From: Homalodisca vitripennis
Lineage: Eukaryota > Arthropoda > Insecta > Hemiptera > Cicadellidae
NCBI RefSeq assembly: GCF_021130785.1
Contig: NW_025776238.1
Span: forward strand, 186,001 to 250,000
DNA: 64,000 nt
Reading direction: 5' to 3'
Position numbers and translations under genes: made by a program. Shown in pieces: positions 1 through 64,000 of the stretch (position 1 is the stretch's first letter; the number at the start of each line of letters is the position of its first letter). Under the pieces are notes generated by a model. That model made no database searches, was not told the DNA's origin, and saw only the letters and a list, made by a program, of their open reading frames with translations.

Positions 1-2092
1 TTATGTTGTTAGTTGAATAAATAATATCTAAATTGTTCAAATAGTACTATTATTAGTTTTCATAATACAAATTTCGATAAATACGAGTTTATGTATACAA
101 TATACTGGCCCAATCGATACATTTTAAATTTAAAATCATTCAGCAATTAACACACACACATAGAAATACATAGAAATAAAAAATCATATAGGAATAGTCC
201 CTTTAACTCAATCGAAATATCCCTCCAACTCGGTCAGAATAACTAAGTAGATTTGAGACAACAGAAATATTTATATTGGTTATTTTTAAAATTGATGATT
301 TCAACCTATTTTGTACAAACATAATTTTTCTGTACGCCCCAAATAATGGATTTTGTAAGTAAATAAAAAATTAATGATTGCCATATTGAAAAAAGTCTTT
401 ATATGATCAATATGTTTACCATGTTTGAACTCTCAGCATATTTCAAAATTTATTTTGCCAGTTCCTTATGATTAAAGTATTCTTAAGAAATATTTAGATA
501 TTTTAAAAACTGTTAGACATGCAATCATTATTATGTCTAAATTTGTAGATAATATGAATCATAAAACACCTTTTCTACTGTAATGTATATAAATGGCAGG
601 GCTGTGAAATACTTGAAATTTGTAACTATGGCCATGTTGAAATGAAAATGTATGCCTACTTCCAAATAGCCATTTTAGTAAACTTAATTTAGCATTTCTT
701 TCACTCGTTCTTCGTAATGAAATGGGTTAGGGTTTGCTCTCTGGAAGCTTTATCAAGTTACATAGAAATTATCGACGAGCTACAATGAGGTCAATTGCAG
801 TAGGCTGATTTTATATACTAAAAAACTGCAATACGTGTTACACTGTATTCATAATTTCCGCCATCAAAAAAATAGCTTTTTTATTATTTAAAAGAAACTA
901 ATATCAAAGAACTAAGTTATAAAGAGTTTTCAATTAGATGCTCTAAATATTTCCCCAAAAGAAATGATTTACTTATGTATTTCAGAAACCAAATGACAAA
1001 TTGATTTCCTTTCGTCACAAAAATGTATTTTCTTTTGAAAATTAGTTTAGAAAAATTAAGTAAGTTAATTATAATAATCTTGTATATTGACGTTCAACTC
1101 TAAACGTCATTTAAAAGTGTTCTTAATTTCTATATAATTTTAAAATGTGTCATTTAATGCCTTTATATAACGAACGGATAAGCACACGAACCACAGGTTA
1201 CATCTAGATATTTGGTAGAGTTTTTAGCGTTGATTGACTTTGTAGAATTCTTTTGATCATAAATACTACACAGGAGAGAAAAATTCGGCAATATAAAACT
1301 GTTAATCAAGACGAAAATGTAAGAAAGTAGGGACAGCGAATCCAGAAAAAATTCTCTTCCGGCGGAAATGAGGGAAAGGTAATCGAGGTTCACGTCACGT
1401 GAGGCAGTCACCTCTTAAATTGACAGGGCCTTCTTGATCTCGTGTCGTTAACAGTTAGCAAGTGCCATAACTTTTCGTTACGTCCTTTCGTGTCTTTTGT
1501 CCTTGGGATGTAACGGCTTTTTGGTCATAGTCAAAACTGTGAATTCTAACAACTGTTTTTTTACTTTACATTGTCCAAGAAATTGTTAAGAAGACATAAT
1601 CAAAAAAGGCTCCACCAGTTGTGTGTAATAATGACACGAAGGAGTAACTAGCTTTACTAGTACGGGTTTGACAAGAAAAATGCAACCACATCTATTATTT
1701 TTGCAACAAGAGGTATAAAATATAAGGCAAAGTCTAAAGTTCTGAAAATCCATGTAAACTCACTATTCAAAAAATTAAGGAAATATTTTCTTCGTAGTTC
1801 ATAACAAACTTGATACACTGCAACTCTTCTCTGATTACATCATGATTTGTTTTTCAAAAAAGTACTGCATAAAATTAATTATCTATAAGAAACCAAGTGA
1901 CGCTTTTGTTGTGGCAGCATCAAAAAAATACAGCAATTTATAATGTCGGTAAATTTTGTACAGTCTGTTCAAACAACTTGTTATAGTTATTGTCTTAATT
2001 GTTGAAGTGTTTCTAAGTTTATCTTTTCTCATTTCTTTTGGAAATTTAATTTAGTTATTTTTCTAATTTTTATGACATTGTTATAGTTCAAA
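1..2092. other. AT-rich non-coding stretch, nothing recognised
   Basis: No frame resembles a known protein and stops are dense in all six frames. The longest frame (82 codons, minus strand, 1163-1411) has no recognisable motif and looks accidental. No element ends were seen. Confidence 0.6.
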
Positions 2093-2390
<298 letters not shown>

Positions 2391-5156
2391 GAAAAAATAT
2401 AACATCATTATTATTATGTGGATGATGGTCGGTTTTTAATGAGTAGATCTAAAAATATAGTCTGAGAAAATAACTATTTCATATTTTAAACTCTTTTAAC
2501 ACTCTCCTATTTGGTCTCTACCAATAGTGTAAAGGAAGATAATTATGTATTTCTTTAGAAAATTCCTTTAGTAAGGCTGTGCGCTTAGACAATAGAAATT
2601 CGCTGTCTCTTAGACTACGGAGTTGTAACATCGAACAAAATATAATCTTACATTGTTAAATGGTTATAATCAGATGTTATGTGCAACAAGTTGTAAAAAC
2701 CGTAAAATTTCCAGGGTTAGAATATCAAAATTCTCAAACTTGAATCTAAAACAAATACGGTACATGGTTTTAAAGCTCTACTAAAAGGAATCATTAAGGT
2801 AAAACGTTTTTACTGACACAATATTTTATACATATTTAAATAGTTTTCTTTCAAAGGAAAACTAATATTAACAAATGAGCAAAATGTTTAACACGGCCCA
2901 CATTTTATTCCCATATTTATTTTATTTTATTTTTTCATGTAAATAGCATTAAACACCTTTTAATTTTAGAGTAACTTATTTAAATCATATACCGTACATT
3001 ATAAATTTCTATACAATTTTGTTTATATACCTATTCTAACTTTGTTATTTAATTGAATATATTTAAAGTGCATAAAAAATTCTGTATTTTTATAATTTGA
3101 ACCGAAGTAAGATACATAGTATACATAGTGTAAATTAAGTAATTAGTAAGTTCCTCGCATAAACCAAAGTTTTAAAGAGTTGCAGCACTATGTGTAGGAT
3201 TTGTTTTAATATAGAAAACCAGATAGGGTATATAAATAAGTCCCAGAACAGGTAAAAAACTTTTCAGGATCTGTAGCAATAATGTTTGAAGTACAATCAG
3301 TGGCAAAGTTCAGTCTGTGGCAACTCATCTCATTATAACTTTTATTCATTGCGAATGATATTTTCAATAGAGGTTGTTTTGAACAAACTCTGACTCTGTA
3401 TATAAATATTGATAAGTTTAGCTACTGAAATAAAAGTGTATTTTTATATTTGTCTGATTTTTACGGTTTGGTAGTTCTTAATAGAATAACAACTAACTAT
3501 AATATGTAGCATAATTTTATGACTCAAGGAACAATAGATTTATAAAGACACAATCATTGTATGGACGGGAAAACATTGTATATAGACATATATAATGTAC
3601 TCAACAAATGGTCTATTATTTAAACGAACGGATCAATGAATGAAACTAGTAATGATTATAAATGATAACCGGGAGATTCGTATTGCTAGGTCCTTAGACT
3701 TCCTCTAAAAATAGATGGTTGGCCTGATTTCCTACAGCTTAGTCTATTTATGAGCATTCCAACTTTCGATAACACATTCAAAAAAATAACAATTATATTG
3801 AATTTAATAACTTTCTAAAATAATAGCCTTGGAGCCAAGAGAAAATTTGCAATGTATAAACAAAAAAGCTCGGGTTTTTGCTAATCGACAGAGGAATATT
3901 TATCCTTCGAAAGATATCTCATTCGTCAGCAATGCAATGCAAAACTCCACGAATACGGTGATCAAAATGGCAGGTAACGAAAGGATTAAAATACGACACT
4001 AATATGTTATATGATTATGATTACATGAACTTAAGACAGACCGGCATATACATAAAAGATATTTACATGATTTTCAGGTAATATGTAATATTTATATACG
4101 CATTTTTTGGTTGATGGAATTTCTTTTAATTTTTTAATAATCGTTCGTGTATATCGTAATGTTTGAGTAGAACTGCTGAAGCAGATAATTACCGCCCTTT
4201 CCAGCTTTATACAAATAAGGCTTTCTCTTATCCATTAGCACCGTTGTTTGTTACCATGATACAACGAATATGTGTCAAAAATAATGTCAAATTAGACCTC
4301 ATTAGACGAAATCACCTGAAATAAAAGGTAAAGAGGAAAATAATGTGTTTGTCAGACTTCGTGTTACTGCTTCAATGCTATGCCTTATCTATCAATATCG
4401 TGTAACTTACGGCCATTTTTCACTTCATAAACGAATCATGAATACATAGTAAACCTATTATTCATATATAGATGGATCTCACGGAATAGTTTAAGATTGT
4501 AATATGTATAATGGATACAATGAGGCGTTCATCTGCTTCAACCATTATATATAAACATATAATATACTATATTCAGTAAAATTACATTGATAATTATATA
4601 AGTTTCCACTTAATTATTATTCTTAAATATAATATATTGCTATAGTCTAATAGGTGTGCAACTTCATAGTTAACACAGTTAAAAAATCTCCAATTAAAAT
4701 GTTATAAATATGCCAAATTTATTTGGGTTATCTAATCTGCTATTTTTTAAAGTTGAGAAATATTAATATAAAATTATATTAGCTATTTATTTTTATATTA
4801 ATTAAAGAAAATCTACCAAATCTACCTTGTTTACGAAAACATTTTATTTATATCGTATTTGATGTAGTCCTTTCCAGACTGTGGTAGAAACAGGTCGATT
4901 GCAACAGCAAATTTAGAAATTTTTCAGGTATAATTTGAAACCCACTGTGAACCAGGAATAGATTTAAAAACATTTATGTCATATAAAATGTTTCAAATTT
5001 AACTGAGAACAATAGTTTGTAAAAAAATTTATATTTATAACTAAACTAACATATGATAGGAAAACCAAATACCTGTAAAATGACTTTTTATTTATATTCA
5101 TTAAATTTGCATAAGTGGCAATAGCATAATTCAATTTATTTTCAATACACATTGAA
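2391..5156. other. AT-rich non-coding stretch
   Basis: No open frame worth reporting. The only points noted are TTTTCAG|GTAAT at 4073-4084 and TTTTTCAG|GTATAA near 4921-4934. These juxtapose splice acceptor and donor sequences on the plus strand and are discussed in the findings. Confidence 0.5.
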
Positions 5157-5252
5157 TTACAAAAAGTACTTACTCAAAAGTAACATGTAAAGTGTATTAC
5201 ATATATCACTTTACATGTTACATTTCTTTGTAATATAACACTTTTTGTATCC
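5157..5252. repeat. Foldback hairpin, 15-bp perfect stem
   Basis: GTAACATGTAAAGTG (5180-5194) is the exact reverse complement of CACTTTACATGTTAC (5207-5221), with a 12-base AT-rich loop. The pairing continues imperfectly outward: ACAAAAAGT on the left faces ACTTTTTGT on the right, giving about 96 bases in all. It could be a tiny foldback element or a transcribed hairpin. No target-site duplication was recognised. Confidence 0.75.
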
Positions 5253-8200
5253 AATATTATTTATCATCGTTTCTAAACACTATTCTAGTTTACGGCAATG
5301 TTGTGTATTCATCGCATAGTTAAATGAAATAGTTAATCACGTTTTAGAGAATAGAACTGAAATAGTACATGTGCAAATCGTTCCTGGTTATTTAAATTGA
5401 TTATTCTAAACAAAATAAATTAAGGTTAAATCATTTCGAAAAAAGGAAAGGTTAGTATTAAAACGGGTACAAAATTCTATATAAAATACATAAGTATTAT
5501 AAAAAACACAATGAGTCAATTCCATTAGTTGCTGTTATTGTCAAGTTCTCAAAGTGATTATCTTGAGAGCGCCACTTGGTGATTTCGAAGATAGCTTCTT
5601 GTGTGGATGTTTCAGTTTTAGTTGCAATGCATGATTTTTGAGCTTGTTAAAAAATTAGTTTTACTTAATTATAATCATTTATTAGAATAAACTGTGTACG
5701 TGTAAAATGAGATGCAATGTATTTTTTTGACTCTTTCATTACTATGAAGACTAAAGTTTTAGTACAATTTACCGAGACCTGGGGGATAGACTTCTATTAT
5801 CATTAAAATAATATAATTTTGTGTTATTTTCATACTATGTACTGAGTAAGTTAGTAGTACATTTATTTATATGGTTATTATATACATTTTATTTCCTTGA
5901 AACCTGTTTATCTTTTTTTGTTTGGGTTTATATTTTAATACCGTAAGTGACCTTTAATCCGGTTGTACCGCTGAGGCTTTAAATTAGTGTTTGTTATTTA
6001 GTTTTGTATTATACTTCTGTGGTCTCTGTTTAATGTTTTTCTCATCGATGGAAAGTTACAACACATCTTGTGTAGAGTAAATATCTGTTGTATAATTTTT
6101 ATAAACATTCTAGAACATCATATTATCAAACTTTCAATCTTTTTAAAATAAATTAATTAGAAATTGAAATTAAGGCATTTTCTTTAAAATATATAAATAT
6201 CCTAAGGTTAAAAAAATTAAGTTATGAGATATAATTATTTCCTAGTACCATTATTATTGTTCGTATTGTATTTTACAGAATGTCTTCTTCAGAAGAGGAT
6301 GTTTTTAAAATATAATTCAAAATTGTATATCTTACAAAATCCAAGTGCACATGTAAACGGGTAGGAACCATGGCACATCAGAATGCTATAAAACTATCCA
6401 AATTATTGTTGCGTAATCCCGTTTGCATAAAAGCTACTTATTACCGGCTTAATAGAAATTAGACTAATTTAATGAGGAGATATAAACGTCAGAATTTGGC
6501 ACCCTGTCTTGTTATAGTAGCTGAATTTTCAGTATGCTAATCTTATAGTTTATTATCATTACCACAGTATAATAAATAATAACTAGCTATTATGATTAAT
6601 CAATTTTAAATATTACCATTACATTAAAATAAAAGAAATCGATTGCCTATGAGGAGAAAACCAAACTGGACAGTATAAAAACAATACGTGACGTTTCTTG
6701 AAGTCGACACAGGAATTTTTCCAAGAAAGAAATGGAACTTCAGCCACTCCAGTTATAATTAAAAAAGATTAACTGTTATTATATTATATTTATCAAGCTA
6801 CCGGATATATCAGAACCGTCGGATAGCTATATGAAGAGAATCAAACCCAGTTAGTATAAAACTCAATATTAAAACATAACTATACATAACTATCCCTACT
6901 CATACAACTTGATTTCATGGCTACTGGGTGTGAAGACGTATATTATTTAAACACTGATATGAAACCTAATGTAATGAACATGAATCTGACGTATCATGTA
7001 GTAAGATAATCGGTAAACATTTCATATGTTGAAATATTGCATGAAAATACATTTCTAAATATATATGAATGAGTTCTATGATAGTGCATTTCGAATTATG
7101 GAATTTGCCTGGCGTAATAAAGTATTCTGATAATTATAATGAATTCAGTAGTAAATGAATGTTTAAAACGTTGGCACTTATCAAATTTACAAACTTAAAC
7201 CGCTTTCAAGTAGGAGAAAGGCTAATTTAAATCTTATTATCTTGGATTGTAACTACACAGTAGATAACTGAACTTGAAAGCTATCTGCGTTCCTCTCCAA
7301 CAATTACGTAATTTAACTATAGTATATAAACTAAGTTCTGCGTTAGGAACCGTATTGCTTTTACAATTACAACACAGGCAAACCTGTTACAAACTACCCA
7401 TTAATTCAATTAACAGGTATCTATTATTTATGTACTTTTTGGTACTCACTATGCAATATATTGCTTGTAGAATTAATTTGGAAGCGCGTTTTGTTATAAA
7501 AGTGTTATTAGTTAAGTAGGAATATTATATTTCAAGTAATTCGATCTTACACCACTTAATAGTAAAATAATCTAATAATATTAGCTATTAGGTAATATGC
7601 AAGTAATTTAATCTATAATAAGCTTTTCACGTAGTTACTTGCTTTATTTTGTAAAAAGCAATCATATAATATTTTAATATTTCATTGCAACTTATTTATG
7701 CACATTTATTTTAAATAGTATTATTGTATATAATAATATCATATATGGAGTTTTCTTAAATCGGGTTACGAAAGTTCTAAGGTGTTGTAATTATTGTTAG
7801 TTGAGTAAATATATTTTTAATTTATAATTGTTTAAAAATACTTCCCTCAAGTCACGACCGCCTGAGTTATAGTCACTTGTAAATTTGGAATTTTGGATTT
7901 TGTAAGTAGATTGAATTGTTATAAAAAAGATATTTCAAATTTTAATAAAGTTTGCATTTATTTATATTTTTTAATGGTTAGGGAATATATTACATACCCC
8001 AATCTCTCATTTCAACTAATGATTCTAAATAACAAAATCTCGTTGAGATTTTACATATGCATTATGTAGCGTGTTCCTTGCTGCCAATGTGATTAAATTT
8101 ATTATTGCTGTACAAGAAATTTTATAACAAAAGCAAGTACTATGTATAAAACCATAGATAATGGAACTTTGAAATATAGCGAAGTTATGGTCTACCTAAT

Positions 8201-11200
8201 CGAGATTACCTAAGTATCTGGTAGTCTTGTGATATATTTTCTTGTCTTCGCGTTTTTTTAGTAAACCATGGGTAATAACTGGTACTAGTATGATGGTTCG
8301 TAGCTCATTCTTAAACTGCTGCATCATTTTACACAATTTTAATGTCCTGCAGTGGATCGTATATATACCTGCTCGCTCTCCTGATCTCATTTCGAAGGTT
8401 TTTCTTTTCTTTTTTGTTTCTTTTTTTGGAATCGGATTACAGTTAGTCTTCAATACATCTGCGTAGGACGAGGAATTTCTTGTCGATAGGATTGATCACA
8501 TACCTTCTGAAAGGCTTTGACTTTTAACTTAATGCTGTGGTTCTCTAGTTCCAGAGGTTGTCATAAACACTGAGTTTGTCTCTTAAAAACCTTTAGTATA
8601 ATACACTAAAATGCTACTGGCATAAATAAAGATCCTCTTGGAAGGGCTAGTCCGATGTTGTTACATATGTGAGAAAATGAAATAATAAATATGGAGGCAA
8701 TGTAACATTAACAATTTTAGTTGAATTATTTAAAAGGTTATTTAATCATAATAATTACAAAAAGATAGAAAAAAAGTTTTGCACAGAATATACGACATTG
8801 TTAGTTTTATAACAAAAACAGTTACTGAGAACATTGGACAACAGATCAATATTATACAACATAGGTATAAATCTCTTAATAAAAACTTGTAAAATAAAAC
8901 AGTTTGTATTCAAACTGTAAAACCTCCTAGGATATGAGGTGTTGTGGTTTGTGTAATGGATACCAGACCATGGTTTATCTCTTAAGTACAGAGCGGTTAT
9001 AAATTTGTCCACAGCTGGTTTGCCTCCATCTTTTTCAATTTTATGTTTGCCTGAAAACGACATTTACAGCGGCAGTAACAATGGCGTGTTACTAAATGAT
9101 AGTATAAAACTGTAATCATGCTATGTTACGAATTCCAACACTGCAATCTCACATATAATATTGAGTATAGAAAGAAAAATTATTTGAACATTACATATCT
9201 ATTTAAAACTTGGTATTAGTTTGAACAGATTTCTTCTAGAAAAACCTTAGTAACGTTGAGTAAGTTAGGCTAATTGATACGTCATCTTTTCTCTATCGTG
9301 AGTGTAAATCTTTAATAGAAACTAGATTAAAGTCTGAGAAACTTAAACTATTTAACTTGACATGTTATTATAGTTTATATTACATGAGACTGCTTACTTA
9401 TACATATTTGTGATTTCAAGATTTTACTTATCATTAGTTGAAAGTTATTCAAACCTCTTAACGCAGTGTTACACATTTTGTAACATCAGGTGTCCGAAAT
9501 GAAATTAATATTCCAAACCCTCCACCATCAACTACACATTTTAAACAAAGCATAAAGTATTGTTCTATCTTCTACGTACTTAAGGGGATTTGGATGCCCC
9601 CTTAAGTAATTAATTTTACAGCGCGTGTAAAATTCGCCAAATTCGGAACTATTTTGCTCAAAAACTATGGAAGATACCATAATAACATTTACACCTTTCA
9701 CCTTTATTTTGTACACCTAAACGAAATAATTTAATTGTAACTTTTTTATGTAATAAAATATGATTTTTTAAGTTCTATTTCCTTCAAAAACATGTTCACA
9801 TATAACATAATGTTATTTTCTTCATAAATAAAACTTCCAATTTTTACAAAGGATTATACATTTTCAGGTAATGTGTGGTAAAAGTATGGATTTGATATCT
9901 GTTATGGTGTTTGAGAAAAGTGGTCCCAATAGTTAGAAAACTTTAACTCTTAGCAAATCGCTAAAAAGGAAAGCAATGTAAATGCTGAGGTAAATTGTAA
10001 TGTATGATCACACCTCAAAACATTCCAATACCATAGCTTAGTCAACTTAGTCTCTTTATAGTCCTCTAGAATTCTTTCGGTCTTCCTCTTCTTCTTGCTG
10101 TCTTTTTCTTTTCTCAATTGTTCGTATAGAATAAAAAAATCACATTTTGTCTAACTCATGCATTGGTGTTACTGAGTTTTTTCCCAACAGGTAACCCATG
10201 TATTTTAACACTTTGCACTTAAACATTTTACCACTATTAAATGCTGCAGGACTAATAGTGTTTTGAGATAACATTTAGTTTTATTTTTATTAAGTATAAA
10301 ATTTAAAGTTATTAAATCATCAATGCATTAAATTAATGCATGGATTGAGGTAAGGAATTAATGAAGAGGCTATTTCAATCAGAATTTGAGCACGAATTTC
10401 TCCACCACTAGCATACAAAGTAATTTTTAACTAATGCTAAGGAAGAAGTAATGTAGTACCAATATTTGGACTAAGGGAAAAAGTTACTTTGTCTATTAGT
10501 TTTCATTTTAAAATTATTAGAACATTAGTAACGGACTAATTAATCTTGAAGAGTAAGAAGATACTCTGATGGAAAACAATCAGAATAAAAGCCTAAATTT
10601 GAAGATATTACTACACTATTATTACCACAAGTTTTAGGTGAATAATGCTAACATTGATTATGAATTCAGCCTTTTAATCTGTTTTGTAATAAATTATGCA
10701 ACTTTATTGATAGTTAACGTTTCAAGCCAAATTTGGTATTTACATTCATTCCTTAAATATTGATAGGAAATGTACTATTATGACTAACGCACGTACTTAG
10801 CTCCAACCCTGTAGAGGGGAAGGGGGAAAAGGTAACAAAATTAAATAGATATATAACGAAAAATAAATAAAAATTATCTTTCCACATGTCAAGTTGCCGA
10901 ATTTAGTTGATATTGTTGGTTGCCTAGCAATATTGCTTTATTAAATATTAAAAAAATAATTGTCACTGCAGAGTACTGTAAATATTATGCTTTGTGAATT
11001 TATAATTGAATTTGAATATTTAAAAAAATAATAATTCATAATATTCTAAACCTCAGACTGCGTTAGAATATGCATGTTGCATTCCCGGTATCTTCCCGTC
11101 AAAACGGTTAGGAGCTCACAAGTCAATATTTATCTTTGCTATAAGTGCTCTGAAGATGTTTTGCTTAATTTTCAACAAACTGAAATTATTAAGGGAGTAA

Positions 11201-11640
11201 TCTATCAACGTTGTTTTCCACCATCTTCAGTTATATTTTGAAAGATACTAAACCTCACTAAATAAATTCAGTGCTCGCAATAGCTTTCGTAAATTTTTGG
11301 CAGAAGCTTTGAATTTTCAAGCAGTATTTGTAATATTATAATAAACAATCAATTTACCGGCGGATTCGCAAATAATCACTTTTTTTTAAACTTATGAATG
11401 AAAACAAACATGTTTTTGAATGTATACCAAACACTGATTTACCAATACAGATACACTGTGGCCGCAATGACGGGTAAGTGCTAGTTAATTAATTATTTCC
11501 AACAGCTTTTCTTTTCCTAAATGTAAAAAGAGAATATAAGCTCATAGAAGAAATTAACAATTGTAGCTAATTAAACGGTAGTAGTTAATTAATTATGTAT
11601 GGTTAAGTAAACTATATTTGTTATTCTAAGTATTAAGCAA
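5253..11640. other. AT-rich non-coding stretch with isolated short signals
   Basis: No supported gene. The frames at 7274-7519, 8196-8466 and 8755-9063 have no domain resemblance. A good acceptor (TATTTTACAG ending at 6279) is followed by a very short frame (MSSSEEDVFKI, stop) but has no other support. At 9462-9505 there is a short motif (GTTACACATTTTGTAACAT ... TGTCCGAAAT) that recurs in diverged form at 31172-31215, so it is probably a dispersed repeat fragment. A TTTTCAG|GTAATG site lies at 9862-9874. Confidence 0.5.
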
Positions 11641-11689
11641 GAAATGAATTTGAAAAGTTTTATTAAGTTACGATGTTATTAGGGCGCAC

Positions 11690-11768
11690 TCTTGCGTTAG
11701 TACACTTCCTACCTCACCGAAACTGTTCGAACATTACTATGAAATATAAATAAATAAATAAAATCCAA
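11690..11768 (+). repeat. Possible LINE-type 3' tail ending in (AAAT)n
   Basis: A less AT-rich segment (GGGCGCACTCTTGCG...) ends in ATAAATAAATAAATAAAA. Short tetranucleotide tails of this sort are typical of non-LTR retrotransposon 3' ends in insects. No reverse-transcriptase frame lies upstream, so this would be at most a heavily 5'-truncated copy. Confidence 0.3.
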
Positions 11769-12020
11769 ATTATTATATCGTAATATATATCGGGAAAGAT
11801 GTCATCCGTATACTTTAAACTTTGCAAGACTGCATTTCTATTGTCAAGAATATGTTATATAGTGGCGGATGCCTAACCATAAAATATTGCTCTATGAAAT
11901 TTTATTGTTGTATGCAGTTGTTGCATGGCTATTTGTTGCTTTCCTGTCTATTTGCCCTCAGAGAACTAAATATGTTAAAAAAAATTATGGTTGCCTGTAA
12001 AGTCGGTTTTACGGGCGAAG

Positions 12021-12811
12021 ATTTTACGTGACAACGTCTTTTTCTCGGTAGAATATTTATTGATATGAATATTATTAAATTGCACAATAGGAAAAAGGAA
12101 TTGAATGAAAATAAGAATTGCACAAATTTTAACTATAGAAATATATTTTGTTTACTAAAACATTGTACATAATTTGAAATTAATTAAAATTTGTTATTGT
12201 AAATGGTAAAGTTGAATAAAACATTTACTAAAATTGGAATTTGAAATTCTTGCTAAACACAGTTAAATTCTAACTCCGCGCGTGGTGATTGGTCGGTTTA
12301 GTTCGTTTGTTTGGTCGCACTGTTATGACAGGTTAGAGGTTATAATTTGTTATTTTAAATGTTTGACTAGCAATACGCGCTGTTTCTTCTCAATCGACTG
12401 AATTACGATTGATTGCAGAGTGATTTAAACTAATAATTTATAATAATAACTTAACACTATCAACATTTGTCAATAGTATGACATAACCTATAAACTCAGT
12501 TTCTCAACTTTTGTGTCAATCTAACAATTAATCAATCAATCATAGTTTACGATAATGAAATATCAGTGTACAATTATTTACCTTTATTGTTGTAGTTGTT
12601 GTAAATGACGAATCTAAGCACTCCACATTTTCACGAATAAACATAGTTATCTGCTTTATCCCGTGCGGCGGACCCACAGTTATCTGCTTTATCCCGTGCG
12701 GATCCCGTGCGGCGGACCCACTGGACGGGCATCGTAACGTTATCGGGCGTTACACTTTTTCATGAGTGACTCCGAGCCGCAACCTAATTTAAGACGTTGT
12801 CACGTCAAAAT
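12021..12811. mobile_element. Putative non-autonomous element bounded by inverted ACGTGACAACGTCTT
   Basis: ATTTTACGTGACAACGTCTT (12021-12040) has a near reverse complement at 12791-12811 (AAGACGTTGTCACGTCAAAAT); the common core is ACGTGACAACGTCTT with one indel outside it. The roughly 0.79 kb between them holds no coding frame. It does hold a GC-richer patch, including a tandemly duplicated block at 12645-12720 and GCATCGTAACGTTATCGGGC. The outer boundaries and a target-site duplication were not found, so the true ends may lie further out. The class is unknown. Confidence 0.45.
12645..12720. repeat. 33-bp tandem duplication with nested 11-bp duplication
   Basis: A unit beginning AGTTATCTGCTTTATCCCGT occurs at 12645 and again at 12678. 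The second copy also contains an internal repetition of ATCCCGTGCGG before both copies end in CGGACCCA. It is one of the most GC-rich spots in the first 20 kb. Confidence 0.9.
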
Positions 12812-12962
12812 TACAAATTTGGCATGCAAACTCAGCGAAGCCTGTTACGCAACATGTCGTGATTGATTATATTTATTGTGGGAAGAGTTGATTCAGTGCA
12901 AATAAATCCTTTTACTTCATAGGATTTGACTAAAGTTTACTAACTGGTCTTAAGGATAGAAC

Positions 12963-12998
12963 CGATGATAATGAAAAATCCGATGATAATGAAAAATC
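12963..12998. repeat. Perfect 18-bp tandem duplication
   Basis: CGATGATAATGAAAAATC is present twice, head to tail, at 12963-12980 and 12981-12998. This is a recent slippage-type duplication next to other short duplications. Confidence 0.95.
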
Positions 12999-13128
12999 CA
13001 CAGAGTAAATTCATTTTAAAACAAACTTGAGTACAAGCGAATTGCACTTGAACATGTGGCATGAGTAACACATGTAGCTATTGATTTAAAATTTTGCGAA
13101 GCCAGATTTGCGAGACACTTGGAGTGCG

Positions 13129-13137
13129 GCACACACA

Positions 13138-13222
<85 letters not shown>
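13129..13222. repeat. (AC)n microsatellite
   Basis: About 90 bases of AC repeats with one CTC interruption at the left edge. The Thr-His frame across it (13119-13328) is a translation of the repeat and is not a gene. Confidence 0.97.
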
Positions 13223-13225
<3 letters not shown>

Positions 13226-13554
13226 CGCACGTCACTGGTATGCATTAGTGGATTTAGTTTATATTTGTTTTAATGTTAAATTATTTAAGATGTTGTTGAT
13301 TATTTTTTATGTTTACGCATGTTCCTGATTATTTATCTTTTCTTGCATGTTGCTAATTATTTATTGTTACTTTTGCATGAGTCAAATTTTGTTATCACTT
13401 AGTTGTTACTTAGTTCTTATCATACACCCCACATTTATTACTGTTGCTTCGTTTTTATATTTAACTATTTATTGAAGTGAAAACTTCTTTAGGCGCGTTG
13501 AGCGTTTTGGTAGAGGGTAAAATCCTCGGTTCGCGTCACCGACATGCTAATGAT

Positions 13555-13651
13555 ACTAACCTGCATGAAAAGGTCAGTCTCGCTGTGTTTTTTAACCGTA
13601 GACTTGGCCGCGGACTACTAACCTGCATGAAAAAGTCAGTCTCGCTGTGTT
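13555..13651. repeat. Pair of 35-bp direct repeats, 62 bp apart
   Basis: ACTAACCTGCATGAAAAGGT followed by CAGTCTCGCTGTGTT occurs at 13555-13589 and at 13617-13651 with a single base difference. It sits in a GC-richer segment (13490-13740) that differs in composition from its surroundings and is probably a transposon remnant. No protein frame was recognised in it. Confidence 0.85.
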
Positions 13652-14639
13652 AAAACTGTCCCGGCGGAGTATGAAAACATACTGCGAAAATCAGTGACCT
13701 TTACGGCTTCCTCTCGCGATTTAAAAGTGAAGCCAATGTCGTACAATTCTGTAAGATGCGTCAAATTAAAGCTCTTAATATTGGCAATCTATTGGTTACA
13801 TTTTTAAATATTCAAAAATTTCGAAATAATTTTGATTATTGTTTAACTTTACATAGCGTTTACAATGACAAGAAAAAAGTAGTAAGCTAGGATTTTTTTT
13901 ATTTTTTGGTCAGACAAAATTTGTCAGCGAGAAAGTTGTGTGAAAATATATGAATATTTTTTTTGTAATTTAACATTTTTTTATTGGAAGTTTAGTTTAG
14001 CCTGTAGTAGCGTATGAAGTGATGAGTGAACGTTTCTGCCGGAACTGTAGTTGGCGCATTGGCTCACTGATACCGTATTAACTCAATATATTAGATTATT
14101 GTGCAATAAAAATACCTTTACGAAAGAACCAAGTTAATTTAACTAATTTATTAGTTTTAAAAATATTGTGGGTTTAATTGTTATTGCAATTATATACTTT
14201 ATCCGTAGCAATAACTGTATTATTTACAACGGTGTTCAACTCACTGTTGTTCACACTCGGTGTTTACCCACTTGTATTCTATGTTTATTAATATTTAACC
14301 TCTTCATCATGAAATGAGTATTATTACGGTATAAGATTTATCTTACTAGCGTGGTAAAATAGATTTCTAGTTATTTGATAATATTTTTTCGTGGATTTTA
14401 AAATTGGAAAATTAAAAGAATGTTATAATAATTTTAGATTTTATGAAATATGTTCATTTATTGTTTTTTTTTAAGATATTGTTAAGATAATTGTATATTA
14501 ATTATTTTTTCAACCACTTTGTATTTGTATTTTGTTCATGATTTGTTTAACCCATCATATGTAACTAATAAATAAAACATAAAAAATTTCATATAATTTT
14601 TGCATATAGTTTTCATTACTCTCAACTTAATAGTTCCGT

Positions 14640-14881
14640 TTTCACTTCTATCGGCAGTCCCACGACTGCTACTTTTTTATTGTTTTTGTTTTTTCGTTGA
14701 TTATTTGTTAACTTATATTTATTACTAATTCGCTGTTTTTTTATTACTTATTTTAACACTGTTTGTTATTTAATTATATATGTTTACATTATATTAGTGC
14801 TATTAATAATTTATACTCTTTTTAACTTATTACATGTACAAGTGGTGTAATTCCGTTGGAAGAATAAATAAATAAATATAC
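14640..14881 (+). mobile_element. Probable 3' end of a non-LTR retrotransposon (LINE)
   Basis: A T-rich, stop-dense 3'UTR-like segment runs into GTAATTCCGTTGGAAG and then (AATA)n: GAATAAATAAATAAATA at 14863-14880. This layout resembles the 3' terminal segment of Jockey/CR1-type LINEs in insects, which end in short tandem repeats rather than long poly(A). No reverse-transcriptase or endonuclease frame is visible upstream, so the copy would be 5'-truncated. A second similar tail, TAACTAATAAATAAAAC, lies at 14563-14579. Confidence 0.45.
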
Positions 14882-16157
14882 CTTTTAATATGAAAAAATT
14901 TGCTGGAATTTGTTGAATGTTCGAACATTCACTAAACAATATCCAGTTTATAATATTTTTTTAACTAAAATTGTTACAAGAAGTTTTAAATATGAAAACC
15001 TATAGAAATAATAGGTTATGTAACAATTTAAAAGGGGTGGAAGTAGATTCTAATTCCTATACATTAAACCAATAATTAAGAACATAGCACAAGTGAAATA
15101 TAATACAAACATTGTTGTGCTAATGTTAGTTGTTTATATAATTTCATTCGTATTCTGTTACGTACTGTTTAAATATTTTTATCTTGGATAAACTCCCAGT
15201 TAAACCGGAGAGTAAGTAGGCAGTCTGTTTGGGGACCGTATTAAGCATTGTCTTCATATAGGTAATAATCATGAGAAGATAGACTTAGCTCCTGAATCAA
15301 TAAGTTCCAATCAAGAGTTTCAAGTTACAACACAAGTTAGAAGAAGTAACTTTCTAGCCCATTGGGTTGAAAACTTGGAGACAGAAATTTAACCCCAGTC
15401 TCAGTGAACACGATAGACGTGAGTTTGTGACACAATTTACCAAAATGTACCTAAGTTAGTGTGATATGGCAAATAATATAGGTGTGTAATTGCTTCTTGG
15501 ATGTATATGTGTGATAAATATCATATGATTTAGTCCAATATTTAAATATTCTAGTCCTCAATAAAGTACTATGTTCCCGCATTTCTCGTAACAAATAAGT
15601 TTAAGAAAGGAAAGGCTCAGTAATATAGGTTGATCCGAAATTCCGAAATATTTTTGTAGCCACTTTATTATGGCTACGTTCTTTCACACACGTGAATTGT
15701 TATAATTCCTATAAGTTTTTATTTCAAAACTATCTTGGAGTAATTGGTTGAATACAATTTGAGATTTGTACTATTTATCAAGACTTTAATATTTGGAATA
15801 TTTTGAGTATATTGAGAATTCAATTATTACCTTAAAGCCAAAATTCAGAAAAAAGCGTGTTAAGGGATATAATATTTTAGCCGTGCCTCAGTAATGATAA
15901 TAACTCAATATCACATCTCAAGAGTAAATTGAGCTTTAAATTTTGAATGTAAATGAATGAAATCTCTATATAAGCAACACAGTATTTAATTACATACATG
16001 TCATTCCATTGGATATGCCTAAACGTTAAAGTAGCCTGCCTATCCACAGAGTATCTCAAGAACGTTTAATGTGTCGACTTTTAATTTTGTAGGAAACTTA
16101 ACTTATACATAGTCAAAAATGATGTTACATGCTGTATCTATCACAAAAAACGGTATA
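14882..16157. other. AT-rich non-coding stretch
   Basis: No coding frame of interest and no element ends recognised. The 60-codon minus-strand frame at 15877-16059 has no recognisable motif. Confidence 0.5.
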
Positions 16158-17940
16158 CAGGGTGTCCAGCAACCATTCGAACAAACTTTGCCACATTGTT
16201 CAGCAGGCCAAAACTAACAACTAATGCAATATAACAGGTGCCCTATTTCGCTTCGTTTAGCGTCTGTCTGTCTGTATGTGTTTTTTGGGGGAAAAAATAC
16301 TACTCAAAAACCACTTAAGATACAGAATTCAAACTTAACAGTTATGTTAACCTAGTGTTGGCCCTTTTCAGTGAAAAATTTAAAACAAATATCTCATTGC
16401 ATATCAAAATGGCGGCCGTTCAAAATTTTTAAATTGTATTAGCTTTGAAACGGCTACTTTGACATCAAATTCACCAGGATAACTTATTTTAGCGTATTTT
16501 ATTACCAATTTAAAAATTTTTGTTTCAATAATATTGAATAAAAATAGCTGAGTTACAGCACCAAACGTAAAAAACAGGTTAAATCCATGCATTGCAAGTA
16601 CATACAACAATGTAGTGGATTTTTACGAATAAACTTTTTAAGGTTCTTTATTAAAATATTGAACAATATTATAACCTGAAATTTAATATTTATTCTTTAA
16701 ATTTGGTTTAAGGTAAATTTAAAAAAGTTCTTAACTAATTGTGCATCCTGGTTTTTAAATCTTAAAAAAAAATGTTAATAGGGCTACGTTATGGTTGGGT
16801 ATAGGGTTTTCTTACATTGCAATTGTGTGAAACAGCGTAATTAATTCAATGTGTTTGAAAAATTTTATTAAACATGATATTTTTTATTAAGAAATAAATG
16901 ATTACATTACTGTAAAACTTTTATAATCGTTGCTCAAAGTGGCGTCCTTGTAACTCGTTGCAGATTCTGAAGCGTCGTATGCACGATTCTCTCACCCATT
17001 CAAAAGGATTACTGTCTTGAATAACTGCAGCAGTCTCAACAACTCTAGCTACTAGATCCATTTCATTCTGTATGGGAGTGGTATACACTAATTGCTTCAT
17101 GTGTTCCTACAAGTAAAAATCAATGGGTGTGAGGTCAGGTGACCGTGGAGGCCAAAGGACGGGACCTCCACGTCCAATCCAACGATCTCCATACAGTTCA
17201 TTCAAATGTTGTCTAGCAATCAGGGAAAAGTGAGCCGGTGCTCCATCGTGTTGGAACCACATTCTTTGCCTAGTTTCAATAGGAACATGTTCCAACAGCT
17301 CAGGTAAGATTTCCCTCAAAAAAAACTTCATAAGTAGGTCCGTTCAGTCTGTTTGGTATAATGTGTGGCCCAATCAAATATCCGTCTACTATTCCACCCC
17401 AGATAAAATGGCTGTTTCGGCTATTAAATATGCCATCTCGAGTAAATGACGCTTCGTCAGTAAAGAGAACATACCTTAAAAAATCGGGTTCATCAACTAA
17501 TTTGTGAAGGAACCAACGAGAGCAGTCTACTCTAAGAGGAAAATCTGCAGGTTCTAAGGCTTGTACTTTCTGATATCTGTAAGGGCACAAAAGTTCTTCA
17601 TTTAACACTTTCCACACAGAACTTTTGCATTCATCCAAATTATGAGCAATAGCGCGAACGCTGGTGGAGGGGTTTTCTTCTACGAATAATAAAACCTCTT
17701 CTTCAAAATCAACAGTCCGTACGGATTTTACCCGTTCTACAACATTATTTTTCAAATGTCCAGTTTCCCTAAGACGAATATGAACGGCACTGAATACGCT
17801 ATGACCTGGGTGCAGCCTATCTGGAAAGCGCTCTCTGTACAATCTGCTAGCTAATCTGGCATTGCCTCCAGCAAGTCCGTACACAAAGTGAATATCAGCA
17901 TACTCTTCAAAAGAAAAACGGTTCATATCGTACAAGAAAC
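16158..17940 (-). mobile_element. Tc1/mariner-superfamily DNA transposon, one end recognisable
   Basis: The element carries the transposase pseudogene at 16921-17926. On the side beyond the transposase C-terminus, CAGGGTGTCCAGCAACCATT begins at 16158 directly after a TA dinucleotide, as expected for a Tc1/mariner terminus inserted at TA. The 760 bases between this end and the stop codon are non-coding. No matching GGACACCCTG was found within 1 kb upstream of the transposase start, so the other end is either lost or too diverged to see. A similar opening (GGGTGTCC...AAC...GACAA...CACATTATTGTTCA) occurs at 33459, suggesting a related fragment there. Confidence 0.7.
16921..17926 (-). pseudogene. 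Transposase, Tc1/mariner superfamily (DUF4817-type N-terminus, DDE_3-type catalytic domain), inactivated
   Basis: This is a remnant of a cut-and-paste transposase, equivalent to about 334 residues and therefore near full length for the family. The N-terminus shows the arthropod DUF4817/HTH signature (FSFEEYADIHFVYGLAGGNA, about residues 4-23, then RLYRERFPDR). The catalytic core follows: FTDEASF gives the first Asp (about 157), QHDGAPAHF the second (about 227), and WPPRSPDLTPIDFYL the third (about 269). The last two have 41 residues between them, a DD41D-like spacing. The C-terminal tail ends RHFEQRL. The start is the ATG at 17926-17924; a TTG three codons upstream also keeps the frame open. 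There are two breaks. A run of eight A on the plus strand (17318-17325) is one base too long and shifts the frame after about residue 202. TAG at 17107-17109 replaces the Trp expected after FYL in this family. The frameshift could be a sequencing error, but the nonsense codon makes inactivity likely. Confidence 0.93.
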
Positions 17941-20900
17941 AAAGTAATAAAAGAAATTTAAATTAACAGGAAAAACTAACAGGAATTACAAAGAAGAACA
18001 GAACATTCAAACAGTGACAATCACGTTCAAAACATAGACTTGCTCAACAATGTCTTGATAGTTTGTTTATTAGTTTTTCTTCATTTAAAACACCTGATTT
18101 GGTTGCTGATTGTTGGTCAGCTGTTTTCATGTAATATTATGCTATTGTTTTTTTAAGAGCATTGTGAATAGTTTGTTTCTTTTTTATTTGTGTGTGTGTA
18201 ACACGTTGATTACTGTAAATGGAACAAAAATGATAGTAATATTTTTTTTAGGTTATAATAATTGTTCAGTATTTTAATAATATGGCCAAATATACACATT
18301 TCACTTTTATAACTTTACTATTGCATTTTATTTTTTTTGTATTTATAGAAATTTTAAGAAATCCCGTGTTCTTTATTAAAAAGCGTAACGACATAATTTG
18401 TAGAGTCGGGTACTGGTTTTAATACTAGAATATTTTATCACCACACAAGTCTTCTTTATTATTAACAATTCATTCCTTTAATATCATCAAATAGTTATTA
18501 ATCACATGATCGCATTGTGTTTGAACACGGATTATTATATTTTTAATTGAGTACAAAAATAACATTAACTTTTCAAATCAATGTACAGATAATTTGAGTA
18601 TTTTTAGGTATGAAAACGTTGAAAGAAACATTTCAATTTCCATGAATAAGTTTTAAATTTTCATGTTTTTAAAAACAAATTTTTTCTAATATTATTGATA
18701 AGAAGTGTAATTTTAATATATAATATTATAAATAGTAGTGTATAATTTAGTTATAATGTTTATATAGACTATTGTGTTACAGTTTTCATGTTAAATATTA
18801 TAAACAAACTTGTGTCTTATATGTGTTACTATTCCTTTTATAACGTACAACTCACTTTTTTTACTGTGGAATTTTTAAAGGAAAATTCGAGAAATCTCAT
18901 TTTAAGAATATTATAGGACTTGAAAGAATTATGATTGTCATGATAATTGGTTTTGATCTAATTATCTCAAAAATCCTTGCGGGTCGTTGTGTATATTACA
19001 GCAGAATATGCTAAATATCTAAAAAACCTATATGACATTGGAGGGACACTGCTTAGTGGCCAACATAATTATCGAACCTTTTTTACTAATGAAATAATTT
19101 TTTTCCGGGTAATTCTGGAAAATACCTCACTGTGCGGTGACACCTCTCACACAATAAACAGTTCGGAGTAAACATGAGACCGAAGCTAGTCACCTTTCTC
19201 TCTGACACATAATAAGCTATTTACTCTCTCATTCTACTGTTTTCGGTCATTATTATCGTTTGTGTATCGATCATAGTAGTTAGTGTTGGGCTAAACGACT
19301 ATTCGACTACATGTTTATTAGACTAGTGCACATAACAGTCGATTAGTCGGTTGATAAGACTAGTCGTAGTTGAACCACTAGTTGTTAGTAATATTTCGAA
19401 TTCCGTTTTCAATGTATTGTAGCGGTTTGCTAGAGCTTATATTCGAAAAATCGACGACTAGTAAATTTATTCAACTGACGGCTTGTTATTTATACATTAA
19501 AGTAAAGAGTAAACTTGTTCATTTGCTAGTAATAATACCCTTCAGATATCACAACAGTGGACCTAAATTAATCGACTTATTTAATCAGTATAGATTTTGT
19601 ATTTTCTTTTTCTACGTACCAAAGATTATCACTCAATAATATTAAAAGTATAAATTAGGTATTTTAACGAAAGTGTTATGTTTAGTAACACCGTAATTGT
19701 TTTTTACAATATTAAAATTATTACAAAATCCTTTTGTACTCTATAGTAGCCTACATCATTGGTTTGAATTATATTATTTGTATTTCTTATTAGAATAATA
19801 TATTTTATTAACATTTTTTGAGATAAGTCTACCCCTTCTATCATTTGCTACTTGTTCGGCTACTTGAAAAAATCTTTTAGAAGAAACCGGCATGGCTAGC
19901 AAGCACTCATACATTTTCGTAAGTAATAAGAATCTGAAATAACATCTTTTTAATTTTTTCATCACTTGTAGTAGTGACGTTTACAGTGATTATTTTACTA
20001 TTTTGGTGTACTTGTCACGTATGGTTATTATCAATTTGCAGAGCTGTAGTTATGGCTTCCCATTTATTAAAAATTATTAAATTATGAGTGTACTTCTCAC
20101 GTTTAGGTAATTAAGTGATTTCACATAACGTCAAAAGTACTCAATACGTGTCACGAGCTCTTAAAAACAACTTCTATTGTGTCTCGTACAAATTATTCTT
20201 ATAAACTTATTAATCTTTATTTATTAATTGGTTTATAATCAAAACATGCTATGATACAAACATTAATTAAAAAAAAATACTTAATTCAAAATAAAAGTTA
20301 AAGCAACAAAAAGTATAACACTTTTTGAAAGCAACTCTATAGAGAAATATTTAACAAGTATAGAGTGAGGTTGAAGTGGAAGAGCGCAAACAGATAAATG
20401 GAAATATAATCTGTTCAGTATTTGTAGCTACACGTTTCGAATATCCCTATACAACGCATGATATGAATCAATTTCAGGTAATAACGTTTCTTTCATCAAG
20501 TTGTGATATTTGTAATAGATATTACTCCAAAAATATTTGTATATAATACGTGAAATATTGTAGAAATCGTTTTAATGTGCTACATTATTAAAGGTAATAG
20601 CTACATATACAACTAGATGTCACAACTATATTGGAGAATAAAGCGTACCAATTTATAGCACATTAATGACGACGTAAACAAACTTAAGTGGTCTGAATCT
20701 GAAAAAGAATACTTTGGAGGCAGAGTTCAAAGGAAAGAGGAATAGTGAGTGAGTGAGTGAGTGGATGAGTTGGGATATAGAGAGGGTGATATAGGATGGA
20801 GGGGAGAGAATGTTCCTCATAAATTGTTTTTGAGAAAATGTTCACTTGAAATGATAACATACACATTTTGGGCTCTATCTTGCTGGGATATTGCTGTTTT

Positions 20901-23069
20901 ATTCATTAACAAATAACCTTGTTTGTCTTTAAATTTGTTATTTTCGTATTTTGAACATCTTCTGTTGTCTGGCATGGAAATACAAGGATTGATTTATTGT
21001 AACTTATGTTAGGGAACTTGCCCTTTATGTCATCACCCGTTATCTAATAGACATTTTTTTATTTTTATCAAATTTATTTGCTTTTTTGTCTTACTTCAAA
21101 AGGCCTGTATGACTGACTGGCCAATTACCAATCGTACTTTTACAGATTCTAAATCATTGCAGAGATTAAAGCTGAATATTGTAAGGATGTTCGGCATCAG
21201 CTGGGCTTTAACCGGGACGTCATATCGATAAAACCCCAAAACTAACGTTTCAAGGTAGTTTAAACTAACGGTCCTCCATTTCCGTACCCTACGCCAACAC
21301 ACATATATGTGTGTGTGTGTTATTCTTTTTGTAAATAGATTGTAGTACGAAATACAACCATACCCACATAAATAAGGTTTTAGTCACCACTCACATCTGC
21401 ATAACGCGCCCTCATACTGCAACCGGGGCGGAACCTTGATTTTCGACTTTAAAAACATATTGAACATCGATGATTTGACATGAATGTATGTGTAAAACGG
21501 TCTTTGGTTCGAGTAATTTTTTTGAATTCCCTATTTCGTTTGTACAAAATTTGCCAGTAAGATAAAAAACTTTACGTTTTTTACTGAAAAAATACTTCAG
21601 TACTGACTTATAGCTTTTATTGGTCAATAGGTGATCGAAGTCTCAGTTACCAAGTGTCGCAGTATTTCACATTGTTATATTAAAAAAACACACATTCTTA
21701 ATGAGTGCTTAAGATACAAAACACTATTGAATTTGAGGAAAGAAATTTTAACCCCTTGGTTAGCTCACCATTAACTGTATACTTTAGTGTGTAATTGCTT
21801 TTAAAATAGATAACTTTTACAGTTTATGCGTTTGACAAGTTAATATTTAGCCTTGTAACGTAAATTTTGAAATATAACATAATCTTAAAAAAAAAAAAAA
21901 AAAATAAGATGTACACCAAACACTATACTGTTGTATACTTTAAACACTATACAGTAATTCAAAAGTAAACATGAAAAGTAATGTTTAATGTTTGAATTAG
22001 TAAAACAGGGAGACGAATTAAGTGAAAGTTGCATAGTTGATGTGGTGTAGCCTAATAACTTTTCAACAGGTATGATCGGTTAATTAGGTTTCTTATCGCA
22101 TCGTTGATAGTCATTACTATTAGTATAATTAGAAAATATTATTTTTAATTTTTTAAACGAAACATTGTAACTATATTAGAATGGTCTCATATTATTTACT
22201 GATATCAGGAACTAGTATTAGCATAAATTATTATTACACCTGACACTAATTGTAAACCAGTATACTGTGTTAAATGTTCTGCCACATCAATTAGTTGAAA
22301 TGGACATTCAGGTTTCCATGTTTTAATAGGTTTTTAATATATTGCTTATTTTACTAATAATAATAAAGATTAAAAATAAAGATAAACTGATTTAAATTCT
22401 TATACTAATATAAAGAAACATTAGTAAGAAATATGATTTTAATTAGACAAAGTTGGGGTTACTAGAAGCGAACACTAAAACTTTTTTTAGGTGAAGCCAT
22501 CCATATTTTATCACACAAATGTATTAGACAAATAGTTCTATGTTTCGTAAGCTACCAAAAGAAACTTTCAGATTTAGAACTTTGCATCAGAATAAGTGAT
22601 ACTTTCGATAGTCGAATAACTGACAGGTTCTATGTATTTGTTGGTGTGTTCAACGAATAATACAATAAAAAGCATTGGTGTATGTGTTTATGTATGTATG
22701 AAATTATGAATCATAAGTGCAGGTATTTAATCGTCCTTGTCTGCCATTTAGTTTATGGCTTCATTTAATTTATAAGACCATTTTCTAAAAAGAAAAATTA
22801 AACAAAGAAAATTTCCTTTTTAATTATTTCAAATACCCATGTTAAATTATAAAATTGCCTAATTTATCAGATAATGAATTATATTGTATTAAAAATATGG
22901 ATCTGCCTTAAAATATTAAGTTTCATTGGGTTATTTACGTTGTATTTGGAGTTACCTTTTATTTTGTCAAATTAAAATTAGTTTTAATTGTTACAAATAA
23001 AAAAATAAAATTAGTACAAATACCTCCTAAATCCCCCCATTGTCGTTAAAATAAATATATATTTAGTTT
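17941..23069. other. AT-rich non-coding stretch with small simple repeats
   Basis: No supported gene. Contents noted: a CGACTA/ACTAGT-rich patch after GTGTTGGGCTAAACGACTAT (19282-19400), which resembles a hAT-type terminus but has no partner seen; (GAGT)n at 20744-20764; a 19-base poly(A) run at 21886-21904; a TTTCAG|GTAATAA site at 20471-20483; and GTGTGTGTG at 21309. The 71-codon frame at 21412-21627 and the other short frames lack motifs. Confidence 0.5.
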
Positions 23070-24018
23070 GCTGCGTGCCATGGTTGAAAGGAATGTGATT
23101 TGAAATTCTGATGTGAACTGAGAAGCTTCCTATTCAACACTGAGATATCAAATGTCGGTGGTGGTTTAAAAGTTTTAATCTCAGCATTCAATCCTCTTTC
23201 ATTGTTCCCACTAACAGGAACGAGACTCGTGCCGATATTCTAAATAAAGGTAGGTTCCTAGCATTTGTGAAGTAGGATATAGTCATCGGAAGAAAACTCA
23301 TATGAGTAATTCATTCTGTCTTGTGTTTCCTCATGATTCAAAGGGCAACATTATCTGGAACTCTAAGGTAAACTATGAAACTTCCTACAACTCCTAGATA
23401 ACATATGGTTATTTTTAAAATTGAAATGTCTACACTCAATCCTGCCTCATTGCTCCAACATAAATTCCACATTGCCTCAAAGCAGGACTTTACTATGTAG
23501 AACGATATGTTCCTTAGCATATGAGAGATAAGTTATCGCCATTTACAAAAAAAAAAAAAAACTACATCTCGATATCTTATTCCACCTTGTTACTCCGTGT
23601 AATATTTCATTTACAGTACTCCTAGAGGAGCATTTCCATATAATGCCCTAATGTTTAGTAGGAAGGATCTCACACGAACTCAGATGTAACTTATAACGAT
23701 AGGGAAAATTCCCATATCCACACTCAATTCTGGCTCGCCCACTAAAAGACTGAATTCGACATAGCCTCCAATAGGAACGTCACTAGGATCTTTACCATTG
23801 TTAATGGTATGTTCCTTAGCCTCTGTGATGTAAGTTGAGGGAATTGGAATAAAACACATATCAGCATCTTATACTGTTATGTTGCTCCATGTCAAGTACT
23901 TCTATAGGAGCGTTTTATGGAACCCTGATATTGGCTAGGAAACTTTTTACAAAAACTATGAGGTAACATATAGTGATTTGGGAAATTTCAAACTCCGCAA
24001 TCAACCCTGTCCCGTTTC
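23070..24018. repeat. Degenerate tandem array, roughly 280-bp units
   Basis: The same ordered landmarks return several times. A segment like CACTCAATCCTGCCTCATTG occurs near 23185, 23433, 23722 and 23996. A segment like ATGTTCCTTAGC...GATAAGTTA occurs near 23252, 23508 and 23808. A segment like CTCCTAGAGGAGC occurs near 23620 and 23908. Spacing is about 250-300 bp and the copies are clearly diverged, so this is an old array. A 14-base poly(A) interrupts the middle copy. The minus-strand frame at 23338-23520 lies within one unit and does not persist in the others. Confidence 0.75.
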
Positions 24019-24423
24019 TTAAGGACTGCTTTCATATATTGCCTGCAATCGGGCGTCATTCAGAAGCCAGAAAAGAAAAGTAAAATTTCTCAGTAATTCT
24101 GAGGCAAGCCGTAGTAATTTTACCACCTCTTTGCAAATTGTTATTGATGGTATCACCATATGATTGTATATGTAACATTTCCAAAGTGATTTCCTGAGGA
24201 GATACATGTCCAATCGATAAAAATCCTTATTTATAGAACAATCTTCATCCAGATCACTAATTTTGTAAAATAGATCGTTGCACATAAAAAAGGAACACAG
24301 AAACCGATCGAATGTTATAACCTCCTCCTTTTTAGAGTCAGTAAAATAAACATCAAATTCACTTTCAAGGCAATAAGCTACAGCAAATGTATATTCCTCT
24401 TTAATCAAGGCATCATAAGTCAT
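24019..24423 (-). CDS. Unassigned 134-codon open frame
   Basis: An ATG-initiated frame of 134 codons ends at a TGA at the edge of the degenerate tandem array. It is the longest non-repetitive ATG frame outside the transposase and is unusual for DNA this AT-rich. The composition is mixed and plausible for a protein: acidic residues in the first half (DSKKEEVITF, DLDEDCSI) and a leucine-rich second half (KLLRLASELLRNF). I recognise no domain. An in-frame TGA sits just upstream of the ATG. No TATA box, splice signal or polyadenylation signal was identified as clearly its own. It could be chance, a decayed exon or a gene fragment. Confidence 0.3.
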   Translation of the reverse strand: MTYDALIKEEYTFAVAYCLESEFDVYFTDSKKEEVITFDRFLCSFFMCNDLFYKISDLDEDCSINKDFYRLDMYLLRKSLWKCYIYNHMVIPSITICKEVVKLLRLASELLRNFTFLFWLLNDARLQAIYESSP

Positions 24424-24530
24424 AACTCAACATGTGTAAATTAAGCCAAAACTGCATAGAATAATACGTCTTATATTCCAATGTCTTTCATTCCTAGAGA
24501 TTTAATTAGGGTCCTACACTAACTTCTTGG

Positions 24531-24768
24531 CAAATGACGCAGTGTAGCGGGTACAACGGTTATCACTTGATAACCAGATCAAGCAACGTCGAGCGTGGCG
24601 GCTGCTTGGATGGGTGACCGCTGAGTGATCCTGTCCTTGCAGTCCGCCTGCCCGGCCGTTGCGTTGGTGGTGGTTCGGAAGTCACCTTTAAGCAGTTGGT
24701 CCCCAGGTGTTAGAGAGAGCTTCTTAGCCCTAACTTCGCCTGGTAAAATAAGGTCTCTACTTTACTTT
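24531..24768 (+). mobile_element. 5S-rRNA-derived SINE (SINE3-like) with target-site duplication
   Basis: The 5' part copies the internal pol III promoter of 5S rRNA. GATCAAGCAACGTCGAGC (from 24577) matches the box A region and CTTGGATGGGTGACCG (24605-24620) matches box C. Their spacing is 25 bases from AAGCAACGTC to TTGGATGGG, as in true 5S genes. The sequence then leaves 5S completely (CTGCCCGGCCGTTGCG..., GTTCGGAAGTCACC..., TTAGCCCTAACTTCGCCTGG) and ends TCTCTACTTTACTTT, which marks a SINE rather than a 5S gene. ACTTCTTGG flanks both sides (24522-24530 and 24769-24777) as a 9-bp target-site duplication. Such SINEs are mobilised in trans by LINE machinery. Confidence 0.9.
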
Positions 24769-24789
24769 ACTTCTTGGAATCGTTTCGTT

Positions 24790-25140
24790 TGTTCGTCTGT
24801 TTGAGCAAAAACTATTAGTAGAATGTAGAGAATTGAAATTTGGTACATGGCTTCCTCTTGCTCCAAGGATGAAAGTTATTTATTTTGGGATTGAAATTTA
24901 AATGGGGTGTATATCTATCTGTACTCCTGCCCGTCTGTGTAATGCTAGAAAGGTCCAAGAGACTTTAAACTTAGAATATAGGATTCTCTACGTCCATTCA
25001 GTAACGCTATTTATTTTGAGGTTAAAATGTAAAAGGGTCCTGGTCGCCTGCCCGTATGTGCGATAAATCTTGAAAGAAAAGGTCCTAGAGGCTTGAAACT
25101 TGGAAATTTATCTTGTTCGAAGAATTAGCTCTGTTAATTT
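24790..25140 (+). repeat. Degenerate tandem repeat, three units of about 120-138 bp
   Basis: Three diverged units share the order CGTCTG(T) ... GAGANTTGAAACTTGG ... TATTTATTTTGNGRTTRAAAT. The CGTCTG/CGTATG landmarks are at 24794, 24932 and 25053. The array starts directly after the target-site duplication of the SINE. The TCTGTCTG/ACTTGAAACTTGG wording resembles a motif family seen elsewhere in the window (32862, 40013). Confidence 0.7.
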
Positions 25141-25624
25141 TAAACCCAACAGGAAAAAAGTACGTCCTTGTCCTTGCGTCTACCGATTACTTCTTTCGTT
25201 ACGATATGTTAGGTTCTTCCTACGTTGTCTCGGTATGATACAATATTAACATCTTTAACTGAATAACAGTTACGATTATGTTATAGGTTACGATATTATT
25301 ACACTTGAACCATATAGCGTTAGTGGGCTTAAAATATTATTTAATGTAATGCAAGGTAGTAGTTCGCCACGCCATGTATCGTGTAAAATTCAGAAGTTGG
25401 AAGAAAGATTTATTGTTTTCCTTTTCTTTAGGCTAGTTATTTTATTATGACATATGTTTAATGTCATACAGTCAATATAAATATTAGCTTTAAATGAATT
25501 TATTCAGTGATTTTCTTGATGCCATTAGGTTACTCTTAAGATTAATGAAAACAAATTTTATGCCACCCCATCCAATGCATAGACACGCACCATAATGAAC
25601 TAGATGTTGCTTATATAAAAATGA

Positions 25625-25740
25625 TATAAAATTTCAAGTCTATAGATCTGTTTGATCTCAAGGTATTGCCCTTAGAGACAGACATAGAATTATACACGAA
25701 TTCAATCTTTTCAGTCTCTCGACTGATATGCTTGGCAAAC
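25625..25740 (+). repeat. Dispersed repeat copy (TTTCAAGTCTATAG family)
   Basis: AAATTTCAAGTCTATAGATC, then ATCTCAAGGTATTG, then GAGACAGACATAGAATTATA, then TTTTCAGTCTCTCGACTGAT. The same ordered words occur at 57065-57180, 57685-57790 and, in part, 49430-49510. It is a diverged member of a dispersed family with no coding capacity seen. Confidence 0.6.
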
Positions 25741-28700
25741 GATCAATCAAAACAATGTTATAGGATTAACTGTTTGCTATTTTGTAACATAGCATGTCGA
25801 GAACCACCCATTAAATTTACATATTTAGTAATATAATTTTATAAGATTCATACTAAATAACTGAATTAATTCTAAAAAAACCAATTGGTCCATTCCAAAA
25901 AAGGAGTTAAAAAACTTGTGGGTATTTTGAGGTACAATCTAATTCACTCAAAATTGTAGTAATGAAGAAATGATTTAAAATTGAAAATGCCTAATTACTT
26001 AATACGTTATAGATATACGGCGGAAGTCCCGTTTAATAAATACGTCACTTGAGAAGTGGAAACACTGTCCTTGGCTAGCTTTTGAAAGATTACATTTTTC
26101 ATAAGAAGAAAGGATAGCTCAGACTAGCAGGATAATGATACAATATAAAGAGTACAATGAGCTTTGAGTGAAGGCCACGGGAGTGCTGGTATATGATGGG
26201 TTAGTTGCACATGCTTTATCAAGGTAATATCTCATATGAGTTTCAAATAAGTATTTATTAGAATAAAATGTACTCTAATTGTGTTTAACCCAACATATCT
26301 GACTATTTAAATAGTTCTATAAGCATAATTAAATGGTAACTAAAATTAAATTATTGTACGAGTTCTGACTATAATATGAATTTGCAGGAAGCTCAAGACA
26401 CTAGCTTAAAATCCTTATTTAACAACGGAGAATTTGTGCACCGTAAAACTGCTATAACATTATTTGGTTAATTTGGTATTTACGTTATTCTTACCAAAAT
26501 TATACAACTTAAAAATAACAGTAATAAATTTAAAACTGAAATAAATAGTGCTAAAGTATTCTAAACATTTTTGGTACCAGGCAACTTGTTTTACAATTTC
26601 TAATGTTTACAATTTTGCACACAAAATAAAGAAATTAAGTTTATACACGTTATTGATCATAGAATATTCCAAAATAAGTTTAAATCTGTGTGAGAAAGAA
26701 ACACTAGGTAATTTCTGAAAAACAATTAAAATTATTTATTGAAACTAAATAAATTGGAATATGAATATTTTGAAAACTGTGTATGACCACAATTTTGAAT
26801 ATTTATATGATATATATTTAAAATTATATATTTTTCTTAATCAGCCTAAAAATTTGGAAAATTAGTTGCGTTAATTTAATGTATAAAATACAAATTTCAA
26901 CTAAACCCCCAAAGAGCTTTGCGGATTGTAAACAAAGCAGGAAAAAACTATGCATCATAAGGCATATCTTACTTATTTAGAGTTGACGAATTTAAAGTTA
27001 TAATTATAATGAACAGAAAAACTAGTTTTATTTCAGGATTAAATCACATTACGGCTTTCTGTTGTATAAAATATCTAATTAATTAATTTCTAATCCTTGT
27101 TTAAATCTCGTTAGGACGGAATTATTAGTGAAGTTGAATAGGAATTAATATTAACTGTGCTGATATTCAATTTAGAATCGGAAGAACATTAAATACTGCT
27201 ATTAAATGATGGAGTAAGTTAATAAACTTTTACTTCGATTCATTAATGAATACACTTTTAATTTGTAAATTTACTCAAATCAGTATTTTACCACTCATTT
27301 CAGTCTGTGATTGATTTTATTGACAGTTCGTTATAAGAAGTAGTCACTTCTGTTGGTCAATCCCGCTACTGCCTTTACATTTTTCCGTTGTGCAAAACAT
27401 ACAACGCTTAGTTTCTATAACGGTTTACAAAAAGTCTTTTCATTTTTTTCAAAGTAAAAATAAAATAGGTCGTATTTATTTTAATTGTATGTACCTGAAA
27501 AAGAGTAAAAATTAATGATAAAAATAGACTTGTCTTGCCAATAAAATATTTAAATTCTATTACTAATACAAAAACGTATACAAGTTTTATAACCACTAAA
27601 AATTGAAGAACAGAAAAACTATAAAGTAACGATAACATTACTGTATATTATGTAGACGGAACATTTTAAAGGAATATATGTTGTGGATTTACACGTATTT
27701 TTAAGTTAAATTTGTTTTTTTATGTAAAAGACTAAACCATTATTATTTCCGGCTAAACAATTAGTTAGAAAAGTTTTTGTACTCGTGTAATCGACAATCA
27801 TTGTTTCTAAACACAAGTGGACTGTGGAGGAATAAATAAATCATTCAGTGAACATCTTTTACTTAGTTAAATCTTAAGTTATTAGCAACTTTAATATTTG
27901 TTGTATTAACTGTTTATTTTCGCGTAAAGCAATAATTTTAATAATTTAATTCTTTGACTCAAATGCCCCACTTTACGAGTATGACATTCCAAAACTATCT
28001 CATTCAACCTTTTTCTCGCTAAATTTGGTCAAATCTGGTTAAAATATTTTGTTTCTGCTAAAAATGAATTTTAATATTTTGTTGGATTTAAGAAATTTTA
28101 GAAAAACTGCTGTCAGTAGCAGCGATATTTAAGAGATTTACGTACCATTTACTAAAATCTTACGCTGTCCTTACAATTTTTAAATGCTACAGTATTTGAC
28201 TGACTTAAGTATTAAAGTGACATCATCTTACAATACTAAGAATTTCAACATTTATATCGTGTGACAATGTGTGCACATATTACATACACGCACAACACAA
28301 AGAATATACAAGACACCATAAAAAATTTACTCCTTCCACAGTTGAGACTGCAGGTGACAAAATAGTGAGATCAATCCATGTAACCTCGCTATTAATGTTC
28401 AGTGACGTGAACATGCAACTTGGGGCCACACCAACAATGTAAGTGACACGTGACATGTCTCCGTCTAATGTAAAACATTATTCAAAATGGTATGAATACG
28501 ATTTCGTGTCTGCAGATCCTATTCATCGATAAAGTGGCATGTGGAACTGCTGTAAGGGTCGTATATCAGTCTGCTTCATTCTAATTTGTTGTCATATTTA
28601 ATTAAACATATGGTATATTAGACTTAGTTTTATTTTCAGATCAGTTCTAAAGAGTACTGTTTTATATGTTCTTTTTCATCAAAAGTGTCATATTTTAATT

Positions 28701-29032
28701 ACTTGTGCTTAAAATACTATTTTAAACGAGACCAAGCACTTAATTAAGACATAAAATGTATTTTTTATATATGTCTATATTTGGACTCAAGGCTCCACAA
28801 AAATACATACGCAAAGGTACCATTTTGATATGTTTCGTTTTAACGAATTCATTTCGGGTTTTTGAACTATATACGAATTCGAGGGCATTAGGTGAAGGAT
28901 ACACAGTTCTTTATGCAGTGTACTTCACATTTTTAGAGGGAAGTTCTGCCGCATTTATGACGTAATCACTTATCTCTAGCTAATTAGTCTATCCTGAAAC
29001 ACTTTTTTGTAAATAGTTCGGACTTGGCAACG
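25741..29032. other. AT-rich non-coding stretch
   Basis: No supported gene or element. A possible acceptor at 26389 (AATTTGCAG) is followed by 27 open codons but lacks other support. GGAGGAATAAATAAATC at 27827-27843 resembles a short LINE tail. The frames at 27408-27638 and 28756-28965 show no motif. Confidence 0.5.
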
Positions 29033-29064
29033 ATATCTGCTTCTTCGATTTAAGAAGCAGATAT
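29033..29064. repeat. Perfect 13-bp hairpin with 6-base loop
   Basis: ATATCTGCTTCTT (29033-29045) pairs exactly with AAGAAGCAGATAT (29052-29064) around CGATTT. There is no U-run or open frame beside it. Confidence 0.9.
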
Positions 29065-29613
29065 AATGTCGATTTGATTGGGTGTAGAATTATATTTTCG
29101 AATTCATACCTACGCTTAAATCGCATAAACCGTCAAAGTTTAAAAAATAAGCTTCAAGAAGTTGCCGAACCAATCTATTTAAAACTTACGTTCAACGATT
29201 GTATTGTTTATTTGCGGATTGTTTGAATCTAAAGGAATCTAGACCAACATTAATTTTCCACTACATTATTTAGTTTTTTTGTACACCAATGGTCTAAATT
29301 TCAATGGTAAATACGTATTCGCATTATGATTTTCATTTCATTAAGTTTACTGCAAAGAAACTAAATTCTTTTCTTAAATTTTAAATTATTTCTAAATCCA
29401 CTGTGCTTCAAGTATACGAAGTATATTTGGATGCCTATAACCATACCTTGAAATATGAATAATTAAATATTTTGATAATAAATTTAAGGGATTAATTATG
29501 TTTAAGGTTTTGGCAATAAAGAAATGTCAACAAGTTAAACTAGTTGGTGACACCGACCCTTGCAAAATATAGGAGACAAATGAGTCTATTCTAACTTGTT
29601 TCACTTTTTTCAG

Positions 29614-29679
29614 AGTCATGTCCAAGAGCAAAATATTTATAGCAAGAATCACTGAGAGGGATGTCGCAACAATCTTCCT
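29614..29679 (+). CDS. Candidate internal exon, 66 bp, of an unidentified gene
   Basis: A strong acceptor (TTTCACTTTTTTCAG ending at 29613) and a strong donor (GTGAGTATG starting at 29680) bracket 66 bases. One of the three frames is open and contains MSKSKIFIARITERDVATI; the other two are closed by stops. The length is a multiple of three, so the exon could be skipped or included without shifting the frame. I do not recognise the peptide, and no neighbouring exon was identified. Chance pairing of good splice sites at this distance cannot be excluded. Confidence 0.35.
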
Positions 29680-30979
29680 GTGAGTATGTAGTACAGTGTC
29701 GTTCAATGTTCATTAACGGTCATTCTAAAACTATTTATTGTGGAATTAAATTGATATACTATAAAAGCCAATATGAACTTATAGAGGTAATGAAGTGGAG
29801 TTAATAGTCTTTAAATTGAGGGTTGTTAAACTTTAGAGACATTTCTCAAGAAACCTACAGAAACATCTTATTACAATTCCTCCCTCCACTCACTCCAGGT
29901 AACTTTGTAACAAGAAACTATATTCAACGCATACTGTTTCTACCGAAATAAAGCGTCTACTTAATACAGCTTTCTCAATATGATCAAAGTTTTATACCTA
30001 CCTACTTCATAAATACGATTTAAAATATAATATAGCATATTTAAAAATCTATGAATTGTAAAGTCTTTTAACTTGTTACGGTTTTTAACCTTAACATCAT
30101 TATATAAGACATAGTGTCCATTCACAATTTTTACAATTGTATAAATATGGAAATTTATTAGTTAGAAATGATGGCTTTCAATTAAACTGCAATTTTTATA
30201 CGAATTAATCTATGATCAGTGCCGAGTCAGACTTCAAGTGTGGACGTATTGTGGCTTGGTTCTCTTTTAAGTGTTCCCATGTGATTCCTACTTACCATCG
30301 TATTCATTGTTGCTGTATTGTAGTTGTGATTTTTTTTAACGCGCATTTATTTATGAATAACTGTTAAGTGTGCTTATGTGGTTTATCAGTTGAAACTGAC
30401 GTTTATTGACTGAGAAACGTGCTCATGCAACATGAGCTCGGCTGATATTGCTTACAGAGGAGCAGGACTCTTTGTGGAGGTATGGCCCTTGTGACCAGGT
30501 GAGGAGAAAAGGTATTTAAACTCGCTTAGAAACTTTAGAGACATCTTAAAGGCGTTGAATGAAATATGGTAGGAACAAAAAGTAAACGGCATGATTTCAA
30601 TGAGTTTTACAATTAAAACTTAAATTTTAAAATTTAAGAGTTCATAGAAAAATTAAGAAATTAATAATGAGAAAAATATTTAAAATTAAATTTACAGTTT
30701 TGGAAATGAAAGGATTTAGAACAATATTGTGTTGAACTCCAAGGAGTTCCAGAGGAAAACAATAAATCAGTATTGGAAATATTGCAAAGCTTAGGATAGA
30801 GCTTAAATAGAAATTGCTGACGAGATGATCAGCGCTTTTCATCGAGTCAATAAGAGGAACAATTTGTCACGACCTCTTGGTATTGCTGTTATATTTTCCC
30901 GATTTTTTGATACCGAACTTTTAACAACTAAGAGAATCCAGAAAACGTGCAACTTTTTAACGTGTTATATTAGGCTTAA

Positions 30980-31155
30980 ACATATACTCCAGTCGTTGGA
31001 TTAAATTTTAAAAATATACTCTGCCCTATCTGTAGGATAAAATTAAATTATAGATGATACTCTAGTTGTGTTATAAAAATTTATCATAGACGCTACTTTA
31101 GCTATATGATAAAATGTTAAACACAGACGCTACTCTAGCTAGAGTATATGATGTT
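30980..31155. repeat. Short degenerate tandem repeat, about 37-bp unit
   Basis: Units with the pattern AGACGCTACTCTAG...TATGATAAAATGTTAAA recur at 31051, 31087 and 31124, with two weaker copies before them. It is followed at 31172 by the GTTATACATTTTGTAACAT motif shared with 9462. Confidence 0.65.
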
Positions 31156-31215
31156 ACAAATCTGTTTTAACGTTGTGTTATACATTTTGTAACATATGTC
31201 CGAAATTCTATAATG

Positions 31216-34200
31216 ATTAAATTAATCTAGCTGCAGTTAATATGTTACTTATCACACTACTATATTAGTAGTTAAGATGTTACTCATAGTTAATATTCTT
31301 TGTGTATTATAAAAACTTAAATATCGAAATTACTCAGCTATAGTATACAAAGTTAATGCACTAAAACCTCACACTTGGATTGGATAGATAATATATATCT
31401 GACTTATAAAGTCATGTATTTCTAGTGGCCAACTTGTTCCTCTTCAGCATGTGGTGTGCGCCGAGAAGATGATCTCACCATTGTGATCTTAGTAAGACAA
31501 ATCCATCTTCAATAAATAATGAATCATTATACTCTATATGAAAAGTTTCTAACTAGCTTTGTGAAAATATTATCCTCCCAATTTATTAATGATTTAGATG
31601 TTGGAATTTATGTCATGTTCGCAATAAATAAAATTTCTTTAAGGCCTCAAACTTGATCTCATAAAGTGTATGCATACAAAAGGAACAACTGATTATACAG
31701 GATAAATTAAAAACATTGGCTCCTTAATGTTATCATACAAGATCGCATAGAACAGCGATTAAAAATATTTTCTCCAGGTAGAAACCCAAGTTACTACTGA
31801 CAGTAAAAAAATATGTTGTATTTACAAAAAATACTTTTCGTGAGAAGTTCATTAATATTGATCCATTTGTAATTTTATGCAGAACAATTTATATTCACCT
31901 TTTTTATTTCTACAATTTAATATGAAAGTGAGACGAAAAAATTAAGAAGAAAACGTTTTAAATTTACCCTGTAATAATCATATGTTATATTGTGTGCATG
32001 AATTGTTTGTGATCAGGAGTGCGACAGTAATTAGGCCTTATGTTAGCGTTAATTGAATTTCAACGCCTTAAGCATGGATAAATTAACATTAATTCTGTTC
32101 TACCTATAAAAAACCTTAAATTTATTCAAAAAACCATTTTGGTACGGGACAACGTTTTAAGGTCAGATTTGTGCCATTGCATTTTAATAAAATAATTTTA
32201 CCTTGGGGATCTCCAACCTGAGTGCGTAGTTGTCCTGTAGCTCTGTTTGCAATGGGTAAAAAAATATTAAGCCGCCCCGGGCTTAATTGGCACTACGTAT
32301 GTTATAACAAAATTATAATCTGAAGATTAATTGGACACTATTGTGGTATTTTATAAATACATTTCCAAAACACAGTTGAGCTACATTGCACCTTAGTTCT
32401 TATTATATAAAGTAGCCACCAGACGGTAAAGTGAAAATTATCGTGGAGGATAGTAAGCCCTCTTTGTTTATTGCCAACTCTGTGTGCTGCTCGCCTTTTT
32501 ATATGTTATATGTAAAAGACGGAATAATGGCAATATGTATACATATATTGAGTAAAATATCCTCTAAATAGTTTAGTATATTATAAACAAAACGTAAATT
32601 TAAAATTAATAGAAAGAAAAGTTAGTATTATTTAAATAATTAAACACCACATAAATTTCATGCAATATAATTTATTTGTTTGCCTATTATAAACAATAAA
32701 TAACAATTATCATATTAAACCACTACATGATACTTTATGGTTTCAAAAATTCTGTGAATATTCCCACGAAGTAAAAGAAATCCTCCACTAAAATGGACCT
32801 CAAACGACTTTATTGGCTGTGCGTGTGCGAAGCTTATAACTCGAGAGGTTGAAAGTATCTGTCTGTCTGTGTATCCTCGCGATATCTTGAGAATGAAATG
32901 ACCTTTTGACTTGGAATTTAGCATGAACATTCATTTGTATAGAAAATATCGAGTTGGATAATTGTACATGCCATTAAATGCCATCACGCAGTATAGCCTG
33001 ACATTGTGGTTTTTATGTCATCCTTAAGAGTCTGTCCACATGAGAGATATAGACAAATTTGTATATATAACTTCAACGAAGCTTTTTAGGGGAGAAGTGG
33101 TCTAACACCTTTTATGGTTAATAAAGAATGTGAGGAGTTATTTTTTTGAATGATCTCTAAGGTTGAATTTTTAAACATTCCATGTTAAAAAATGAAAACA
33201 AAATAACTTTCACTGATATACAAACTGTACTTATATATATTTAGGAGATAAATATTACAAAATTTTACTCTACAGTATGTAGATGCAGAATCTCAACAGT
33301 CACAACGACAAATCAAGTGACTTGCTTTATTTTAAAATAAAAGACTCCCTGTTTCTGTTTAACTCTTGCATCAAAGAGACAATCCAAAGGTCATGACTAA
33401 AAAGTAAATATCAATAATATTTTTATATTAACATGAAAGGAAAACACAATCTAAAGGGTGTCCCCCAACTCTCTGGACAACGGTATATCACATTATTGTT
33501 CAAATGAAAATAAACAGCTATCACTACATGAACATTAGTCTTATTTTTCCACCTACAAAGTTACAAAGTCTACAACAACAAAATCTTTATTCAGTAAACA
33601 TTCAATATAGACCTCTTTGTCTATATGTGTTTTTTTTTTTATTAAAAAGTTAATATCTTACAAACTAATAAAATGAATCATAACAAATTCGGCTCAAATT
33701 ACTAAGTCACTGAAAAACATATTATGATATTATGTTTCATATCTTCAAAAACGTTTGTCATTGAATCTATTCAACTTTGAATATCTTAAAAAACTGTATT
33801 TTTTTACTCAAGATTTAGAATTTTACTCAGATTTAATGACACCATCCCGCAAAATTGTCTCTAAATTTTACTTACGACGAAATTCTCTTAGGATACTCGT
33901 TTACATGGAAAGAGACGTATCGTTGTGGTTTAAGATATGATGGAACGTGTTTAATAATTCTTTTTCAGTTTCATTATTATTCACGGAAGAATTTTCAGTG
34001 ATTATTGTTTTGTTGATGAGAGTTTTTAACTGTGCCTTTGAAATGTAAGCCATTTAATAATAGTCCAAATTTTAATTGTTCACTAGGCCACTTCATGTTG
34101 GGAGGAGAAAGTGTATATGCCAATGGCAGTTTTTTAAAATTACTATGTAATAACTCTATGTGTTTAAAGAAAACGATATACCTATTTGTATATTTTATCG

Positions 34201-37200
34201 ACCTATCTTGGAGACGAACTTGTGACCTCTCAGTTGGAGACTAGCGGACACCCCTACGCTGTGGTAAAGTTCAATTATTGTTATATGTTTTTAATAATAC
34301 TGCTTTCTCTTATCCGCAATGTATTTATTTAAACGTACATTATATCATTCCTATTATATATACACAATAAAAATCATATATAATCATGACAATTACTCAT
34401 ATAATAATGATATTCTCTTCGAGGTTAAGCAGTGTCCCGGAGGTACACGTGTCATCGTGATTGACCTTAGCCAGCCCCCCCCCACACCCATTACATCAAT
34501 AACAACAATATGATCCCGTGTTTAATCAAACCCCGTGTGCCTTGCAAATGGCATAATTCAAACTGCTGTTCACGACTGAAACTAAAATTATTTATGAATT
34601 AAAGAAATAAATAAATTGAAATCTATTATCCTTAAGGTATATCAAGGCGAATGAAATATGTAGATTATTTAGCCTAAACCTTCATTTATGTACAGGCAAG
34701 AATTCATAGTACACATTTATACTTCATATTTATATTTCTTTTATTCCAAAATTTTCATAGAGAAATTCAAGTAGTTAAGTAAATAGATTGGCACTACTCT
34801 TGAGTATTCAGCTGTCCATATCAAGTACATAATTTTCAACTTTCACTAGTATCATTCGTATTAGTAACTATTAAATTCTATTAAACGCACATTAATTTTA
34901 AATTATATGAAATTATATTAATACTTTAGATAATTCTAGATTGCTGCAAATATATTGTATAAGGAGAATAGAAAAACATATTACTAAAAATTTGCAAATT
35001 ACATGATTTAAAATCAAAAATGTTCTTTTGAGCCTATTAATAGCAATCCATTTCTGAACTTCAATGTTAAAATTTTAACAGTGGTCATTTTTATGTTGCA
35101 GATAAACGCAACTATATTTCGATGTGCAAAAAACCATTTAAACTGTAAAAAACAAGAAACTAAACTTGATTACCGCAATTATGCTTTGAAATTTATCGAA
35201 TAATGGTAGAGTTATGCAACACTTACTTCTTTTTTTAAGTGTCAGCCTCTCCAACTTAATATTAATATTTATACGTTAATTTTCAAAGAAACAACAACAA
35301 GTATAAATCACCCTTAATTTAGTTGTATAATGTGTTCTCGATTAAAACTTTCAACCCTATAACTTATTCAAGTATGTCTTTTTATTAAGATTAACATATA
35401 CCATGGTCATACAATTTAAACAGTAATTGTAACACTAGTATTGTCTTATTTAAAATCCTTTTCTCGTGTCAATAAATCGAGGAATGTCCATCAAGAGTTG
35501 TCATGGTTTAAAATTTACGATCACAGTACAAAACAAAACAAGTACATAAATAAATAACGGAGCATAACATTTGATACGCCTATTAAACTTATTGTTATTG
35601 TTAATAGTCAATTCGAATTTCAGCGTATAATAATATTCAGAATAATAATGCCGTATTTCTCTATGTCCACAAGACGGCTCGAATATGAAACGAGCTATCG
35701 TCTGAAAATGTTGCATGCAACCATATCGAAGCCAGTTATGGTCAGGCGCATTCCTGCCTTGTTTACTCCTCTAAAAAGAGTAAATACTGTGTTTATACCG
35801 GGTTTAATTTCGATACGTTACAAATAATTCAGGAGAAAGCCACACCACATGTATCGTAAAAGGCTTTGGTGACGTTGCATGCAAACATTCCAGAGTATAG
35901 GTCAGTTAATTTCTGCGGTGTTCTACGGACAGATAGACAGTTTCACATAAAATAATATTTAACTAAACCTAGGCAGTGAAATAACTTCGTTACACTATCT
36001 ATTCAGAAATTAGGTTGGTAAAATAGAACAAATGTTTTTACCCTTACAATACTTTTAGGCCTATATCACTTCCGATTGTAACTATCGCAGAATTCTAATA
36101 AGTTTAGTGCTCACAACACAACTGTTTAGGAAAACCAACATAATAGTTTTAGTGATAGCTGTGTAAATTTTTAATAGTGGGTGTTAACTTTGCAGGTCAA
36201 GGTACCTTTTTCCGCTAACCCCATGTATAGTTATGGAGAAATTAAAAGGGTTAGTTATAGTGGATATCGATATCCTCCCTATAAACAATGTAATTTTGTA
36301 ATTATTCGGAGCTATCGGACGAGAATTATAAGTAATTTCGCTGGTATGAGACGATTCTGTTTTCTGGGCTATTATACTGTTTTCAATACTGGCGGATTTC
36401 GTGATACAGAACGTACCCACCTGCTAAAATCATCAAAGAGGTGTTACATAATGAGAAGGTATAGATATTAGAAGGGGATAGTCGTCCTCATCAAATCATT
36501 CATTCCACTGTCAATGTAAAAAATAAACTTGGTGATTTATTTTTTTATAGATTTTTTTGTTGGTTTTAGAAATTACTACGTTTTAATTTTAATTATTAAC
36601 TAATATTTATTTGCAAACACATTTGTAATCTGTACCTATATGAAGATTGTGGAAATAAACTTATATATCATTTCATTTTTTTAATGATAAAAATGTCTTT
36701 CTTTACGATGTTGTAGGGTTACATCAATACCAGGCGTAATTTAGATTATTGGAAAATACATAAAAATCTATTTGTTTGTGCGGGACAGTATGGGATTTCT
36801 TCACTTAATGCTTTGTGGCACAATATACCTTGTTAATCAATTAGTAAACACGTCGGGCTGATACCCTTATGACTCCGGATTTACTCTAAGCTGCTTGCGA
36901 CGTCCCTTAGCATCTCTGGTCACGGGTCCATTGAATAATCAACGTTTCTATGGATTATTGTATATCAGATGATAATGCACTGGTGCATATCAATCAAACT
37001 TATTCTATTCCAAAATTTGGTTGAAGATCTCTGCCTAACATTATGGAAATGCCCATCTCACCTAATTTACACTCAAAATGTTACTTGAGCATCCATCGAG
37101 AATTTAAGAAAAAGAGTTCTTCATACTGGTTAAAGATCAGATTTAATCGATTTAAAACAGAAATTGTAAATACATTTAAGCTAAAATTAGTGGAATTAAA

Positions 37201-37386
37201 CCTTATTTTTAATCAGAGGTTCACATATAAGGGGAATATGTGATTAAAAGAAGACTTCTCGAAGGTAAATGTGATTTTGAATAGTATGTAAGTTACCTTC
37301 AATGCGGCTCTATATTGAGTGAACTTGAGTGAATATTCTTACACCACAGTGCTCGCCGTCAACGTGTTCAACTACTGTACAATAAC
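31216..37386. other. AT-rich non-coding stretch with isolated repeat fragments
   Basis: No supported gene. Noted: GCCACCAGACGG at 32415, shared with 60263; a TCTGTCTGTCTG...TTGACTTGGAATTTAGCATG fragment at 32860-32930, typical of a dispersed insect repeat; GGGTGTCCCCCAACTCTCTG at 33459, resembling the end of the 16158 transposon; TATGTTGCAG at 35101 followed by 33 open codons; and a 96-codon plus-strand frame at 36181-36471, opposite a 78-codon minus frame, with no recognised domain. Confidence 0.45.
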
Positions 37387-38725
37387 TGTCAGCTATAATA
37401 CATGTAGTTAATACATTTATACATTACAATAACTGTATAGCTATAGTACATGTAGTTAATACATTTATACATTACAATAACTGTATAGCTATAGTACATG
37501 TAGTTAATACATTTATACATTACAATAACTGTATAGCTATAGTACATGTAGTTAATACATTTATACATTACAATAACTGTATAGCTATAGTACATGTAGT
37601 TAATACATTTATACATTACAATAACTGTATAACTATAAAACATGTAGTTAATACATTTATACATTACAATAACTTTATAGCTATAGTACATGTAGTTAAT
37701 ACATCTATACATTACAATAACTGTATAGCTATAGTACATGTAGTTAATACATTTATACATTACAATAAATGTATAGCTATAGTATATGCAGTTAAACATT
37801 CACACATTACAATAACTATATAGCTATAGTACATGTAGTTAATACATTTATATATTACAATAACTGTAATATAGCTAAGTACATGTAGTTAATACATTTA
37901 TACACTACAATAACTGTATAGCTATAGTACATGCAGTTAAACATTCACACATTACAATAACTATATAGCTATAGTACATGTAGTTAATACATTTATATAT
38001 TACAATAACTGTAATATAGCTAAGTACATGTAGTTAATACATTTATACACTACAATAACTGTATAGCTATAGTATATGCAGTTAATACATCTATACATTA
38101 CAATAACCGTGTAGCTATAATACATGTAGTTAATACATTTATACACTACAATAACTGTATAGCTATGGTATATGCAGTTAATACATCTATACATTACAAT
38201 AACTGTAATATAGCTAAGTACATGTAGTTAATACATTTATACACTACAATAACTGTATAGCTATAGTATATGCAGTTAATACATCTATACATTACAATAA
38301 CCGTGTAGCTATAATACATGTAGTTAATACATTTATACACTACAATAACTGTATAGCTATAGTACATGCAGTTAAACATTCACACATTACAATAACTATA
38401 TAGCTATAGTACATGTATTTAATACATTTATATATTACAATAACTGTAATATAGCTAAGTACATGTAGTTAATACATTTATACACTACAATAACTGTATA
38501 GCTATAGTATATGCAGTTAATACATCTATACATTACAATAACCGAGTAGCTATAATACATGTAGTTAATACATTTATACACTACAATAACTGTATAGCTA
38601 TGGTATATGCAGTTAATACATCTATACATTACAATAACTATATAGCTATAGTATATGTAGTTAATACATTTATATATTACAATAACTGTAATATAGCTAA
38701 GTACATGTAGTTAATACATTTACTG
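37387..38725. repeat. 48-bp minisatellite, about 27.5 units, with higher-order structure
   Basis: The unit begins ACATGTAGTTAATACATTTA and ends GCTATAGT; starts at 37400, 37448, 37496 and so on are exactly 48 apart. Units 1-8 are nearly identical. From 37784 the array mixes at least four variants: one with TTAAACATTCACACA (47 bp), one with GTAATATAGCTAAGT (50 bp), one with ATATGCAG...ACATCTATACA, and the standard form. These recur in an ordered pattern, so the distal half has a higher-order arrangement. Because 48 is divisible by three, the minus strand shows long repetitive frames (YKCINYMYYSYTVIV); they are by-products of the repeat. Confidence 0.97.
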
Positions 38726-39568
38726 TGCAGCTGCACTGGGTGAAATAAAGTAGTCTAAAATATTGCAAGACGCGCCATGACGTCTAACGTGTATCGTATA
38801 TTGACGGTATCGTGTTAGACTTTAATAAAGAATAAATAGAAATTATAAACGTCTTTCTATATCAGGAAATACAGCTTTTGTATTTTTTCTTCTTTTTATA
38901 ATACTTTAAAATTAGGTATCACTTACGAGGGGTTCCTATTTAAAATTGTTGATTTACCTCCAAAATACTACATTTAGGAGGAGGAGGGGGGAGGTTCAAA
39001 TATTTTCATAAATCGAAATCTCCTTATCATATAAATATCCCAAATAAATCACGCCATCTCTATTAACGACAAAATTAAAAGACGAGGTGTGGGAATTTTT
39101 AGACACGCGGTATAATATATAAAATTGCAGATAAATGGTCGTAGACTGCCAAAATTAATTACTATAACAATTACATTGAGGTACAGAGCAGACCCCTCAG
39201 CCACTACAGTTGATTGGTCGTGTGTATGTATGAGACAAACGGCCCGTATCTCAACAGTAACGTAGCTTTAGTAGCTTACGATTAGAATTGCTAATTCGAT
39301 GTGGGACAGTCCCGGGCTCGTGTAGGTGAGAGGCTACAGAGGATGACAATAGATACAAGGATACTGCTCGTATCCATTGATGTCTCGGGACAGAACAAAT
39401 TAGAGTCCAACTCGGTCAAGTAGTCAATGGGTACGACCCATTAAACTGTTTCCGTCCTTAGTTTATCTAATGGGCTTTGAGTAAATTGCATTTTCTGTCG
39501 ATCTAGAACGCACCCGTGACTGACTCAAAATTCGCGTTAGTGAATTATTGATTGCCAGTTTAAAAAAG
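38726..39568. other. Non-coding stretch
   Basis: Slightly GC-richer around 39180-39540 (for example GGGACAGTCCCGGGCTCG and a small ATGGGTACGACCCAT palindrome), which may be old transposon sequence. No frame, tRNA cloverleaf or element end could be supported. Confidence 0.4.
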
Positions 39569-39799
39569 ACAGTATTTAACTGAATCAAAAGAACAGTAAT
39601 AATATAATTATTTTTATCCTGAAAATGTTTTATATTTGAACAATATATTCTTATGCTATTTATAAATAATTTGAAACTTTAAGTAACAGTATTTAACTGA
39701 ATCAAAAGAACAGTAATAATATAATTATTTTTATCCTGAAAATGTTTTATATTTGAACAATATATTCTTATGCTATTTATAAATAATTTGAAACTTTAA
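39569..39799. repeat. Tandem duplication of 114 bp (period 117)
   Basis: ACAGTATTTAACTGAATCAA through AATTTGAAACTTTAA at 39569-39682 is repeated without visible change at 39686-39799, separated by GTA. Such identity indicates a very recent duplication or an assembly artefact. Confidence 0.95.
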
Positions 39800-40299
39800 A
39801 CCCCCACTGACATTGCCGGTCACTAGATAATCACCCCGGTATTACGTCACGTGCTCATTTCTTTACATATGATTAAATCCATTTAAATTTCATAAAACTC
39901 ATTTAATACTCCGGTAATAAATACTGCAATATAACGTACGGTAAATGTAGGATTTGATTGGTTGAGCGTTAGTGAAGCCTTATTATTTCATATTGTAGAA
40001 GAATTTTCATTTTTGTCTGTCTGTGTACTTGTCCGGACGATATTTCTATAATGAACTATAATAGACTTAAAATTGTCCTTTGACTCGATGATGTTTTATG
40101 TAATTGCTTGGGATTTGGCTGAGCATTAGCCAACATTTATCATTGTTCTTATCTAACTAAATAGTGCCACTTAGAAAATTAGAGGTAAAATTAACTTATA
40201 TTTAAGCTAAGTGCAATCATATAACATTTTTAACATGTAGTCCATTAAATTTGAGCAAGAAACCTGTCACAGTTGAGAGGCATCAGCTATTTGTTGATC

Positions 40300-40570
40300 T
40301 CGGCTTGTGCTAGCGTACATTTAAAGTGGTCGTGCTTGCTTATGTGTTGACGGATTTCGGTGAAAAAGTACGTTTGGAATTGATAAATAAATTGCTTGAT
40401 ATAAAATAGTATCTTACAAATATTTTATTACTGATGTAAACATGAAATAATGTATAGATGATAATTTTTAACTGGCAAAAACATTGTAGGTCCCGGCTTG
40501 TGTTAGCATACTTCTAAAGTGATCTTGATCGCTTATGCGGTGACGGAATTTTTAAGTTACTGTTGGAATT
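40300..40570. repeat. Diverged duplication, 193-bp spacing
   Basis: TCGGCTTGTGCTAGCGTACA...AAAGTGGTCGTGCTTGCTTA...TGACGGA at 40300-40356 recurs as CCGGCTTGTGTTAGCATACT...AAAGTGATCTTGATCGCTTA...TGACGGA at 40493-40549. Both copies are followed by GTTGGAAT-like text. This is an old tandem duplication or two copies of one element. Confidence 0.8.
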
Positions 40571-42441
<1,871 letters not shown>

Positions 42442-42917
42442 AAGGCACTGATAAATAAAGTCTGGTTTTAAAGCAATCACCGTTAAAGGTTTTATTTGTC
42501 ATTATGCATAATCAATAAATTGTGCACGTACAATTGCAATTGATGTTTCTTTTAAAACACATGATACATCCCATTAGAATTAAAGTGCGTTGTGAATTAA
42601 ATTTAAAAAATGGTGAAAGATAAACAGTCAGCCACCTAAGTTTTGCTCAAGTACTGTGAAAATTAATTTTCCACTCAAAGTAACAAAATGTCGAAGAGAA
42701 AGAGTTCGGAATATCTCTGTATCTCAAAGTTTCAGAATCTTCCAGTTTGTGATCTTCTGTCACCATTCCCATTTCCGGTCTATTACTCAGTTCCATTATA
42801 GTGATTCCGCTCACCAAGCCGTATTATTTCTGTCCAAGCATTGAAAGCTAAAAAGTTTTGATAGAAAAACCATCTAAGGTGGTTTTGTTCAATACGATAG
42901 ATTTAAACCTCCCCCCC

Positions 42918-43026
<109 letters not shown>

Positions 43027-43110
43027 ATAATCCTCTGTCTCTCTTCTGAAACAGGTTTAGTATATTTAGTTACGAAAGTTATAGTGTCGGAGCCTAGAGC
43101 TAATTTGCTC

Positions 43111-43118
43111 TATATAAG
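43111..43118 (+). promoter_or_regulatory. TATA-box-like TATATAAG
   Basis: GCTCTATATAAGGAGAC is a good match to a eukaryotic TATA box. It lies 220-320 bases upstream of the open segment at 43335-43478. In AT-rich DNA such matches are frequent and no initiator was confirmed, so support is weak. Confidence 0.2.
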
Positions 43119-43334
43119 GAGACAATCTGGTTTTTTGAGGTTATAGAATGAGTTTAAATTATGTAAATAATATTTATCCAACTACTGAAATTAAAATTAA
43201 ATTGTTTATTTTATCACCACTTAGTAAGTATAGTTAAAGGGTAATTTACTATTTGTCAAATGTAAATAAATATAATATCTTGGTGTATATGTTTTTGGAA
43301 ATAAAAAATGTTTCTATTCTAAAAAAAAGATTGA

Positions 43335-43478
43335 ATTCTGTTAACACTTCTGGTTTTAAAGCTGAACGAAGAGGCCATGTACGTCATGGGCAACAATTAT
43401 GATGGATTCCGCTTTATATCTAAAAGGGGTAAGTGTGAGATGGTAATGGACATACATCTAAACCCGGTTGCTTTGTAA
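43335..43478 (+). CDS. Short open segment with candidate exon (43362-43428)
   Basis: The 47-codon open stretch contains LNEEAMYVMGNNYDGFRFIS, whose composition looks coding, and has mixed GC content against an AT-rich background. TTTTAAAG at 43354-43361 could be an acceptor and GTAAGTGTG at 43429 is a strong donor, giving a 67-bp candidate exon. I recognise no family. It lies only 75-190 bases from the oppositely oriented terminal exon below. It could be a real exon, a transposon scrap or chance. Confidence 0.25.
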   Translation: MLLTLLVLKLNEEAMYVMGNNYDGFRFISKRGKCEMVMDIHLNPVAL

Positions 43479-43540
43479 TGCATGAAATGCCTATAAATAA
43501 CTGTCAAATTAGCTCTTCAACAGAGAATAAGAAAATAATG

Positions 43541-43546
43541 TTTATT
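43541..43546 (-). terminator. Polyadenylation signal AATAAA for the minus-strand terminal exon
   Basis: The plus-strand TTTATT reads AATAAA on the minus strand, six bases after the TAG stop of the frame ending at 43553. The very short 3'UTR this implies is unusual but does occur in compact insect transcripts. Confidence 0.5.
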
Positions 43547-43552
43547 GTCAAA

Positions 43553-43939
43553 CTAAAGAAAACAATTACGCTTTTTTCTATCTAAAAAAGGCATATCAAG
43601 TAGAGCTGTGCATAGTGGAAATCTGTCTGAATAAAAAACCTTGAGTACGTAACAGTTTGCTTGTACATTTTGATTTGGTATCGGACGGCTTCTCAAAAAA
43701 TCTTGTACTCGAAGTTGTACCTCGGCTGAATAATCCTGCATCATTGGGGTGGCGGAGACAGAGTGGCAATAATTTTCATAATTATGCCAAGTATAAGGGT
43801 TTGCTACCCTGAAAGGGTACACTGGGGGGTATTTCCTATCGGGACATTTTTGATTGACAGGAACGTGGAACCAGATCCATACGTTTGGTGGGTATTTCAC
43901 AAACCTCTCAGCTCCAGTGTCATAGACTCTATTTTGAGA
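43553..43939 (-). CDS. Probable 3'-terminal exon of an unidentified host gene
   Basis: A 387-bp open stretch (128 codons plus TAG) starts directly after a plausible acceptor on the minus strand: CTTGCCTTCTTCT tract, then TTGATTAATAG ending at 43940. It ends next to AATAAA. There is no convincing ATG near its start, and reading back from the exon edge the frame is closed by that same TAG, which supports a splice boundary rather than a whole gene. The peptide is proline-, tyrosine- and tryptophan-rich (VKYPPNVWIWFHVPVNQK, CPDRKYPPVYPFRVANPYTW, then EVQLRVQDFLRSRPIP) with a basic end (DRKKRNCFL). No signal peptide, membrane segment or family was recognised. GC content is higher than the flanks. 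Upstream exons would lie beyond 43940 and were not found. Confidence 0.5.
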   Translation of the reverse strand, partial: SQNRVYDTGAERFVKYPPNVWIWFHVPVNQKCPDRKYPPVYPFRVANPYTWHNYENYCHSVSATPMMQDYSAEVQLRVQDFLRSRPIPNQNVQANCYVLKVFYSDRFPLCTALLDMPFLDRKKRNCFL

Positions 43940-45253
43940 CTATTAATCAAATTTTAGAAGAAGGCAAGATACAACTCTCCTTAAATCAGGGAAGCATTTT
44001 AATTACATTATAATTTTCCGCTTTCCTGTCTTTCCAGATGTCTCACTGAAAGTTTAGGACGGTAAGATGGAAGTTGAGGAAGAGATGAAGAGTAATGCTT
44101 GAGGTTTAGATTCTATTTCCCCAATCAGACATCAAATCATTCTAATATGCTACAAAGTACATACATTTAAATTATTCCTCAAATATGTAAAAGGCTATCC
44201 ATTGAAATATTTGACATATAACCACTAAAACCTTACCATAAATAGCTCGGAATAAATTTGAGCTTTGGATTATACCGAGCCATCTGCGCGAGAGAAACTT
44301 GTAAAATGAAACTCAGCTGGTTGTACCAAGTTTGTCTTTTATTAATCGTTACATGTGCACTCTTGTCACTCTCATTTTAGTACACAAGACATAATTGGAT
44401 TATACTAACAATTTTAAGTAAATTGAAGTGAATAAATATATACACAGTATGTCTACATCGCCTAAGGTACCATTATACACAACATGGTTTTTGTACATTT
44501 CTCAGTACATTCTAAAACCTCAGTGCTCCCATTTCAGGAATCAAAGAGCAGCACTTTACTCCCACAAGTATTTGATGGTAGAGTTCATTTCTCATCTCAA
44601 GAGCTTTAATTACTTCCTTTCAAACTTGACACAGCAGCGGTCGTTGAACAATGGCTCTCTCGGTATTGGTGCTGATGGCTTGAACACTTCAATGGAGAAA
44701 GCTCTGGTCGAGATTGAACATTGAAAGTCGTTGCATGTCTGATACAGTTTCTAAATTCAGAAATGGATTTCTAAAGAGAAATCAATATCTTTATAAAAGA
44801 ATCTTGGGTAAAAAATGTTTTTAAATCAATCATACATATATTACAGTTTGTACTATACGTATTAGCATTTAGGCACTTATGACACTATGAAAAGCTTTAA
44901 TTTATTTTAAAATTATTTTTTGAAGTATTTATACTATAGTACGGTAGCTTCAACAAACTAATCCTAAACTCGGTCTTTGATTAGGTATTTCGTGAAATGA
45001 AATGAAACATGGCATAATTTAACACATTTAATTGTTCAAAGTAGCTGAATAGTAAAACTTAGTGACTAACTGATAATGTTTTTTATTTCAAACTGAAAAA
45101 AGACACAAAATCTTATACATTACACTAGATTTTAATAATTCTTAATGCATGGATCTCACCACTATCAGCTAATCTAGGATAACGTAAAATGTAAATCTTG
45201 AATACACTTCTAGGAAGCCAGTGAAGTATACAGACTTAAAACGTAAAAACCCT
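43940..45253. other. Non-coding stretch, expected intron side of the minus-strand exon
   Basis: No further minus-strand exon could be picked out. On the plus strand an unusually strong acceptor (CCGCTTTCCTGTCTTTCCAG ending at 44037) is followed 24 bases later by GTAAGA. The 98-codon plus-strand frame at 44428-44724 has no recognised domain. Confidence 0.4.
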
Positions 45254-45467
45254 ACATCGGGCGCTAAACGGAGTTTTCCTCCGTGTATTTTTTATTATTA
45301 AAAATAGTACTACTTTTCTGATGTCGGCAGTCGTTTCCCGCAGTGTATTTCACGAGCATCTTTCGGGGAAGCGAAACAATAGCCTCCCGCTTATCTTTGT
45401 CAAAATCTGTCAGTATGAGGTCTACTTCCGTGCGAGACTGGACGATTCCTCCGTGAGCGCCCGATGT
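45254..45467. mobile_element. Putative MITE-like element with ACATCGGGCGCT inverted ends
   Basis: ACATCGGGCGCTAAACGGAG (45254-45273) faces CTCCGTGAGCGCCCGATGT (45449-45467). The arms are reverse complements except for one internal difference and one extra base, so the element is about 214 bp. No frame is present. Related half-ends occur nearby: CTCCGTGAGCGC at 45493 and CTCCGTGAGCACCTGATG at 46122, suggesting several or nested copies. No target-site duplication was recognised. Confidence 0.7.
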
Positions 45468-46998
45468 TGTGTTTGTAATGCTTGGACGAAATCTCCGTGA
45501 GCGCTTTATAGTGTTTAGTTTTTATGGAGTAATAATCCGTGTGCTCCTAAATGTGTGACCTGTGATGGTTTCTTTTTAAGTTTTACAATATATTTTATTT
45601 GAATTTTGTGAAATGGAGAATGAAGACGAGAGACTTGTCAGTATCAGTACCCGTGTGCTAGGGAACATTTCAGTACTGTTTATGGAGTGAACATTGTCGT
45701 TATAAGAACCAGAAGGAAAATGTTTTGAAACTTTGTGTAGTGTTAAAAAAAAAAATTTAGTAAAGAATAAATTTTGATTTTAGAGTAATAATTAACATTA
45801 CAATTGTATAATATCTCAAGAATTGAAGTAAGTTGATTTTGTAAGAAGTTAAAAACTAAGTTAATTTCCATATATTACTACAGTAGGTTAAACATTTTTA
45901 CAATTAATTGCATTATTCCTTAAAATAAATCATGCTGTTATTATACAATAACATTTTTTAAGATTTTGAATTTCTTATTTGTAAAATTCATTACATAAGA
46001 GAGTAATTTTTATTTAATTTCTAAAAATGAATATATTACATTGTAATTAAATCAGTATGAATATTTAAACAGTTTAGTTTAAACGACTATGATATCCATT
46101 ATTCGCTAACCTGGAGGAAACCTCCGTGAGCACCTGATGGTGTTTCTAATTTTAAGCGCTTGATGGAAGGTTAAAATGTCAAAAAAAGTGTTTGATTGGG
46201 AAGACTTACAAAACGGTAAAATGGTTTGAACCTACTGTAACTTTCTTTACTCTTCGTTACAGTAATATTTATGCATAACCGCATCTATTTTAAGCAGATT
46301 GTACTCGTAATGCAGATATGTCATACCCGTACTATTCTTTTTATTTAGTAAGGATAAACTGCAAATAGTTATAGCACGGGAAGTCCTGGTTTCTATTATA
46401 TAGTATAACAGTAGTAGATAGGAACATAATTTGCCTTATATATATAACTATTCCAAAAGACAAGACAAAAGTTGTGTATAATTGTATAGTAAAGCTTTCG
46501 AAATTTTTAAACGACCTGAAGTGACGTCGGAAATAAATAATCTGGGATGCCGTTATTATTGATTAATAGGCTAATCCGTATTACTTTGTTACTTTCCGTC
46601 CGTGTTAATTATTTTTTTTGTTTAGGTCAGTTTTGTGGGATTACTCCCTCCAGGGGCGTACCGACGGGGGGCGGGGGATAAACGGGACGAATGAATGTTG
46701 ATAACAACTTTACTTCCATACTATTTTAAGTTTTTAATCTTATTTTCATAACGTTTGTATGTAATAATTATTTACCGAATAAAAACTACTAAATTTGAGG
46801 TATAACAGTTAGTTTAAGAGTCATAACAACATGTCAAGAAACATATTTAGCTACCCTTACTATAGTAGTTATTACATAACTGTTAACGATACATCACAAA
46901 TTTAACATTAGATTAAATGAGACGGCAGACTTTCCTTAAATAAACTTCATATAAACTGAATTTCTTACAGAAGATTTTAGTATCCCCGTATAAGCTTA

Positions 46999-47283
46999 CT
47001 GGTGATTGGTGGTAGAGTGATTTTACTGTGTAAGGGATATGAAATTATTAGATAATCAAAATTCATGACTACAGAGAAACTACCTTCCCACTGTAGGAAA
47101 GGAAGTGTAGTAATACAAACCATACTACGAAGCATACCGACTGTCTGGTCACACAGTGGTATCCGGTGAGAGGATACCGACTTCCGCTCCCTTGTAGCTG
47201 AAGGAAAACATGATGTGATCATCAGTTTAACAGTTCCCACCAAACATGCTGATACCAAGATATTGGTCCTCACCAATCACCAG
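46999..47283. repeat. 285-bp segment bounded by 13-bp perfect inverted repeats
   Basis: CTGGTGATTGGTG (46999-47011) is the exact reverse complement of CACCAATCACCAG (47271-47283). It is nested inside the hAT-like element. It may be an inserted small transposon or a palindromic relic; no target duplication was seen. Confidence 0.55.
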
Positions 47284-47370
47284 CGGAGATTCCGAATAGG
47301 CGTAGTCCAGGAGACGGAGGGAGATGCTCCAAACACAAACCCTGGAGCGGAAGACCCCAGTCAAGCATAG
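47170..47370 (+). CDS. Open stretch of 66 codons inside the hAT-like element, unassigned
   Basis: Between TGA (47167-47169) and TAG (47368-47370) the frame is open and reads like protein: EGKHDVIISLTVPTKHADTK, then ILVLTNHQRRFRIGVVQETE. Its GC content is well above the flanks. The overlapping minus-strand frame of 99 codons (46977-47276) looks less convincing. There is no ATG near the start and no family was recognised. It may be a captured gene scrap or transposon remnant, and the stop at 47167 may be a decay mutation because the frame is open again upstream. Confidence 0.25.
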   Translation, partial: EDTDFRSLVAEGKHDVIISLTVPTKHADTKILVLTNHQRRFRIGVVQETEGDAPNTNPGAEDPSQA

Positions 47371-48521
47371 TCACTTGCGGAAGACGCGGGAATAAACGAA
47401 AGAACGGGCGTGTGCGCAAAATTGTGATTCGTGTGCGGGAAAATACTTTAGGCTTAAAGATGTCTCGTGTCAGTGTCCAATAATTATGTAAGTTAAGAAT
47501 TTTGTATCTAAATATTAAGAAAATAACATTTTGTAATATCAGAGTTTAATCAATTAATATGAAAATGTTTTATTTAAAATTTCCAAGTACTTACATTTAA
47601 AAGCAATGAAACTAAAGATTATTTACATAGATCAAATTAATAGTTTGTTGTAGAAAAGAAATGTTTAAGATTTCCATTTAAAATGTAAAAATTATTCTTA
47701 ATTTGCACAAGAAATTTAGACCAGTTAATTACTTAAAGGTAAAATGTAATTGTTTAAATATTTAAAGAGAACATTCTTTCCTTGCATAGTTTGATCATTG
47801 TAATTGTTCAGATATGTAAAGAGAAAGGTCTCTTCTTGAGTAGTTGTAAAAATAAATGGTTTGAATTATTAAAAGAGAGACATTTCTTCATGCATAATAT
47901 GTTTCTGGAATTTATTTAAAAATTAACAGTTTGAAACATAATATTGAAGTACAAATTTTCTCATTAGAATTATTGGAATCTAACTTGTTATTAGAAACGA
48001 TTATTATGATTAGTCCAAAATCAATAATAAACTGATACGTGTAATAAGATACTTCTGGTGTTAAATAATGTTTAAAACTATTATAAAGAAACTAGATTTA
48101 GAAATAAAATAGAAATGTGTTACTTCATGTGAGTGTGTTGAATTGTTGATCGAACCTACTAATAAATCCTCTCACACTATAGCCATGCAGATATATACTG
48201 TAATATATATATATATATATATTTATATATACATATTGTTTCACAATATAACTTTACATGGTATATACACTCCAGTCTCTAATAGAACCACAACCCGCAC
48301 ACGCTACCCACCTTACAACTGGAAACTTTATACACTCTGACCCTCCACTTTCCCCTCCTTTTATTAGTTCGAAAGTACTATAAAATTACCATTTTAAGAC
48401 TTAATACATCAACACTTTTTGAGGGCCCCTATACTGATCTGGGGGTGTTTCCATACCCCCGAGTCTACGGTGTACCGGAAACCTCCCAGAGAATATTTCT
48501 GGGTGCGCCCCTGACTTCCCC

Positions 48522-49419
48522 ATGGATACTTGTGCAAATGGTAATCTCAAGATACTATCATATATAGGTGTCAGATTTGTTTTTGTGTTCTGTGTTTAAC
48601 AGACATAGTTAGTATGTGTTATTTTAAACATTTTCTATCGGGTGCAAAAGGTAAAATACACTATAACTATATCAGATTTCGTTAAAGATTTACATGTGTT
48701 GTGTGTGTTGTTGCTATGTTGTGTTGTGTTTTTGTGTTACGTTGCACTTTTTATCAGTACCCAACCTTGTACTGTATCGACTCTCCCCCTTATTCTGTTT
48801 GATAAGATCCTCGTACAGGCCAGTGGCCAATGAGGACGGACAGAATAAGGATTAAAAGGGGATCGGTCTCTCCTTAAAAAAAAAAATCAATGTGGGTTTG
48901 TAGCCCTTGCACGTCCTTGAAAGAAGGATAATATCGATTTAGCTACTAAACTGAAAGTCCTATGTTGGATTGTATCAACATGATAGTATATCGAGATTTA
49001 CGATAGTTAGTGTATAGGACAACACGATCGCCTTTCATAAAAAAAAAAACTATTCTAGTAGATAGGGACAACTATTTTTTTTTATTATGTAACGTATAGG
49101 ACACATTTTTTACCCGTTTTCCAAATTGAGATAGGTCAGATGGCGTTTTGTGTGAAGTTTAAGTTATTAATATCAGCATTTTCACAAAATACATCAATTT
49201 AAGCTTTAAGTACAGTTAACATTATACTCATTATTTCTGTATTATCCAAGTTGTCATGTTTGCATAACCTTGGGTAATTTTTATTTTGGGAATCACATAT
49301 TGAAACCATTGTCGAACTGTGTCTTGTCTATATTCAAACAAGAATGATTACACAACACCACTGACACATAATATGCTTCGCCGAGGTTACAGTAATAATG
49401 TTAAGTATATAGCTCATTC
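48522..49419. other. AT-rich non-coding stretch
   Basis: No supported feature. Short poly(A) and poly(T) runs (48878, 49041, 49073) and GT-rich text (48688-48740) only. Confidence 0.5.
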
Positions 49420-49610
49420 CATTCTTGTTATGCCTTGCGGACGGACAGACAGACAGTAATACAGTAATAAAGAAAATGAACTTTTCATCCCCTCGGTAGA
49501 CAAAAACGAATAAATGATAGCATCAATGACGATTAGTTATATTCCATGGTTAGACGTGCACCACCATTAAACTCGATCTTCCTTGTATAAAAATGAGTTT
49601 ATTCAAAATT
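49420..49610 (+). repeat. Dispersed repeat copy (GGACAGACAG ... CCATGGTTAGACGTGC family)
   Basis: CTTGCGGACGGACAGACAGA, then TTTTCATCCCCTCGGTAGAC, then ATTCCATGGTTAGACGTGCA, then CCACCATTAAACTCGATCTT. The same succession occurs at 57065-57290, and its first half at 57685-57790. A partial further piece (GATAGACAGGCGG...CCTCGAGGATAGGCCGTC) follows at 49650-49700. No coding capacity seen. Confidence 0.65.
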
Positions 49611-49873
49611 AATTTGTAAATGTCAGATAGTTTTTTTTTAGATAACGTTCGGATAGACAGGCGGATATTAACGACGACAGACCTCGAGGATAGGCCGTCA
49701 AACACAGTTAACTTTTCAATTAATAACTCTCTTTGAGAAGTGATCTAGTAAAACATGTTTTCAATTACTTTATAAGTCTTTAAATTTGAAACTTTAGTCA
49801 ATTGTGTAACCAGGCTCAAATAACAACGGCTGAAAATATATTGTTTAGCAGTATGAATGTGAGTTAAACCTTA

Positions 49874-49903
49874 GATTGTATTAGTTGTGTAACTAATACA
49901 ATC
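49874..49903. repeat. Perfect 13-bp hairpin with 4-base loop
   Basis: GATTGTATTAGTT (49874-49886) pairs exactly with AACTAATACAATC (49891-49903) around GTGT. No associated gene is seen. Confidence 0.9.
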
Positions 49904-50544
49904 AACTATTATATCTTCAGGAATTTATCTTTTTAAAATTATTTATGACTCGAGGAAATCATATTTTTTATAATCATAATTGTAGAAAACGACATATTTG
50001 TTAATAACGTTATTATTTAAGAAATTAGAAAACGTTAATTCCTTGTCTGAATTTACCTTTCATATATACCTTGTAAAATCATATCCTTAACTTCAACAGT
50101 TTTACATTGTAAAAAAACTACAACATAATATTACATAGCCTCGTCGACTGATCAATTTATATAGTTTTTTTAATTCTCCTGCTTTTACATTTATAGATAG
50201 ATGATTTATCAATTAGGCGGTAAGACTATTTATCTTAACCTGACTAATTCCAATTGAGTAGTACGTTTTTCTTTTATGTTGTCAAAGAAAACGATAATTT
50301 TCATTATTCTTTTACGTTATCGAAAAAAGGATTCAAATTCTGGAGTATGAAGTCCAGGTCACGTAAAGTGCCCTTGTCAAGCTTTAAAGTTATTCAATCC
50401 ACTGTAATTTTCAATCTAACGAGGTTTTGATTGGTTGAATTATTCGAAACGTATTAGTATAACATTATATACATATATCTTCATTCAGAATATATATGTA
50501 ATTGAATAAGTGTGCTCCGCCTAACATAAGCAAGACTCAGTGAG

Positions 50545-50590
50545 ATTAGCCTTATTTATTTATTCATGGTAAACCCATTACATACAAAAT
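50545..50590 (-). repeat. Possible LINE 3' tail in minus orientation
   Basis: Read on the minus strand, GTAATGGGTTTACCATGAAT is followed by AAATAAATAAGG. A short tetranucleotide tail after such text resembles a non-LTR retrotransposon 3' end. The adjacent AT-rich simple repeat (50640-50995) obscures what lies upstream. Confidence 0.3.
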
Positions 50591-50639
50591 TTGCACAAAT
50601 TGGTAGAAAAAGCTAAATAGAATAATTAATAGTAAAGAA

Positions 50640-50995
50640 GTTCAAAATAACGATGATTATAGTACAAGAATAATTTGAATTAATAGCATAGTAATAATAA
50701 TTTAAATACAGACGACGTGATAATAATAACATATCAACAACGTATTAAAAATAAATAATATATAACAACAATATAATAATAAATAATATATAACAACAAT
50801 ATATTAATAAATAATATAATAACAACGATATAAAATAAATAATATAAATAGCAATAACAGCAGTAAATAATTGGAAAATTTTATCTTAATAATAAATAAC
50901 TTGATAACAATAACATAACAACAGTTAAATAATGAAGCAATAGCATAACATTAAAGAAAATTAAATATCTATAATAATAAACTAAAACCTAATAA
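50640..50995. repeat. AT-rich low-complexity (ATAACAACA/AATAAT)n block
   Basis: Imperfect repeats such as AATAATATATAACAACAATA recur several times between 50750 and 50850, with looser versions on both sides. Non-coding. Confidence 0.85.
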
Positions 50996-52296
50996 TAGTT
51001 TAAGCCTTGTTTTAAATATATTTGTTTGGTTATGATAGAGCCAAGAACGGAGACATCAAGTGCAGAGCGAAGGAAGAGATGAACTAATTATTGAAGGTCT
51101 GGAGAGGTAAGGGGGGGAGTGTTGTATGGGGAAAGGGCGAGTTCAGGAAGCAGACTAAAATTCCGATGGCGCGCTGTGTCTTTTTAAGAATCAACACAGA
51201 TCCCATATGAATGCGTTTTTTACACTTTAAATTTTAGATATTATTTTGAGAGTAAAATATTTTAAATTCTAAAATATAAAAATTTATATTTTTTTACAAA
51301 GTTTTAAACATAGTGTAAAAATTCACTCATTTTTCAAAATAAAAATTATGTCACTCCCTCCGATCATATATCACATACTACTGTAAATATTTGAAATCCT
51401 TATCATCAGACGTTTTCCATTGGGCCTGATTATAAAAAGACCCAAAATGGCTACTCAAATGTATATTATTTCTTATGAAGTTTTGTAACTATTATATTCA
51501 AATATATTACTCAACTCAAAATCGATTGCATAATCTTAAATCTGAATAGCTTCTTCATGGGTATGACGGTAAAGTCGTGTTGGTAGATGGTACTTGTTGT
51601 GTGATTAAAGGATTCCAAATTCGTCTCACAGTAATTTTTATTCATAAACTGTTTATTTTTTTAGTTATTTTTAATTTCAGTTTCGTATAAATGAATTTTA
51701 AGTATTTATATTCCAAATTTCAGAAATCTAAGATTTTCAAGTATTATAAGTAAATCTAGAAAGTCTTATTGAAGTGTGAATTTTAAAATTCAATACGATT
51801 GTTTTAATTATCAAAATTATCAAATTCACTGTATTATTTATTTTTAAGTGTGATTTATTTATTTTGTAACTAAATGAAAAAAAAAACAACTATTTGAACT
51901 TAATTTTTTTATAACAAGATACTTTATTTTGATCAAGTTTTCCTGTTTTAATTTCAAGTCTTTAAATTTTTTTGTATTATAATTTATAAAACAAATATAT
52001 AAATAGGTAATTAGGTACTTTAACATGTATTATTTGAGTTGATAAACTTTACATAACAATAAAATATACATTAAAATTACACATTATTTGATTAAAGACT
52101 ATTTGGTACCTTAAACATGTAATCGTTTTAAAAAGGTGTACACTGGCATAATTCGTGATCGAATAAGTTATTTAGTTTTCTATGAGAATTGTAACATTGG
52201 ATTACAAGAAAAATAATATTTTAATACAAATAAATTAAAGAATCTTTATTTTAAATTTGTTAAAATTTCTTTCAATTATAATTTTATGCATGTCTA
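50996..52296. other. AT-rich non-coding stretch
   Basis: Nothing recognised apart from a small GC-richer patch (51040-51180, including GGTAAGGGGGGGAG) without a frame. Confidence 0.5.
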
Positions 52297-52665
52297 TACA
52301 GTAGAACCCCTCATATCCGGCCACCACGGGACCGAGCCTCTGGCCGGATAACGATTCGGCCGGATAAACCAACCTACAGTACACAACACTTGACGAAACA
52401 AAACAATTGTACTGTACTGTACTAACCGCACTGCAAATAATCAACGAACTGTTTACAGGTTATACCTATTAGCTCAACTGAGGACAAAACAGGAAAATGT
52501 AAACAAATAGATACACCAAAATAACGCAAGAGTCGTGGGAGACTAGTGCGTGCAACTGCGCGTCTGCAAGCCGTGGTAAATAAATTTCGATATTGGCTTC
52601 CGGGAAGTGGCCGGATAAACCGAGGTGCGGTAAAACCAAGGCCGGATATGAGGGGTTCTACTGTA
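52297..52665. mobile_element. Complete MITE of the Tc1/mariner (pogo/Tigger-like) type with TA target duplications
   Basis: The terminal inverted repeats are perfect over 24 bases: CAGTAGAACCCCTCATATCC and GGCC at 52299-52322, reverse complement at 52640-52663. TA flanks both sides (52297-52298 and 52664-52665). The element proper is 365 bp. Internal CCGGATAA words repeat next to each end (GGCCGGATAACGATTCGG on the left, GTGGCCGGATAAACCGAG on the right), perhaps as extra transposase binding sites. There is no transposase, so it is non-autonomous. CAGTAGAACC...TATCCGG ends are characteristic of pogo/Tigger relatives. The short frames crossing it (52235-52727) are accidental. Confidence 0.95.
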
Positions 52666-54206
52666 GTACAAACCATAGTTATAAAAGATGTTCTTATGTT
52701 ATAAGCTAATGTGATAGAGAACTCCAATGACTACTGTACTGAAACTTCAGTATAATGATCCAGAATGAAGTTCTAGTTTCAGAATGTTTCGTGTTGGTTG
52801 GAAAATTGCAGGAATGATAGTAGACACCAAAAACGTTCTCGGTTAGGGTTTGTGCACTTGTGTTAATGTTAAAAATAAAGACAAAAAAAAAATACAAGAT
52901 TGGCCGTACGTTCCAAACGCTTAACGTCATTTGCTAGTTAAACTAAGTATTCATTATTCATTCTCATATTCATTACTCAACTCGGAGTATGTTAAAGCAA
53001 AGCAACTCGGAGTTAGCCAAATCCAGGCTCTACTGAACACGTATAGTTTATTAGGGTTGTGGCTGAGTCCCTCGACCTTTGTAAATCCTGTCTCCCTTAT
53101 CATATTTCAGTCCTTTATTAGTGTCAGGTATAATAAAAAAATCATAAATTCAATTTTGAATAATAAATTAATATTGAGTTAGAGGAACAGCATTATGTTG
53201 ACATCATTGGGGAAAGAGAGGAAGTTTCATTTTATTCGGAGAATTTTCGACTATTTAGTGTATGCATTCAGAACGGGCCAAAAACATTGTTTCAATCTTA
53301 ATTTTCGTACTTTAAAAGTATGAACAAGTAATGTGCAAGTCAAAAAATTTAATGTTTATCTTAAAACAGTTTTCTCTACAGGACAGAAAGTGGATTTTGT
53401 TTGAATTTAAAATGGTGGCCAACACGATAATGTTTTATTAATCTTGTTAAAACTATTATTTTAAGCAATTGCAACTACATAACAGGTATTTAATTCGTAT
53501 AATGATAATGCTTTAAAAAGCTCAAACGGTTAGTGTTTAATACTATCAGTTACCCTGGGTTTCGCAAGCATTTTTGTAGGCTTTGCCTGTGAATGAGCAC
53601 TTCGAGTCACACCTGAAGAATCATATTTCAGACGCCAATGTTTAATTTGCCTTGTTGCCACAAACAAGAACATAGGTTAAAAATGGATATTTATGGGCAT
53701 TTAAATTGAATTATACTGGTCTTAGTATTTTGTTGTGTGCCATTGTTGATTTTGCCTTGATTCCCCTAAACAAGAAAATATATATTCATGCACAGGTCTG
53801 AGAAGCTAACCTCTTTCAAAAAACAATCAAGGGTTTTATACAGTTTTTAAATGTATATTATAAGTTAGTAAATTTGTCTTTGATGTCTGCATTGTAGTAC
53901 TGATTTAATATTTGCTAACTTTTACTGCTAAAAGCACATTTTAATACAATCTAAAGTTGTATGTATTTGAATAGCCCTATATGTTAACCCTGGACCACTA
54001 AGGGATTCTCGTTAAAAAGTTTAGAAATAAAGAATTTTAAATATATGTAAAATTCAGTTTAAACCCATACATAGATAAACTGGTCGTCTAATATTTTTCG
54101 TAAATTGAGTTGTAAGTTAAATTTATAAATACAATTTGTTATGTTTCAAAATTGTTTATCTGCACATTAATAATATTAGTAGATTTTATAACACTAAGTT
54201 GTCATC
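52666..54206. other. AT-rich non-coding stretch
   Basis: No supported gene. The frames at 52706-52930 and 52931-53182 show no motif. Confidence 0.5.
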
Positions 54207-54233
54207 TTTATCTATAACATCGTTATAGATAAA
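54207..54233. repeat. Perfect 12-bp hairpin with 3-base loop
   Basis: TTTATCTATAAC (54207-54218) pairs exactly with GTTATAGATAAA (54222-54233) around ATC. No function can be assigned. Confidence 0.9.
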
Positions 54234-56285
54234 AAAATGAATGTTTTGAAATTTTTTTGGAATGACACAATTGAACACACTACATACACGCAGTTTATCA
54301 AACAGAATTCGATTTCGTGAAAAATAGTAATCGTAACAATGGGGATATAAACAACATTTACAAGAATTATTCTTTGTTAAAGTGAAAACTGTGAGATCAA
54401 ATATCCATGTAAATGGAGAGAGATTGTACCGATATCACCGACAAATTACAAAGCGTGATTTTTGAATCGGTTTTCCAGATACGCGCACATGAACGATAAT
54501 CCCCTATGGAGCAACTTGAGCCACGTATTTATCTACAAAACAGCTGTTTTTTTATCAATCCCGTAAAAATTCCTGCTCGATGTGGTGTACTTGTGACCTT
54601 TGTGATTACAAAAAAACCCAAAGCGTTAAAAATTACAATGTTTGTTTAGCCTTATATCTTATAGTTGTTGACACTTGAGGAAAACGGTAGGTTTCAAACC
54701 TTGTAACTTAGTGTTTTTCAACATATAAAGATGGTAAATTATCGAAATCCCATAATATTTTGAAACTATTCGTAGTTATTAACATACTTTAAACAAAGGG
54801 GATTCGATTTAATTTGATATGTTTAATTAGTCGGAAATGTATTTGTACAGTGGAAAATTGTTAATTGGATTAGGAATAGATTAGATAGATTAATTAGGAT
54901 TTTGTATAAGTTAAATGCTTAAAGCAATCATTAATAAGCCAGTAAAGAACCTTACTGGGATCAACCCAGATGAAGAAGAAAATGAACTTCTCTCCTTTCT
55001 CCATAAACCACTGGTACCCCACCTACTATATGCATGTATTTTTTGTACACCTAGCCTTAGGGTATTTCACTGCCTTATCTTCTTTCGTTCAGAGAATTTT
55101 CTCCTGAAAATTGGTGCGAGCTAATCATCTGTAAAGACTCAATTTAATCAACTTCATGTTTAGAGAGTTACGATCGGGTCTAATTTACTTTAGATTATAT
55201 ATTAATCCAACGCGCATGGTTCGGTTTTATTTATAAGAGTTTTGGCAACATAACGAGTGAAGATAAGACTGTCATTGACTTGACAAACTGAAGAATTAAG
55301 TAAATAATAATTCATAACGGTAATAAGTAATAAATTTGTGGCCTAAGACAAAGAAGAAATAGTTGTATTTTAAATGGGTTAGTCATAAAGCAATATATGC
55401 TATAAAATGAGGAATGTGAGTGAGGGAACGTTCAATGTATCCACTTCATATGAGGATGTGTGTGATGTATTTATGTCCCTAGCTCTTAAATTTTATTAGA
55501 TTTTGTAAAGCCTCAGGAGTGATTGGCTAATTCTCACCCAATTCCAAAAAAAATAACATGAATAGTCATGGAACGTAGGATAATAGGGCTTTGATATAAG
55601 AGTAAATATCTATCTGTGTTGTAATTATTATCAGAATTCGAATAGAGTTTGTATTCGACTGTCTTATGATAATTATGATTTTTTTTAAATGAAACTGTAT
55701 TTGGTATTGACTAGGTGAAACATTTATTGAATTGACTAAAAAAATGTAGATGTAAATATAAATGTTGTATTTGTTTCGTGAACATCTGCTACAAGTACAA
55801 TATTTAAGCATTTGATTCTAATGCTTAGATAACAAGGCATGTCCATTAAAGACATTCAAGGAAAAGGAATGTTAAATTTACTTATTACATTTTACATGTG
55901 GATTTTGATTTATTGAATATTTTATCAACATTACAGTACGTTACAATTGCTGACTAAACCAAGCAGTACATCTGCTTATTCGGCTATTGTTTTTACTCTT
56001 TGCGTAGATCCTCTACGTGAGAGATTACAGGATACCTTATGCCTGAATTAGCTTTTCAAAAACTCAGAGCGGAAACGACATAGGTGGATGAAAACTATTA
56101 CAGTGTATGCTAACTTACATAAATGGGGATGCAAACGATTTAATACAATCTAGAATACATATTGTAAGAATACCTTTTTTCAAGTAGTGTTAGATTGAGA
56201 CGTACTAGTTTCCGAGGACAAACGTAAAGAAGCTGCATCAGCTTATTTCGAGGTACTTTTATCACGTAGTGTTCTATTGCATTAT
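54234..56285. other. AT-rich non-coding stretch
   Basis: No recognised gene or element. The 69-codon plus-strand frame at 54915-55124 begins MLKAIINKPVKNLTGINPDE but has no family resemblance that I can name. Confidence 0.45.
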
Positions 56286-56597
56286 CTTCACCGTATATAA
56301 CGTGACTCACATTCTAGCGGGGCGTGTAATTTCATCTGCCGTGAGTTAGAAGTTCTGTTATTCAGTTTCGTCAAACTTATAAGTTGCAAGTTATTGCTTT
56401 ATGAGGTGTGAAAGTGTGTAAAAGTCAAATTTGTAGTTAATAAAGTAGAACATAAATCTTTAGTCTAGTGGTGTTAACGTATTACGGTGTTATATGATGT
56501 GGTTAGTGTAACATTCAGAGCTGGAACTGGATGACGTCATCTCACCACCAGTGATAACCTCCACACGCGCTAGAGCACACCCTTGTTTCTGTACACC
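56286..56597 (+). promoter_or_regulatory. Promoter/leader-like patch with TATA, initiator-like TCAGT and perfect CRE palindrome
   Basis: TATATAA (56294-56300) stands before TTATTCAGTTTCG (TCAGT at 56362). The TATA-to-initiator distance of about 68 is too long for one canonical core promoter, so these may be separate or accidental. ATGACGTCAT at 56531-56540 is a perfect CREB/ATF-type palindrome. GC content rises over 56500-56600, which ends at the start codon of the short frame below. AATAAA at 56439 and the ACATTCAGAGCTGG stretch would also fit a degraded LTR with downstream leader. Host promoter and LTR remnant remain alternatives. Confidence 0.3.
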
Positions 56598-56711
56598 ATG
56601 GGAGAGATACGTACTTTCCTAGCAGTCCAAAATATAAAGCACGAGCTTTTAGCAGAGTTATTCAATAGTTCGGGAGAAAGACTTTTGCAGTGTATTAACC
56701 AGACCTATTGA
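56598..56711 (+). CDS. 37-codon frame in a good start context, unassigned
   Basis: ACACCATGG is an almost ideal initiation context. The frame reads MGEIRTFLAVQNIKHELLAE and ends LLQCINQTY, TGA. It is too short for a typical protein, and no convincing donor site splits it. It may be a first exon, an upstream ORF, the start of a decayed retroelement frame, or chance. Its position just after the CRE-bearing patch is the reason to list it. Confidence 0.25.
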   Translation: MGEIRTFLAVQNIKHELLAELFNSSGERLLQCINQTY

Positions 56712-57064
56712 TCCAAACTACAAAACCTATTGTGCTTTTAACCACTTTACTCGTCTGCCCAGACAAACACTGGCGACTGGTTTCCAATGCTGTGGCTGTT
56801 TATCTTCTTGTAAAGCGCCATGCTTAACATTTTTACTTAACGTTTCCTAAAATATGAAACCTAAAATTAACATTCAGGTCTCTATATTAAATTATATAAT
56901 AATATTCTTAGAAATCACCAATTGGTGAGGGACCATTATAACTCAAGATAAAAAAAAAACATCGTATTTAGACCTTTGTGATATATCCATTAAAATCTTA
57001 CGATCTTATGTAACTTAAGAAGAAGGTAGGATTACGCCTTACCACCAGTCAACTATCAGTCTTC

Positions 57065-57290
57065 GCTAAGGTTGTATGGATAATTTCAAGTCTATGGCTC
57101 ATTTTTTTCTCAAAACGTTCTGCGTCTTCTTCAAAAAGACAAACAGAAAAAATTACGTCCCTTCGGAAAACAAGAGAAATTATGTCTGCCTACTAAGTGT
57201 TAAGACGCTCAGTGAATTTCCATGGTTGGACATGCCCCATCACTCAACTCATTCTTGTCTATTTAGAAATGAATTTTGATGGAAAAAGTC
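57065..57290 (+). repeat. Dispersed repeat copy (TTTCAAGTCTATGG family), long version
   Basis: ATAATTTCAAGTCTATGGCT, then CTCAAAACG, then AAAGACAAACAGAAAAAATT, then CCCTTCGGAAAACAAG, then TTTCCATGGTTGGACATGCC and CATCACTCAACTCATTCTTG. The last two words align with 49542-49590, so the family spans at least about 220 bp. The overlapping frames (57076-57279, 57197-57403) are repeat by-products. Confidence 0.65.
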
Positions 57291-57684
57291 TGGTACATAA
57301 GATGTTACATTCAAATTTTTTCATTGAGTTAGACATTGAACAGGTTTTAAATAATAAGTTTCGGTTAGACAGGGAGGGCACTACTAGCGCAAAAGTGTGC
57401 TAAAATCAATTATTGTCACAGATTTTTAAAGTTCATTTTCCACTCTATTTTTTGACATTTTTACTGCATGTACTGTATAAGTAAGCTACATTATCCATTC
57501 ATACGTGGCATATTAAAATTATATGTTTGTACTAAGCCTGCTTACAAATATATTTATTCTGATATTTTCTCTTTGCCATCATGGTTACCCATAAGACCAA
57601 TGTCAAAATATTAGCTCACACTTAGCCAAATGCTATGGAAGCAATTTCTTTGAACTCAGTGTTACCTACATAGAAATGAAGCTT

Positions 57685-57790
57685 CATGTATAATTTCAAG
57701 CCTATAGGTTTGTTCGTTTTCGAGATATCGGTCGGACAGACAGGAAATAAATTGGTTTCAACCCCTCGAATGATAGGCTTCATTAAAGCA
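57685..57790 (+). repeat. Dispersed repeat copy (TTTCAAGCCTATAGG family), 5' half
   Basis: ATAATTTCAAGCCTATAGGT, then GTTTTCGAGATATCGGTCGG, then ACAGACAGGAAATAAATTGG, then TTTCAACCCCTCGAATGATA. This is the best preserved copy of the left half of the family; the right half (CCATGGTTGGAC...) is absent. Confidence 0.65.
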
Positions 57791-59162
57791 CAGCCACTAA
57801 CATTTACGCTTTAACAGTTTTCTCCTTATTTTATCCTTATTTCTAAGCACATAAACAGTTTAGTATAATTTGTCTTGATACAAAATCAATGTTCTAAACA
57901 CAACTAAAGTTATTCGAAATAAAAGGATTTCGAAACAGATGTGTTGAAATAATAATTAAAAAGATTTGATTCCTGTAACTTCACTTTAACTGTCTTACCA
58001 ATCGTTCTTGGAGGATTTGGCAATATCATTCATTCATAATAAAAATTTTAAATAGGATAAATTGAAACAGTAGCAAATTTAGCACGTTTATTTTAATTTT
58101 CAAAAGCATGTACTCTCAATAAATATAGCAGCACGTTGTGAAACACGTATCTCCATCCCCATTTAAAAGGTTTATAGCTAAATACATGAAACTGTAGAGT
58201 AACTGTACGTGGTATAAATATATTTATGTAATCTAGATAGCGAGGTGTGAAGGTATTTCTCCTGGGTGTAACGCTACCGACAAGAAGAGTTGAAATATAT
58301 AGAAAAGTTATTTGGGATAGAGTATTCTGATTTTGCATATTTAGTAGGAATTCTGAATCCTTACTAGTCATTACGTGCAGAATAATTAATTTTTTTTCCT
58401 AATATATAAAACAGTCTAGCTTTTCAGTTCAGTTTTGCACATCTTATCCTTATATGCATCTTATATTAATGGTTTCAATTATTACTTTAAAAATATAACT
58501 TATAATTATTTTTACTAATTTTAGGACTTTTGTAAAAAAAGGGGCGGTGAAAAGTTTAGAAATATTATGAAATCATTGTTCTTGTAAGTTATATAATTTG
58601 AAAAATTCTGTTTAAAACGGTTAATATTATATGTACAAAATCATAAAATACGAGTACTATTTATCTAATTAAAAAATTTAAATTTGTTTTCTCCAATTAT
58701 TGTAATGTAAGTCAAACATTTTAATTTAATTTTTAGCAGGCACGAAGGAAAAGAAGGATGTAGGTCCATAAATATTCCTTAAACATAAATCCCATAAGTT
58801 ATTACTTATAGTTAAAAGAAAAGTGAAATTTTACATTCAAACTCTACAAAATATATTTATGGTGCACTACAGTACACACAAGATGTACAACTTTGCAATT
58901 GAACTCAAATATGTGTTCATGATGTTTTAAAAATATCACACAGTTTAAATTATATGACAATATACAAATAACACTTTCATAATATATGAGTTTGTATACG
59001 AAAGTGAGGATATGAGGGATATAAACATATTTTTACATTTGAAACATTGTGTATACAATATTATATTTTCTATAGCATCCTATTTGTAACACCTTTATTG
59101 CTTAAGTTTGAAGAAAATCAATTAGGCAACGCTCTAAACAGTTTGATACTAAATTACAAGAG
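57791..59162. other. AT-rich non-coding stretch
   Basis: No supported gene or element. The 92-codon minus-strand frame at 58093-58371 has no recognised motif. Confidence 0.5.
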
Positions 59163-59819
59163 TTGCCAGATTTATTTGACGTGTTGGAAAGTAAACGGCC
59201 TTTTCTGCTAAATAATTCTCATTAATGGAACTTTTAAATCATTTTGATTAAAATATCAAATCCATAGTGAAGTTTTTGTTTTGTTTAGTGCAAAGTTTAC
59301 GACAAAGCACAAATATACAAACAAAACTGGCAGATTTATTTGACGTGTTGGAAAGTAAACGGCCTTTTTCTGCTAAATAATTCTCATTAATGGAACTTTT
59401 AAATCATTTTGATTAAAATATCAAATCCATAGTGAAGTTTTTGTTTTGTTTAGTGCAAAGTTTACGACAAAGCACAAATATACAAACAAAACTGGCAGAT
59501 TTATTTGACGTGTTGGAAAGTAAACGGCCTTTTCTGCTGAATAATTCTCGTTAATGGAACTTTTAAATCATTTTGATTAAAATATCAAATTCATAGTGAA
59601 GTTTTTGTTTTGTTTAGTGCAAATTTTACGATAAAGCACAAATATACAAACAAAACTGGCAGATTTATTTGACGTGTTGGAAAGTAAACGGGCTTTTCTG
59701 CTGAATAATTCTCATTAATGGAACTTTTAAATCATTTTGATTAAAATATCAAATTCATAGTGAAGTTTTTGTTTTGCTTAGTGCAAAGTTTACGACAAAG
59801 CACAAATATACAAACAAAA
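59163..59819. repeat. Four tandem copies of a 164-bp unit
   Basis: Units start at about 59167, 59331, 59496 and 59660 (CAGATTTATTTGACGTGTTG). The copies differ at only a few positions, for example one added T in the second, AATTCTCG in the third, and CGGG against CGGC in the fourth. The unit ends CACAAATATACAAACAAAA. The high identity points to recent expansion. No coding frame continues across the units. Confidence 0.97.
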
Positions 59820-59962
59820 GTACATTTATTAGTCAAGACAACAAAGGCAAAATATTAGCTGCTTCTGGGACTAATTACTAACTTTTCTAGCCTACTTTAT
59901 TGAAGCAATATTTTCTCTAAATTATCCGACCCTCTTCTTACTTCCCCATCAAGAAATTACGA

Positions 59963-59990
59963 GTATGAATACTTGTACGAGTATTCATAC
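59963..59990. repeat. 10-bp hairpin
   Basis: GTATGAATAC (59963-59972) and GTATTCATAC (59981-59990) are exact reverse complements around TTGTACGA. Confidence 0.85.
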
Positions 59991-60139
59991 AAGTATTTAG
60001 GTCCAAACATATAGGACCTATCAACGAAATATTGTAACAACGTAATATGATGTTACAAGATTTTTCTTCTTATATTGTTCTCTTTTAACTATGCATTAAT
60101 TTTTTCGGACTGAATTTAATTTAGTGTGTTTTGTAAGCT

Positions 60140-60280
60140 TGAATAACTACATATATGTCCTTTATAGAATCGTAGACTATTTGACCGATCATTATGAAAA
60201 TTTTTAGGTATATGTATTATTGCACGTAGAAGGTTTATGTGCTATGCTCATTGATGTAACTCGCCACCAGACGGCGCATT
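60140..60280 (+). repeat. Dispersed repeat fragment (GACCGATCATTATGAAAA ... GCCACCAGACGG)
   Basis: The text ATTTGACCGATCATTATGAA followed by GTATTATTGCACGTAGAAGG and GCCACCAGACGGCGC has the look of a widespread arthropod interspersed repeat. GCCACCAGACGG also occurs at 32415. No coding frame and no ends were identified. Confidence 0.4.
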
Positions 60281-60631
60281 TACAAGTATAAGTTGCATAA
60301 TATACGAGTTATCAAAGCACACATTATAAAGTTATCACATTATAAACTGCAATTAAGAAACAGTGTATATTAAATTGCCAAACACTATTTGAATGCACTA
60401 AATTGTTATGTATATTTTTCTTAAAAATAAATTTCCGGTTGAACTTAAAGCTTGAGTGTTAGATCACTTTATAATAAAGTACATGTACGTGTACAATGGC
60501 TATAAACATATACTTTTGACAGATCTTAGAAAGCTTCATTGACATCCCTGTAATAGGTAGCTCTGACATCAAGCTTAGGTGCTTATTCAACACAATGACG
60601 TGTACAAGGTACTTAATTAACATCTTGTAAT

Positions 60632-61077
60632 TTCAAGGGGGTGTTTATTCAGCACCACAACTACGTCCGTTAGCCAAAAATTCATCCTCCCACTGCAAGG
60701 GATGCTTATACAGTGCCACAACCATATCCATGAGTTGAATATTCATCTACTCACTGAAAGGGGAGCTTATGCAGCATCACAGCCACACATGTCAGTTGAA
60801 TATTCACCCTCTTACTGCAAGGGATGTTTATACAGTGCCGCAACCATATCCATGAGTTGACTATTCATCTACTCACTGAAAGGGGAGCTTATGCAGCATC
60901 ACAGCCACACATGTCAGTTGAATATTCATCCTCTCACTGCAAGGTGTGCTCACTCAGCTTCACAACCATGTCTCTGAGCTGAATATCTACCCTCTCACTG
61001 CAAGGGATGCTAATTTAGCTACCAAAACCTTGTCTGTATCCTGGATATTCACCCTCTCACTGCAAGGGATGCTTAGT
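60632..61077. repeat. About seven tandem copies of a 61-bp unit with two alternating variants
   Basis: ACTGCAAGGG or ACTGAAAGGG landmarks lie at 60693, 60754, 60814, 60875, 60936, 60997 and 61059, 60-62 bases apart. In the first part the variants alternate: GCAAGGGATG...CAGTGCCACAACC and GAAAGGGGAG...CAGCATCACAGCC. This makes a 121-bp two-unit repeat (60693-60935). The unit is GC-richer than its surroundings. No frame is conserved through it. Confidence 0.95.
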
Positions 61078-64000
61078 AATTAACATTTTCTCTTCAATAA
61101 TAAGGAATTAATAAAACAAGTTTATAAATTTTGATGGCAGGGCATACGATGAGAAATATAATCACTTAAAAACACATTAAAGACACCTGAACCTGCAGGG
61201 AGGATCAGGATAAAACTAATATTAAGATTTTATCCCATTTAAAGCACCAATTATTAATGAGGTAGGCCAAGGTAAATAGTTGCGCAGATAGGATGTAAAC
61301 CATTATTCAGAATGGTTAACTAAGTCTTTAACCTTTTCCAGTAACCAAAGAATCAGTAAGTAAAATAGGAAGATCGAGTGTTGGATTTTAGACAGTAGTG
61401 AATGGACAAAGGGATGTAAAACTTCTTCTGTACGAACTCATGTTCCAGTTACAGAACTCGTTAATGCCACACACGGCACAAGACTAATTAAAGAAAAAGT
61501 AATCTTGCCTCCAGACGTGGTGAAATCTCGTAAAAAAGTATTAAAAGTCAGTGAAGAACTTGAATCCTGAGAAAGCGTTATCAATATATATTAAAACTAA
61601 GTTGAATCGTAAATAATATGATATGATAAGAGTTCCTGTGAAAGATACATATCCGTCTTATAAAATTACTCACGAAGGAAAAATGCTTGCTACCTTGATT
61701 GTACTTCTGTCAAGGAAGGCTCTTGCGAAGTGCCTTTGCAAAAAATATTAGATCGTACTACGGAAAGAATCGTGTTCATTCAAACGAATGTTCTATCAAT
61801 TTTAAATTCTGAACAATGTCATATGAAAATAATTTTTTAATGGGGATGCGATGGGTAGCGCTGGGCACATTGATTACAAACAGAAGTTTGTGAGAGAAGA
61901 GAGTAAAGATCCTTACATTTTTTGACCTCGATTGTACCTCTCCAAATATTGGTTGTATCGCCAGGTTCTGGTAACGCTGTTGTAGTTTGGAACAACCCTC
62001 CGCCATACTCGCCTCGGTTTTGTCGCCCTACATGCTGAAAGCAAGTTCATGAAACAAAAGAAATTACTCTCTGGGAAATGCAAAATATTGAAAGATAAAT
62101 TGAAAGACTTAACAGCACCACGTACTCATTAACGACCAGCTGATTGAGGTGTCTCACACACTTTATTCAAAATGATGACTGAAGGAAGAGTGTGTAATAC
62201 TGTTACAGAAACTTTATCAGCGGTGCAAAGTTACATCTGTGGAGACACGTCAAAAGAGTTTAACGATTTAAAAAGATGCCGATGAGACCTGCCAACTCAG
62301 AAACATTGCAATTTGGATCGCAACCACTTCATGCGCGGATTAATGTTTTTGAATGTTTTATCCAATATTTTACAAGTTCAAAATTACAAAAAAATTGCAA
62401 GCTTGAGGTGAATAAAGAAAGAAGAGTGTGGAAGAAAGGAAAGAAAACTTGCAAAAATCATTCACAATTAAGATGGGCTTGAAAGCAGATAAACCCAAAC
62501 CAGATTATTGAAATACCAACGCACGGAAATGTTTTAAGAAATATAAACTAGGTACCGACTTGGGATAAGCGTAGAAGACCTCAGGTTTATGATAGCGGTA
62601 TTAAATACTGTTACTAATTAATAAAAAACAAACACTGTTCTAGAACCATCACAGAAAAGGACTGTATTGGACCCAATCTAACTAAGTTGTGGCTAAACAT
62701 AATAAATAAAAATAATAACAGAATTGAAAGATCTGCTTGTTTGAGTAGTAGTAAACCTTCTCATTGTTGAGATTATAGGTCGTAAATACTATAAATAGGA
62801 AGCTTACATTTTTCATGTAACTTCAAAAAGCATTTTAATTGAGAAATGGTTCGGGTAGTATGTATTTAAAAATCATCTTTTCATAGCAATGTTTTAAGGT
62901 GCCAGAGAAAGTGTATTTTGATAATATGAAGCAAATTATCGCAAGACAATATAGAACTAATAGTAAAGAAACAGGAAATGCTCTGTAAAAAAATAATGGA
63001 GACAGGTTTAAGTAGCGCTATATTTTAAAATTTTGTGCCTTAATTAGATGGTAGAATTCATACTAAATTTTTGGACTAAAAATAACAAAATACTTAATAA
63101 TAAAATAATATTTCTTTAGGCAAACAAATGCTTATCTATTGTTAAAGAAATAAAACACTGGAGATAACAGAATACAGTGTTTTTAAGTTGAAAACGTGGA
63201 GAATATTATAAATCTAAGAAAACATCTATAAAGGGTAAGTTTGATATGAATAATAAAATATGCATAACTATAAAAAACCTGTGATATTGTAATAGAGAAA
63301 TAATTAAAGATTGTGCGATACACATTTTTTCAAGGTTTGTATAGTGCCATTGCGTAATAAAAAATACACAAGTATTCAGCAATAGAAAACTATACTTAAA
63401 AAAAAAAAAATAGAAGACGAACTTGAAATTACTCATCGATGTCATATTGTTTTATTAAACAAGAAGCAAGAATCTTCAATAGTCATTGATTGTCACATTG
63501 AAATAGATCTTGAAAACTATATATTAGCAAGTTAGAATACTGAAATATTACTTTAGCAATGATTAATTAATACGTTAAATTATGAAAATATTGGAACAGC
63601 AACTTGTACTAATACGTACATCAGGCAAGCAGGCCTATCATGTAAAAACATTCCTGAGTGCTATGAATATATCAATCTGAAAATTGTATATTTTGTATTA
63701 TTAACAAAATATACGACATAATATAAAAACTAATATGTGATTGCCCATTTACTTTAATTTTCATATCTTGCATATTGGAATCCATGTGCTGTAACTCTAT
63801 CAGTTTTTATGTTTTAATGTTAGACTCCAAGGGTTTTTATTCATTCTTAGTGTTTCTTTTATTTACTTGGGCACATAACGACGTGACATCAAGAGAATTT
63901 GTTGGAACATTATGGCGGATCCTACTTTAATCCCATAACATCAACAGATATAGCACAGTATCTGCAATATTCGTATTTACTGTTTAGTGGCTAACAGTAA
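61078..64000. other. AT-rich non-coding stretch to the window end
   Basis: No supported gene. Parts of 61330-62480 are less AT-rich, with frames of 76 codons (61776-62006, minus) and 68 codons (62276-62482, plus) but no recognisable domain. They may be decayed coding or transposon DNA. A 12-base poly(A) run is at 63399-63410. Confidence 0.4.

Follow-up and report, generated by a model that had tools for sequence, protein, structure and literature searches.

The literature that we searched describes 5S-derived SINEs in few insects. The moth elements HaSE3, PxSE4 and PxSE5 combine a 5S head containing boxes A, IE and C with an unrelated body and are flanked by target-site duplications, and HaSE3 and PxSE5 have 3' ends in common with known LINEs, according to two reports (PMC3272025, PMC8010984). 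SINE3-1_TC of Tribolium castaneum is another insect 5S-derived SINE, named in two papers (PMC3272025, PMC7245038), one of which says that LINEs of the I clade seem to mobilise it. Planthoppers are reported to carry SINE-like sequences (RPSlS) with a SINE3-1_TC motif, about 100-300 nt long and present in thousands of copies, and a copy of about 300 nt was reported in the iridovirus IIV-6 (PMC6401454). In the Homalodisca vitripennis genome paper, unclassified repeats are put at about 18% of the genome.

Analysis of a 64,000-nucleotide stretch of H. vitripennis DNA (hereafter the window) revealed a 238-bp insertion at positions 24531-24768 of the + strand, located between exact 9-bp repeats. The insertion is very probably a retroposed copy from a family of non-autonomous 5S-derived SINEs (SINE3 class) of sharpshooter leafhoppers (Hemiptera: Cicadellidae). 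It resembled the moth elements in having a 5S head with internal boxes, an unrelated body and target-site duplications, but PxSE4, PxSE5 and their relatives were given as 294-389 bp long, and the moth tails as (TGA)n or (ATGT)n instead of the ACTTT units found here. Comparison with the planthopper RPSlS, which also come from Auchenorrhyncha and carry a 5S-derived SINE motif, and with SINE3-1_TC, likewise an insect 5S-derived SINE, was made by published description alone. The literature searched, which did not extend to subscription journals or Repbase, yielded no description of a leafhopper 5S-derived SINE in the text available. As far as these searches show, the element represents a new leafhopper family of a known, uncommon and ordinary kind, and leafhoppers would join the few insects mentioned above. 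The copy in the window indicates where the 5' end of the family probably lies, can serve as a probe for its copy number, and can be compared with the planthopper element that has been reported from the insect iridovirus.

The features of the locus are as follows.

24522-24530, no strand: left target-site duplication ACTTCTTGG, whose final G may equally count as the first nucleotide of the element
24531-24768, + strand: SINE of 238 bp, sitting between the duplications; the family is seen in H. vitripennis gene models
24530-24622, + strand: 5S-derived head; 24552-24622 corresponds to 5S nt 24-95 in the local alignment, with a weaker match before it (nt 1-23)
24558-24575, + strand: perfect inverted repeat GGTTATCA/TGATAACC inside the head
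24581-24591, + strand: box A-like motif AAGCAACGTCG, from the fly 5S alignment
24603-24621, + strand: box C-like motif TGCTTGGATGGGTGACCGC, from the fly 5S alignment and a mismatch scan
24623-24702, + strand: body without 5S similarity
24703-24743, + strand: predicted 3' stem-loop, in which CCAGGTG (24703-24709) pairs with CGCCTGG (24737-24743)
24740-24741, - strand: antisense AG of CCAG/GC (the slash marks the boundary), a putative 3' splice site that would make 24739 the first base of the exon
24744-24768, + strand: 3' end, TAAAATAAGGTCTCT followed by two ACTTT units
24769-24777, no strand: right target-site duplication ACTTCTTGG, an exact repeat of the left one

The element and its boundaries

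The 9-bp sequence ACTTCTTGG was found at 24522-24530 and 24769-24777, bracketing the SINE exactly as originally predicted. A 9-mer taken at a random position of the window recurred 200-280 nt further on in 0.13% of cases outside tandem arrays and in 1.1% when the arrays were included. The predicted length of about 238 bp was also borne out, and became 239 bp if G24530, which is common to the left repeat, was counted. The GC content of 24531-24768 was 53%, compared with 30.6% for the window. The longest reading frame inside the SINE was 60 aa, so that no long frame was present, which fits a non-autonomous element. The window held one copy of the SINE, since blastn returned the element itself and its own 18-base inverted repeat only.

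The 3' part of the element was no more similar to 5S than shuffled sequences were, as 1024 of 2000 shuffles did as well against fly 5S and 1234 of 2000 against human 5S, in agreement with the earlier statement that this part is unrelated to 5S. The predicted fold of the whole element was better than that of shuffled sequences (z -3.27, with 1 of 200 as good). At the 3' end, the duplication ACTTCTTGG itself begins with ACTTC, directly after the two ACTTT units, and the first TTTT was located at 24883, past the end of the element.

Origin of the head

The head was aligned with the 5S sequences of Drosophila melanogaster and human. The local alignment of 24552-24622 with fly 5S nt 24-95 had 52 identical columns out of 72 and a score of 30, compared with a maximum of 16 among 2000 dinucleotide shuffles. 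The human 5S score was 21 against the same shuffle maximum of 16, with a match that was limited to the 41 columns spanned by boxes A and C. The stretch from box A to box C was free of gaps in the fly 5S alignment. AAGCAACGTC started at 24581 and TTGGATGGG at 24606, so that the two boxes were 25 nt apart from start to start with 15 bases between them. The same start-to-start distance of 25 nt was found in the D. melanogaster 5S gene. The internal promoter boxes were thus at native spacing as claimed, with the 25 nt measured from start to start.

The original prediction had placed the boxes correctly and had understated the extent of the 5S part. The local alignment already began 29 nt before box A, at 24552, and a global alignment extended the match to 5S nt 1. 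The start of the element, GCAAATGAC, agreed with 5S nt 1-9 (GCCAACGAC) at 7 of 9 positions, and the first 24 nt showed a moderate fit to 5S nt 1-25 (42 of 5000 shuffles were as good). Taken alone, however, the part of the head 5' of box A was weakly matched, being equalled by 36 of 2000 shuffles with fly 5S and by 1913 of 2000 with human 5S. The match probably reaches back to 5S nt 1, as judged from these alignments. The Rfam 5S model gave no match to the element even at an E-value of 10, and for this reason the 5S origin rests on the alignment to the fly sequence. We read the Rfam miss as likely to reflect truncation at nt 95 together with the loss of 5S structure, and the 5S assignment is one of sequence similarity.

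Copies in H. vitripennis gene models

The antisense frame at 24582-24761 was compared with 5.8 billion proteins and gave seven matches up to an E-value of 10, all seven of them H. vitripennis proteins and two with E <= 1e-3. A second query, made of several frames joined together and partly built from the first H. vitripennis matches, gave 93 matches up to an E-value of 10 among 2541 candidates. All 93 were again from H. vitripennis, and 76 had E <= 1e-3. Every one of the 100 proteins mapped back onto the element at E <= 0.001, and 95 of them extended beyond the SINE by 20 residues or more, with flanks that fell into 84 groups. The family is multi-copy, with many dispersed copies in H. vitripennis gene models, and the window element is not a single-copy sequence. 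The matches were antisense in 97 of 100 cases, an excess that was left uninterpreted because the queries were mostly antisense frames.

P0004 and P0005 each spanned the body into the head within one protein. Among the 36 places that read through to the 5' end, 28 continued with PL and then diverged and 8 did not, and the 5' end of the family would therefore lie at about nucleotide 1 of the element. The window copy had been expected to define both ends of the family. These read-through copies supported the 5' end, and the 3' end was supported less; the relatives were seen as translated gene models, a view that leaves their duplications and 3' tails outside. The window copy had 79% protein identity to the first of seven aligned H. 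vitripennis segments and was frame-shifted relative to several H. vitripennis copies. Its earlier description as structurally intact is fair as regards its parts, but in sequence it departs from these copies by substitutions and apparent frame shifts. The window copy is thus a diverged one and probably no longer active.

Alternative origins and proposed retroposition

A 5S gene or a tandem 5S array was rejected for this locus because the covariance model was unmatched, box C was single and the element occurred once in the window. The Rfam 5S model had no match anywhere in the window, where a scan allowing 3 mismatches likewise found one box C only. The fact that the head is 5S-derived and that one copy is present in the window would also suit a retroposed 5S pseudogene or a relic of a 5S array, repeated by chance and not a SINE. 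This explanation is hardly credible, since the similarity stops at 5S nt 95 and is followed by a body of about 145 nt, body and head are jointly common to the H. vitripennis copies, and both a second box C and an Rfam match are absent from the window. Scarcely better placed, and still very improbable, is a chimeric head in which the first ~22 nt would be tRNA-derived and joined to a 5S promoter. The best local 5S alignment does not include these 22 nt, and the inferred H. vitripennis head contains TGGCGCAGTGT, one mismatch away from an A-box consensus; however, roughly one shuffle in two gave an equally good A-box match (990 and 997 of 2000), no B box was found, ARAGORN found no tRNA, and the first 24 nt already fit 5S nt 1-25, at the level reached by 42 of 5000 shuffles. 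With neither a single-copy sequence nor a 5S cluster at hand, the reading of the element as a 5S-derived SINE was upheld.

For such a 5S-derived SINE, TFIIIA and RNA polymerase III would act on the internal 5S promoter of source copies to transcribe them. The reverse transcriptase of a putative partner LINE would take up the resulting RNA, probably through recognition of the 3' stem-loop and the tail. Target-primed reverse transcription would then insert the SINE and produce the 9-bp duplication.

Antisense boundary and possible exonization

In primates, exonization of antisense Alu elements makes use of a pyrimidine-rich stretch and a 3' splice site that are supplied by the SINE. Alu is 7SL-derived and ends in a poly(A) tail, whereas the AG considered here belongs to the 3' stem of a SINE with a 5S head and is known from gene models alone. 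The H. vitripennis models P0001-P0007 and P0128-P0220 held antisense pieces of the SINE, many of which started at CCAG/GC. A motif pattern held by 50 of the 100 proteins defined 50 places that read the antisense 3' stem (EVRAKK-like). The similarity stopped exactly before this stretch in 37 of them and ran on (ILPG-like) in 8, while 3 were ambiguous and 2 were N-terminal; leaving aside the two that start too near the N-terminus, the boundary was seen in 37 of 48. Three of the 37 boundary places (P0002, P0138 and P0217) had just 3 residues upstream. On the minus strand of the window copy, the boundary read CCTTATTTTACCAG/GCGAAG, with the AG at 24741-24740.

The residue before the boundary was S, G, C or R, as NGC codons give, in 32 of the 37 places, compared with a background of 27%. 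This bias would also be expected from a subfamily ending at that base and is no proof of splicing by itself. Splicing is favoured because the AG stands on the very spot, 8 copies (perhaps 3 more) read past it, the window copy does likewise, and the gene contexts agree. Models with known domains that carried SINE pieces were ADAM17-like, TBC, trypsin, ZER1-like and gustatory receptor proteins. In the TPRA1-like isoform X2 model P0142, the SINE began at residue 389 of 446, past the membrane domain at 52-301. The SINE segment of P0173, an ADAM17 model, occupied residues 106-167. Human ADAM17 aligned strongly with 170-431 and weakly with 39-97 (5.7 bits, i-Evalue 41), and no more than 8 chain residues separated the two aligned stretches.

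We tentatively suggest, with doubt prevailing somewhat over confidence, that the SINE may serve as an antisense exon donor in sharpshooters. The stem would provide the 3' splice site TTATTTTACCAG/GC, the antisense strand would often be open, and copies in antisense orientation within introns would repeatedly be spliced in frame into real proteins, with the ADAM17, TPRA1-like isoform X2, ZER1-like, TBC-domain and trypsin-like models as candidates. The weakness of the upstream ADAM17 match tells slightly against this exon-donor role. The H. vitripennis annotation behind most of the matches comprises 98,296 gene models, RNA-seq-trained but in part ab initio, and its authors acknowledge possible over-prediction. 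A search of the literature at the level of titles found no paper on such SINE-derived insect exons. Use of the antisense splice site in real mRNAs, if it occurs, would offer a testable insect counterpart of Alu exonization.

Searches outside insects

Three pattern scans of viral contigs gave 0, 0 and 1 stretch. The single stretch (L001) was a 20/21-base match with a blastn E-value of 3e-5 in a 1.7-kb locus, otherwise matched over at most 14 bases, and was taken as chance. Two protein scans of viral contigs gave 20 and 19 pattern stretches, none of which was confirmed. Among bacterial and archaeal contigs, the pattern matches L002 and L003 had at most 17 bases per piece and were likewise taken as chance. 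Phages gave 3 records at E 0.8, and plasmids gave 1 record at E 0.2. A sequence-string search of papers returned matches that were unrelated, as judged by their titles.

Neighbourhood of the element

Just upstream of the SINE, 23417-24020 contained two degenerate copies of about 280 bp arranged head to tail (score 69.5, the highest shuffle score being 30.5). Just downstream, 24827-25060 was a degenerate tandem duplication of about 120 bp (38 against a maximum of 23), for which a possible third copy was marginal (19 against 18). An open frame of 135 aa was located at 24022-24426 on the - strand, about 100 bp from the SINE and on the strand of its putative antisense exon, and had no Pfam match.

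Further away, 17303-17962 on the - strand encoded a transposase-like frame with a DUF4817 helix-turn-helix, and 17110-17343 looked like its continuation. The best E-values for this frame were obtained with metagenome proteins (61% identity over 92% of its length), but two H. vitripennis models showed the top identities, 97% over 28% of the frame and 87% over 34%. Two tandem arrays were also present in the window: 37378-38722, with 27.9 copies of a 48-bp unit and a higher period of 435 bp, and 59167-59819, with 4.0 copies of a 164-bp unit at 97% matches.
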